Of a DNA stretch of 40,890 nt, positions 1-40,890 are shown in pieces. The notes beneath the pieces are model-generated. The model ran no database searches and had not been told where the DNA came from. It saw only the letters and a list, made by a program, of their open reading frames with translations. The stretch is from positions 1-40,890 of the forward strand of contig JAFYPW010000030.1 of NCBI GenBank assembly GCA_017559985.1. The letters run 5' to 3'. Position numbers and translations under genes: made by a program. Numbering within the stretch: position 1 is the stretch's first letter; the number at the start of each line of letters is the position of its first letter. Source of the DNA: Oscillospiraceae bacterium (GTDB taxonomy: Bacteria > Bacillota > Clostridia > Oscillospirales > JAAYXM01).

Positions 1-54
1 AACCAAATGAAACCATTTGAAACCGTATCATTATTATCAATATACTTCAACAGA

Positions 55-85
55 GGAGCCGTCACTGTTGTGACGGTTCCGTTTT
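55..85 (+). terminator. intrinsic terminator or leader attenuator
   Basis: The arms GGAGCCGTCAC (55-65) and GTGACGGTTCC (70-80) form an 11-bp stem with one G-U pair and a TGTT loop, followed by GTTTTGATTTT. It most likely ends a transcript entering from the left of the window. It lies upstream of the transporter promoter at 102-130, so it would not attenuate that promoter. Confidence 0.75.
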
Positions 86-101
86 GATTTTACTGACCGC
101 C

Positions 102-130
102 TTGATTTTTTCTCCAAAATCTGTTATTAT
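102..130 (+). promoter_or_regulatory. sigma-A promoter for the NSS transporter
   Basis: TTGATT (102-107) and TATTAT (125-130) are separated by exactly 17 bp. The start codon follows at 162, with AGGGGGA as ribosome binding site about 7 bases ahead of it. Confidence 0.6.
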
Positions 131-161
131 TTTCTTAAATACAAAATTAGGGGGAAATATA

Positions 162-1547
162 ATGCAACAGAGAGAAAAATTTTCATCTCGATTAGGTTTC
201 TTGCTCATCTCCGCAGGTTGTGCAATAGGCCTTGGTAATGTCTGGCGTTTTCCGTACATAACAGGTCAATATGGCGGTGCGGCTTTTGTACTTGTTTACC
301 TTTTCTTCCTTGTTATCTTCGGTCTTCCGATTATGGCGATGGAGTTTTCGGTAGGTCGCGCAAGTCGTAAGAGCGTAGCGGCGTCTTTCCGTGAGCTTGA
401 ACCCAAGGGTACTAAATGGCACATTTTCAGCTATTTTGCAATGGCGGGCAACTACCTTCTTATGATGTTCTATACGACCATCTGCGGTTGGATGTTTGCT
501 TACTGTGTAAAGATGGCGCGCGGTGAGTTTGTTGGTGCAACAGCAGAAAAGGTCGGCGAGGTTTTCTCGAGCTTTACGGCAAATCCGACATCGCTTTTCT
601 TCTGGATGGTTATAGCTGTATTCATTGGCTTTTTCATTTGCTCGCTCGGATTGCAGAAAGGCGTAGAGAAAATAACAAAGGCTATGATGTCGTGTCTCTT
701 TATCATTATGCTGATTCTCGTTGTCCGTGCAGTAACACTTCCGGGAGCATCGGAAGGTCTTGCTTTCTATTTGAAACCTGATTTTTCAAAGATGGCAGAA
801 AACGGTATACTCAACGTTGTTTCAGCTGCTATGGGACAGGCGTTCTTTACTCTCAGTATAGGCATCGGCTCTATGGCGATTTTCGGAAGCTATATTGACC
901 GCGACCGTTCGCTTATGGGTGAGTCGGTAAGCATTCTTGCGCTTGATACATCCGTTGCGCTTATGGCGGGTCTCATAATCTTCCCGGCCTGCTTTGCGTT
1001 CAACGTAAACCCGGGACAGGGCCCCGGTCTTGTTTTCGTAACTCTTCCGAACATTTTCAATGTTATGGCCGGCGGAAGAATCTGGGGAGTTCTTTTCTTC
1101 GTCTTTATGTCTTTTGCGGCGCTTTCAACGGTTGTTGCTGTTTTTGAAAACATTATTTCGTTTGCGATGGACCTTCTCGGTTGGTCACGAAAGAAAGCTG
1201 TCTGGATTAACTTTTTTGTAATAGTTATCCTTTCCATTCCGTGTGTGCTTGGCTTTAATGTCTGGAGCGGTATTCAGCCGATTGGGGACGGCTCAATGAT
1301 AATGGATCTTGAAGACTTTATCGTAAGTAACAATCTCCTGCCGCTCGGCAGCCTTGTTTATCTCTTCTTCTGCGTTACGAAATACGGCTGGGGATGGGAT
1401 AACTTCCTTGAAGAGGTCAATGCGGGTCGCGGTATGAAGTTCCCGAAATGGATAAGAGTATATGTCACATATATTCTTCCGCTTGCTGTTCTCTTCTTAT
1501 TTGTCCAGGGCTATCTCGGCAAGTTCTTCCCGCAGCTTTTTAGTTAA
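162..1547 (+). CDS. sodium-dependent transporter, NSS/SNF family
   Basis: A 461-residue polytopic membrane protein of the neurotransmitter:sodium symporter family, which imports amino acids or related small molecules with Na+. The first helix carries the family signature GLGNVWRFPYI, the region that forms the substrate and sodium sites in LeuT-type carriers. About 11-12 hydrophobic segments follow, a usual count and length for bacterial members. The ATG at 162 is preferred over an in-frame ATG at 84 because AGGGGGA sits directly upstream, and because the earlier start would precede the promoter -10 box and lack a binding site. The gene is a single cistron between terminators at 55-85 and 1568-1603. 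The substrate cannot be told from sequence. Confidence 0.9.
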   Translation: MQQREKFSSRLGFLLISAGCAIGLGNVWRFPYITGQYGGAAFVLVYLFFLVIFGLPIMAMEFSVGRASRKSVAASFRELEPKGTKWHIFSYFAMAGNYLLMMFYTTICGWMFAYCVKMARGEFVGATAEKVGEVFSSFTANPTSLFFWMVIAVFIGFFICSLGLQKGVEKITKAMMSCLFIIMLILVVRAVTLPGASEGLAFYLKPDFSKMAENGILNVVSAAMGQAFFTLSIGIGSMAIFGSYIDRDRSLMGESVSILALDTSVALMAGLIIFPACFAFNVNPGQGPGLVFVTLPNIFNVMAGGRIWGVLFFVFMSFAALSTVVAVFENIISFAMDLLGWSRKKAVWINFFVIVILSIPCVLGFNVWSGIQPIGDGSMIMDLEDFIVSNNLLPLGSLVYLFFCVTKYGWGWDNFLEEVNAGRGMKFPKWIRVYVTYILPLAVLFLFVQGYLGKFFPQLFS

Positions 1548-1567
1548 TATCTGTAAAAAGATAAAAA

Positions 1568-1603
1568 AAATACACAGTACCGGTTTGGTACTGTGTATTT
1601 TTT
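1568..1603. terminator. bidirectional intrinsic terminator
   Basis: TACACAGTACC (1571-1581) pairs perfectly with GGTACTGTGTA (1587-1597) across a 5-base loop. An A-run precedes it and a T-run follows it (1598-1603), so it can work from either side. It ends the NSS transporter. It probably once also served the convergent pseudouridine synthase gene, before the inverted-repeat element came to lie between them. Confidence 0.9.
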
Positions 1604-1677
1604 AACTCTCTGTCCGAGATAAGTATTGGTGTGTATAATTGACCTTTCTATTCATTTTTTATGAATGCCCAATGAAA

Positions 1678-1707
1678 AGGAGCAAGGTGTATTTCAACCT
1701 TGCTCCT
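1678..1707 (-). terminator. terminator of the small gene inside the element
   Basis: AGGAGCAAGGT (1678-1688) and ACCTTGCTCCT (1697-1707) form a perfect 11-bp stem with an 8-base loop. On the minus strand the stem is followed by TTTTCATT, so it should stop transcription of the small gene at 1740-1907. It may also stop read-through from the pseudouridine synthase gene. Confidence 0.7.
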
Positions 1708-1739
1708 ATCGGTCAGTATTCAGTTTACCAAATTGGAAT

Positions 1740-1907
1740 TTATTTATTATCTTTATCTTGTTTGGAAACCAGAATGATTGAACCAACAAGCAAAACAACA
1801 CCAAGAGTAAAAAATACACACCCTATTACAGTATTTAACTGATTAGCAAAAAAGCCAATCATTCCAGCACCAGCAGCACAGCAAATTACTTGAAGAACCT
1901 TTTTCAT
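1740..1907 (-). CDS. small two-helix membrane protein carried by the element
   Basis: A 55-residue protein of unknown function that I do not recognise. It starts MKKVLQVICC and has two hydrophobic segments (about residues 4-24 and 27-48) joined by a short polar turn (NQLN), then a charged tail KQDKDNK, so a helical hairpin in the membrane is likely. The start at 1907 is chosen because AAGGTG lies about 11 bases upstream; the longer in-frame ATG at 1928 has no ribosome binding site. It fills the centre of the 438-bp inverted-repeat element and has its own terminator, so it looks like a passenger gene. A toxin-like or accessory membrane peptide is conceivable, but nothing shows this. Confidence 0.5.
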   Translation of the reverse strand: MKKVLQVICCAAGAGMIGFFANQLNTVIGCVFFTLGVVLLVGSIILVSKQDKDNK

Positions 1908-2047
1908 AAAATCACACACCTTCATCAAATTCTTATTCGTCTAAGGGAACATAATTATTTCTGTAAGTTAAAAACTTCTTTATGTATAATCATCAGTCGA
2001 AATGTATATTTTTTGCTCACCAATACTTATATATGACAGAGAGTTTT

Positions 2048-2998
2048 TTAAAAGAATTTTGTTTTAAAAGGAATATCTTTTATGGTAAATGTTTTGCCGT
2101 TTAAGTATTCTAAACTTCCTGAGGGTGTTTTGAAATCAAATACGAGCTTGTATGAGCATAATGCCTGATATTTCATTCCGTATTTTTTGTTATCGGCGTT
2201 TTTGCCGTATTTTCCGTCTCCGATGAGCGGGTGACCTATACTTGCCATATGTGCACGTATCTGATGCGTGCGCCCGGTTATGAGCTCGCACTCAATAAGA
2301 GAAACTTCGCCGTTTGTTTTCTGGGTGGTGTATTTCGTTATTGCGGTTTTAGAGCCGGGGCAGGGACGCTTATGGACATACACGCGGTTTTCCTTTGCGT
2401 CTTTGAAAATGTATCCTTTAAGTGTTGCTGAGTGAGGCTTTGGTGTTCCCGCGACAACGCAGAGATAATACTTTGAAAGCTCACGGTTTTTGATTTTATC
2501 GTTCATTATACGGAGTGCTTCGGCGTTTTTTGCCGCAATAACGATTCCTGATGTGTTGCGGTCTATGCGGTTGCAAAGGGCCGGAATAAAGGCGTTTTCT
2601 TTTTCGGGAACCCATTCGCCGCGTGCGGCAAGATAACTTAAAATCTGGGCAATGAGTGTTTCGCCGCCAAAATCGTCGTCGTGAACGGAAATTCCCGCGG
2701 GTTTGTTTGCGAGCAGTATGTTTTCGTCTTCGTAAATAATGTCCGGGAAAGAAGCGCTTAGTTTTGTTTCTGATTTTTTGGCGCGGGAAGTATTGAAAAA
2801 CTCATCGTTTAAATACATTGTTACAACGTCGCCGATGTTAAGTCGCGCATTTGCTTCCGTTCTTGCTGAATTTACCTTGATTTTTTTTGTCCGTATGAAT
2901 TTCTGAATAAGATTCGAAGGAAGCGACGGGACGGCTTTTGAAACGAATTTGTCAACTCTGGTGTCGGCATCGTTTTTTTGTATTACAAATTCTTTCAT
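2048..2998 (-). CDS. RluA/RluC/RluD-family RNA pseudouridine synthase
   Basis: A 316-residue enzyme converting uridine to pseudouridine in rRNA or tRNA. The N-terminal 70 residues or so form an S4-like RNA-binding domain. The catalytic domain follows, with the family motif containing the essential aspartate, seen here as NRIDRNTSG, and the later GRTHQIRAHMASIGHPLIGD motif typical of the RluA group. The ATG at 2998 has GGAGG 7 bases ahead; the longer frame back to 3055 has none. The protein ends at the edge of the inverted-repeat element, whose flanking duplication overlaps the TAA stop. The exact target uridine cannot be predicted. Confidence 0.9.
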   Translation of the reverse strand: MKEFVIQKNDADTRVDKFVSKAVPSLPSNLIQKFIRTKKIKVNSARTEANARLNIGDVVTMYLNDEFFNTSRAKKSETKLSASFPDIIYEDENILLANKPAGISVHDDDFGGETLIAQILSYLAARGEWVPEKENAFIPALCNRIDRNTSGIVIAAKNAEALRIMNDKIKNRELSKYYLCVVAGTPKPHSATLKGYIFKDAKENRVYVHKRPCPGSKTAITKYTTQKTNGEVSLIECELITGRTHQIRAHMASIGHPLIGDGKYGKNADNKKYGMKYQALCSYKLVFDFKTPSGSLEYLNGKTFTIKDIPFKTKFF

Positions 2999-3025
2999 AT
3001 AAAACCTCCGTGTTTTGTTAATAAT

Positions 3026-3055
3026 AGTATAGCACAGAAGACATAAAAAGTGCAA
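3026..3055 (-). promoter_or_regulatory. promoter for the pseudouridine synthase gene
   Basis: Read on the minus strand, TTGCAC (3055-3050) and TATACT (3031-3026) are separated by 18 bp, with an extended -10 TGC just before TATACT. Confidence 0.6.
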
Positions 3056-3090
3056 ATCTATATTTATTTTGAGAAAAAATAAATTAATAC

Positions 3091-3119
3091 TTGATTTTTC
3101 TTTTGATATATGATATTAT
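3091..3119 (+). promoter_or_regulatory. sigma-A promoter for rplS and following genes
   Basis: TTGATT (3091-3096) and TATTAT (3114-3119) have a 17-bp spacer. This leaves an untranslated leader of about 75 bases before rplS. I could not recognise a defined L19 leader structure in it. Confidence 0.65.
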
Positions 3120-3201
3120 ACTTTGGTCATATAACGGGCGGTCCTCTGTCTTCATAAAAATTAAGGCAAGAACGTCTACGAAGAAGGGAGGAAGTGCATC
3201 A

Positions 3202-3543
3202 ATGGATCTTATCAAGAATTTGACAGACAGTCAGATAAAGAAAGATTTACCCGAAGTAAGCATTGGTGACACTGTTCGTGTCCATGTCCTTATCAAGGAA
3301 GGTAACCGTGAGCGTGTTCAGGTTTTTGAAGGCACAGTTATTGCCAGAAAGCATGGCGGCATTCAGGAAACGGTTACAGTTCGTCGCTTGTCATACGGTG
3401 TAGGTGTAGAAAAGGTTTTCCCGATTCACTCACCGCACGTTGCAAAGTTTGAACTTGTCCGTAAGGGTAAAGTCAGACGTGCAAAGCTTTACTATCTGCG
3501 TGGCAGAGTCGGCAAAGCGGCAAAGGTCAAAGAAGATATCTAA
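3202..3543 (+). CDS. rplS: 50S ribosomal protein L19
   Basis: A 113-residue large-subunit protein that sits at the interface with the 30S subunit. The hallmark stretch [20 protein letters not shown], the later [20 protein letters not shown] and the closing KLYYLRGR leave no doubt about identity, and the length is standard. The ATG at 3202 is preceded by GGGAGGAAG. It leads the run rplS-lepB-rbgA-rnhB-yraN, an order shared by many Bacillota. Confidence 0.97.
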
Positions 3544-3602
3544 ACGGAGAAGGGGAGGGCTTGATAGCTTTCCCCCTTTTCATTTTCTGGGAGGATGTTA
3601 AA

Positions 3603-4181
3603 ATGACTGAGGATATGCTTTTTGAAGAGAATAACGAAGAGAAAAACTCTTTGAATAATATTAAAAACGAAATTTTCGACTGGGTTCATAACATAACGGT
3701 TATCTTAACTGCGGTAATCCTTCTTTTTATCTTTGTTTTCCGCATAGTCGGTGTTGACGGAGAATCTATGGAGCCCACACTCCACGACAGGGATTGGCTC
3801 GTTATATCAGACCTTTTTTATGAGCCGGAGCAAGGGGATATTGTCGTCCTTGCCAAGAAGTCTTTTCTTGAAGGAAAGATGATAGTAAAACGCGTTATAG
3901 CGACGGAAGGCCAGGAAATAGACATAGACTTTCAGCGCGGTGTCGTGTATATAGACGGCAGAGAAATTGACGAGCCTTATATTGCGGATAAGACCAGAAG
4001 ACAGTTTGATATGACCTTCCCGATAACGGTACCTGAAGACTGCGTGTTTGTTATGGGAGATAACCGCAACCATAGTGCAGACAGCCGTGATGCAAGCCTT
4101 GGTATGGTTCATAAATCAAACATACACGGCAGGTTGATTTTGCGTATATTACCGCTTTCGGGGTTCGGCAAAGTGAAATAA
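3603..4181 (+). CDS. lepB: type I signal peptidase
   Basis: A 192-residue membrane-anchored serine protease that removes signal peptides from secreted proteins outside the membrane. One transmembrane anchor (about residues 31-50) follows a 30-residue cytoplasmic, acid-rich N-terminus. The catalytic Ser is Ser55 in GESMEPTL and the general-base Lys is Lys96 in MIVKRVIA; box E (GDNRNHSADSRD) is intact. The start at 3603 is supported by GGGAGGATG upstream. It lies about 60 bases after rplS and 24 bases before rbgA, so it is probably co-transcribed with both. Confidence 0.96.
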   Translation: MTEDMLFEENNEEKNSLNNIKNEIFDWVHNITVILTAVILLFIFVFRIVGVDGESMEPTLHDRDWLVISDLFYEPEQGDIVVLAKKSFLEGKMIVKRVIATEGQEIDIDFQRGVVYIDGREIDEPYIADKTRRQFDMTFPITVPEDCVFVMGDNRNHSADSRDASLGMVHKSNIHGRLILRILPLSGFGKVK

Positions 4182-4205
4182 AGAAATTTGACAGGAGGCG
4201 CAAAA

Positions 4206-5108
4206 ATGGATATACAGTGGTACCCGGGGCATATGACCAAAACGCGCCGAATGATTTCGGATAATCTTAAAATGGTTGATGCGGTGTGCGAGGTGCTCGA
4301 TGCCCGCATACCCATTTCCAGCAGAAACTACGATATTTTCGAGCTTTCAAAAGAAAAGCCGAGACTTATCATTTTAAACAGAGTAGACCTTGCAGATGCA
4401 GAAAAGACGAAGAAATGGGCGGAGTTTTATCGTTCCTGCGGCTACCATGTCCTTGAAACAAATTCAAAGAACGGCTCGGGCGTTTCTGCCTTTCCGTCTG
4501 CGATAAAACAGCTTCTTTCCGAAAAGCTTGAAAGCTACCGTCAGAAAGGTCAGATAGGAAGAAGTGTTCGGGTTATGATTTGCGGAGTTCCGAATGTCGG
4601 CAAATCATCGTTTATAAACCGCGTTTCCGGCAGAAATATTGCAAAGGCGGAAGACCGCCCGGGCGTCACGCGGGATAAGCAGTGGATAAAGGTGGACGGA
4701 GGGATTGACCTTCTCGATACACCGGGAATGCTCTGGCCTAAATTTGACGATAAGCGCACAGCATTAAATCTTGCATTTACCGGTGCAATAAAAGACGAGA
4801 TTCTTGATGTTGAGTCGCTTGCGTCTCTTCTTATGGAGGTTTTGTCCGAGCGCTATCCGGAAAGTCTTGAAGATCGTTATAAAATTTCTTCAGACAGTGA
4901 AGAGCCGGGCTATGAAATTTTAGAAAGAGCGGGAAAGAAACGAGGCTTTCTCATTTCGGGCGGCGAGGTAAATACCGAGCGTATGGCAAAAACGCTGCTT
5001 GATGAATTCAGGGCGGGAATGCTCGGGAGAATAACTCTTGAAAACACGGACGAAGCAGACCGTGCTCCGCTCGAGAAAATAGAATTCCGCGGTATGCTTT
5101 CGGAATAA
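4206..5108 (+). CDS. rbgA: ribosome biogenesis GTPase RbgA (YlqF)
   Basis: A 300-residue circularly permuted GTPase that acts in late 50S subunit assembly. The start MDIQWYPGHMTKTRRM is the family signature. The motif order is permuted as expected: G4 (LNRVDLAD) comes first, then G1 (GVPNVGKSSFINR) and G3 (LLDTPGMLWPK). G4 carries Arg in place of the usual Lys in NKxD. The C-terminal third is the helical RNA-binding region. The ATG at 4206 has ACAGGAGG a few bases upstream. It is followed almost immediately by rnhB. Confidence 0.95.
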   Translation: MDIQWYPGHMTKTRRMISDNLKMVDAVCEVLDARIPISSRNYDIFELSKEKPRLIILNRVDLADAEKTKKWAEFYRSCGYHVLETNSKNGSGVSAFPSAIKQLLSEKLESYRQKGQIGRSVRVMICGVPNVGKSSFINRVSGRNIAKAEDRPGVTRDKQWIKVDGGIDLLDTPGMLWPKFDDKRTALNLAFTGAIKDEILDVESLASLLMEVLSERYPESLEDRYKISSDSEEPGYEILERAGKKRGFLISGGEVNTERMAKTLLDEFRAGMLGRITLENTDEADRAPLEKIEFRGMLSE

Positions 5109-5119
5109 TGGTGAGGTTT

Positions 5120-5746
5120 ATGGAAAACAGAACGGATTTGTGGAAGATCGAGCGTGAATATGCCGCAAACGGCAAGTCGCTTATTTGCGGCGTTGACGAA
5201 GCAGGGCGTGGCCCGCTTGCGGGTGCTGTGTTTGCAGCTGCGGTTATTTTGCCGCACGGCGTTGAGATTGAAGGGCTTGACGATTCAAAAAAGCTTAGTG
5301 AGAAAAAGAGAGAGGCTCTGTTTGACGTAATCTGTGAAAAGGCTCTCGCTTTTGGCATAGCTTCTTCAAGTGAAAAAGAGATAGATGAAATAAATATACT
5401 CAATGCCTCACTTCTTGCAATGAAAAGGGCGGTTCGGAAGCTTTCTGTTTCGCCGGATATGATACTCGTTGACGGTAATAAGGTTTTTGAGACCGAAACA
5501 GACATTGAAAGTGTTGTAAAGGGAGACGGCTTGTCGGCAAGTATTGCTGCGGCGTCAATACTTGCAAAGGTTTCAAGAGACAGATATATGTCAGAACTTG
5601 CAGAAAAGTATCCGGAGTATTGCTTTGAAAAACACAAAGGATATCCCACGAAGCTTCATTATGAGTGCGTTGAAAAATATGGGCTTTCCGATATACATAG
5701 GAGAAGCTTTTTTAAGAAATACAAAGGCGGGGTGCTCGTGGAATGA
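5120..5746 (+). CDS. rnhB: ribonuclease HII
   Basis: A 208-residue endonuclease that cuts RNA in RNA-DNA hybrids and removes misincorporated ribonucleotides. The acidic active-site residues are visible in CGVDEAGRGPLAG (Asp and Glu), ILVDGNK (Asp) and the late ILAKVSRDRYM (Asp). The start at 5120 is chosen because GGTGAGG lies 5 bases upstream. An in-frame ATG at 5108, overlapping the rbgA stop, has no binding site and adds only MVRF. The stop overlaps the start of yraN (ATGA), so the two are probably translationally coupled. Confidence 0.94.
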   Translation: MENRTDLWKIEREYAANGKSLICGVDEAGRGPLAGAVFAAAVILPHGVEIEGLDDSKKLSEKKREALFDVICEKALAFGIASSSEKEIDEINILNASLLAMKRAVRKLSVSPDMILVDGNKVFETETDIESVVKGDGLSASIAAASILAKVSRDRYMSELAEKYPEYCFEKHKGYPTKLHYECVEKYGLSDIHRRSFFKKYKGGVLVE

Positions 5747-6099
5747 CAACTCTCCTTTTGGGCAAATGGGGCGAAGCTACGGCAGCTGAATATCTGAGAA
5801 AGAAAAAGTTTGCCGTAATAGCAGCCAATTTCAGAACGAGGTTTGGCGAAATTGACCTCATTGCAGAAAACAGGAAAACGGTTGTTTTCGTTGAGGTGAA
5901 ATTGAGAAAAAATGAAGAATACGGTCTTGCCTGTGAATTTGTAACGCCCGAAAAACAAAGGAAGATTAAAATTGCGGCGGAAAGCTGGCTTCTTAAAAAC
6001 CCAACGGAAAAAGAGCTCCGCTTTGACGTTATAGAAATCTATGCACCGCAGGGAATATCGCAAAACTATAAATTGAATCACATAGAAAATGCATTTTAA
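5743..6099 (+). CDS. yraN: UPF0102 family protein YraN
   Basis: A 118-residue protein of the UPF0102/YraN family, a predicted endonuclease-like fold often found beside rnhB. The core is RFGEIDLIAENRKTVVFVEV followed by KLRK. The spaced Asp, Glu and Lys (GEIDLI...VEVK) match the metal-binding triad of PD-(D/E)xK nucleases. It overlaps rnhB by 4 bases (ATGA) and ends 16 bases before thrC. The biological role of the family is not established. Confidence 0.9.
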   Translation: MTTLLLGKWGEATAAEYLRKKKFAVIAANFRTRFGEIDLIAENRKTVVFVEVKLRKNEEYGLACEFVTPEKQRKIKIAAESWLLKNPTEKELRFDVIEIYAPQGISQNYKLNHIENAF

Positions 6100-6115
6100 T
6101 TATGGGGGAGCAATT

Positions 6116-7612
6116 ATGAAATATTTCAGTACGCGGGATACATCATTAAAGCTTGATTCTGCGCAGGCAATAGTGCGCGGTCTCAGCAAAGACGGAGGCT
6201 TGTTCTGTCCTGACGGTATCCCGAAAATAACAGACGATGAAAAGAAATTTCTTATAAGCGCTACATACCGGGAGCGCGCGGCATTTGTTCTCGGAAAGTT
6301 CCTTACGGATTTTTCAGAGGAAGAGCTTAATTCTTTTTGTGAAAAAGCATACAGCACTGAGAAGTTTGACACACCTGCCTGTGCACCCGTCCATATGCTT
6401 GACGAAAAGCTTGCAATCCTTGAGCTGTGGCACGGTCCGACCTGCGCATTCAAGGATATGGCTTTGCAGATGCTTCCGTATCTTCTCTCGGCTTCGCTCA
6501 AAAAGACGGGCGAGAAGAGATGTGCGGCGATCCTCGTTGCAACCTCGGGCGATACGGGCAAAGCGGCGCTTGAAGGCTTTGCGGATGTTGAGGGGACAAA
6601 AATAGCCGTATTTTATCCGAAGGACGGCGTAAGCAAAATCCAGGAAAGACAGATGACAACACAGTCGGGAAATAATGTATATGTTTCGTCTGTTGTCGGC
6701 AATTTTGACGATGTTCAGTCTGCAATGAAGAAGATTTTCTCTGATGAGGAAATAAGGGGGAAGGCATCGGAAAACGGATGTATATTCTCTTCTGCAAACT
6801 CGATTAACTGGGGTAGAGCAGTTCCGCAGATTGCATATTACGTTTCGGGATATTTTGATCTTCTCGCAAGTGGAAAAATAAGCGAGGGCGATGAGATAAA
6901 TGTTTGTGTACCAACCGGAAACTTCGGTAATATACTCGCGGCTTTCTATGCAAGAGAGATGGGAATTCCGATAAAGAAGTTTATCTGTGCATCAAACTCC
7001 AATAATGTGTTGACAGACTTCTTCCGTGACGGAAAGTACGACAAACGCCGCGAATTCCACGTCACAAATTCTCCGGCTATGGATATCCTTATTTCAAGCA
7101 ACCTTGAAAGACTTGTTTTCCACCTTTCCGGAAATGACGATAAAACGGTCGTAAAGTATATGTCGAAGTTGAATGAAGATGGTGCATATACCGTAAGCTC
7201 TGAAATTTTTGAGAAGATATCAGCGCTTTTCTACGGCGGATGCTGTAACGGCGAGGATACATTAAAGACAATTTCAAGTGTTTACAGTGAGCATAACTAT
7301 CTCATAGACACGCACACCGCAGTTGCTGTTAATGTCTATAACCGCTACGTCAAAGAAACGGGTGACGACAGCGTAACGCTCCTCGCATCTACTGCAAGTC
7401 CGTTCAAATTTGCAGACAGTGTTCTCTCGGCTCTTGGAATTGATATCAATCAGGGCGGTGAGGAACTGCTCAATATCCTCTCAAAGACAACCGGAGCGAA
7501 GGTCCCGCTTCCGCTTTCGTCAATCTTTGAAAAAGAAGAGCGATTCCTTAATACTGCAACTCGGGAAGAGCTTCCTCAGACGGTTCTCAAATTCACGAAC
7601 GGAGAAATTTAA
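6116..7612 (+). CDS. thrC: threonine synthase
   Basis: A 498-residue PLP enzyme making threonine from O-phosphohomoserine. The PLP lysine lies in GPTCAFKDMALQ. A Ser/Gly-rich phosphate-binding loop (VATSGDTGKAALEGF) and the late VLLASTASPFKFAD-type segment are also typical. The length fits the longer fungal/E. coli-like class. It starts MKYFSTRD with GGGGGAG 5 bases upstream. It is tightly linked to yraN upstream and to the metallophosphoesterase, whose ATG directly follows its stop. No other threonine genes are in the window. Confidence 0.94.
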   Translation: MKYFSTRDTSLKLDSAQAIVRGLSKDGGLFCPDGIPKITDDEKKFLISATYRERAAFVLGKFLTDFSEEELNSFCEKAYSTEKFDTPACAPVHMLDEKLAILELWHGPTCAFKDMALQMLPYLLSASLKKTGEKRCAAILVATSGDTGKAALEGFADVEGTKIAVFYPKDGVSKIQERQMTTQSGNNVYVSSVVGNFDDVQSAMKKIFSDEEIRGKASENGCIFSSANSINWGRAVPQIAYYVSGYFDLLASGKISEGDEINVCVPTGNFGNILAAFYAREMGIPIKKFICASNSNNVLTDFFRDGKYDKRREFHVTNSPAMDILISSNLERLVFHLSGNDDKTVVKYMSKLNEDGAYTVSSEIFEKISALFYGGCCNGEDTLKTISSVYSEHNYLIDTHTAVAVNVYNRYVKETGDDSVTLLASTASPFKFADSVLSALGIDINQGGEELLNILSKTTGAKVPLPLSSIFEKEERFLNTATREELPQTVLKFTNGEI

Positions 7613-8302
7613 ATGTCGCTCTATGTTATTGCTGACCTTCATCTGTCGAGGTCTGTAAATAAACCGATGGATGTGTTCGGGCCGCTCTGGGAAAATTACG
7701 AAAATCGCATAACGGACGGGTTTTCAAAGCTTTCTGAAAACGACGTTACAGTTATTCCGGGCGACGTTTCCTGGGGGATGTCACTTTCTGAGTCGCTTGA
7801 AGATTTCAAGCTTCTCGATTCGTTTCCCGGCAAGAAGATAATCGCAAAGGGTAACCACGACTATTGGTGGGAAACCGCAACGAAAACAAAGCGTTTTTTT
7901 GCCGAGAACGGGATAACGTCGATTGATATTCTTCATAATAACGCCTTTACATACGGTGACTTTGCCATCTGTGGTACGCGCGGATGGTTCTATGAAGAAG
8001 AAACCGGAAACAGCAGGAAGATATACGAGCGGGAGATAGGTCGGCTTGAAAGGTCGATTGCGGAAGCTAAAAAGCTTTCAAAACCACGTCTTGTCTGCTT
8101 TTTGCACTATCCTCCCATATGCAACGGATACGAGTGTGAGGAGATAACCGATATGCTTTCGGAATATGGTGTAGAAAGTTGCTTTTACGGTCATCTTCAC
8201 GGACCGGGTCACAGGAGCGCGTTTGAAGGGGTTCACAAAAACGTGAATTATAAGCTTGTTTCGGCAGATTTTCTTACTTTTTCTCCTTTCTGTATAGGTT
8301 AA
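7613..8302 (+). CDS. calcineurin-like metallophosphoesterase
   Basis: A 229-residue single-domain phosphoesterase with all the metal-ligand motifs of the family in order: IADLHLS (D-x-H), PGDVSWGM (GD), AKGNHDYWW (GNHD), CFLHYPP (H) and YGHLHGPGH (GHxH). There is no signal peptide, so it is cytosolic. Its ATG sits immediately after the thrC stop, with GGAG inside the end of thrC as binding site, implying coupled translation. The substrate (nucleotide, phosphoprotein or other) cannot be told. Confidence 0.88.
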   Translation: MSLYVIADLHLSRSVNKPMDVFGPLWENYENRITDGFSKLSENDVTVIPGDVSWGMSLSESLEDFKLLDSFPGKKIIAKGNHDYWWETATKTKRFFAENGITSIDILHNNAFTYGDFAICGTRGWFYEEETGNSRKIYEREIGRLERSIAEAKKLSKPRLVCFLHYPPICNGYECEEITDMLSEYGVESCFYGHLHGPGHRSAFEGVHKNVNYKLVSADFLTFSPFCIG

Positions 8303-8340
8303 AAGCAACAAAAAAACGACCGACAGCGTTAAGAATGTGC

Positions 8341-8395
8341 AAAAACTGCACAAAAGATAAAAAAATTTAAAAAAATATAAAAAATATGTGGAAAA
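8341..8395. promoter_or_regulatory. phased A-tracts upstream of the tig promoter
   Basis: Six A-runs lie at about 8341-8345, 8352-8355, 8359-8365, 8369-8375, 8379-8384 and 8391-8395. Their centres are about 9-12 bp apart, one per helical turn, which predicts curved DNA and may act as an UP-like activator of the promoter just downstream. The inverted repeat TGTGCA/TGCACA (8336-8352) lies at the left edge. Confidence 0.5.
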
Positions 8396-8417
8396 ATCGG
8401 TGGGAATCTGTTACAAT
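8389..8417 (+). promoter_or_regulatory. promoter for tig
   Basis: An extended -10 TG-T-TACAAT ends at 8417 and a weak -35 TGGAAA (8389-8394) lies 17 bp upstream. The phased A-tracts lie directly behind it. Confidence 0.55.
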
Positions 8418-8454
8418 AATTAGGTTATAACCGATTCGAAAGGAATGGTCTCAA

Positions 8455-9942
8455 ATGAAGTTGAAATCAACAGAAAAACTCGAGAACGGAAAGGTCTGTC
8501 TCGAAATCCAGGTAGAAAAGCCTGAATTTGATGATGCTATGGAAAAGGCATACCTCAAAAACAAGTCTAAAATTTCGGTTCCCGGCTTCCGTAAAGGAAA
8601 AGCTCCGAGAGCTATGATTGAACGTATGTACGGTGCAGGCGTTTTCACGGAAGACGCTATCAATATCGCTTATCCCGCAGCTTTTGAAGCAGCAATCAAG
8701 GAGAGCGGATATGAACCGGTTGACTATCCTGAGGTAGAGCTTGTAGATATAAACGACGACGGCTTCACAATGAAGACAACAGTCACTGTCAAGCCCGAAG
8801 TAAAGCTTGGCAAGTATAAGGGCGTTGAAGCTGAGAAGCCCGCTGTTTCCGTAACAAAGAAGGATGTTGAAGCAGAGCTTTCCGTTATGCTTGAAAGAAA
8901 CGCACGCCTTGTTACGGTAGAGCGTCCCGCAAAAGACGGCGACACAGTTCTTATAGACTTTGAGGGCTTTGTTGACGGTGTCGCATTTGAAGGCGGCAAG
9001 AGCGAAAACCACAGCCTCAAGCTTGGTTCAAACCAGTTTATCCCGGGATTTGAAGCGCAGCTTGTCGACAAGAGCGCAGGCGATGATGTTGATGTCAATG
9101 TAACTTTCCCGAAAGAATACCACGCAGAAGACCTTGCAGGTAAGGAAGCGGTATTCAAGGTTAAAATTCACGAAGTCAAGGAAACAGAGCTTCCGGCTCT
9201 TGACGATGAGTTTGCAAAGGATGTTTCCGAGTTTGAAACACTTGATGAGCTCAAGAAGAGCATTGAGAAGAAAATTCGTGAAACACGCGAAAAGATGTCA
9301 AATGACGCTTTTGAGGCTGCAATCGTAAAGGCTGTTGTTTCCAAGATGAAGGTTGAAATTCCCGAAGTTATGATTGAGGCACAGCTTGACAATATCAGCA
9401 ACGATTTTGCACAGCGCCTTGAAATGCAGGGTATTCCGTTTGATCAGTACCTTGAAATGATGCAGTCAAACATCGAAGATTTCCGCAAGAACTTCCGCAG
9501 CCAGGCAGAAGATCAGGTAAAGTCAAGACTTGCGCTTGAAGCTATCTCAAAGGCTGAGAAGATCGAGCCGACAGACGAGGATGTTGAAGCTGAATATACA
9601 AAGCTTTCCGAGCAGTACGGTATGCCCGTTGAGCGTATCCGCAGCTTTATTTCACCGGATGCAATGAAGAGCGACCTTTACACAATCAAGGCACTTCAGT
9701 TCCTCCGTGAGAATGCAGTTGCAACAGCACCTGTAAAGAAGACAACAGCAAAGAAAGACGCTCCGGCAAAGGAAGCTTCTGCAGAAAAGAAACCCGCAGC
9801 AAAGAAGACGACTTCAAAAGCAAGTGGTGAGACAAAGACAACAGCAGCAAAGAAGACAACAACTGCTTCAAAGTCTGCCTCAACAGCAAAGAAGCCTGCT
9901 GCAAAGAAAACAACAACAAAAAAGGCTGAGGAAAAAGAATAA
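8455..9942 (+). CDS. tig: trigger factor with Lys/Ala/Thr-rich C-terminal tail
   Basis: A ribosome-bound chaperone and peptidyl-prolyl isomerase of 495 residues, longer than the usual 430 or so. The ribosome-docking loop is seen as GFRKGKAPRAMIERMYG (about residues 45-61). The FKBP-like domain follows (DTVLIDFEGFVDGVAFEGG, about 163-181), then the helical chaperone arms. From about residue 425 to the end is a low-complexity tail made of repeated AKKTT, AKKPA and similar units, strongly basic apart from the last few residues. SD-like AAAGGAAT precedes the ATG. It heads tig-clpP-clpX-lon, with a hairpin and a possible second promoter before clpP. Confidence 0.95.
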   Translation: MKLKSTEKLENGKVCLEIQVEKPEFDDAMEKAYLKNKSKISVPGFRKGKAPRAMIERMYGAGVFTEDAINIAYPAAFEAAIKESGYEPVDYPEVELVDINDDGFTMKTTVTVKPEVKLGKYKGVEAEKPAVSVTKKDVEAELSVMLERNARLVTVERPAKDGDTVLIDFEGFVDGVAFEGGKSENHSLKLGSNQFIPGFEAQLVDKSAGDDVDVNVTFPKEYHAEDLAGKEAVFKVKIHEVKETELPALDDEFAKDVSEFETLDELKKSIEKKIRETREKMSNDAFEAAIVKAVVSKMKVEIPEVMIEAQLDNISNDFAQRLEMQGIPFDQYLEMMQSNIEDFRKNFRSQAEDQVKSRLALEAISKAEKIEPTDEDVEAEYTKLSEQYGMPVERIRSFISPDAMKSDLYTIKALQFLRENAVATAPVKKTTAKKDAPAKEASAEKKPAAKKTTSKASGETKTTAAKKTTTASKSASTAKKPAAKKTTTKKAEEKE

Positions 9943-9958
9943 TTTTCCATATTTCAGG

Positions 9959-9964
9959 TATAAT
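9959..9964 (+). promoter_or_regulatory. possible internal promoter (-10 box) before clpP
   Basis: A perfect TATAAT lies at 9959-9964, 84 bases before clpP. The sequence 17 bp upstream (AGAATA) is a poor -35 match, so this would be a weak or activator-dependent promoter. No CtsR-type (GGTCAAA repeat) or CIRCE operator was seen near it. Confidence 0.3.
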
Positions 9965-9975
9965 GTAATCGTAAG

Positions 9976-10010
9976 GATAGGCGGGAGGAGTTTTTCCTCG
10001 CGCCTATCTT
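9976..10010 (+). terminator. hairpin between tig and clpP, weak terminator or attenuator
   Basis: GATAGGCG (9976-9983) pairs with CGCCTATC (10001-10008), and GAGGA (9985-9989) with TCCTC (9995-9999), with a single G-G mismatch between the two helices. Only TTTC follows, so termination would be partial. It could set the ratio of tig to clp transcripts or mark a processing site. Confidence 0.5.
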
Positions 10011-10047
10011 TCAAAAAGAAGATACTTATTTGACAGGAGTGACAAGA

Positions 10048-10632
10048 ATGAGTTTAGTACCAATGGTAGTAGAACAGACCAACAGAGGCGAGAGGTCTTA
10101 TGATATTTTTTCGCGTCTTCTCAACGACAGAATTATAATCCTGTCCGAGGAAGTGAACGATACAACAGCCTCTCTTATAGTAGCACAGCTTCTGTATCTT
10201 GAATCGCAGGACCCGGATAAGGATATCAACTTTTATATCAATTCACCCGGTGGCTCGATTACGGCAGGTATGGCAATCTATGATACAATGCAGTATATCA
10301 AGTGCGATGTATCGACAATCTGCGTAGGTATGGCAGCTTCAATGGGTGCATTCCTTCTTGCGGCGGGTGCTCCGGGAAAGCGCCTTGCACTCCCGAATTC
10401 CGAGATTATGATTCATCAGCCGCTTTCCGGTATGCAGGGGCAGGCAACAGATATAAAAATCCATGCAGACAGAATCATAAGAATTAAATCACATCTTAAC
10501 GAGATTCTCTCTGAGGTTACGGGAAAGCCGATTGAGGTTATTGAGCAGGATACCGAGCGCGATAACTTTATGACAGCGGACGAAGCTGTTGCATATGGCC
10601 TTATTGATAAGGTAATCACTAAAAGACAGTAA
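10048..10632 (+). CDS. clpP: ATP-dependent Clp protease proteolytic subunit
   Basis: The 194-residue serine peptidase that forms the tetradecameric barrel capped by ClpX or other Clp ATPases. The catalytic triad falls at Ser98 ([10 protein letters not shown]), His123 (EIMIHQPL) and Asp172 (TERDNFM). This numbering supports the start [10 protein letters not shown] at 10048, which has ACAGGAGTGA upstream, over the slightly longer frame from 10030. It lies 28 bases before clpX, its partner ATPase. Confidence 0.97.
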
Positions 10633-10660
10633 ACCTGCGCTTGCGGGATAGGAGTAAGAT

Positions 10661-11911
10661 ATGCCTGATAATAAGAATGAAATTGTGTGTTCGTTTTGCG
10701 GTGAGGTTATAAAACCGAAGACAAAGGTTCTCGCAGGGCTTAACGGATACATTTGCGAAAATTGTATCGATGCGTGTAAAGAATATCTTGATTCGCTGAA
10801 TGCACACGAAGTGGGTTTTGAAGCTGACAAGCAGAATAGCATTACAGTCTTGAAACCCCGTGAAATACACGAAAAACTCAATGAATATATTGTCGGACAG
10901 GAAAACGCAAAGCTTGCGTTAAGTGTTGCGGTGTATAATCATTATAAGAGAATTTCAAATGACGACCCGAATGATGTTGAGCTTCAGAAGAGCAATATTC
11001 TTATGATAGGTCCGACGGGCTCGGGTAAAACACTTTTCGCACAGACTCTCGCAAAGATGCTTAATGTTCCGTTTGCGATTGCCGATGCAACGACGCTTAC
11101 AGAGGCGGGTTATGTCGGTGAAGATGTTGAAAATATTCTTCTTCGCCTTATTCAGGCAGCTGACTATGACATAGAAGCAGCAGAGCACGGAATTATATTC
11201 ATTGACGAGATTGATAAGATAGCGAGAAAGAGCGAGAATACCTCGATAACACGAGATGTATCGGGTGAAGGTGTTCAGCAGGCAATACTTAAAATTCTTG
11301 AAGGAACGGTTGCAAACGTTCCCCCGCAGGGAGGAAGAAAGCATCCGCATCAGGAATTCATACAGATCAACACAAAGAACATCCTCTTCATTTGCGGTGG
11401 TGCGTTTGACGGAATCGAGAAAGTTATTTCAAAACGCAAAACACAGAAAGGCATCGGCTTTGGTTCTGAGATTGCATCAAAAAACAGCGAGAACAAGGCT
11501 GAACTTCTTGCAGATATTCAGCCGCGCGACCTTCTCAAATTCGGTATTATTCCGGAGCTTGTGGGGCGCCTTCCGGTTATTGCTCCGCTTGCGCCGCTCG
11601 ACCGTGACGCGATGATAAGCATTCTCACAAAGCCGAAGAATGCAATCATAAAGCAGTATATCCGTCTTCTTGAGATGGACGGCGTTGAGCTTTCTTTTGA
11701 GGAAAAAGCACTCGAAGCGATTGCGGAGCTTGCGATAGAACGCGAAATAGGCGCACGCGGACTTCGCGCGGTAGTTGAGGGTGTTATGCAGAAGATTATG
11801 TACGATGTTCCGTCTGAGGAGGACATTGTAAGCATAACGATAACCGAAGAGACAATAAGAGAAAAGAAAGAGCCTGTTTTTGTGCGCTCTGCCAAAAAAC
11901 TGGCGCAGTAA
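10661..11911 (+). CDS. clpX: ATP-dependent Clp protease ATP-binding subunit ClpX
   Basis: A 416-residue AAA+ unfoldase that feeds substrates to ClpP. The N-terminal zinc-binding domain has four cysteines in CSFCGE and [10 protein letters not shown]. Walker A is [15 protein letters not shown] and Walker B is [10 protein letters not shown]; the RKH loop is [10 protein letters not shown]. Length and architecture are standard. It starts at 10661 with ATAGGAGTAAG ahead of the ATG and is followed 12 bases later by lon. Confidence 0.97.
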
Positions 11912-11923
11912 AGGAGAAACAAT

Positions 11924-14347
11924 ATGTCTGAAAACATATTGAGAAAAGGGATAATGCCGGTTCTTCCGCTTCGCGGACTTACGGCGTTCCCGCATATGAT
12001 GCTTAATTTTGATGTTGGGCGCGATAAGTCGATGAAATCTCTTGATGATGCGATGACTAAAAATCAGAAGATTTTTCTTGTCGCACAGAAAGAGATAAGA
12101 ACAGACAACCCAACAGCGGAAGATATATATACAGTCGGAACCGTTGCCCGCGTGAAGCAGGTTATGAAGTTTCCGGCAAACAATATCCGTGTGCTTGTTG
12201 AGGGCATATACAGGGCTAAAATTTTAAATGTAACCCATATTGAACCGTTTATCGAAGCTGAGGTAGAAGAGCTTCGGATTCCCAATACACGTGAAAACAG
12301 TGTCCGTTGTGAGGCGCTTATGCGCACGGCACAGGAGCTTTTTTCAGAGTATATCGAGTTTGCGCCAAAGCTTTCAAACGATGCGATGCTCAATGTTGTT
12401 TCTGCGGATTCATTAGGGGAACTTGCGGATATAATTGCACAGAGCATACCCACAAAGTTTACAAACAAGCAGGCGGTGCTTGAAGAGCTTCATCCGTTCA
12501 AGCGCTTGTCTCTCGTGACGAAGCTTCTCGTCCGTGAACTTGAAATCTTTAAGGTTGAGCATAACATAACCGGTAAGGTTCAGGAGCAGATGGACAAGAA
12601 TCAGCGTGATTATTTCTTGCGTGAGCAGATAAAAGCAATCCACGAAGAACTCGGCGATGATGACGATACAGAGAACGAAACAGAGGTATATTTCGAGAAA
12701 ATCAACTCGCTCACATTGCCTGATGAAGTGAGTGAAAAGCTCATGAAAGAAGCATCAAGGCTTCGTAAGATGCAGACAAATTCGCCCGAAAGCGGTGTCG
12801 TAAGAACATACCTTGATACGGTTTTGGAGCTTCCGTGGAATACGGAAACGAAGGATAAGCTCAGCCTTGACTCTGCATCAAAGGTTCTTGACCGCGATCA
12901 TTACGGAATGGAAAAGGTTAAAGAGCGCATATTGGAGTTCCTTGCGGTAAAGCAGCTTACGCCTGAAAGCAACGGACAGATAATCTGCCTTGTCGGACCT
13001 CCCGGTGTCGGCAAAACTTCAATCGGTAAAAGTATTGCAGCGGCTATGGGTAGAAAGTTTGCACGGCTTTCACTTGGCGGTGTGCGCGATGAGGCGGATA
13101 TCAGAGGTCACAGAAAAACATATATCGGCGCGATGCCGGGAAGAATTATGACCGCATTAAAAACAGCGGGAAGCAAGAATGCTCTCATTCTTCTTGATGA
13201 GATAGATAAAATGTCAAGTGATTTCAGAGGCGATCCGTCGGCAGCGATGCTTGAAGTGCTCGATTCTGAACAAAACGTTGCTTTCCGTGACCATTACCTT
13301 GAAGTTCCGTTTGATTTGTCGGATGTTTTATTTATAACGACGGCAAACACAACCTCGACAATCCCGCTTCCGCTTCTTGACCGTATGGAGATTATTGAGC
13401 TTACAAGCTATACGGTTGAGGACAAATTCCATATTGCAAAAAACCATCTTATTAGAAAACAGATGAAAAAGCACGGTATAAAGTCAAATATGCTGCGGGT
13501 TTCTGATGATGCAATTTATAAGATAATTTCGGACTATACGCGTGAGGCGGGCGTCAGAACGCTTGAACGCGAGATAGGAACGCTCATGCGAAAAGCTGCG
13601 AAGAAAATTGTAGCCGAAAACTGTGGCAGAATAACTGTTACCGAAAAAAACATCAGCGATTACCTTGGTGTTGAGAAGTTCCGTGAGGATAAGCTTTTTG
13701 ACGGCAAGGAAGCAGGCGTTGTAAACGGACTCGCGTGGACGGCAGTCGGCGGTGAAATGCTTGAAGTTGAAGTAAATGTAACGGAGGGTACGGGAAAGCT
13801 TGAAATTACGGGCAATCTCGGAACTGTTATGAACGAATCGGCAAAGGCGGCGCTTACCTATGTAAGAAGCCGTGCCGAGCAATTTGACATTCCTTCCGAC
13901 TTTTATAAAACGCGAGACATTCACATCCATTTCCCTGAAGGTGCAATACCGAAAGACGGCCCGTCTGCGGGCATTACAATAGCTACTGCACTTGTGTCTG
14001 CGCTTACGGGAGTTCCTGCGCGGAATGATGTTGCGATGACAGGTGAAATTTCAATCCGCGGCCGCGTTCTTCCTATCGGCGGACTCAAAGAGAAGACTAT
14101 GGCGGCATACCGCCACGGTATTAAAACTGTTATAATCCCTGAGGATAACTTAAAAGACCTTGAAGAGATTGATAAGACAGTTCGCGCATCACTTTCTTTC
14201 TGTCCTGTAAGCCATGCGGATGATGTTGTAAAGTGTGCGATTGATTTGTCGTCGCGCCCGGAGAAGGAAGAAACTGAAAAAACGAAATTCGCGCCTGTTA
14301 TTGAAGAGGGAAGCGCGCAGGGGAAAATGCGCGGAATTCGCCAGTAG
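11924..14347 (+). CDS. lon: ATP-dependent protease Lon (class A)
   Basis: An 807-residue cytosolic AAA+ protease with substrate-binding, ATPase and protease domains in one chain. The N-terminal LON domain covers about residues 10-200, followed by a coiled-coil linker. Walker A is GPPGVGKTSIGKSIA (about 359) and Walker B is ALILLDEIDKM. The Ser-Lys dyad is in PKDGPSAGITIA and GGLKEKTMAAYRHG. There is no membrane segment, so this is LonA, not LonB. AAAGGAGAAAC precedes the start. The C-terminal 35 residues or so are charged and variable. yihA starts 10 bases after the stop. Confidence 0.97.
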   Translation: MSENILRKGIMPVLPLRGLTAFPHMMLNFDVGRDKSMKSLDDAMTKNQKIFLVAQKEIRTDNPTAEDIYTVGTVARVKQVMKFPANNIRVLVEGIYRAKILNVTHIEPFIEAEVEELRIPNTRENSVRCEALMRTAQELFSEYIEFAPKLSNDAMLNVVSADSLGELADIIAQSIPTKFTNKQAVLEELHPFKRLSLVTKLLVRELEIFKVEHNITGKVQEQMDKNQRDYFLREQIKAIHEELGDDDDTENETEVYFEKINSLTLPDEVSEKLMKEASRLRKMQTNSPESGVVRTYLDTVLELPWNTETKDKLSLDSASKVLDRDHYGMEKVKERILEFLAVKQLTPESNGQIICLVGPPGVGKTSIGKSIAAAMGRKFARLSLGGVRDEADIRGHRKTYIGAMPGRIMTALKTAGSKNALILLDEIDKMSSDFRGDPSAAMLEVLDSEQNVAFRDHYLEVPFDLSDVLFITTANTTSTIPLPLLDRMEIIELTSYTVEDKFHIAKNHLIRKQMKKHGIKSNMLRVSDDAIYKIISDYTREAGVRTLEREIGTLMRKAAKKIVAENCGRITVTEKNISDYLGVEKFREDKLFDGKEAGVVNGLAWTAVGGEMLEVEVNVTEGTGKLEITGNLGTVMNESAKAALTYVRSRAEQFDIPSDFYKTRDIHIHFPEGAIPKDGPSAGITIATALVSALTGVPARNDVAMTGEISIRGRVLPIGGLKEKTMAAYRHGIKTVIIPEDNLKDLEEIDKTVRASLSFCPVSHADDVVKCAIDLSSRPEKEETEKTKFAPVIEEGSAQGKMRGIRQ

Positions 14348-14357
14348 GAGAAGACTT

Positions 14358-14957
14358 ATGACACAAAAACCGGTTCTCAATCTGCATATAGCCGAGTTTG
14401 TAAAGTCGGCGGCAAATCCTGAAGGTTTTATAGAAACGACTTTCCCGCAAATTATTTTTGCGGGAAAGTCAAACGTCGGCAAATCTTCTGTGATTAACCG
14501 CATTTTAAACAGGAAAAACTTTGCCAGAGTCGGCGCATCTCCCGGAAAGACGATACATATAAACTATTTTCTTATAGACAATAAGGCTTATTTTGTCGAC
14601 CTTCCGGGCTATGGCTATGCAAAGGTTTCTATGGATGAAAAGAAGCGCTGGGCAAGGCTTATCGAAACATATTTAAACCGCGAAGAGGGGTTTGACCTCG
14701 GTATTTTCATTGTGGATATCAGGCACAAGCCCACGGCAGACGACGTTGTTATGGCAAATTGGTTTATGCAGGCAGGAATGCCGTTTTATGTGGTAGCAAA
14801 CAAACAGGACAAGCTCAAAAAAAGCCAGATAGAGCCGGCGATAGAGCTTATAGCAGAAACTTTGAATATTCCCAAAGGGATAATAATTCCGTTTTCTGCC
14901 GAAAAGGGAACGGGCAGAGACGATGTTGTAAGAATTATTCAGAACACACTTGAATGA
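14358..14957 (+). CDS. yihA: ribosome biogenesis GTP-binding protein YihA/YsxC (EngB)
   Basis: A 199-residue TRAFAC-class GTPase needed for 50S assembly, commonly encoded directly after lon in Bacillota. Motifs: G1 FAGKSNVGKSS, G2 region GKTIHINYF, G3 DLPGYGYAKV, G4 VANKQDKL and G5 FSAEKG. The ATG at 14358 has TAGGAGAAG upstream, whereas the much longer open frame back to 14235 runs inside lon and is not coding. The coding sequence includes a perfect 14-bp hairpin (14438-14470) at the P-loop. The stop overlaps the frame of lysA. Confidence 0.95.
   Translation: MTQKPVLNLHIAEFVKSAANPEGFIETTFPQIIFAGKSNVGKSSVINRILNRKNFARVGASPGKTIHINYFLIDNKAYFVDLPGYGYAKVSMDEKKRWARLIETYLNREEGFDLGIFIVDIRHKPTADDVVMANWFMQAGMPFYVVANKQDKLKKSQIEPAIELIAETLNIPKGIIIPFSAEKGTGRDDVVRIIQNTLE
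14438..14470 (+). other. perfect 14-bp hairpin inside the yihA coding sequence
   Basis: GACTTTCCCGCAAA (14438-14451) and TTTGCGGGAAAGTC (14457-14470) are perfect inverted copies with the loop TTATT. This is about 80 bases into yihA, over the codons leading into the G1 loop. No T-run follows, so it is not a terminator. It would be a very stable mRNA structure. Confidence 0.8.
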
Positions 14958-14974
14958 AAGGAGCGGTGATACGA

Positions 14975-16276
14975 TTGTTTATTTCAGAATCATTGTCGGT
15001 TAACGAAAATGGACATCTTGCAATTGCTTCGGCAGATGTGGTAGACCTTGCAAAAAAATACGGAACTCCGCTCTATATCATGGATGAGGACAGGATTTCG
15101 GGAATTTGCCGTGAGTATGTTGATGCTATGCGGAAATGCTGCGGCGAAAACTTTATGGTACACTATGCAAGCAAAGCGTTCTGTACAAAATACATATACA
15201 AAATAATTGACATTGACGGTATGGGCGCAGATGTTGTTTCCGGAGGAGAACTTTTTACGGCAATCAGCGCAGGTTTTCCTGCGGGGAAAGTTTCTTTTCA
15301 CGGAAATAACAAGACCTCCGACGAGATAGAGTATGCACTTTCTGTCGGAGTACGGGAGTTTATTGTTGATAACCGCGAGGAGCTTCATCTTATAAACCGT
15401 ATAGCAAAAGAAAAGGAAACTGTTGCAAATATATCGTTCCGGATTAAACCGGGTGTTGATGCGCATACTCACGATTTTATCAAAACAGGACAGATAGATT
15501 CAAAGTTCGGTGTTGCGCTTGAAAATAACGAGGCGTTCGATATGATCAGCGAGGCACTTGAACTTTCAAATGTAAAGCTTGTTGGGTTACACTGTCATAT
15601 AGGTTCGCAGATTTTTGAGTCGGAGCCGTTTGCGGAAGCAGCCAGGGTTATGATAGGCTTTATTGCAAAAATAAAGAATGAACTCGGCGTCAAAATATGT
15701 GAGCTGAACCTTGGTGGAGGTTTTGGTATAAGGTATACTGAAAACGATGACCCGAAAAACATTTTTGAAACGGTTAAAAACTTTACCGACGTAGTAAAAA
15801 GTGAATGCCGGAAGAACAACATCGACTTTCCGTTTTTATCAATAGAACCGGGGCGGTCTGTTGTTGCCGAATCGGGAATAACGGTTTATACGGTGGGCTC
15901 GGTAAAGGAGATTCGGGATATTCGCACATATGTATCAATAGATGGCGGAATGACGGATAATCCGAGATATGCGCTTTATGGCGCTGAATATACCGTGCTC
16001 TTGCCGGAGAGACCGCTTGATAAAAAAACGGAAACAGTCACCGTGGCGGGGCGCAATTGTGAAAGCGGAGACCTTATAGGCGTTGATTTGAAGCTCCCGA
16101 AGGTTAAGGCAGGAGAACTTCTCGCAGTGCTTACCACGGGTGCATATAATTACTCGATGGCATCAAATTATAACAGAGTTCCGCGCCCTCCGGTCGTTAT
16201 GGTAAGCAAAGGCAAGGATAAACTCATAGTCCGCCGCGAAACATATGAAGACCTTATAAAAAACGATTTAGTATAA
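14975..16276 (+). CDS. lysA: diaminopimelate decarboxylase
   Basis: A 433-residue PLP enzyme making lysine from meso-diaminopimelate, the last lysine step. The PLP lysine lies in HYASKAFCTKYI; other signatures are FHGNNKT, GLHCHIGSQI, the glycine-rich LNLGGGFGIRY, SIEPGRSVV and the active-site CESGDL. I chose a TTG start at 14975 (then FISESLSVNENG), because AAAGGAG and GGTGAT precede it and because homologous proteins typically begin just there. An ATG at 14954 overlapping the yihA stop gives seven more residues but has no binding site. It is probably the last gene of the tig-lon transcript and is closed by a strong terminator. Confidence 0.94.
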   Translation: MFISESLSVNENGHLAIASADVVDLAKKYGTPLYIMDEDRISGICREYVDAMRKCCGENFMVHYASKAFCTKYIYKIIDIDGMGADVVSGGELFTAISAGFPAGKVSFHGNNKTSDEIEYALSVGVREFIVDNREELHLINRIAKEKETVANISFRIKPGVDAHTHDFIKTGQIDSKFGVALENNEAFDMISEALELSNVKLVGLHCHIGSQIFESEPFAEAARVMIGFIAKIKNELGVKICELNLGGGFGIRYTENDDPKNIFETVKNFTDVVKSECRKNNIDFPFLSIEPGRSVVAESGITVYTVGSVKEIRDIRTYVSIDGGMTDNPRYALYGAEYTVLLPERPLDKKTETVTVAGRNCESGDLIGVDLKLPKVKAGELLAVLTTGAYNYSMASNYNRVPRPPVVMVSKGKDKLIVRRETYEDLIKNDLV

Positions 16277-16279
16277 ATT

Positions 16280-16314
16280 AAAAAACAATGCAGTTCAAAC
16301 CTGCATTGTTTTTT
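16280..16314 (+). terminator. terminator after lysA
   Basis: AAAAAACAATGCAG (16280-16293) and CTGCATTGTTTTTT (16301-16314) are perfect inverted copies with a 7-base loop and a T-run. It ends the tig to lysA run and insulates spoIVA. Confidence 0.92.
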
Positions 16315-16343
16315 GCATATTACGGACATTCCTCTCATATAGT
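16315..16343 (+). promoter_or_regulatory. sigma-E-type (sporulation) promoter of spoIVA
   Basis: GCATATT (16315-16321) matches the B. subtilis SigE -35 consensus KMATATT in all positions. After 14 bases, CATATAGT (16336-16343) matches the -10 consensus CATACA-n-T at all but one defined base. The start codon is 39 bases on. There is no sigma-A-like promoter in the gap. SigE control of spoIVA is established in B. subtilis; here it is inferred from the match. Confidence 0.75.
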
Positions 16344-16381
16344 TGTGTTGGTAGTATTAAAAGAACAGGGAGGAATGTTTC

Positions 16382-17854
16382 GTGGAGAATATATATAGAG
16401 ATATATCTCAAAGAACAAACGGCGATATTTACATAGGTGTAGTTGGACCTGTCAGAAGCGGCAAGTCAACCTTCATCAAACGTTTTATGGAAACGCTTGT
16501 TATTCCGAGAATTGACAACGTATATACAAAAGAGCGCGCACGTGACGAATTGCCGCAAAGCGGGTCGGGAAGGACTATTATGACTGCGGAGCCCAAGTTT
16601 GTTCCGGAAGAGGCTGTGAATATTTCGCTTGGAGAAAAGTCTGCATTTAATGTGAGAATGATAGATTGCGTCGGCTATATGGTTGAGGGAGCTATGGGAG
16701 TCACCGAGGACGGAAATCCCCGTATGGTGACAACACCGTGGTGTGATGGAGAAATTCCTATGACCGAGGCGGCAGAGATAGGAACGCAGAAGGTCATTTC
16801 CGAACATTCTACAATCGGTCTTGTTGTAACAACTGATGGCAGCATTACTGAAATTGAGCGCGAGAACTATGTCGACGCCGAAGAACGGGTTATAGAAGAA
16901 CTCCTGGGTATCGGGAAGCCGTTTATAGTGCTTGTGAACTCGGTAAATCCCGACGGTGCACAGGCAAAGCAGGTCTGCGAAAGCATTGCAGATAAATATA
17001 ACGTAACTTGTGTTCCGGTAAACTGTATGACGCTTGACGAGAAAAATATCCGCAATATTATAAAGCGCGTTTTGTATGAGTTTCCGCTTATAAAGCTTGA
17101 TATACGTCTGCCCGCCTGGTTTGAATCGCTTCCGGGGGAACATAAAATCAAAGCAGAGGTATATGAGAGCATTTTGCAGGGCGCAGAGAGCTTGAAGAAA
17201 ATACGCGATGTCGCAGAATGTGTTGATGTTATGAGCCAGTGTCAGCATCTTTCGGGTGTAAGTGTGTCTGAAATAGAGCTTGGCAGCGGCTCGGCAGTTG
17301 CAACGGCGGAACTTCCGAAAAAGCTTTTTTATGATGTTCTGAGTGAAGAAACGGGGTTTTCTGTTACGGATGACAGCGACCTTGTGCCACTGCTTCGTGA
17401 GCTTTCGGAAATAAACGCTGAGTACAGGCGGGTGTCCGATGCACTTGAACAGGTTAAGGAAACGGGTTATGGTATAGTTATGCCGTCTGTCGGAGAGCTT
17501 AAACTTGAAGAGCCTGAGATTGTAAAGCAGGGCGGACAGTATGGCGTAAGGCTTCGTGCGAGTGCGCCGTCAATACATATGATGCGCGCGGATATCACAA
17601 CGGAGGTCGCACCTATTGTCGGTAGCGAGAAGCAGTCAGAAGAGCTTGTTGTATGTATGTTAAAAGAGTTTGAAAACACGCCGGAAAAAATCTGGGAAAC
17701 AAATATTTTTGGCAAATCGCTATATGACCTCGTGAATGAAGGACTTCATAATAAGCTTTATAAAATGCCACACGATGCGCAGATGAAGATAAAAGAGACC
17801 GTCGAGCGCATAACAAACGAAACCTGCTCCGGTTTGATTTGTATTATAATTTAA
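16382..17854 (+). CDS. spoIVA: stage IV sporulation protein A
   Basis: A 490-residue ATPase that polymerises on the outer forespore membrane and forms the base layer of the spore coat, made in the mother cell. The N-terminal P-loop is GPVRSGKST (residues 22-30). The central and C-terminal regions are family-specific, with the conserved hydrophobic end GLICIII needed for surface localisation in B. subtilis. Length matches the B. subtilis protein (492). The start is GTG at 16382, with GGGAGGAA upstream. It is a single gene between a sigma-E-like promoter and its own terminator, and shows the organism has the endospore program. Confidence 0.97.
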   Translation: MENIYRDISQRTNGDIYIGVVGPVRSGKSTFIKRFMETLVIPRIDNVYTKERARDELPQSGSGRTIMTAEPKFVPEEAVNISLGEKSAFNVRMIDCVGYMVEGAMGVTEDGNPRMVTTPWCDGEIPMTEAAEIGTQKVISEHSTIGLVVTTDGSITEIERENYVDAEERVIEELLGIGKPFIVLVNSVNPDGAQAKQVCESIADKYNVTCVPVNCMTLDEKNIRNIIKRVLYEFPLIKLDIRLPAWFESLPGEHKIKAEVYESILQGAESLKKIRDVAECVDVMSQCQHLSGVSVSEIELGSGSAVATAELPKKLFYDVLSEETGFSVTDDSDLVPLLRELSEINAEYRRVSDALEQVKETGYGIVMPSVGELKLEEPEIVKQGGQYGVRLRASAPSIHMMRADITTEVAPIVGSEKQSEELVVCMLKEFENTPEKIWETNIFGKSLYDLVNEGLHNKLYKMPHDAQMKIKETVERITNETCSGLICIII

Positions 17855-17858
17855 AAAG

Positions 17859-17897
17859 CAAACCACGGCTGCTCATATGCTGCCGTGGTTTGTTTTG
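17859..17897. terminator. terminator after spoIVA, shared with the convergent exporter gene
   Basis: CAAACCACGGC (17859-17869) pairs with GCCGTGGTTTG (17882-17892) across a 12-base loop, followed by TTTTG. It is preceded by AAAAAG, so it can also act for the minus-strand gene ending at 17900. Confidence 0.85.
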
Positions 17898-17899
17898 TT

Positions 17900-18826
17900 T
17901 CAACTTGAGAGTTTTCTCTTGAATATATCGTCATATGAGGAAAGAAATATTGCAAGGACGCCGAGAATTCCTCCCAAGACAAGATTTAAGTTTAAAATAT
18001 CGTTTCCCCAAATAACAGAGATAACGCTTGTTACAACGGAAGAAAAGGGCATTATGATTACTACGATGCTTGCATCAATGTGTTTCATCGCATTTGTGCG
18101 TATTATCCAGCAAAGAGCGGAGCAGACGACTGTTATAATAATAAGAAGTGCAAAGTGCGAGGGTTTGACAGAATAGAAAATTTTCTCAATCGGTATGGCT
18201 TGACCTGTTTTGGAGGTTATGGTTGTGTAATTGAAAACAAGGGCAAACATAAAGGACATCAGAACACTTACGAATGATTGAACTACAAGATAGAGCGGGG
18301 CGTATAAATCTTTTGCGTAAACGCTCGTTCCCGCAATGTTGAAACCGTACAAAAGCCCGGAAAGGGCACAGAGTGTTTCGCCAATGCCCCAGGCGGAAGT
18401 ATCTTTTAAGGAAATTCCGCTTAAAATAAAAATGCTGATAAGACATACAATGCAGGAAACTATCGTCATAAATTTAGGTTTTTTTCTGACTAAGATAAAC
18501 ATAACTATCGGCACGGTTATACAGGATAAGTTTTCTAAAAAAGCATATTTTGCAGGCGTTGTATAAATGAGTCCGACCTTCTGACTTATGTTTGCAAGTG
18601 CCAGAAAAAAACCTGTGGGAATACCGACCTTTATGTAATCAAGATTGAAGCCTTTCAGGTGCTTTTTTGATATAATCAGATAAGTGACGATAAGAATAAT
18701 TTCAGAAAAAAGAACCCGTATGGTGGGAGAATAAAATTTATAAAGCTCAAGCGTGAGAAGCGGGGCAAGTCCCCAAACAAAAACAACAAAAAACAAACCC
18801 AGATAAGCAAATAATTTCTTGTTCAT
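17900..18826 (-). CDS. EamA/DMT-superfamily transporter
   Basis: A 308-residue integral membrane protein with about ten hydrophobic segments in two similar halves, the layout of EamA-type drug/metabolite transporters. Examples are WGLAPLLTLELYKFYSP in the first half and SFMFALVFNYTT in the second. The ATG at 18826 has AGAGGTG upstream; the longer frame from 18877 has no binding site. It is transcribed divergently from a LysR regulator, which probably controls it. Substrates of this family are usually amino acids or metabolites, mostly exported; the direction and cargo here are unknown. Confidence 0.85.
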   Translation of the reverse strand: MNKKLFAYLGLFFVVFVWGLAPLLTLELYKFYSPTIRVLFSEIILIVTYLIISKKHLKGFNLDYIKVGIPTGFFLALANISQKVGLIYTTPAKYAFLENLSCITVPIVMFILVRKKPKFMTIVSCIVCLISIFILSGISLKDTSAWGIGETLCALSGLLYGFNIAGTSVYAKDLYAPLYLVVQSFVSVLMSFMFALVFNYTTITSKTGQAIPIEKIFYSVKPSHFALLIIITVVCSALCWIIRTNAMKHIDASIVVIIMPFSSVVTSVISVIWGNDILNLNLVLGGILGVLAIFLSSYDDIFKRKLSS

Positions 18827-18852
18827 AACAACACCTCTAGAACCTTTCCTGA

Positions 18853-18872
18853 AAGATTCTAACATATATGTT
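18853..18872. promoter_or_regulatory. operator-like palindrome and extended -10 of the exporter gene
   Basis: AACATATATGTT (18861-18872) is a perfect 12-bp palindrome lying between the divergent exporter and LysR genes. On the minus strand an extended -10 TGTTAGAAT (TAGAAT at 18858-18853) overlaps it. On the plus strand it touches the -35 of the lysR promoter. LysR-type proteins bind T-N11-A dyads in such positions, so this is the likely operator. Confidence 0.45.
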
Positions 18873-18899
18873 GACACTGATGAAGAGAGCGTTTATAAT
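18871..18899 (+). promoter_or_regulatory. consensus sigma-A promoter of the LysR gene
   Basis: TTGACA (18871-18876) and TATAAT (18894-18899) are both perfect matches with the ideal 17-bp spacer. Such a strong promoter on a regulator gene suggests it is held down by autorepression. Confidence 0.8.
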
Positions 18900-18940
18900 G
18901 GGGGTGTGAAAAAAATTCAAAGCCAAAACGGAGATAAGAA

Positions 18941-19801
18941 ATGGATATAAATAAAATTGAGGTTTTGATTCGTTCTCTTGAGCTTGGCAGCTTTTCAAAG
19001 GCGGCAGAAGAATACCTGTATACACCGTCTGCCGTTTCGCATATGGCAAAGGCCGTTGAGGAAGAAGTGGGAACGAAACTGATTAAACGTACATATGCGG
19101 GGGTAGAGGTTGAGGATGGCGCACAGGAGATAATTGGAAAGTTAAAAGAGATTCTTAATCTTAAACGAGAAGTCGCTTTACTTGCCGGAATCCGGAACGG
19201 CGGTAAAAACACAGTGACGATAGGAACGTATGCAAGTCTTTTAAAAAACATTATCCCAACGCTCATAAAACAATTTGAAAATGAATACCCCGACATAAAT
19301 ATCAATATTATTGTGGATGACAAAATGCGGGATGTTTATGAAAGCGGCAAAGCAAATGTTTTTTTCGGGGAGAAGTTTAACGATGTAAATCCTCGCGGTT
19401 TTGCGTGTGAAAAATTGTTTGATGATTATTATGTAGCGGTATTTCCGCAGCGGATTGAAGGGGAGAAGGACTTTGGTTTTAAGGAAAGTCTTTCCGGTAA
19501 GGTTTTTATTATGCCAAACGACAGCAAGACGCGGAAGTATATGTCAGAAGTGCAGATGGAAAATGTTCTTGAAATTGATTCGCAGGATGACGGTGCCATA
19601 ATACAGATGGTTCGTGAGGGACTCGGGATATCGGTTCTCCCCGAATTGTCGGTAAAGGGAAGCGAAGGCGTTTTCTTTACTAGGTTATCGCCGCCTCTTG
19701 TGCGTTCTCTTGTGATGATGTACGATGAAAATGAGTACAAGAAAAATTCTGCTTTGAGAAAATTTGTCAGATTCACAAGAAAATATATAAGCATTGAATA
19801 A
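18941..19801 (+). CDS. LysR-family transcriptional regulator
   Basis: A 286-residue DNA-binding regulator. The N-terminal winged helix-turn-helix is clear (SLELGSFSKAAEEYLYTPSA then VSHMAKAVEEEVGTKLIKR, about residues 12-50). It is followed by a linker helix and a periplasmic-binding-protein-like effector domain (about 90-286). The ATG at 18941 follows GGAGATAAGAA. It is divergent from the EamA exporter with about 114 bases between, the usual arrangement for a LysR gene and its target. The effector is unknown. Confidence 0.9.
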   Translation: MDINKIEVLIRSLELGSFSKAAEEYLYTPSAVSHMAKAVEEEVGTKLIKRTYAGVEVEDGAQEIIGKLKEILNLKREVALLAGIRNGGKNTVTIGTYASLLKNIIPTLIKQFENEYPDININIIVDDKMRDVYESGKANVFFGEKFNDVNPRGFACEKLFDDYYVAVFPQRIEGEKDFGFKESLSGKVFIMPNDSKTRKYMSEVQMENVLEIDSQDDGAIIQMVREGLGISVLPELSVKGSEGVFFTRLSPPLVRSLVMMYDENEYKKNSALRKFVRFTRKYISIE

Positions 19802-19806
19802 ATTTA

Positions 19807-19843
19807 AAATCACGTTATCCTCTCTGAAAGGATAACGTGATTT
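19807..19843. terminator. bidirectional terminator between lysR and the nucleotidyltransferase gene
   Basis: AAATCACGTTATCC (19807-19820) and GGATAACGTGATTT (19830-19843) form a perfect 14-bp stem that a further T-A pair can extend. It lies between two convergent genes. Confidence 0.85.
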
Positions 19844-19861
19844 AACTATTTGGTATGTAGT

Positions 19862-20581
19862 TTAAAGATGCTTTTCACAGAATTCGAGGTCCTCGACGGT
19901 GTTTACACCGTAGATTTCGCAGGTGTCGCCGATTGTATAGGAATCAACCTTCTTGCCATCTGCGATAAAGAGCTTCGGTACATCTGTAAGGTAATATTCG
20001 CCCTGTGCATTGTTGTTTTTAAGTTTTGCAAGATTTTCAAAAAGAGCCTTTGAGTTGAAGACATAAACACCGACGTTAAGTTCGTTGATTTTGAGCTGTT
20101 CTTCGTTGCAGTCCTTCTGCTCAACTATGTCAACGATTTTACCGTCTTTGCGGACGATGCGACCGTATGAGGGACAGGAGTCGCTTATAGCGGTAAGGAA
20201 TGTGCAGTCAGCGCCGCTTTCTTCGTGCTTTTTAACCATTGCTTCGTAAGTTTCACGCCTCAGCATCGGCATATCACCGTAGAGAACGAGAACACTTGCG
20301 TCGTAATTTTCAAAATGCTCGCGTGCACATGCAACTGCATGGCCTGTTCCGAGCTGCTCTTCCTGGACGGAGAATTTGTAATCGCCCTTTGTTTTTTTGA
20401 TTACCATTTCACGCATATAGCCTACAACAATGGTGATGTCCTCTTCGGGGATAAAGCTTATGTTTTCAAGAACATAGGAAAGAAGCGCGCGCCCGTTTGC
20501 TTCGCGCAAAACCTTTGGTGCGTTGAATTTTTCACTCTGTAAGCGTTTGCCTTTTCCAGCAGCAAGAACTATTGCTTTCAT
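19862..20581 (-). CDS. GlmU-like sugar nucleotidyltransferase (N-terminal domain only)
   Basis: A 239-residue protein matching only the uridyltransferase half of GlmU, which makes UDP-GlcNAc from GlcNAc-1-phosphate. Visible motifs: LAAGKGKRLQSEKFNAPKVL, the EEQLGTGHAVACA segment, LYGDMPMLRRETYEAM, YGRIVR and NELNVGVYVF. The left-handed beta-helix acetyltransferase domain of normal GlmU (about 450 residues) is absent. The frame stops cleanly before a terminator, so it looks like a natural stand-alone enzyme, not a truncation. The start at 20581 has AAAGGATG upstream. The flavin reductase gene lies just upstream on the same strand. The sugar and nucleotide used cannot be fixed by eye. Confidence 0.85.
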   Translation of the reverse strand: MKAIVLAAGKGKRLQSEKFNAPKVLREANGRALLSYVLENISFIPEEDITIVVGYMREMVIKKTKGDYKFSVQEEQLGTGHAVACAREHFENYDASVLVLYGDMPMLRRETYEAMVKKHEESGADCTFLTAISDSCPSYGRIVRKDGKIVDIVEQKDCNEEQLKINELNVGVYVFNSKALFENLAKLKNNNAQGEYYLTDVPKLFIADGKKVDSYTIGDTCEIYGVNTVEDLEFCEKHL

Positions 20582-20602
20582 TTTCAAACATCCTTTCAAA
20601 AC

Positions 20603-21109
20603 CTATTTAACAAAAACTTCTGTGATTTCACAGATATACATTTTGTGGTAGTCGCCGTCGGCATAAGCTGCGAGAACGGATTTATCGATAAAATCAAAAG
20701 AGTCGAGATTTGCGGCAGAGAGCTTTTTGCAGTTTAAAATTATGCGCGCCTCGTCAAATGCAACACCGCCGTCGGAGAGAGTTATGGGGGATAAGTTACA
20801 TTCGCCCATTTTGTCAAAATCCCGTCCGCTCTTTTTTCCGCAAAGTGTGAGTGTGTCGCGGTAGTCTTCTGTGAAGAAGTTGAGCGAGAGTGTGTCGAGC
20901 TTTTCCGTAAACTCATATGTGTAGCGGCTCGGGCGGATGAAGAGGAAACAGACATTTTTGTTCCAGAGACAGCCAATGCCTGCCCAGCTTGCCGTCATCA
21001 TATTGTAGTTTTCAGGCTTTCCTGCGGTTATGAGAGTCCAATCCTTTGCTATCAGACGAAAGAAGTTGTCTGAAAGTTCTTCGGGTGTAATCTGTTTAAA
21101 ACCGTTCAA
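20603..21109 (-). CDS. flavin reductase family protein
   Basis: A 168-residue protein of the flavin reductase-like, FMN-binding split-barrel family. The typical start of the fold is seen as KDWTLITAGKPENYNMMTAS then WAGIGCLWNK, followed by FIRPSRYTYEF and SLNFF. Such proteins are FMN-dependent reductases or FMN-binding proteins, and several in anaerobes have no known partner. I prefer a TTG start at 21109 because AAAGAGGTGA lies just upstream at good spacing; the GTG at 21118 overlaps that binding site. It leads a two-gene transcript with the nucleotidyltransferase. Confidence 0.82.
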   Translation of the reverse strand: MNGFKQITPEELSDNFFRLIAKDWTLITAGKPENYNMMTASWAGIGCLWNKNVCFLFIRPSRYTYEFTEKLDTLSLNFFTEDYRDTLTLCGKKSGRDFDKMGECNLSPITLSDGGVAFDEARIILNCKKLSAANLDSFDFIDKSVLAAYADGDYHKMYICEITEVFVK

Positions 21110-21140
21110 AAAAGTCACCTCTTTAAATTTTATCTATAAC

Positions 21141-21169
21141 AGTATATCAAAATCGGAATAATTTTACAA
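21141..21169 (-). promoter_or_regulatory. promoter for the flavin reductase gene
   Basis: On the minus strand TTGTAA (21169-21164) and TATACT (21146-21141) are separated by 17 bp, about 32 bases before the start codon. Confidence 0.6.
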
Positions 21170-21208
21170 GAGATAAAGAAATAAAAGTACAAACAGATGC
21201 TGGTTTGC

Positions 21209-21237
21209 TTGACAAATTGAGTGTTTTAATGTATCAT
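21209..21237 (+). promoter_or_regulatory. sigma-A promoter of the valS T-box leader
   Basis: TTGACA (21209-21214) and TATCAT (21232-21237) have a 17-bp spacer. This predicts a leader of about 265 bases. Confidence 0.75.
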
Positions 21238-21243
21238 ATTGTA

Positions 21244-21490
21244 GAAAAGCAATGATGGAGATAAAGCCGCTTTGTAAAGCCTTCAAGAGAGTTGTGCATC
21301 TGGTGTGAGCACAGCAGGCGGGGAGCGGAAAGGTCACTCCGGAGCTGTAAGGCCGAAATGAAGTAAGCTTTATCGGTGAGCTACGCCGTTATCCGTGCCA
21401 AAGAGGGTGCACACGCACTAAAATTGGGTGGTACCGCGAAGTTTTGTAAACTTTCGCCCCATGTCTTTTTGACGTGGGGTTTTTATTTTT
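21244..21490 (+). ncRNA. T-box leader of valS with terminator
   Basis: This untranslated leader senses uncharged tRNA and controls read-through into valS. The conserved T-box sequence TGGTACCGCG lies at 21429-21438. Upstream are the stem I landmarks AGAGAG (21286-21291) and the distal-loop-like GGTGTGAGC (21302-21310). A GTC at 21333-21335, followed by ACTCCGGAG, is at the place expected for the specifier codon and fits valine. The terminator is CCCCATGTC (21457-21465) with GACGTGGGG (21471-21479) and a long T-run to 21490. Uncharged tRNA-Val should favour the antiterminator and switch valS on. Confidence 0.92.
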
Positions 21491-21508
21491 TAAGGAGGTT
21501 TTTCACAA

Positions 21509-24154
21509 ATGGCAAAGCAGTTGGATAAGATTTATAATCCGCGCGATGTTGAAGCCCGTTTGTATAAGGAATGGGAAGAAAAAGGATATTTTCACGCAGA
21601 GGTAGACGAGAAGAAAAAAGCGTTTTCTATCGTTATGCCGCCGCCGAACGTTACAGGTCAGCTTCATCTCGGCCATGCGCTTGACTGCACTTTGCAGGAT
21701 GTTCTGACAAGAACAAAGCGTATGCAGGGGTATTCTGCACTCTGGCTTCCGGGCACAGACCACGCAGGCATTGCAACTCAGATTAAGGTTGAGGCAGCTC
21801 TCCGTGAGGAAGAGGGGCTTACACGCCACGACCTTGGCCGCGATAAGTTCTTAGAGCGCGTATGGGACTGGAAGAATAAATTCGGTAACAGAATTGTCGA
21901 GCAGCAGAAGAAGATGGGTGCATCCTGCGACTGGGAGCGTTCACGCTTCACTATGGACGACATCTGCGCAAAGGCAGTTCGCGAGGTTTTTGTCCGCCTT
22001 TATGAAAAGGGCCTTATCTATCAGGGTAACCGTATAATCAACTGGTGTCCGAATTGCACAACAGCTCTTTCTGATGCCGAGGTTGAATACAGCGAGATGG
22101 ACGGCAAGTTCTGGCATATCAAATATCCGGTTAAGGATTCTGATGAATATGTGGTTATTGCAACAACACGACCCGAAACAATGATGGGCGATACTGCTGT
22201 TGCAGTTCATCCGGAGGATGAGAGATATACTCACCTTGTAGGGAAGACGCTTATTCTTCCGATTATGAACCGTGAGATTCCGGTTATTGCGGATGAATAT
22301 GTCGAGCGTGAGTTTGGTACAGGCTGCGTCAAGATTACACCGTGTCACGACCCGAACGACTTTGAGGTCGGAAAACGCCACAATCTTGAAGAAATTCTCG
22401 TCATTGATGAGCATGGCTGCATAAACGAAAACGGCGGTAAATACAACGGCCTTGACAGATATGAGGCGCGCAAGCAGCTTGTTGCAGACCTCGAAAAAGA
22501 GGGATATCTCCTTGAAATTCGTGACCATAAGCACAATGTTGGTCAGTGCTACCGTTGCAATACGGTTGTTGAGCCGCTTACATCAAAGCAGTGGTTTGTC
22601 AAGATGGGCCCGCTCGCAGAAGAGGCTCTCAGAGTTGTCAATGACGGTACGGTAAAGTTCGTTCCTGACCGTTTTTCAAAGATATACACAAACTGGATGG
22701 AAAACGTTCACGACTGGTGTATCTCCCGTCAGCTCTGGTGGGGACACAGAATTCCTGCATTTTATTGCGAAGAGTGCGGCCATGTCAATGTCTCTCGCGA
22801 AGACCCGACGGAGTGTGCAAAGTGCGGAAGCAAAAAACTTCGTCAGGAAGAGGACGTTCTCGATACGTGGTTCTCGTCTGCTCTCTGGCCCTTCTCAACA
22901 CTCGGCTGGCCTGAAAAGACACCTGAGCTTGACTATTTCTATCCCACATCTGTTATGGTTACGGGATATGACATTATCTTCTTCTGGGTTGCACGAATGA
23001 TTTTCTCCGGTATGGAGCACTTGAAGCTCGAACCGTTCAAGACAGTCTTTATCCACGGAATTGTTCGCGATGCGCTCGGCAGAAAGATGTCAAAGTCGCT
23101 CAACAACGGTGTAGATCCGCTTGAAGTTATCGAAGAATACGGCGCGGATGCGTTGAGATTTACGCTTATCACAGGTAACTCTCCCGGTAACGACACTCGC
23201 TTTATACCGGAGCGTGTTGAGGCAAACCGAAACTTCGCAAACAAGATCTGGAACGCGTCGAGATTTGTTATGATGAATCTTTCTATTGACGAGTGTGTGC
23301 TTCCGGAAGAAAAGGAACTTGCACTTGAAGATAAGTGGATTTTGTCAAAGTATAACACTCTTGTTTCCGAAATTACGGATAATATTGATAAATACGAGCT
23401 TGGTATAGCAGCACAGAAGCTTCAGGAATTTATCCGCGATAACTATTGCGACTGGTATATCGAGCTTGTCAAACCGAGGCTTTCGGATGATGCTGATGAA
23501 AAGAGCAAAAAGAGTGCACAACAGGTGCTTTGCTACGTTCTTTCAAACACGTTAAAGCTTCTCCATCCGTTTATGCCGTTTATAACCGAAGAAATCTGGC
23601 AGACACTCCCGCATGAAGGTGAGTCGATTATGATTTCCAAGTGGCCTGAATACAGCGATGCGCTCAACTTCAAGACGGAAGAAGAAAACATCGAAACGCT
23701 TATGCAGGCTATCCGCGGAATAAGAAACCGCAGAGCTGAGATGAATGTTCCGCCGTCAAGAAAGGCGCAGCTTATAGTTGTTCCGGATAACGATAAGGCA
23801 AAGGCTGTTTTTGAGCTTGGCCGTGCGTTCTTTATAAAACTTGCCTCCGCATCAGAGGTTATTATGGCAGACGGCGTTGAAGATACTTCGAAGATGGTTT
23901 CTGTTGTTTCAGAGTCCGCAAAGCTCTTTGTCCCGATGAATGAGCTTATTGATACGGAAGCTGAAATTGCGCGTCTTAAAAAAGAACGCGAAAAGTGCGA
24001 GAAGGACTTCAATATGATAAACGGGAAATTGAGCAATGCCGGATTTGTTGCAAAAGCACCTGCAAATGTAGTTGTGGCAGAGCGTGAAAAACTTGAAAAG
24101 GTAAAAGCTCTTCTTGCAAATATTGATGAAAGCATCGCAAAACTCAAAGCATAA
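21509..24154 (+). CDS. valS: valyl-tRNA synthetase
   Basis: An 881-residue class I aminoacyl-tRNA synthetase that charges tRNA-Val and edits mischarged threonine. The HIGH motif is [16 protein letters not shown] (about residues 46-61) and the KMSKS motif is [11 protein letters not shown] (about 527). The editing domain includes [19 protein letters not shown]-terminal coiled coil of about 65 residues, rich in Lys and Glu, is the ValRS arm. Length is standard. The ATG has TAAGGAGG about 10 bases upstream and follows the T-box leader. Confidence 0.98.
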
Positions 24155-24164
24155 ATATACTGTT

Positions 24165-24196
24165 GAAGAGACATTCGCCAGAGTGTCTCTTCTTTT
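24165..24196 (+). terminator. terminator after valS
   Basis: GAAGAGACA (24165-24173) pairs with TGTCTCTTC (24184-24192), followed by TTTTG. Confidence 0.85.
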
Positions 24197-24262
24197 GTTT
24201 AAAACGACAAAAACTGTGCGCAGAAAAAATCGGGACAAATTGCAGTTTGCACAAAAAACTAC

Positions 24263-24291
24263 TTGTAATTTTATTCTTATTGTTGTATAAT
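24263..24291 (+). promoter_or_regulatory. sigma-A promoter of the EF-G paralog
   Basis: TTGTAA (24263-24268) and TATAAT (24286-24291) have a 17-bp spacer. The leader contains a 9-bp stem, AACATTTGC (24303-24311) with GCAGATGTT (24321-24329), shortly before the ribosome binding site AAAGGAG. Confidence 0.7.
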
Positions 24292-24358
24292 CAAAGAAAG
24301 TTAACATTTGCTTAATATTTGCAGATGTTAGTTACAGCTAAAAGGAGAGTAGAAGCAT

Positions 24359-26431
24359 ATGAAAGTTTATCCCGCAAGTAAAATCAGAAACGTTTGTTTG
24401 TTAGGCCACGGTGGAGACGGAAAGACTTCACTCCTGGAAAGCCTTCTGTATATGACAAAGAACACTGACAGACTTGGTAAGGTTTCTGAGGGAAACACCG
24501 TGTCAGACTTTGACCCGGAAGAGATTAAGAGAAAATTCAGTATTTCCGCAAGCGTTGTGCCTGTGGAGTTTTACGACCATAAATTCAACTTTATCGACAC
24601 TCCCGGATATTTTGATTTCGTAGGTGAAGTGCATCAGGCTATGCGTGTTGCAGACGCTGCTATTATTGTATGTACTGCAAAGACAGGCGTTGAAGTGGGC
24701 ACAGAGCTTGCGTGGAAGCGCGTCAACGAAAAGAAGATGCCGCGTATGTTCTACATATCAAAGATCGACGAGGAAAATGCCCGTTACTATCCTGTATATG
24801 AGCAGCTTCGTGAGAAGTTTGGCGTATCTGTCTGCCCGATGGTTATTCCGGCTATCGTTGATGAGAAGATTATCGGTATCATCGACCTTATCCCGATGAA
24901 GGCATATGAACTCAAAGACGGTGCAGCTGTTGAAATGCCGATTCCGCCGCAGTGTATGGAAAAAGCACTTATGGTCAGAGCACAGATCGCAGAAAGTGTT
25001 GCAGAAACGTGCGATGAGTATATGGAAAAATACTTTGCAGGCGAAGAGTTTACAATGGAAGAATATATGGACGGCGTCAAGCGCGGTGTTATGGCAGGAA
25101 CTCTCGCTCCGGTATTTACAGGCTCTGCATATACAGGCATCGGTTCACTTGCACTTCTTCGCGGTCTTGTCGGATATTCTCCGTGTCCTGTTGATGCTCC
25201 GAAGGATTATGCAGTTACGGAAGACCACGACTTTGTTGAAATTACGGTTGGCGAAGGCGATGAGCCGCTTGCTATCGTATTTAAAACTGTTTCCGACCAG
25301 TATGGCAAGTTCTCCTTCTTCAAGGTTCTTTCCGGAAAAATCACAAGCGATATGACGCTGCTCAACCCGAGAACAGGTGAGACGGAGAAGATCGGTCATC
25401 TCTACACTGTTATTGGCAAAAAGCGCGTTGACGTTGACGAAATATCAACAGGCGATATTGGTGCAGTTGCAAAACTTGCATTTACAAGAACGGGCGACAC
25501 GCTTTGCTCAACAAACAAGAATATTCATTTGCAAGGAATCAATTTCCCCGTGCCGACATATTCTCTCGCAGTTAACCCGAAGGCAAAGGGTGGAGAAGAA
25601 AAGATCGCATCGGGCTTTGCACGTCTTGCGGAAGAAGATGTAACGTTCAAAACCGTCAATAACGCAGAGACACATCAGTATGTTGTTACAGGTTACGGTG
25701 ATATTCATATCGACGTTCTCTGCTCACGCCTCAAAGCACGTTTCAACACAGAGGTTGATCTTGCTGAGCAGAGAGTTCCGTACCGTGAAAAGATTCGCAA
25801 AAAGGTCAAGGTTCAGGGAAGACATAAGAAGCAGTCCGGCGGTCACGGTCAGTTCGGTGATGTCTGGATCGAGTTCCAGCCCGGAGATGTCGAAGACCTC
25901 GTATTTGAAGAAAAGATCGTCGGCGGAGCAGTTCCGAAAAACTTCTTCCCGGCAGTTGAAAAAGGTCTCCGTGATTCCATCTCAAAGGGTGTTCTTGCAG
26001 GATTCCCGGTAGTTTACCTTAAAGCAACACTCGTTGATGGCTCATACCACGATGTTGACTCTTCTGAAATGGCGTTCAAGGTTGCTGCAAACCTTGCATA
26101 TAAGGCGGGTCTCCCGCAGGCGGATCCTGTAATCCTTGAGCCGATAGGAAGCTTAAAGGTTTATATACCCGAGGATTATATGGGTGATGTAATAGGTGAT
26201 CTTAATAAGCGTCGCGGCAGGGTCCTCGGTATGAATCCGCAGGGCAACGGTCTCTCAATTGTTGAAGCTGAGGTTCCGATGGCAGAGATGAACACCTATA
26301 CGATTGACCTTCGCTCGATGACTCAGGGCAGAGGCTCGTTTGAGTTTGTTTTTGAGCGATACGAAGATGCACCTGCAAACATCCAGCAGAAGATTATTGA
26401 CGAGCGCAAAGCGTATATGGAAGAAGAATAA
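24359..26431 (+). CDS. elongation factor G-like GTPase (EF-G paralog)
   Basis: A 690-residue translational GTPase with the full EF-G domain layout. G1 is GHGGDGKTS in place of the AHIDAGKTT of housekeeping EF-G, G3 is DTPG, and G4 reads SKID in place of NKxD. The ERGITI-type switch I sequence is not seen. Domain IV carries SGGHGQFGDVWIEFQPGD and domain V ends in the usual RGRVLGM and FEYEDAP-like region. These features place it in the divergent EF-G2-like group, not FusA, which normally sits beside rpsL-rpsG-tuf. It stands alone with its own strong promoter and terminator. Whether it translocates, recycles ribosomes or does neither is unknown. Confidence 0.88.
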   Translation: MKVYPASKIRNVCLLGHGGDGKTSLLESLLYMTKNTDRLGKVSEGNTVSDFDPEEIKRKFSISASVVPVEFYDHKFNFIDTPGYFDFVGEVHQAMRVADAAIIVCTAKTGVEVGTELAWKRVNEKKMPRMFYISKIDEENARYYPVYEQLREKFGVSVCPMVIPAIVDEKIIGIIDLIPMKAYELKDGAAVEMPIPPQCMEKALMVRAQIAESVAETCDEYMEKYFAGEEFTMEEYMDGVKRGVMAGTLAPVFTGSAYTGIGSLALLRGLVGYSPCPVDAPKDYAVTEDHDFVEITVGEGDEPLAIVFKTVSDQYGKFSFFKVLSGKITSDMTLLNPRTGETEKIGHLYTVIGKKRVDVDEISTGDIGAVAKLAFTRTGDTLCSTNKNIHLQGINFPVPTYSLAVNPKAKGGEEKIASGFARLAEEDVTFKTVNNAETHQYVVTGYGDIHIDVLCSRLKARFNTEVDLAEQRVPYREKIRKKVKVQGRHKKQSGGHGQFGDVWIEFQPGDVEDLVFEEKIVGGAVPKNFFPAVEKGLRDSISKGVLAGFPVVYLKATLVDGSYHDVDSSEMAFKVAANLAYKAGLPQADPVILEPIGSLKVYIPEDYMGDVIGDLNKRRGRVLGMNPQGNGLSIVEAEVPMAEMNTYTIDLRSMTQGRGSFEFVFERYEDAPANIQQKIIDERKAYMEEE

Positions 26432-26440
26432 AGCAGTTTT

Positions 26441-26478
26441 ACCACCTGTTCAATAAAATCTTGAACAGGTGGTTTTTG
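26441..26478 (+). terminator. terminator after the EF-G paralog
   Basis: ACCACCTGTTCAA (26441-26453) and TTGAACAGGTGGT (26461-26473) form a perfect 13-bp stem with a 7-base loop, followed by TTTTG. Confidence 0.92.
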
Positions 26479-26483
26479 TTTGT

Positions 26484-26518
26484 ATATCCTTGTGAAATGT
26501 TTACATATCCTTGTGAAA
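26484..26518 (+). repeat. two direct repeats upstream of the six-gene operon promoter
   Basis: ATATCCTTGTGAAA occurs at 26484-26497 and again at 26505-26518, a 21-bp period or two turns of the helix. It lies 15 bases upstream of the -35 box, which is where an activator acting on one face of DNA would bind. No regulator gene is adjacent. Confidence 0.6.
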
Positions 26519-26532
26519 CAGGGGCTGGTTTA

Positions 26533-26560
26533 TTGACAATTAAGGCTCGGATGATATAAT
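26533..26560 (+). promoter_or_regulatory. consensus promoter of the six-gene operon
   Basis: TTGACA (26533-26538) and TATAAT (26555-26560) are both perfect, with a 16-bp spacer. The untranslated leader is about 55-60 bases. A second copy of GATGATATAATT at 26584-26595 has no -35 partner. Confidence 0.75.
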
Positions 26561-26623
26561 TTAGGTAGAATGGTTTCTGATAAGATGATATAATTAAATA
26601 TACTAAAAAACGGAGGTTGTAAA

Positions 26624-27466
26624 ATGAGTGAGACGAAGTATAAAAACAGAATAGGAGTTATTTATAGATTAGAGAGTCTTGTTGAGGAAGGGAAGGCGGG
26701 TGTCGACCGTCTTCTGGACCTTGGTATTGAATGTGTTCAGCTCAATGGATGGGACCCTACGATGTATACTCAGGAAGTCGCTGATAAGGTGAAAAAGCTT
26801 TTAAAAGGGAAAATTGAAGTGTCTTCTTTCTGGTGCGGATGGTCAGGTCCTCAGCAGTGGAATCCCGTTGACGGACCGTGCACTCTCGGACTGGTTCCTG
26901 AGGCATATCGCGCAATACGCCTCGAAGAGTTGAAGCGCGGTGCTGACTTTACCCGTATGCTCGGTGCACACGATATGGCCACCCATGTCGGCTTCGTGCC
27001 CGAACAGCCGGTCTATTCCGGATACCGTGAGTTGGTCAGCGCAGTTCGTGAACTTGCAGCATACTGTAAAGAGCGCGAAGTGTATTTCAATTTTGAAACA
27101 GGACAGGAAACACCGGTTACGCTTTTGCGCGTGTTCCAGGATGTGGGCGCAGACAATCTCGGTGTGAACCTTGACCCTGCAAACCTCATACTTTACGGCC
27201 GCGGCAACCCGATTGACGCTCTTGGTATCTATGGCGCTAGAATTCGCGGTGTTCACATTAAAGACGGCGACTATACAACAGACCCATACCGCAACGGTAA
27301 AGAGAGAGTTGTCGGAGAGGGTAGTGTAAACTATCCGGTATTCTTGCCAAAGCTTTTGGAGGGTGGATATAAGGGCGATTTATATATCGAAAGAGAAATC
27401 AGCGGTGAACAGCAGATGATTGATATCAGAAAAACAATTGCTTATATTAAGGAGCTTATGGCTTAA
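26624..27466 (+). CDS. sugar phosphate isomerase/epimerase-like TIM-barrel protein
   Basis: A 280-residue member of the xylose isomerase-like (AP endonuclease 2) superfamily, which includes IolE/IolI-type dehydratases and isomerases. Likely metal ligands lie at the ends of strands: Glu in YFNFETGQE, Asp in GVNLDPANLI, His in GVHIKDGDY and Glu in LYIEREISG. The early strand GIECVQLNGWD is also typical. It has no signal peptide. It opens the operon, with CGGAGG before its ATG, and is followed 14 bases later by an oxidoreductase. This isomerase-dehydrogenase pairing is common in inositol, aminocyclitol and rare-sugar catabolism. The substrate is not known. Confidence 0.85.
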   Translation: MSETKYKNRIGVIYRLESLVEEGKAGVDRLLDLGIECVQLNGWDPTMYTQEVADKVKKLLKGKIEVSSFWCGWSGPQQWNPVDGPCTLGLVPEAYRAIRLEELKRGADFTRMLGAHDMATHVGFVPEQPVYSGYRELVSAVRELAAYCKEREVYFNFETGQETPVTLLRVFQDVGADNLGVNLDPANLILYGRGNPIDALGIYGARIRGVHIKDGDYTTDPYRNGKERVVGEGSVNYPVFLPKLLEGGYKGDLYIEREISGEQQMIDIRKTIAYIKELMA

Positions 27467-27480
27467 AAGGAGAGAGTATT

Positions 27481-28497
27481 TTGTATCGTTATGCTATAAT
27501 TGGTTTTGGCGGTCTGGGTAAATTGCATCTTATCAATTTGCTTCGGCTCGAATCAGAACGAAAGGGCGAGCTTAAACTTTGCGCCATATGCGGTGCAGAC
27601 AAAGAAACTGTTTTGCGGAATGTAAGCTTGAATCTGGGTACAGTAGACATTTCAGATGTCGATTTTTCAGAATGCAATTTTTACACCGATTATAAGGAAC
27701 TTATTGAAAAGGAACGCCCCGACTTTATTTTATCTGCGCTTCCAACTTATCTCCACGAAGAAGCGGCAGTATATGCTTTGTCAAAAGGTGTTCATGTCTT
27801 TTCTGAAAAGCCGATGGCACTTACCGTCAAATCTTGTGACAATATAATTGAAGCGGCAAAAAAGAACGACAGAAAGCTTATGATCGGGCAAAGTCTGCGT
27901 TTTTCGCCTGCAATTTTAAAGCTTAAAGAAATTGTTGATAATGAGACATATGGCAAGGTTTGCAGATATGATTTCAGCAGATTTTCTCAGACACCTACCT
28001 GGTCGTGGAACAACTGGATTTTAAACCCTGAATTGAGCGGCGGATGTGTAATGGATCTGCACATACACGACGTTGATATGGTCAACTGGTTTTTCGGGAA
28101 ACCGAAAGCAGTTCATGCAATCGGAACGAGCAGAAAAGTGCCGCTTGAAAATGTTATAGTAAGGTATGACTATGACGATGTTCTGGTTACCGGCAGTGCC
28201 GATTGGTCAATGAGCCAGAAATTCCCGTTTAACGTCAGATGCATTATGAATTTTGAAAGAGCATCGGCTGTTGTTGCGGACGGAAAACTCATTATCTATA
28301 CAGATGATGAGGTGATAGAGCCCGAACTTGTTAACGAAAAGATGCACTATCTTGAAATCAAAGCTTTCGTTGAAATGATACTTGACGGAAAGAGCTGCGA
28401 TGAAATCACAACGCCGGAATCTGTTCGTGATTCTGTGCGCATTGTTCTTGCAGAAGTGGAATCCATTAAAACAAAAAAAGAGGTTCTTATTGTATAA
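27481..28497 (+). CDS. Gfo/Idh/MocA-family oxidoreductase
   Basis: A 338-residue NAD(P)-dependent sugar or inositol dehydrogenase-like enzyme. The N-terminal Rossmann fold starts YAIIGFGGLGKLH (residues 4-16). The family motif EKPMA is in GVHVFSEKPMALT (about residues 98-110). The C-terminal alpha/beta domain includes GGCVMDLHIHDVDMVNWFFG, whose HIHDVD matches the usual catalytic His/Asp region of the family. The start is TTG at 27481, with AAAGGAGAG upstream. It is co-transcribed with the TIM-barrel gene before it and the acetyltransferase gene 18 bases after it. Confidence 0.9.
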   Translation: MYRYAIIGFGGLGKLHLINLLRLESERKGELKLCAICGADKETVLRNVSLNLGTVDISDVDFSECNFYTDYKELIEKERPDFILSALPTYLHEEAAVYALSKGVHVFSEKPMALTVKSCDNIIEAAKKNDRKLMIGQSLRFSPAILKLKEIVDNETYGKVCRYDFSRFSQTPTWSWNNWILNPELSGGCVMDLHIHDVDMVNWFFGKPKAVHAIGTSRKVPLENVIVRYDYDDVLVTGSADWSMSQKFPFNVRCIMNFERASAVVADGKLIIYTDDEVIEPELVNEKMHYLEIKAFVEMILDGKSCDEITTPESVRDSVRIVLAEVESIKTKKEVLIV

Positions 28498-28515
28498 AGG
28501 AAAAGAGGAATAAAA

Positions 28516-29343
28516 ATGGTAACGTCACAACAAGTCCGGGAAGCTTTGATAAAGCTCGGAATAAAAGAAGGCGACTCTATCCTGACACACTCGTCTTTTA
28601 AAAGTCTCGGAGAAACAGAAAACGGTGCAGCAACAGTCGTTGAAGGAATGAAACTTGCTGTTGGTGAGGACGGAACGGTTTTGTTTCCGACCCTCTGTCA
28701 GAAAGACTGGCCGAATGTTTATAAAAACTGGAATATGGATGCAGAGTCCGATGTCGGATATTTAACGAATTATTTCAGAAAACTGCCGGAGGCTTTGCGA
28801 AGCAACCAGGCAACACACTCTGTTGCAGCTATCGGCAAAAAGGCAGCCTATGTTACGGAAACGCACGGGGAAACAGGCCGTCGTTACGGCATATTCGGTG
28901 ACACTCCGTTTTCTGCGGATTCTCCGTGGGAAAAGATGTATCATATAGATACAAAGGTTGTTTTTCTTGGCGTTGGCATAAGAAAATGTACATTCAGACA
29001 TTTTGCGGAATATTGTTTTATGGAAGACTGCTTAAAACGCGCAGAAGGCAGTTCTGAATATGACCGCCTGAAAGGTCAGGTGTGGTGCTATGAAAACTGG
29101 GACGCTGCCGGCGTCTGGCCCCATCTTGACAGCGAATACATACAGACGGTTATGGAAAAACGGGGAATGGTTCATAAAGCAACCTGCGGAAATGCAGAGC
29201 TTCTGATGGTATCATCCGAGGATTTTGTTGATATTTCAATGGAGCTTCTGAAAAACAAGGAAAAAAAGGCACTGCTTGAAAATCACGATATATGGACAGT
29301 TCAGACCTTTATTGACTGGGTGGAGGAAATAGAAAAATTATGA
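28516..29343 (+). CDS. AAC(3)-type aminoglycoside N-acetyltransferase family protein
   Basis: A 275-residue acetyl-CoA-dependent N-acetyltransferase of the antibiotic NAT (AAC(3)/YokD) family. Matching segments include LTHSSFKSLG near the start, GTVLFPTL, RSNQATHSVAAIG (the conserved R-S-x-H-type acetyl-CoA/catalytic region) and ADSPWEKMYHIDTKVVFLGVGI. Family members that are not on resistance elements often have unknown natural substrates. The setting between sugar enzymes and a PIG-L deacetylase argues for an amino sugar or aminocyclitol substrate, not a drug. The stop overlaps the next start (ATGA). AAAGGAAAAGAGGAA precedes the ATG. Confidence 0.85.
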   Translation: MVTSQQVREALIKLGIKEGDSILTHSSFKSLGETENGAATVVEGMKLAVGEDGTVLFPTLCQKDWPNVYKNWNMDAESDVGYLTNYFRKLPEALRSNQATHSVAAIGKKAAYVTETHGETGRRYGIFGDTPFSADSPWEKMYHIDTKVVFLGVGIRKCTFRHFAEYCFMEDCLKRAEGSSEYDRLKGQVWCYENWDAAGVWPHLDSEYIQTVMEKRGMVHKATCGNAELLMVSSEDFVDISMELLKNKEKKALLENHDIWTVQTFIDWVEEIEKL

Positions 29344-30323
29344 GCCAGATTGTATATGATGAAGCATATGAACGCGATTTAGCAAAATATTTTGATGAAA
29401 ATTTGCCTGAAAAGATTTATGATGCGCATTTTCACATCAGCCGTGCTTATACGGAGCGTTGCGGCTATCCCGGAACGCCGTTTGAGCAGTACAGCCAATT
29501 TATGCAAAAATACATATGCAGACCTATGAGCGGCGGTATGGTAATGCCTCAGCCGTCAAGATTGCACACGCCGGAAACTCTTGCGGATGAAAATCAATAC
29601 AATCTTGCGCTCGCAAAAGAAAAAGGACTTGCGGCCGGGTTGATTGTAACACCCGGATGTGGGCGGGAAGCAACTGAGAAAATGCTGGATACGCATGAAC
29701 ATATAAAGGTTTTAAAGCCTTATCATGCATACTGTCCTATGGATATGAACAGGTATGAATCTGATATTCTTGATTATGCTCCGGAGTGGATGTGGCAGTT
29801 GGCAAATGACAGAGAGTTTCCGATTCTGATTCACCTCTCGCATTATCAGAATATGCTCAATGACGAAAATAACTGGGGACAGATTCGTATGTTGTGCGCT
29901 AAATATCCCAGAGTGAAGCTGATTCTGGCACATTGTGCAATGGGGCATAATGTCAGAAAACTTCGTCTCGGGCTTGAACATATAAAAGATATAGAAAATA
30001 TCTGGTTTGATTGCTCAGGCGCTGCAGAAACAATGTCAATTTACTATTGCCTGAAAGCATTCGGTGCGGAGCGTATGATGTATGGCGGGGATTATGATCA
30101 CGGCGAATCTGTTGGTCGCATATGCTCCTTTGGAAGTAATTTTATCGGCTTTCATGAGCCGTATATAAATAAAGAAGCAATACCTCCGGATTATAAATAT
30201 CAGCCACTGAACAACGCGCAGGAGTGCACAATGGCGGCTCTTGAAGCAATAGAGGTGCTTGGTTTGAGTAAAACGGATGTAGAAAATATATTCTATAACA
30301 ATGCCGCAAAACTGTTTGCTTGA
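29340..30323 (+). CDS. amidohydrolase family protein (TIM-barrel metal-dependent hydrolase)
   Basis: A 327-residue protein of the amidohydrolase-related group (Pfam Amidohydro_2-like). Metal-binding candidates are the H-x-H in YDAHFHIS (about residue 30), His in ILIHLSHYQN, His in LILAHCAMGHN and Asp in YGGDYDHGE. Known members hydrolyse or decarboxylate cyclic compounds, including sugar lactones. Its start overlaps the acetyltransferase stop by 4 bases, implying coupled synthesis. The substrate is unknown; a ring-opening or lactonase step in the pathway is an inference. Confidence 0.82.
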   Translation: MSQIVYDEAYERDLAKYFDENLPEKIYDAHFHISRAYTERCGYPGTPFEQYSQFMQKYICRPMSGGMVMPQPSRLHTPETLADENQYNLALAKEKGLAAGLIVTPGCGREATEKMLDTHEHIKVLKPYHAYCPMDMNRYESDILDYAPEWMWQLANDREFPILIHLSHYQNMLNDENNWGQIRMLCAKYPRVKLILAHCAMGHNVRKLRLGLEHIKDIENIWFDCSGAAETMSIYYCLKAFGAERMMYGGDYDHGESVGRICSFGSNFIGFHEPYINKEAIPPDYKYQPLNNAQECTMAALEAIEVLGLSKTDVENIFYNNAAKLFA

Positions 30324-30346
30324 TTTTTTGAAGGTGCGTGTTATAA

Positions 30347-31222
30347 ATGGAAAAGCAGCTTAAAATTTTAATGATAGGTGCACACCCCGATGACAACGAT
30401 TTTCGTTGCGGCGGGACGGCGCTCAACTTTATAGAAAAAGGACATTCCGTAAGATTTTTGTCGGTGTGCAGTGGTAGTGCCGGACATCATACTATGTCTC
30501 CGGACGAGCTCTGCCTGCGCAGACAGAAAGAATCGGAGGCGGCATCTGCAATAAGCGGAATTGAGTATGACATATGGGATATTCCAGATTGCGAAGTTAT
30601 GGCTGATCTTGAAACGCGCAAACGCATGGTTTGCTATATAAGAGAGTATCAACCGGATATTATTTTCACACATCGTGCAAATGATTATCATGCGGATCAC
30701 AGAAACGTTGCATTGTTGGTTCAGGATGCTTCATATCTTCTGATAGTTCCTAATTTCTGTCCCGATGTCAGTGCTTTGAAAAAGACGCCTGTCATTATGT
30801 ATTTTTACGATAAATTCAAAAATCCGTCTTTTGCGCCTGATGTCGTCGTTTCAATTGACAGCAAAATTGATAAAAAATATCAGATGATCGATTGTTACGA
30901 GTCGCAGGTCTATGAATGGTTGCCGTACACGAACGGAGTCCTTTGCGAAGTGCCGAAGGATAAAGAAGAACGCCTTGAATGGCTGAAAAATCCGCGCGTC
31001 CCGCGTGACGGAACAATGTTGACCGAAAAAGACCTGAATATTCCCATAAAGAGTAATAACAGTGAATACAGAGAAGCTGCGCCTGCTGTGAAGTTCCGCG
31101 ATAAGTTAATAGAACGCTATGGTGAAGAAGGAAAATCGGTTCTCTTTGCAGAAGCGTTCCAGGTTTCTGAATACGGTTCACCGCTGTCTTTTGAGAAAGG
31201 TAAAGAAATTTTCACTTTTTAG
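30347..31222 (+). CDS. PIG-L family deacetylase
   Basis: A 291-residue zinc-dependent N-deacetylase of the PIG-L/LmbE family, which removes acetyl groups from GlcNAc-type substrates (for example MshB, BtrD and BshB). The zinc and catalytic motif AHPDDNDFRCGG is at residues 13-24, and the second ligand motif is in THRANDYHADHRNVA (H-x-D-H). There is no signal peptide, so it works on a cytosolic small molecule. It lies 23 bases after the amidohydrolase and 16 bases before the DUF4886 gene. Its pairing with an N-acetyltransferase in one operon is notable. Confidence 0.9.
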   Translation: MEKQLKILMIGAHPDDNDFRCGGTALNFIEKGHSVRFLSVCSGSAGHHTMSPDELCLRRQKESEAASAISGIEYDIWDIPDCEVMADLETRKRMVCYIREYQPDIIFTHRANDYHADHRNVALLVQDASYLLIVPNFCPDVSALKKTPVIMYFYDKFKNPSFAPDVVVSIDSKIDKKYQMIDCYESQVYEWLPYTNGVLCEVPKDKEERLEWLKNPRVPRDGTMLTEKDLNIPIKSNNSEYREAAPAVKFRDKLIERYGEEGKSVLFAEAFQVSEYGSPLSFEKGKEIFTF

Positions 31223-31238
31223 TGTATGAGGTGATATG

Positions 31239-31982
31239 ATGCAAATTCTCTCAATCGGAAACAGCTTTTCGCAAGATGCACAAAGATACCTTAATCGCAT
31301 CGCAAAAGCTGATGGCTTTCAGCTCAATACATTCAACCTTTACATAGGCGGTTGTTCGCTTTCGACTCATTACAGAAATATGATGAGTGAAGAACGTGTT
31401 TATGCTCTTGAAATGAACGGGGAAAGCACAGGGTTTAATGTGTCGCTTAAAGAAGCTCTTTTAAATCGTGACTGGGACGTTATAACTCTCCAGCAGGCGA
31501 GTCATAAATCTCCGTATTACGACACCTATCAGCCTTATCTGAATAAAATTGCAGAATATGTAAGAGGCTGTGTTCCGGGTGCACGAATTGCAGTTCATCA
31601 GACCTGGGCATACGAGCAGGGAAGTCAGCGGCTTAATGCAGAACTCGGATATGATAATCATACGGATATGTTTGATGACCTTAAGATGGCTTATTCAAAA
31701 GCTGCAAGGGACATTGGCGCAGATTTTCTGATTCCGTCGGGAGAGGTTTTGGAAGAGCTTGTTTTGTCCGGAATAAAGGCACATCGCGACACGTTTCACG
31801 CAAGTCTCGGCGTTGGCAGATATGCGCTTGGGCTCATCTGGTATTCTATGTTGACCGGGCGTGATATCGCGAACAATTTATTTTCTGATTTTGACGTTGA
31901 AGTTTCTCTTTCGGATGTTGAAACTGCAAAAAAATGCGTTTTGGAGTGTTTTAGGAAATACAGAATTGCAGAATATAAATAA
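31239..31982 (+). CDS. DUF4886 SGNH-like hydrolase
   Basis: A 247-residue protein of the DUF4886 group, related to SGNH/GDSL esterases. The block I serine is in LSIGNSFSQDAQRYL (Ser at about residue 9). The SGNH glycine may be in YIGGCS, an Asn-containing block is not clear, and the C-terminal dyad is in AHRDTFHASLG (Asp and His). There is no signal peptide. The second of two adjacent ATGs (31239) is chosen because GAGGTGA is better spaced for it. It is the last gene of the operon, before a terminator. An O-deacylase role is plausible but unproved. Confidence 0.8.
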   Translation: MQILSIGNSFSQDAQRYLNRIAKADGFQLNTFNLYIGGCSLSTHYRNMMSEERVYALEMNGESTGFNVSLKEALLNRDWDVITLQQASHKSPYYDTYQPYLNKIAEYVRGCVPGARIAVHQTWAYEQGSQRLNAELGYDNHTDMFDDLKMAYSKAARDIGADFLIPSGEVLEELVLSGIKAHRDTFHASLGVGRYALGLIWYSMLTGRDIANNLFSDFDVEVSLSDVETAKKCVLECFRKYRIAEYK

Positions 31983-31991
31983 GAGTTACCA

Positions 31992-32025
31992 AAAACCCGT
32001 GGGAATACACATTCCTGTGGGTTTT
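31992..32025 (+). terminator. terminator of the six-gene operon
   Basis: AAAACCCGTGGGAAT (31992-32006) pairs with ATTCCTGTGGGTTTT (32011-32025), with three wobble pairs in the middle and a 4-base loop. Confidence 0.85.
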
Positions 32026-32053
32026 CATCTTCTTGTATATAAAGCGGAAAATC

Positions 32054-32081
32054 TTGATTTTTTCGCTGCTTGTGCTATAAT
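32054..32081 (+). promoter_or_regulatory. promoter of trkA-trkH-yhbY
   Basis: TTGATT (32054-32059) and an extended -10 TGC-TATAAT (TATAAT at 32076-32081) have a 16-bp spacer. Confidence 0.7.
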
Positions 32082-32126
32082 GGTTTTATTGATGGGACAG
32101 TTTTTTGTAATGAAGGAGCGATGTCT

Positions 32127-33503
32127 TTGAATATTATAGTTGTTGGTTGCGGCAAGGTTGGAACAACTCTCGTAAAAGAACTTGCAGCAGAAAAACATAA
32201 TATAGTTATAGTTGATATCGATGCTGAAAAGCTTGATGAGGTGGGAAACACCCTTGACGTTATGTGCGTTGAAGGTCGCGGCGAGGATGTCGAAGTCCTG
32301 ATAGAAGCGGATGTGTCAAACTGTGATATACTTATCGCTATGATGCAGTCTGATGAGCTTAATCTTCTCACCTGCCTTTTAGCCAAAAAGCTTGGTGCGA
32401 AAAATACAATAGCCCGCGTCAGAAACCCTATCTACTCAAATGCGATAAACCTTATAAAAGACGATCTCGGGCTTAGTATGTATATCAACCCCGAGAGAGC
32501 TGCTGCGGGTGAAATTTCAAGGCTTTTGCGCTTTCCGAACGCGATGCAGGTTGAAACGTTTGCCAAGGGAAGAGTCGAAATTATGAAATACGAAATTCCT
32601 GAGGGCTCTGTTCTTTCTGAACTTAAAATCTGTCAGCTCCGACCGAAATTGAAAACGACTGTCTTCGTTTGCGCGGTTGAGCGCGCCGGTGAAGTGTTTG
32701 TTCCTGATGGTAATTTCATATTGCGTTCAGGCGATATTATCTCTTTTGTTGCGCCGATAAGAGAGGCAAATGAGTTTTTGAAAAAGGTTGGTTCTGTATC
32801 AGCTAAAATAAAAGATGTTATCATTCTTGGTGGTGGAAAGCTGACCTATTACCTTACGGAAAGGCTTCTCGATTCCGGATACCGCGTAAAGATTATTGAA
32901 ATTAACAAAAAACGTTGTGAGGAGCTCAGTGAACTTTTGCCTGAGGCTATGATAATTAACGGCGACGCAACGAACAATAATCTTCTTCACGAAGAGCACA
33001 TTGAGAATGCAGATGCTGTTTTAAGCCTTACAGGTGTAGATGAGCAGAATGTTCTTATGTCCATATACGCTTCAAAACAGGCTCCCGAGGCGAAGGTTGT
33101 AACAAAAATCAAACATTTTGACTTTGATGATATTCTGCGTGGTATGCCCATCGGAAGCATCGTGTATCCGAAATATATAACAGCTGATTATGTTTTGCGT
33201 TATGTGCGCGTTATGCAGAATTCCTGGGAATCCAATATGGAATCCTTGCACAGAATTGTTGATGACAGAGTTGAAGCGCTTGAATTCCGGATTCGTCAGC
33301 ATAACGCTCTTGTTGGCATAACATTCCAGCAACTCAATATAAAAAAGGGTACGCTTGTTGCTTGCATAACCCGAAACGGAAAAACGTTTACTCCGGGAGG
33401 TAAAGACAGTATCCAGGTCGGCGATACAGTCATAATAGTCACAATTCAAAAGGGGATCAGCAAATTGGAACAGATTCTCGATGGAGAAGCGGTGGAAGGA
33501 TAA
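32127..33503 (+). CDS. trkA: Trk system potassium uptake protein TrkA
   Basis: A 458-residue cytosolic regulator of the Trk potassium channel with two RCK repeats. Each half has a nucleotide-binding Rossmann fold: IIVVGCGKVGTTLVKEL with the following acidic IVDIDAEK, and VIILGGGKLTYYLTERLL with IIEINKKRC. Each is followed by a TrkA-C ligand domain. I chose TTG at 32127 (then NIIVVGCG) because AAGGAG lies 8 bases upstream. The ATG at 32121 is only 2 bases from it and would add two residues. It overlaps trkH by one base (TAATG). Confidence 0.93.
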   Translation: MNIIVVGCGKVGTTLVKELAAEKHNIVIVDIDAEKLDEVGNTLDVMCVEGRGEDVEVLIEADVSNCDILIAMMQSDELNLLTCLLAKKLGAKNTIARVRNPIYSNAINLIKDDLGLSMYINPERAAAGEISRLLRFPNAMQVETFAKGRVEIMKYEIPEGSVLSELKICQLRPKLKTTVFVCAVERAGEVFVPDGNFILRSGDIISFVAPIREANEFLKKVGSVSAKIKDVIILGGGKLTYYLTERLLDSGYRVKIIEINKKRCEELSELLPEAMIINGDATNNNLLHEEHIENADAVLSLTGVDEQNVLMSIYASKQAPEAKVVTKIKHFDFDDILRGMPIGSIVYPKYITADYVLRYVRVMQNSWESNMESLHRIVDDRVEALEFRIRQHNALVGITFQQLNIKKGTLVACITRNGKTFTPGGKDSIQVGDTVIIVTIQKGISKLEQILDGEAVEG

Positions 33504-34945
33504 TGAATAAAAAACTTGTTTTAAAGCTGAACGGATATATTCTCCTGTTTGATGCGATAGCTATGATTTTGCCTGTTCTTGTGGCGGTTTATTATCGTGA
33601 AAAGGCGGGCTTTGCATTTCTTCCTGTGATTGTGTTGTGTGTCGCGTTGGGTTTGCCCTTGATATTATCCATGAAACCGAAGAACAAACAGCTTTTCGCA
33701 AGAGAAGGTATTGTAACCGTTGCTGTTGCATGGGTTATGATGAGTCTTGTTGGCAGTCTTCCGTTTTTTCTTTCAAAGGAAATTCCGAGCTTTATAGACT
33801 GCTTTTTTGAAACAACTTCGGGCTTTACGACGACCGGAGCAACCATACTCACTAATGTCGAAGCGCTTAGTAAATGTTTGCTTTTCTGGCGTAGCTTTAC
33901 CCATTGGATAGGCGGAATGGGCGTTCTTATGTTCGTGATGGCAATAGCTCCTATGGCGGGCGGAACGAATATGCAGCTTATTCGCGCGGAATCACCCGGG
34001 CCGAAGGTTGAAAAGCTTTTACCGAAAGCAAATATGACAGCAAAAGCCCTTTACGGAATATACATCGGCCTGACGGTTCTCGAGATTGTCTTTTTGCTTG
34101 CAGGCAAAATGCCGCTGTTTGATGCAGTTACCACGGCTTTTGGAACCGCGGGTACAGGCGGTTTCGGAATAAAAAACGATAGTCTTGCCGGATACAGTGC
34201 TTATATTCAGAGCGTTGTAACTGCGTTTATGTTGCTGTTTTCCGTAAACTTCAATATATATTTTTTAATTGTTGCAAGAAAGTTTTCGGCTGTATGGAAA
34301 AACGAAGAGCTGAGAGTGTTCTTTTTTGTCGTTATCGCTTCGGTTGCTTTAATCGCGCTCAATACATTCAGGCTGTTTGATAATATCGGCGGTGCAGTTC
34401 ATCACATCCTGTTTGCGGTCGCTTCGATAATTTCAACATCGGGATTTGCGACTGTTGACTTCAATGTCTGGCCGGATTTTTCAAAGACAATCCTTGTTGT
34501 TCTGATGTTTGTCGGTGCGTGTGCGGGGTCAACCGGCGGTGGCATTAAGCTTTCGCGAATTCTGATTATGTTCAAATCTCTGAAAAGAGAATTTTCATCG
34601 CTTATTCATCCGAGAAGTGTGCAGACGATTCGTATCAGCGGAAAGAAAATAGATGATGAAACCGTTAAGAGAGTCAGTTCGTATATGATATGCTATGTTC
34701 TGATCTTCTTTACGTCGCTTCTTATAATATCCCTTGATAACTTTGGCTTTGAAACAAATTTTACGGCGGTTGTTTCAACGATAAACAATATAGGACCCGG
34801 ATTGGCACAAGTAGGTCCGGCGGGGAACTTTTCAAACTTTTCAGATCTGTCGAAGATCGTTTTTTCAGTTGTTATGATTTGCGGACGACTTGAACTGTTC
34901 CCGATTATGATTCTTCTTCTCCCGCAGACGTGGAAGAAGTATTAA
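33503..34945 (+). CDS. trkH: Trk/Ktr potassium transporter membrane subunit
   Basis: A 480-residue integral membrane protein that forms the K+ pore gated by TrkA. The four pore loops of the TrkH/KtrB fold carry selectivity-filter-like glycines, such as ETTSGFTTTGATI, FGTAGTGGFGI, ASIISTSGFATVD and INNIGPGLAQVG. About ten or more hydrophobic segments are visible, as expected for TrkH. Its ATG overlaps the trkA stop, with GAAGGA just upstream, so the two subunits are coupled. Length favours TrkH over the shorter KtrB. Confidence 0.93.
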   Translation: MNKKLVLKLNGYILLFDAIAMILPVLVAVYYREKAGFAFLPVIVLCVALGLPLILSMKPKNKQLFAREGIVTVAVAWVMMSLVGSLPFFLSKEIPSFIDCFFETTSGFTTTGATILTNVEALSKCLLFWRSFTHWIGGMGVLMFVMAIAPMAGGTNMQLIRAESPGPKVEKLLPKANMTAKALYGIYIGLTVLEIVFLLAGKMPLFDAVTTAFGTAGTGGFGIKNDSLAGYSAYIQSVVTAFMLLFSVNFNIYFLIVARKFSAVWKNEELRVFFFVVIASVALIALNTFRLFDNIGGAVHHILFAVASIISTSGFATVDFNVWPDFSKTILVVLMFVGACAGSTGGGIKLSRILIMFKSLKREFSSLIHPRSVQTIRISGKKIDDETVKRVSSYMICYVLIFFTSLLIISLDNFGFETNFTAVVSTINNIGPGLAQVGPAGNFSNFSDLSKIVFSVVMICGRLELFPIMILLLPQTWKKY

Positions 34946-34962
34946 ACAAAAAGGAGAAATTT

Positions 34963-35256
34963 ATGACAGGAAAACAGAGAGCATATTTGCGCAGCCTTGC
35001 AAACGGTATAGAAGCAAAATATCAGATAGGTAAGGGCGGAATCGATAACGAAACTGTTGAAATGGTTGATCTTGCCCTCGAAGCAAACGAACTTATAAAA
35101 GTTAAGGTTTTGGAGAATGCTTTTCTTGATATAAGAGAGGCTTGCGGTGAAATATGCGAGGCGACGGGCGCATATCCCGTTCAGTGCATCGGAAACAAGT
35201 TTGTTATATACCGCGAGTCGAAAAAGAATAAAACAATAGTTTTACCCAAAAAGTAA
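34963..35256 (+). CDS. yhbY: YhbY-family RNA-binding protein (CRM domain)
   Basis: A 97-residue single CRM-domain protein that binds RNA and in E. coli associates with pre-50S particles. The start MTGKQRAYLRSLAN is the family signature and the RNA-binding loop is IGKGGI. The closing QCIGNKFVIYRES segment also matches. AAGGAGAAATTT precedes the ATG at 34963. It lies 17 bases after trkH and ends the operon, so its link with potassium uptake is positional only. Confidence 0.93.
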   Translation: MTGKQRAYLRSLANGIEAKYQIGKGGIDNETVEMVDLALEANELIKVKVLENAFLDIREACGEICEATGAYPVQCIGNKFVIYRESKKNKTIVLPKK

Positions 35257-35259
35257 GAA

Positions 35260-35290
35260 AAACAGACAGGACTTTTTGTCCTGTCTGTTT
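35260..35290. terminator. bidirectional terminator after yhbY
   Basis: AAACAGACAGGAC (35260-35272) and GTCCTGTCTGTTT (35278-35290) are perfect inverted copies around TTTTT. It also serves the convergent minus-strand gene ending at 35299. Confidence 0.9.
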
Positions 35291-35298
35291 CTGTTTAA

Positions 35299-35712
35299 TT
35301 AATCTTCGTCACAGTTTGTGCGGCATTTTATCAGGCAAACGGTAGAAGTAAGTGTCAATGTGAAAAATGCGAGCAGAAGCCCTGCAAAGACTGCGCCGAT
35401 TACACTGGTTGCAGCAAAGGTTATTCCGAGAAGGGTTACGGAAAATAAAACTGTACCGAGGATGCCCCAAAGAAGCGTTTTCAGGGATGAGCATGCGCAG
35501 CGGCTTGTCCGTCCCGGGAAACTTCCGTTTGAGGTTATCAGGAGTATTCCAAGATAAACAACAGCTATACCGAACAAGACCCAGGAAAAGGCGGGTGTAA
35601 TTGTTATTGTGCCCATAAATGTGAGCATTGCGGTAACGATGCCGATAATAATGCTTGCAACGATTGCAAGAGCGGGACAGTACCCTCTCCAGGTGCAAGA
35701 AAGTTCAGACAT
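35299..35712 (-). CDS. four-helix membrane protein with one-sided cysteines, unknown function
   Basis: A 137-residue protein I do not recognise. There are four hydrophobic segments at about residues 13-34, 40-61, 77-100 and 105-128. The seven cysteines lie only in the N-terminus (Cys6, Cys12), the loop between helices 2 and 3 (Cys72, Cys74) and the C-terminal end (Cys126, Cys130, Cys134). With an even number of helices these three regions face the same side. Basic residues in them (Arg9, Arg68, Arg71, Lys78, Lys129, Arg131) suggest the cytosol. A metal or Fe-S site is possible but unproved. GGAGGTGA precedes the ATG. It is a single gene, divergent from the DUF386 gene. Confidence 0.8.
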   Translation of the reverse strand: MSELSCTWRGYCPALAIVASIIIGIVTAMLTFMGTITITPAFSWVLFGIAVVYLGILLITSNGSFPGRTSRCACSSLKTLLWGILGTVLFSVTLLGITFAATSVIGAVFAGLLLAFFTLTLTSTVCLIKCRTNCDED

Positions 35713-35731
35713 TTAATTTCACCTCCGATAC

Positions 35732-35785
35732 AGTATATTCAAAGCGGCAAAAACTGTTTACCGGAAAAGCGTGGTGTGATATAAT
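35732..35785. promoter_or_regulatory. back-to-back promoters with overlapping -35 boxes
   Basis: On the minus strand TAAACA (35760-35755) and TATACT (35737-35732) have a 17-bp spacer, for the membrane protein. On the plus strand TTTACC (35757-35762) and an extended -10 TGA-TATAAT (35780-35785) have a 17-bp spacer, for the DUF386 gene. The two -35 boxes share 35757-35760, so polymerase could not occupy both at once. Confidence 0.55.
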
Positions 35786-35817
35786 AAACTTAAATAAATC
35801 TTCGGAGGCGAAAAGAA

Positions 35818-36276
35818 ATGATACTTGATACACTTAAAAACTGCGGGAAATATTATGGCATTAATGAAAAAATCGGCATGGCTTTTGATTTTATAAAAAG
35901 AGCAGTTGCTGAAAATCTGCCCGTCGGGAACTATGAAATAGACGGCAGAGATGTTTATTCGTACATACAGGAATATACAACGAAATCGGAAAGAACCGGT
36001 GGCTTTGAATCACACAAAAAATATATAGACATTCAGTTTATTGCATCGGGAGTCGAGGTTATAGATGTTATGGACATCTCAAAAGGTGTAATATCGCAGG
36101 AATATAACGAAACATCTGATGCTGCTTTTTATAAGACAGATAACAGAACAACACGTTGCCTCATTGAAGCGGGACAATATGCGATATTCCTTCCTGATGA
36201 TCTGCACAAACCGGGGATTGGCTATGAAGAGGTTCCGGGTGATGTCAAAAAAATAGTTGTAAAGGTAAAAATTTAG
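35818..36276 (+). CDS. YhcH/YjgK/YiaL (DUF386) family protein
   Basis: A 152-residue cupin-like protein of the YhcH/YjgK/YiaL (TabA) family, implicated in sugar metabolism (for example sialic acid or ketogluconate operons) and, for TabA, in toxin-antitoxin-linked biofilm control. The conserved ESHKKYIDIQF segment and the late FLPDDLHKPG, with probable metal-binding His, Glu and Asp, are present. CGGAGGCGAAAAG precedes the ATG. It lies 2 bases before the radical SAM gene, so the two are one transcript. No sugar genes are adjacent to suggest a substrate. Confidence 0.88.
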   Translation: MILDTLKNCGKYYGINEKIGMAFDFIKRAVAENLPVGNYEIDGRDVYSYIQEYTTKSERTGGFESHKKYIDIQFIASGVEVIDVMDISKGVISQEYNETSDAAFYKTDNRTTRCLIEAGQYAIFLPDDLHKPGIGYEEVPGDVKKIVVKVKI

Positions 36277-36278
36277 AA

Positions 36279-37166
36279 ATGCAGACTTTAACTTGCTGCG
36301 AAATCTGCCCGAGGGGATGTAAAGTAAACCGCTTGTCGGGAGAAATCGGCTTTTGCGGGGCTGATGCTGTTGTGAAAATAGCGAGGGCAGACCTTCATTT
36401 TTGGGAAGAACCATGCATTTCGGGCGAAAATGGCTCAGGAACGGTGTTTTTTTCGTCGTGTAATATGAAATGTATATTTTGCCAGAACTTCCCGATAAGC
36501 ACCTGCAATAAAGGTGTGGAGATGAGTGTGGCAGAGCTTTGTGAAAAGTTTCTCGCGTTGCAGAAAAAGGGCGCGAACAACATAAATCTCGTAACGCCGA
36601 CGCATTATGTTCTGCAAATCATCGCGGCACTTGACCTTGCAAAGGGAAAAGGTTTGGATATACCCGTGGTTTATAATTCGGGAGGATATGAAAGCGTCAG
36701 CACAATAAAGCGTCTTTCCGGGTATGTTGATATATATATGCCTGATATCAAGTATTTTTCAGATAAAGCGGCTGTTGAGTATTCTTCTGCGCCGGATTAT
36801 TTTAATATAGCGTCGGACGCACTTTCAGAAATGGTAAAACAGGTCGGAAAACCCGTTTTTGATGAAAAGGGAATTATGAAAAAAGGCGTTATTGTTCGAC
36901 ATATGATGCTTCCGGGTCTTCTTTCGGACACGAGAAAGATTATAGATTATCTGTATGATACGTACGGGGATGATATTTTTATAAGCCTTATGAGCCAATA
37001 CACTCCGATGGAAAGTGTTAGGGAACATCCGAAGCTTTGTCGGAGGATTGACCCGAAAAGCTATGATACAGTAGTTAAATACTGTATGGATAAAGGAATT
37101 AAAAATGCCTTTATCCAGAGTGGTGCCTCTGCAAGTGAAAGCTTTATTCCGGATTTCGAAATATAA
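36279..37166 (+). CDS. radical SAM protein (pyruvate formate-lyase activase-like)
   Basis: A 295-residue radical S-adenosylmethionine enzyme. The cluster-binding CxxxCxxC is in SSCNMKCIFCQNF (Cys at about residues 64, 68 and 71). A second cysteine-rich region at the N-terminus, CEICPRGCKVNR then GFCG, is typical of the group annotated as putative PFL-activating enzymes. No glycyl radical enzyme is encoded in the window, so the activase role cannot be supported by context. It starts 2 bases after the DUF386 stop. Confidence 0.88.
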   Translation: MQTLTCCEICPRGCKVNRLSGEIGFCGADAVVKIARADLHFWEEPCISGENGSGTVFFSSCNMKCIFCQNFPISTCNKGVEMSVAELCEKFLALQKKGANNINLVTPTHYVLQIIAALDLAKGKGLDIPVVYNSGGYESVSTIKRLSGYVDIYMPDIKYFSDKAAVEYSSAPDYFNIASDALSEMVKQVGKPVFDEKGIMKKGVIVRHMMLPGLLSDTRKIIDYLYDTYGDDIFISLMSQYTPMESVREHPKLCRRIDPKSYDTVVKYCMDKGIKNAFIQSGASASESFIPDFEI

Positions 37167-37194
37167 AAGCAGGTGAATTTCACCTGCTTTTTTG
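37166..37194. terminator. bidirectional terminator after the radical SAM gene
   Basis: AAAGCAGGTG (37166-37175) and CACCTGCTTT (37181-37190) are perfect inverted copies followed by TTTG. The left arm overlaps the radical SAM stop codon. It also ends the convergent AraC gene. Confidence 0.88.
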
Positions 37195-37195
37195 T

Positions 37196-37909
37196 TTACA
37201 ACGATTTATACTCTTTTGGGGAAACGCCCGTAAATTGCTTGAATCTCCTTGAAAAATAGATATAATCCGTATAGCCGCACTTTTCTGCAATTTCTGTTAA
37301 AGCGAGTGTGTCTTTATATATATCTATCAGATAACAGGCGTGGTTTATTCTTGTTTCGGTGAGAAATTCTGTTGGCGTTTTTCCGGTAAAAAGCTTAAAC
37401 TGTGCCCGGATGTAATCCTCTGCGTATCCGCTTTTTTTCAGGATTTCGCTTATGTTGATATTTGAGTCGTAAAAGTTATCGGAAATTTTGGTTACTATAT
37501 CTTTGAGAACTATACTTATGTTTTTTTCAGTTCGTGTATTTTGCAGGAGATAGTGAGCGAGTGCATTTGCGAGAGAAGAGAGGTATTCGGGATTTGTGAA
37601 TCTGTTTTCAAAAATCATTTTCACGAGAAAGGATCCCGCTTTTTCAGCATTGTCCATAACAACAGTGGGAGAGGAAAAAGAAAAAATATGGTTGAAGTCG
37701 CCTTTTATGAATATTGTTTCAGCCTCACTATCATATTTTGATGCGTGAACGGTATCGGGCGGGACGATAATAAATTTTCCGGGGAAAATAGGTATGCTTT
37801 TTTCTGTAAGCTGAAATCTGCCCGTGCCCTTTGAATAGAAAATGATTTCATAGCAATTGTGTTTATGCTCCTGACAGGAAAGGTTTACGATGCCGACAGA
37901 TGTCTTCAT
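37196..37909 (-). CDS. AraC-family transcriptional regulator
   Basis: A 237-residue regulator. The N-terminal 90 residues or so form a cupin sensor domain (EHKHNCYEIIFYSKGTGRFQ, then FIIVPPDTVHASKYD). The C-terminal 100 residues are the double helix-turn-helix AraC domain, with the usual GYTDYIYFSRRFKQFTGVSP signature near the end. The sensor part is a little shorter than in many members. The start at 37909 has GGTGAT upstream. It is divergent from the MATE exporter and may control it, or it may act on sugar genes elsewhere. Confidence 0.9.
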   Translation of the reverse strand: MKTSVGIVNLSCQEHKHNCYEIIFYSKGTGRFQLTEKSIPIFPGKFIIVPPDTVHASKYDSEAETIFIKGDFNHIFSFSSPTVVMDNAEKAGSFLVKMIFENRFTNPEYLSSLANALAHYLLQNTRTEKNISIVLKDIVTKISDNFYDSNINISEILKKSGYAEDYIRAQFKLFTGKTPTEFLTETRINHACYLIDIYKDTLALTEIAEKCGYTDYIYFSRRFKQFTGVSPKEYKSL

Positions 37910-37926
37910 ATTTAATCACCGTTATT

Positions 37927-37955
37927 ATTATATATAAAATCTATGTTTTGTGCAA
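37927..37955 (-). promoter_or_regulatory. promoter of the AraC gene
   Basis: On the minus strand TTGCAC (37955-37950) and TATAAT (37932-37927) have a 17-bp spacer. Confidence 0.65.
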
Positions 37956-38027
37956 GTTTATTTATAAAAAAACATAACAGAAAAAAGAATGTAATGCTAT
38001 CCTTTTAAAGGAATAGGGGTGGGTAAG

Positions 38028-39377
38028 ATGAAAATGAAGAATGTAGATATGCTTTCGGGCTCAATTACGAAAGGTCTGCTTTCAATGTCGGTTCCGATTA
38101 TGATAATGAATGTTATGACGTCGCTGTTCACAATTGTTGATATGACGGCTCTGAAACATTTTTCATCGGATTCCTCAGTTGGAGCGATAGGTGTTTGCGG
38201 AACGCTTATAACGCTTTTGAACAGCCTGGTTATAGGCGTTTCGTCCGGCGCAAATGTTGTTGTTGCAAAGCGGATAGGTGAGGGAAATAAAGAAAATACC
38301 GACAAGGCTGCAATGACGTCAATTATGGCATCAATCGTCGGCGGCTTGCTCCTTATGATAATAGGAGTTACGTTTGCTGAAACTTTTCTCAGGATGACAA
38401 ACTGTCCTGAGGCGCTTCTTCCGAAGGCAACGAGCTATTTCAAGTTCTATTTCTGGGGTGTACCGATACTGATGTTCTATACCTTTGCAGCTTCAATTCT
38501 CAGAGCAATCGGAGATACGAAAAAACCTATGATATTTGCGATTCTCGTAGGAATTTTGAAGGTTATTTTCACCGTTCTTTTCCTGGTGTTTACTGATATG
38601 ACGGTCGAAGGCGTTGCTATTGCTACTACAATTGCGTATCTCGTGGCGTGCGTCCTTGCGTTTATAACCATCTTAAAAAATGATGATATAATTCACCTTG
38701 ACTTTAAAAAGATGCGCTTTTACGGAAAAGAATTGAAAGAAATACTTTTCCTCGGCATCCCCACAGGAATTCAACATTCGCTCTATTCTCTTGCAAATGT
38801 AGTAATCTTAACTGCGGTGAACGGATTTGGCGCGAATGCTTCAACGGGACTTTCAATAGCAAACCAGTTTGACGGTATACTCTATAACGTGTCTGTGGCA
38901 CCGTCACTTGCCGTAATGCCGTATGTAGCGCAGAATGCAGGTGCGAAGAACATAAAGCGCGTGAAAGAAATTATCGTTCGTGCAGTTTTAATCACTGTTG
39001 CGTTCGGTGCAAGCCTTGGTTCACTTTCGGCAATTTTCTCCGGACAGCTCTCGTCGATTATGAGTTCTAACCCCGAGGTAATTAAGTATTCAATGCAGAA
39101 GATGGTGATTGTTTCGAGCACATACTTCATCTGCGGCATAAATGAGGTAATGGGCGGAATACTCAAAGGTCTCGGAAAACCCATCGTACCGACCGTTTCA
39201 ACGCTTATATTTATGTGTCTTATAAGGTTTCCGTGGGTTTGGTTTGTTTTCCCGCTTTGTCCGAATCTCACCTTCCTCTATCTTATCTGGCCGATAGGCT
39301 GGGTGCTTTCGATTATAACTCAGCTTTGCGCTTATTTCCCGGCAATTAGAAAGCTTGAAAAGAAAGTTTTGGTTTAG
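38028..39377 (+). CDS. MATE-family efflux transporter
   Basis: A 449-residue integral membrane protein with about 12 hydrophobic segments in two halves, as in cation- or proton-coupled multidrug and toxic compound exporters. The N-terminal LLSMSVPIMIMNVMTSLFTI then VDMTAL and the later LFLGIPTGIQHSLYSLANVV are typical of the family. The ATG at 38028 has AGGGGTGGG upstream. A GTG at 38019, also in frame, would add three residues and has AAAGGA ahead, so either could be used. The substrate is unknown. Confidence 0.92.
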   Translation: MKMKNVDMLSGSITKGLLSMSVPIMIMNVMTSLFTIVDMTALKHFSSDSSVGAIGVCGTLITLLNSLVIGVSSGANVVVAKRIGEGNKENTDKAAMTSIMASIVGGLLLMIIGVTFAETFLRMTNCPEALLPKATSYFKFYFWGVPILMFYTFAASILRAIGDTKKPMIFAILVGILKVIFTVLFLVFTDMTVEGVAIATTIAYLVACVLAFITILKNDDIIHLDFKKMRFYGKELKEILFLGIPTGIQHSLYSLANVVILTAVNGFGANASTGLSIANQFDGILYNVSVAPSLAVMPYVAQNAGAKNIKRVKEIIVRAVLITVAFGASLGSLSAIFSGQLSSIMSSNPEVIKYSMQKMVIVSSTYFICGINEVMGGILKGLGKPIVPTVSTLIFMCLIRFPWVWFVFPLCPNLTFLYLIWPIGWVLSIITQLCAYFPAIRKLEKKVLV

Positions 39378-39384
39378 AAAAAAG

Positions 39385-39420
39385 AAAAGACCTTTCAGAA
39401 AAATTCTGAAAGGTCTTTTT
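39385..39420. terminator. bidirectional terminator between MATE and ppdK
   Basis: AAAAGACCTTTCAGAA (39385-39400) and TTCTGAAAGGTCTTTT (39404-39419) form a perfect 16-bp stem around AAA. Confidence 0.93.
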
Positions 39421-39429
39421 TGTGTTATA

Positions 39430-40890
39430 TTACTTGTTTGAGATAGCTGCCTGAGCTGCTGCGAGACGAGCAATCGGAACGCGGAACGGTGAGCAGGAAA
39501 CATAGTCGAGGCCAATCTTGTGACAGAACTCAACAGATGTCGGGTCGCCGCCGTGTTCGCCGCAGATACCGAGGTGGAGGTTTGCGTTAGCCGGCTTTGC
39601 AAGCTTGATAGCTGTTTCCATGAGCTTGCCGACGCCTGTCTGGTCGAGCTTTGCAAACGGGTCGTTCTCGAAAATCTTTGCATCATAGTATGCAGAGAGG
39701 AACTTACCTGCGTCGTCACGTGAGAATCCGTATGTCATCTGTGTGAGGTCGTTTGTACCGAAGCAGAAGAAGTCAGCTTCCTTTGCAACCTCGTCAGCTG
39801 TGAGAGCTGCACGCGGGATTTCGATCATTGTACCAACCTCATATTCAAGGTTTGCGCCTGCTGCTGCGATTTCAGCATCAGCAACTTCAACAACGAACTT
39901 CTTTACGTATTTAAGTTCCTTGGTATCGCCGATAAGCGGAATCATAATTTCAGGCTTTACTGCCCAGTCAGGATGCTTTTTCTGGATGTTGATAGCTGCG
40001 CGGATAACAGCAGCTGTCTGCATCTTTGCAATTTCCGGGTAAGTAACAGCAAGTCGGCAACCACGGTGACCCATCATCGGGTTGAACTCATGGAGGGAAG
40101 CAATGATTTCCTTGATTGTCTCAACGCTCTTGCCCTGTGCAGCTGCAAGTGCCTTGATGTCATCTTCTTCTGTCGGAACGAACTCGTGAAGCGGCGGGTC
40201 AAGGAAGCGGATGCAAACCGGAGTGCCTTCAAGAGCTTCGAAGAGAGCTTCGAAGTCTGCCTGCTGCATCGGAAGAATCTTTGCAAGAGCAGTTTCTCTT
40301 TCTTCAACTGTTTCGGAGCAGATCATTTCACGGAAAGCTTCAATTCTGCCTGCTTCAAAGAACATATGCTCTGTGCGGCAGAGACCAATGCCTTCTGCGC
40401 CAAGCTCACGAGCCTTCTTGGCATCGCGCGGAGTATCAGCATTTGTGCGGACTTTAAGCTTTCTGTACTTGTCAGCCCAAGCCATAATGCGGCCAAATTC
40501 ACCTGCAATAGAAGCGTCTACTGTCGGGATGATACCGTCGTAAATGTTACCTGTTGAACCGTCGATGGAGATAAAGTCGCCCTCATAGAATGTCTTTCCG
40601 GCAAGTTCAAACTTCTTGTTTTCTTCATCCATTTTGATTTCGCCGCAACCTGAAACGCAGCAAGTACCCATACCGCGTGCAACAACAGCTGCGTGAGAGG
40701 TCATACCGCCACGTACTGTGAGGATACCCTGAGCAGCCTTCATACCTGTGATATCTTCGGGTGAAGTTTCAAGACGAACAAGAACAACCTTTTCGCCTCT
40801 TTCGTTCCATTCAACAGCATCTTCAGCTGTGAATACAACCTTACCGCAAGCAGCACCGGGTGATGCGCCGAGGCCCTTACCTGCGGGAGT
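39430..40890 (-). CDS. ppdK: pyruvate phosphate dikinase, C-terminal part (runs off the window)
   Basis: The last 486 residues of the enzyme that interconverts pyruvate, ATP and phosphate with PEP, AMP and diphosphate, used by many anaerobes in place of or beside pyruvate kinase. The frame is open to the window edge, so the start and the ATP-grasp domain lie outside. The swivelling domain carries the phosphorylated histidine in GGMTSHAAVVARGMG. The PEP/pyruvate TIM barrel has CRTEHMF, GHRGCRLAVTYPE, CFGTNDLTQMTYGFSRDD and the active-site cysteine in GICGEHGGDP. The internal ATG at 40743 is not the start. A full-length enzyme would be about 875 residues. Confidence 0.97.
   Translation of the reverse strand, partial: TPAGKGLGASPGAACGKVVFTAEDAVEWNERGEKVVLVRLETSPEDITGMKAAQGILTVRGGMTSHAAVVARGMGTCCVSGCGEIKMDEENKKFELAGKTFYEGDFISIDGSTGNIYDGIIPTVDASIAGEFGRIMAWADKYRKLKVRTNADTPRDAKKARELGAEGIGLCRTEHMFFEAGRIEAFREMICSETVEERETALAKILPMQQADFEALFEALEGTPVCIRFLDPPLHEFVPTEEDDIKALAAAQGKSVETIKEIIASLHEFNPMMGHRGCRLAVTYPEIAKMQTAAVIRAAINIQKKHPDWAVKPEIMIPLIGDTKELKYVKKFVVEVADAEIAAAGANLEYEVGTMIEIPRAALTADEVAKEADFFCFGTNDLTQMTYGFSRDDAGKFLSAYYDAKIFENDPFAKLDQTGVGKLMETAIKLAKPANANLHLGICGEHGGDPTSVEFCHKIGLDYVSCSPFRVPIARLAAAQAAISNK

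Follow-up and report, generated by a model that had tools for sequence, protein, structure and literature searches.

A six-gene operon from an Oscillospiraceae genome with a possible role in the catabolism of N-acylated amino sugars

Six consecutive genes (A–F) in a 40,890-nucleotide stretch of an Oscillospiraceae genome (contig JAFYPW010000030.1, assembly GCA_017559985.1; the whole stretch is referred to here as the window) form one operon, as judged from its anatomy, namely the gaps between the genes, the promoter and the hairpins on both sides. The operon combines known kinds of enzyme in a new way; the exact set is rare, and its most original element is a recurring pair of an AAC(3)-family gene and an amidohydrolase gene. 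With confidence about evenly balanced, we propose that it serves to break down, in the cytosol and via keto intermediates, a glycoside or oligosaccharide of an amino sugar that is N-acylated and perhaps O-acylated as well. The features of the locus are as follows.

26441-26473, + strand: terminator hairpin of the upstream EF-G-like gene (-20.1 kcal/mol, z -5.7)
26484-26497 and 26505-26518, + strand: perfect 14-bp direct repeat ATATCCTTGTGAAA, with a 21-bp period
26533-26560, + strand: sigma-70-type promoter, TTGACA-16-TATAAT, with an extended -10 (12/12 match)
26624-27466, + strand: gene A, AP_endonuc_2 TIM barrel (Pfam 100 bits)
27481-28497, + strand: gene B, GFO_IDH_MocA dehydrogenase with a TTG start (Pfam 73 bits)
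28516-29343, + strand: gene C, Antibiotic_NAT (AAC(3)-fold) acyltransferase (Pfam 134.9 bits, gathering cut-off 25)
29340-30323, + strand: gene D, Amidohydro_2 metal hydrolase (Pfam 53.5 bits)
30347-31222, + strand: gene E, PIG-L N-deacetylase family (Pfam 91.9 bits, gathering cut-off 28.2)
31236-31982, + strand: gene F, DUF4886 SGNH-clan hydrolase (Pfam 212 bits, gathering cut-off 26.7)
31992-32025, + strand: hairpin 3' of F, a probable terminator with a weak tail (-16 kcal/mol, z -3.5)

The first-pass annotation had described a single operon of six genes of these families, with gaps of 23 bases or fewer, behind one strong promoter, and the anatomy bears this out. By ORF coordinates the gaps from A to F are 14, 18, -4, 23 and 13 bases, with C and D overlapping by ATGA, and all six family assignments exceed the Pfam cut-offs. 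The promoter is the sole 12/12 site in the region scanned. Both flanking hairpins are more stable than 200 of 200 shuffles, and the upstream one sets the operon apart from the EF-G-like gene. The enclosing terminator claimed earlier is present as a hairpin after F, but its tail is T-poor, which would make it the weaker kind. Missing from the earlier feature list was the direct repeat, which ends 14 bp before the -35 element and whose two copies are the only matches in the window with up to two mismatches (0.38 expected). By its layout, 26484-26518 is a candidate site for an AraC-type activator; genes for AraC-type regulators adjoin A in several relatives, but not in the window operon, and a genome-wide search returned no further exact copy, two one-mismatch sites (one for the reversed control) and no regulon. 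With a GC content of 0.433, against 0.435 in the remainder, the operon shows no hint of having been acquired recently from a foreign source. A phage or defence origin is likewise unsupported, as PHROGs matched only two families of unknown function (for C and E) and PADLOC matched nothing; a scan of viral contigs found no relatives of D.

Catalytic motifs are intact in the window proteins, while at the level of NCBIfam equivalogs A, B, C and E all fall under the cut-offs (290 bits for IolE, 355 for IolG, 270 for AAC(3) and 182.5 for BshB1) and neither D nor F is matched. In A, whose closest solved relative is 3tva, residues E158, D184, H211 and E256 are invariant in the alignment and correspond, by sequence pattern only, to a metal site of the E/D/H/E type, with a spacing that we take to be nearer to that of ketose 3-epimerases. 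Epimerisation or isomerisation of a keto sugar would be the preferred step for this protein. B retains E109-K110-P111, D192 and H196 as invariant residues, matching the EKP lysine and DxxxH motif defined for the family (PMC7535918); its best solved relative is the inositol 2-dehydrogenase 3cea (78 bits), and it also matches the chains of DgpA and glucuronide-3-dehydrogenase, and that of YjhC at 50 bits. RgNanOx/YjhC is a Gfo/Idh/MocA enzyme that acts on an N-acetylated amino sugar via a keto intermediate and is found in a gut Clostridia species (PMC7535918), but it provides a single step of a sialic acid pathway and B is only distantly similar to it.

H162 and E165 are invariant in C, in keeping with the conserved His and Glu of the family that includes the AAC(3) aminoglycoside acetyltransferases and BA2930/YokD/FrbF; in contrast to the AAC(3) enzymes, C lies far under the equivalog cut-offs (101.3 bits against 270, with resistance subfamilies lower still) and has an amidohydrolase as its partner within a sugar operon, and by the equivalog test it would not be an AAC(3) resistance enzyme. 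E shares with the BshB, MshB and diacetylchitobiose deacetylases the PIG-L family and its Zn motif, with H13, D15, D16, D113, H115, D117 and H118 invariant in the metal motifs AHPDD and HADH (HxDH). It differs from them in its BshB1 score of 104.1 bits, by which test it would not be BshB1, in ~80 additional C-terminal residues that are conserved among its relatives, and in its operon. In D, H30, H32, H165 and H198 are invariant, with an Asp in GGDYDH, and sequence searches found no solved relative below E 0.04. The predicted model of D (pLDDT 82) is matched best by COG3618-type folds (4do7 and 4dlf; Z 22.4, rmsd 3.1, 245 aligned), with decarboxylases, LigY, LigJ and others at Z 18-22, a fold comparison in which lactonase, decarboxylase and hydrolase are too close to separate. 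The DUF4886 family of F has no member of known activity (PMC9487903). Relatives of F with 59-72% identity occur in three other genomes, located away from A–E, which makes F the loosest member of the operon.

When D was used as a query across 84,980 species genomes, seven relatives were retrieved, and the exact six-gene set had no second occurrence in the genomes searched. The nearest counterpart is a Clostridia MAG from buffalo colon (L044), in which A-B-C-D-E are collinear at 81, 72, 67, 76 and 74% identity, with genes for an SGNH hydrolase and another TIM barrel 5' of A and, 3' of E, one for an L-rhamnose mutarotase (PF05336, 103 bits) in place of F. Co-occurrence of the six families in other genomes, the check named in the first-pass annotation, is thus found in part: the A–E order is kept in one other genome and sub-modules recur, but F is separate and C and D are rare. 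In L045, C and D form a single open frame of 579 codons, a fusion to be read with caution: its contig carries the label cov_1.47, a GGG run sits where the two halves meet, and in the D half ~20 residues are missing and Asn replaces the catalytic Asp. What speaks for the fusion is that the junction offers the D frame no start codon. In congeners, the position that follows valS and the EF-G-like gene is filled by other cargo, and no empty site was readable: the two congeners with a closely similar upstream gene carry the flanks on different contigs, and two more have no match to that gene.

The pairing of A with a Gfo gene is commoner. In a sample of 391 genomes of the class, 38 contain a relative of A (counted at E up to 1e-45), and a Gfo gene (GH109-type counted) is the immediate same-strand neighbour of A in 28 of 45 loci, a set that combines the sample with directed fetches. 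Enrichment statistics, calculated from the sample loci alone, give Gfo matches for 31 of the 200 genes no more than three genes from A and for 3 of the 228 farther away (p about 2e-8), and extra TIM barrels nine times within this distance and once beyond it (p 0.006); such a barrel accompanies A and B in L044, L092 and L093. A, Gfo and PIG-L genes stand together in two sampled loci (L132 and L144), and PIG-L stands with A alone in L098. By statistics alone the PIG-L linkage is weak (2/200 genes near A versus 0/228, p 0.22; two co-locations versus 0.17 expected, p 0.013). The order in L132 is A, Gfo, PIG-L, a PfkB/IolC-like kinase, a mannitol-1-P-dehydrogenase-like gene and a NagB-like gene, so that a relative does contain the kinase and deaminase that the window lacks. 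The window operon contains no transporter or kinase gene, as annotated at first; with the PfkB kinase of L132 and an MFS-like gene in the L098 cluster, this absence is a trait of the window copy.

C is found in 8 of the 391 genomes and D-like proteins in 16, and within this sample no further C-D pair involves a member of D's own clade. The gene right after C is nevertheless an Amidohydro_2 gene in four of five readable places (G000, G309, G429 and G108), which are not four independent events since G309 and G429 share one genus; in the fifth (G149) it is a creatininase gene. The amidohydrolases of G309, G429 and G108 have no BLAST similarity to D, and two different clades of amidohydrolase pair with C. 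The single ORF in one genome and the pairing with two unrelated clades lead us to suggest, tentatively and with a good deal of doubt, that C and its amidohydrolase are a dedicated two-enzyme catabolic unit, in which acetylation of a sugar amine would set up hydrolysis, a metabolic house-keeping role in an undescribed route for N-acylated amino sugars. A locus of G309 (L207) reads C, amidohydrolase, Gfo, phosphodiesterase, GH20b-like gene, a gene for a 385-residue protein and PIG-L, and clusters of this class swap C-, D-, E- and F-type genes freely. The GH20b-like family, of ~700 residues and with faint similarity to GH20 domain 2, recurs in related clusters and is represented in the host genome by two contig-end fragments.

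Clues to the substrate come from gene neighbourhoods. A GH123 gene lies 7 bp 5' of A in L092, and DUF4838 and GH109 genes lie near other relatives of operon members, DUF4838 being GH163, an endo-beta-N-acetylglucosaminidase family (PMC9870897). NagB-like genes are found near PIG-L relatives in five loci and a GH3/NagZ-like gene (nearest to beta-N-acetylhexosaminidase) near one in a single locus, and the host genome has a second PIG-L gene adjoining a NagB-like gene (L240). Amino-sugar glycosidases are mostly not recognisable in the operons of A themselves, with one GH123 among 66 pooled neighbours. The L-rhamnose mutarotase at the end of the L044 operon points to a reducing pyranose and, together with the NagB-like, GH123, GH163 and GH109 neighbours, makes a reducing N-acylated amino sugar more likely than an aminocyclitol; this is circumstantial evidence. 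The first-pass annotation had named an acylated amino sugar or an aminocyclitol, of which the former is now the best-supported class.

On this basis the proposed pathway would run as follows, and we infer the substrate, the order of the steps and every reaction. Substrate supplied by another locus would lose an O-acyl group (ester) to F, and B with NAD would oxidise a ring hydroxyl to give a keto sugar, on which A, as a metal-dependent TIM barrel, might isomerise, epimerise or eliminate to yield a free N-acyl hexosamine. E would then cleave the N-acyl group. The action of C and D would be coupled: C would use acetyl-CoA to (re)acylate an amine, and D would open a lactone, lactam or amide. From there the product may enter glucosamine-type metabolism with the help of a kinase and a NagB-like deaminase whose genes lie at other loci. 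A cytosolic location, as annotated at first, fits the N-termini of A–F, none of which has a signal peptide when the sequences are read directly. Within the data, support comes from the operon anatomy, from the intact motifs and from linkages seen in other genomes, namely of A with B, of C with an amidohydrolase and of A/B with PIG-L. Having both an acetyltransferase and a deacetylase in the same catabolic route seems contradictory, unless the two enzymes have different groups as their targets. A literature search on the enzyme combination did not find a matching pathway, in agreement with the earlier statement that no described pathway with this exact set was known.

The closest known systems suggest another reading, possible but in our view unlikely, in which plant or host O- or C-glycosides of the levoglucosan or puerarin type are deglycosylated by oxidation, elimination, hydration and reduction, while C, D, E and F trim acyl or amide decorations from a sugar that is not necessarily an amino sugar. 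In the levoglucosan operon of Bacillus smithii (LgdA, LgdB1, LgdB2 and LgdC; PMC7676230) and in OGE operons, the Gfo enzyme produces a keto sugar, and elimination or hydration falls to TIM barrels (PMC7676230, PMC10628242), and C-glycoside eliminases occur in gut anaerobes also (PMC10628242). B and A are the same enzyme kinds as LgdA and LgdB: the Lgd operon, like the window, places a Gfo/Idh/MocA dehydrogenase by sugar-phosphate-isomerase-like TIM barrels, with keto-sugar chemistry that would be shared, and the OGE operon of A. tumefaciens combines a metal-site TIM barrel with a Gfo oxidoreductase (PMC10628242). The second TIM barrels in L044, L092 and L093 and the DgpA and glucuronide-3-dehydrogenase matches of B point the same way. 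Against this, the window operon has a single TIM barrel and one Gfo gene, where the Lgd operon has two of each, and so lacks a second TIM barrel (hydratase) and a second Gfo (reductase), and A has no catalytic His two residues past the first metal ligand, Gly160 of its ETGQE motif standing at the sequence register of AtOGE His132/His134. The four Lgd enzymes include no acetyltransferase, amidohydrolase, PIG-L or SGNH hydrolase, the OGE pathway was proposed without acyl-handling enzymes, and the PIG-L and NagB-like neighbours would be left unexplained. A literature search on 3-keto-glucuronide glycosidases found no paper.

It is improbable that the genes serve no single pathway, A and B being a real unit and C-D, E and F separate hydrolase genes gathered 3' of a strong promoter. 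The separate location of F elsewhere, the free gene swapping in the class and the other cargo after valS and the EF-G-like gene would suit such an assembly, but five genes are collinear in L044, C is paired with two unrelated amidohydrolase clades, and C, Gfo and PIG-L are together again in L207.

Catabolism of an aminocyclitol or inositol (rhizopine-like), with B as dehydrogenase, A as inosose dehydratase and E and C acting on the amine, is about as improbable. The first-pass annotation had likened A and B to enzymes of inositol or rare-sugar catabolism, and the nearest solved relative of B, its IolG match of 105.6 bits, the faint IolE match of A (19.8 bits) and the IolC-like PfkB kinase in L132 are in line with this. 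Both model scores are far under their cut-offs, however, the L044 operon ends in a mutarotase for reducing sugars, and the related clusters examined yielded no other recognisable gene of inositol catabolism; the scores, together with the mutarotase and the NagB-like, GH3/NagZ-like, GH123, GH163 and GH109 neighbours, weaken the aminocyclitol half of the proposed substrate. An antibiotic-related function, in which an aminoglycoside would be detoxified through modification by C and additionally by E or D, is suggested by membership of C in the Antibiotic_NAT family and is very unlikely given its AAC(3) and resistance-subfamily scores, the sugar enzymes that adjoin C and the amidohydrolases that adjoin its relatives.

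Catabolism of an N-acylated amino sugar, if this reading is true, would represent a modular keto-sugar route for acylated amino sugars in uncultured gut Clostridia, and would give a sugar-metabolic job to an enzyme of the AAC(3) family, whose relatives are resistance determinants. The C-amidohydrolase and A-B pairs are compact units that can be directly expressed and assayed. Neither DUF4886 nor the GH20b-like family of 700 residues that recurs in the clusters has a known activity.

Upstream of the operon in the window, valS is preceded by a T-box leader (21243-21464; Rfam RF00230, 105 bits). By eye, the slot that follows valS and the EF-G-like gene carries different cargo in the congeners G003 (locus L055) and G001 (L056): one has a Gfo-like gene together with an AraC-type regulator there, the other a TIM-barrel-like gene.

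The relatives of the operon genes also occur in other arrangements:
L045:9173-10912, AAC(3)-type and Amidohydro_2 domains in a single ORF
L044:10970-11020, hairpin between D (Amidohydro_2) and E (PIG-L) (-18.6 kcal/mol, z -3.7)
L209:224-3325, relative of C (AAC(3)-type) with a creatininase-family gene after it; an M24 creatinase-like gene lies just upstream
L144:4834-6036, relative of E, then an M24 gene

The second half of the single ORF, on a contig labelled with coverage 1.47, has Asn in place of the catalytic Asp and lacks ~20 residues. The hairpin in L044, a Clostridia locus with A to E collinear, is strong and followed by a T run, and is perhaps an attenuator; the terminator scan gave no counterpart in the D-E gap of the window. 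In genomes G476, G478, G479, G443 and G474, DUF4886-like stretches were matched within open frames as long as 1000-2900 codons, and the domain is thus present in giant proteins too.

A family of ~700-residue proteins repeatedly adjoins relatives of A (TIM barrel), B (Gfo/Idh/MocA), C and PIG-L:
L045:16881-18941, member
L095:6811-8913, member
L207:12363-14474, member
L239:7352-9451, member
genome G000, C17 and C22, members in two contig-end fragments

Searches of the family against Pfam returned nothing above family cut-off, any similarity to GH20 domain 2 being faint at most, and the L207 member had zero relatives in the PDB at E up to 1. These proteins probably constitute an undescribed glycosidase family.

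Follow-up and report, generated by a model that had tools for sequence, protein, structure and literature searches.

Within the window, by which we mean the whole 40,890-nt stretch of DNA analyzed, an AAC(3)-like N-acetyltransferase (AAC3) and a PIG-L putative de-N-acetylase belong to a unit of six genes on the + strand. We hold with about even confidence that these six genes form an operon of modular make-up for the catabolism of a glycoside or an amino sugar, in which AAC3 and an adjoining amidohydrolase are separate from the PIG-L step.

The unit opens with a sigma-70-type promoter at 26533..26560 (+ strand; TTGACA-16-TATAAT with TG preceding the -10 element, 12/12 consensus matches). Directly upstream of the promoter, a repeat search located two tandem 21-nt direct repeats (26477..26518, + strand, second copy 90%), whose position makes them a possible regulator site. 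The first two genes encode a 280-aa AP_endonuc_2 protein with a xylose-isomerase-like TIM barrel (Iso; 26624..27466, PF01261 E 2.1e-28) and a 338-aa Gfo/Idh/MocA dehydrogenase with a TTG start (Gfo; 27481..28497), the latter assigned by profile and PDB sequence matches. They are followed by AAC3 (275 aa, 28516..29343), an Amidohydro_2 metal-dependent hydrolase identified by Pfam (327 aa, 29340..30323), the PIG-L protein (291 aa, 30347..31222), and a 248-aa DUF4886 protein (31236..31982, PF16227 E 8.7e-63), which may be SGNH-hydrolase-like. The AAC(3)-like and PIG-L genes named in the original prediction were recovered as open reading frames at these positions, each above its Pfam cut-off; the range it covered also holds the Amidohydro_2 gene, which it did not mention. 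Gaps between the six genes are, in order, 14, 18, -4, 23 and 13 nt, the negative value marking a 4-nt overlap of AAC3 with the amidohydrolase gene. A terminator-like stem-loop of 15 pairs closes the unit (31992..32025, + strand), another of 13 pairs lies upstream of it (26441-26473), and just two + strand stem-loop matches fall within it, both weak (7 and 5 pairs). As the promoter and terminator scans are rich in chance matches (21 matches against 11.6 expected, and 7 against 4.9, respectively), weight was placed solely on the 12/12 promoter and on the stem-loops of 13 and 15 pairs. That the six genes are one transcript, as had been proposed for the acetyltransferase and deacetylase, is well supported as a prediction from these signals and the short gaps. 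An adjacency value of 1e-20 depends on an assumed gene count and was given no evidential weight. A role in anti-phage defense was considered and rejected, as PADLOC at E 0.001 returned no match for the AAC3, Amidohydro_2, PIG-L or DUF4886 proteins.

AAC3 matches the Antibiotic_NAT family (PF02522) over residues 23-245 with E 4.3e-39 and 134.9 bits (cut-off 25), and a profile built from 16 AAC3 relatives matches solved Antibiotic_NAT members, with a best E of 2e-31. This set of 16, which includes the window protein, leaves out weaker AAC(3)-like matches in genomes G012, G035, G039 and G053, a second one in G023, and loci L009-L011, although L009 is present in the 27-row tree. The accessible text of PMC8956665 describes catalysis in this family by a His/Glu dyad. 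His162 of AAC3 aligns with His154 of AAC(3)-IVa, and His162 and Glu165 are both intact in 16/16 relatives; Glu165 is invariant in 27/27 aligned sequences, from which we infer that it is the Glu of the published dyad. By these residues AAC3 looks catalytically competent. A structure prediction of AAC3 with three distant relatives gave a weak model (pLDDT 57.8, pTM 0.64) that fold-matches FrbF and AAC(3) enzymes, CoA complexes included, at large rmsd (mostly 7-9 A). FrbF, YokD and BA2930, given in the same accessible text as Antibiotic_NAT members without aminoglycoside activity (PMC8956665), share the fold family and the catalytic His and rank near the top when AAC3 is compared by sequence and by fold, but their identity to it is roughly 20-30%. 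AAC3 and its relatives carry Tyr69, Trp72, Pro202 and Trp268 in 16/16 sequences, while 0/11 other aligned sequences have them at those columns; YokD is one of these 11 and lacks them, and FrbF and BA2930 are outside the comparison. In the tree AAC3 forms its own clade with 100/100 support, separate from the sampled resistance enzymes. A scan of genome contigs gave three distant loci.

The PIG-L protein matches PF02585 with E 5.8e-26 and 91.9 bits (cut-off 28.2). Its HxDD plus distant His set (His13, Asp15, Asp16 and His118) is present in 17/17 PIG-L proteins and is shared with the CE14/PIG-L enzymes BshB, diacetylchitobiose deacetylase and haloarchaeal PIG-L. In PIG-L and CE14 deacetylases this motif supplies an Asp general base, as stated in the available portion of PMC4101496, and the window PIG-L looks catalytically competent on this evidence. 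Its best single-sequence PDB match is 5cgz, a 4-oxalmesaconate hydratase, but 5cgz reads HSAD where the window protein has HPDD, and a hydratase identity was not adopted, given that the protein keeps its general-base Asp. The best NCBIfam score is to BshB1, at 104.1 under a cut-off of 182.5. With its C-terminal extension, the protein belongs to a long subfamily that it shares with haloarchaea and is 40-48% identical to 13 haloarchaeal long members. Two haloarchaeal loci of the long type have heparinase II/III, GH20 and D-aminoacylase genes alongside, and four have glucose 1-dehydrogenase, class V aminotransferase and Rid genes; 3/12 plasmid records with a full-length long PIG-L were left out of this context comparison. 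A similar haloarchaeal gene set is read, as a prediction, as a GlcNAc catabolic pathway starting with CE14 deacetylation in the part of PMC12343721 available. Since a PIG-L of any type occurs in 19/19 genomes or records searched, mere presence of the family is uninformative.

The recurrent neighbor of AAC3 in Clostridia is an amidohydrolase of the Amidohydro_2 kind, which adjoins it in 9/15 relatives (missing in 5/15, with one not assessable). These neighbors are of two types, neither of which finds the other by BLAST. In eight of the nine relatives with the AAC3-amidohydrolase pair, the contig carries no PIG-L (PF02585) gene within 10 kb of AAC3, and across all 15 relatives just one has a PIG-L that close on its contig, against 0.27 expected by chance. 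The AAC3/PIG-L pairing is not conserved in Clostridia, and these counts weaken the case for the two as a functional pair. For the amidohydrolase itself, a PDB sequence search reached a best E of 0.042, and a structure prediction of the protein alone (pLDDT 42.6) was too poor for use.

Iso and Gfo likewise recur together, with relatives adjacent or one gene apart in 6/11 fetched Iso loci, including those of genomes from the same genus (G003) and the same family (G008). Neither AAC3 nor PIG-L occurs in any of these 11 loci. At locus L070 of genome G1107, PIG-L stands with Iso and a Gfo (32%), while AAC3 is absent. The best PDB sequence match of Iso is 3tva, and we infer that Iso is a candidate 3-keto-glycoside eliminase or isomerase. 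In outline the pair resembles operons for beta-elimination of O- and C-glycosides (Agrobacterium OGE, DgpA), which combine Gfo/Idh/MocA and sugar-isomerase-like TIM barrel genes; the Agrobacterium operon has a Gfo and two sugar-isomerase-like genes according to the accessible text of PMC10628242. DgpA is among the PDB matches of the window Gfo, whereas Agrobacterium OGE is absent from those of Iso and is likened by gene content, not sequence. The window differs from these operons in having one TIM barrel gene where they have two, and in adding AAC3, the amidohydrolase, PIG-L and DUF4886. Several relatives also have a second TIM-barrel gene, confirmed by Pfam beside Iso-Gfo in L125 and L126; its lack in the window runs against our preferred reading.

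By analogy with 3-keto-glycoside beta-elimination operons, Iso and Gfo would be the base module, probably oxidizing the sugar ring and cleaving or isomerizing the resulting keto-sugar. PIG-L would take the N-acetyl group off an amino sugar or its oxidized form by way of its metal site and Asp15. AAC3 and the amidohydrolase would be a separate two-gene cassette, in which AAC3 may transfer acetyl from acetyl-CoA to an amine through His162/Glu165 and the amidohydrolase may hydrolyze a C-N or lactone bond; the substrates, the order of steps and the use of acetyl-CoA are proposed from sequence. If the cassette is separate from the PIG-L step, the opposing activities would fall on different molecules or positions, with no cycling on one amine.

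The original prediction had the acetyltransferase and deacetylase acting jointly, and part of that idea stands: the catalytic residues are intact in both, and the genes are linked on some haloarchaeal plasmids. In one specific form, AAC3 would acetylate a molecule first, middle steps would follow, and PIG-L would deacetylate it later, all from one predicted transcript; we consider this unlikely, though it is the most credible alternative. A precedent is the S-(2-succino)cysteine pathway, where an acetyltransferase and a deacetylase share one catabolic gene cluster and, by the available portion of PMC12757645, ScmL performs the opening acetylation and ScmP the closing deacetylation; the FMN monooxygenase of that pathway is missing from the six genes of the window, and the likeness is one of description, not sequence. 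Among the matches listed, which came from the best 40 of 3160 matching records and may miss haloarchaeal AAC(3) proteins below 60% identity, all three haloarchaeal plasmids that carry a close AAC(3) have it less than 6 kb from a PIG-L, at 1.6, 5.9 and 3.0 kb, with random-placement probabilities of 0.021, 0.035 and 0.0185. All three are from one family (Natrialbaceae) with flanking genes in common, however, and the Natronosalvus PIG-L is of the short, BshB1-like type without the C-terminal extension. For Halomontanus, the plasmid contains AAC(3)-like sequence at three places, one of them located, as well as three other PIG-L genes with no AAC(3) annotated in the fetched stretches around them, which makes the value of 0.021 about threefold too favorable. 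In genome G988, AAC3 and PIG-L are 7.6 kb apart. Partner genes are also shared between AAC3 and PIG-L loci of different genomes: a creatininase/ASRT/M24 trio is common to G833 and G1107, while G1107 and G988 both have a 703-aa protein with a 42% identical counterpart at the PIG-L locus of G252. This proximity and these shared partners fit a shared pathway and count against our preferred reading. A long PIG-L at E<=1e-60 is found in 9/16 AAC3-clade genomes versus 8/295 in a sample of the order, and four of those eight are AAC3 genomes; the higher share, together with the 5/15 relatives lacking the AAC3-amidohydrolase pair, also speaks against separate steps. The corresponding co-occurrence value of 2.7e-5 was given no evidential weight, as it assumes that all nine AAC3-positive genomes of the order are within the 295, window included, and is uncorrected for relatedness. 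Among the titles and abstract openings listed by searches of open-licence literature, nothing concerned an AAC(3)/PIG-L pairing in gene clusters or catabolism. A broader proposal, which we regard as rather doubtful, is that a clade with the AAC(3) fold, a fold familiar chiefly from drug resistance, serves sugar catabolism in Clostridia-like bacteria and, through a separate branch, in haloarchaea, and that PIG-L deacetylation and acetyl transfer are successive steps on one amino sugar, forming an acetyl relay that would admit free or desulfated amino sugars.

It is improbable, in our estimate, that a mobile AAC3-amidohydrolase cassette simply landed in a sugar operon with no metabolic tie to PIG-L. 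Such an origin would fit the scattered occurrence of the AAC3 clade (9/394 genomes in the order), the same-genus genome G003, which has Iso-Gfo but neither an AAC3 of this clade nor a long PIG-L, and G079, in which 300-nt direct repeats, 91% identical, flank the cassette on both sides. A search of G079 and the window operon found no direct repeats of that length in the latter, however, and base composition in the window is like that of the neighbors, while the 4-nt overlap and short gaps suggest a settled operon.

A role in making aminoglycosides or aminocyclitols, or in self-resistance, in which PIG-L would be the counterpart of BtrD or NeoD, is very unlikely, and the link to such biosynthesis suggested by the original prediction found no support. 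The families agree by name, BtrD being a PIG-L enzyme in the accessible text of PMC4101496, and AAC3 shares PF02522, the catalytic His and the following Glu with AAC(3)-II, -IV and -VI. Against this, AAC3 falls outside those enzymes on the tree and under every NCBIfam AAC(3) cut-off (101.3/270, 85/420, 70.1/480, 48.9/560 and 44.6/675). AAC3 has Leu in place of Trp63 of AAC(3)-IVa, a Trp that AAC(3)-VIa and -IId share, and Ser in place of the acidic residue 185 (Glu in -IVa, Asp in -VIa and -IId); Asp67 is retained, and Cys190 is a gap, which counts little as it is lost in -VIa and -IId too. A search of the 85.86% complete genome for 2-deoxy-scyllo-inosose synthase found none, though a missed gene is possible; its one gene of the DHQ-synthase family is AroB (344.3 bits, cut-off 305), which leaves aminocyclitol biosynthesis unsupported. 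The genome has ten DegT aminotransferase matches, eight above cut-off, none among the six operon genes. The PIG-L scores highest against BshB1, though under the cut-off, and several haloarchaeal loci of its long subfamily point to glycan or amino-sugar catabolism.

In metagenome annotation, an AAC(3) homologue is readily labeled a resistance gene. In the AAC3 clade, the retained catalytic residues, changed drug-site residues and amidohydrolase partner, in the window within a putative sugar operon, suggest instead a metabolic role with a natural substrate; such a role would be relevant to the origin of the AAC(3) resistance enzymes. The long PIG-L subfamily offers a defined set of proteins in which amino-sugar deacetylation can be tested, from Clostridia-like bacteria as well as haloarchaea.

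Six consecutive genes on the + strand, assigned by Pfam, encode an AP_endonuc_2 TIM-barrel protein (Iso, 26624-27466), a Gfo/Idh/MocA dehydrogenase (Gfo, 27481-28497), an AAC(3)-like Antibiotic_NAT protein (AAC3, PF02522, 28516-29343), an Amidohydro_2 amidohydrolase (29340-30323), a de-N-acetylase-type PIG-L protein (30347-31222) and a DUF4886 protein (31236-31982), with spacings of 14, 18, -4, 23 and 13 nt. Terminator-like stem-loops lie at 26441-26473 and 31992-32025, and a 12/12 promoter match is located at 26533-26560. Because the promoter scan returned 21 promoter-like sites versus 11.6 expected, weight was given only to this perfect, well-placed site. Two tandem 21-nt direct repeats directly upstream of it (26477-26518) may be a regulator site. 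The original prediction of an acetyltransferase and a deacetylase in one transcript is borne out to the extent that both families occur within six closely spaced + strand genes with catalytic residues intact by sequence. This combination of known families is real, and no description of such an AAC(3)-like/PIG-L operon was found in the literature searched.

AAC3 is the sole PF02522 match in its genome (134.9 bits), and a profile built from 16 relatives retrieved 21 different sequences with solved structures (best E 2e-31). Residues His162 and Glu165 are invariant in all 16 sequences of the AAC3 clade, the window protein and 15 relatives, and in 27/27 once the alignment is extended to resistance enzymes, YokD, haloarchaeal proteins and others. 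His162 aligns with AAC(3)-IVa His154, described in PMC8956665 as the residue altered in a catalytically impaired form, and with the residue altered in the BA2930 H183A structure. The NCBIfam AAC(3) models were matched but far under cut-off (best 101.3 of 270). In a maximum-likelihood tree of the 27 sequences, a small sampling in which the L009 sequence forms a long branch, the AAC3 clade was a single group (100/100 support), separated from AAC(3)-II, -IV, -VI, YokD and the haloarchaeal group. Four AAC(3)-IVa positions are named in PMC8956665 as lying around the bound drug. Of these, Trp63 is replaced by Leu in AAC3 whereas AAC(3)-VIa and -IId keep Trp, Glu185 is Ser where those two have Asp, Asp67 is retained, and Cys190 is a gap and is also not kept in AAC(3)-VIa and -IId. 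His101 of AAC3 also occurs in the haloarchaeal sequences and in L009, whereas the resistance enzymes and YokD have other residues there.

The clade is present in 9/394 order genomes (E<=1e-35), 8/391 class genomes (E<=1e-40) and 1/398 phylum genomes (E<=1e-40; the window's own), in draws that overlap and each include the window genome. Together these gave 15 relatives at 37-48% identity. A same-strand Amidohydro_2-type gene adjoins AAC3 in nine of the 15 (G152, G079, G090, G260, G233, G140, G1107, G988 and G795), assigned by Pfam in four (L034, L020, L021 and L022) and by BLAST to these four, at 58-93% identity, in the other five. No adjoining amidohydrolase was found in G023, G252, G833, G827 or G1120 (5/15); a Gfo-like start comes after AAC3 in G827, the G1120 contig stops ~300 nt beyond AAC3, and that of G829 stops 81 nt beyond, so G829 is not assessable. 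Two types of amidohydrolase occur. The window shares one with G152 (39% identity), while the other eight have a shorter type; the cross-type pairs tested gave no meaningful BLAST match. In G079, 300-nt direct repeats (L021, 9102-9401 and 11865-12164, 91% identical) flank the amidohydrolase-AAC3 cassette, hinting that these two genes can move together. In G152, AAC3 has an ornithine cyclodeaminase/mu-crystallin gene upstream (L020, 6961-7974), and an AraC-like ORF on the opposite strand lies between the two.

A Gfo relative adjoins Iso or sits one gene off in 6/11 fetched stretches around Iso relatives (38-59% identity), including those of G003 (same genus as the window) and G008 (same family), and neither AAC3 nor PIG-L occurs in any of the 11. 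The window operon therefore looks like an Iso-Gfo module extended by AAC3-amidohydrolase and PIG-L. In both stretches tested (L125 and L126), Pfam confirmed a second TIM-barrel gene next to Iso-Gfo. Around other PIG-L relatives, AAC3 was found in 0/13 stretches and Iso in one, L070 of G1107, where M24, ASRT and creatininase genes accompany Iso, a Gfo (32%) and PIG-L. The creatininase/ASRT-domain/M24 peptidase trio is near PIG-L there (3720-6036) and surrounds AAC3 in G833 (L038, 224-3325), at 72-81% identity; sugar binding has been proposed for ASRT domains (as outlined in PMC2739507). Both creatininases match 3-dehydro-scyllo-inosose hydrolase, far under cut-off. In G1107 and G988, AAC3-amidohydrolase-Gfo-phosphodiesterase is followed by a gene for a 703-aa protein (L034, 6931-9039; L036, 14363-16474), a 42% relative of which lies 5 kb from PIG-L in G252 (L068, 3359 onward); the L034 copy had no Pfam match at E 0.001.

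The window PIG-L carries His13, Asp15, Asp16 and His118, the HxDD+H set that characterises the LmbE-like superfamily (PMC4101496) and that is present in 17/17 proteins compared. It also bears a C-terminal extension, which marks a long subfamily. Searching with it gave 12 plasmid records at >=80% coverage, all haloarchaeal, and 13 long-type loci (40-48% identity) were viewed on nine of these. Two loci have genes for heparinase II/III, GH20, D-aminoacylase and a class V aminotransferase close by; at four others the common set is ABC transporter, mandelate racemase, class V aminotransferase, glucose 1-dehydrogenase and Rid genes, and the remaining seven have mixed surroundings. In stretches L153 and L156, the heparinase II/III, GH20 and D-aminoacylase genes stand together with a GNAT acetyltransferase gene and long PIG-L, possibly as a glycan degradation cluster. 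We take CE14 and PIG-L to be one family. Chitin clusters of Natrarchaeobius contain a CE14 deacetylase, glucose dehydrogenase, putative ammonia-lyase, IclR and RutC, and are interpreted as GlcNAc catabolism, a prediction in PMC12343721. In oxidative chitin catabolism, the deacetylation step is proven for OngB, a D-aminoacylase relative (PMC9537276). Given the haloarchaeal surroundings and these precedents, our best guess is that the window PIG-L is a catabolic amino-sugar deacetylase. Another PIG-L gene in the window's genome (L150, contig C30), BshB1-like though under cut-off, adjoins a DegT aminotransferase scoring best to PseC, also under cut-off, and may belong to surface-sugar synthesis.

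Sequential acetylation and deacetylation by AAC3 and PIG-L has a precedent in the scm pathway, where both are steps within one catabolic route (PMC12757645), but only 1/15 relatives (G988, 7.6 kb) has a PIG-L gene no more than 10 kb away from AAC3 on the same contig, against a chance expectation of 0.27 that assumes no loss at contig ends; several contigs stop near AAC3, so a nearby PIG-L could escape this count. Among the matches listed, an AAC(3) at least 60% identical to that of Halomontanus is on three haloarchaeal plasmid records, with PIG-L at 1.6, 5.9 and 3.0 kb (4, 2 and 1 PIG-L genes per plasmid; random-placement probabilities 0.021, 0.035 and 0.0185), although these plasmids belong to one family, have flanking genes in common and do not count as independent cases. 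In Natronosalvus the PIG-L belongs to the short type. The Halomontanus value of 0.021 is about threefold too favourable, because AAC(3)-like sequence occurs at three places on that plasmid and the fetched stretches around its three other PIG-L genes contain no annotated AAC(3). At long PIG-L loci, an AAC(3) was within the fetched stretch in 2/13. Long PIG-L (E<=1e-60) is present in 9/16 AAC3-clade genomes versus 8/295 order genomes (four of these eight being AAC3 genomes), an association uncorrected for relatedness. AAC3 and PIG-L may therefore act jointly.

The proposed link to aminocyclitol biosynthesis was not supported: the sole DHQ-synthase-family match in the 86% complete genome scores above the AroB cut-off, and no 2-deoxy-scyllo-inosose synthase was seen there. 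Matches of Gfo include inositol dehydrogenases, well under equivalog cut-offs, and a catabolic link to amino-inositols is conceivable from sequence. By analogy with the system described in PMC10628242, Gfo would oxidise a sugar and Iso would cleave it; PIG-L would deacetylate an amino sugar, and AAC3 and the amidohydrolase may form a separate two-step unit. The AAC(3)-like clade and the amidohydrolase beside it are of greater interest than the acetyltransferase/deacetylase pair itself.
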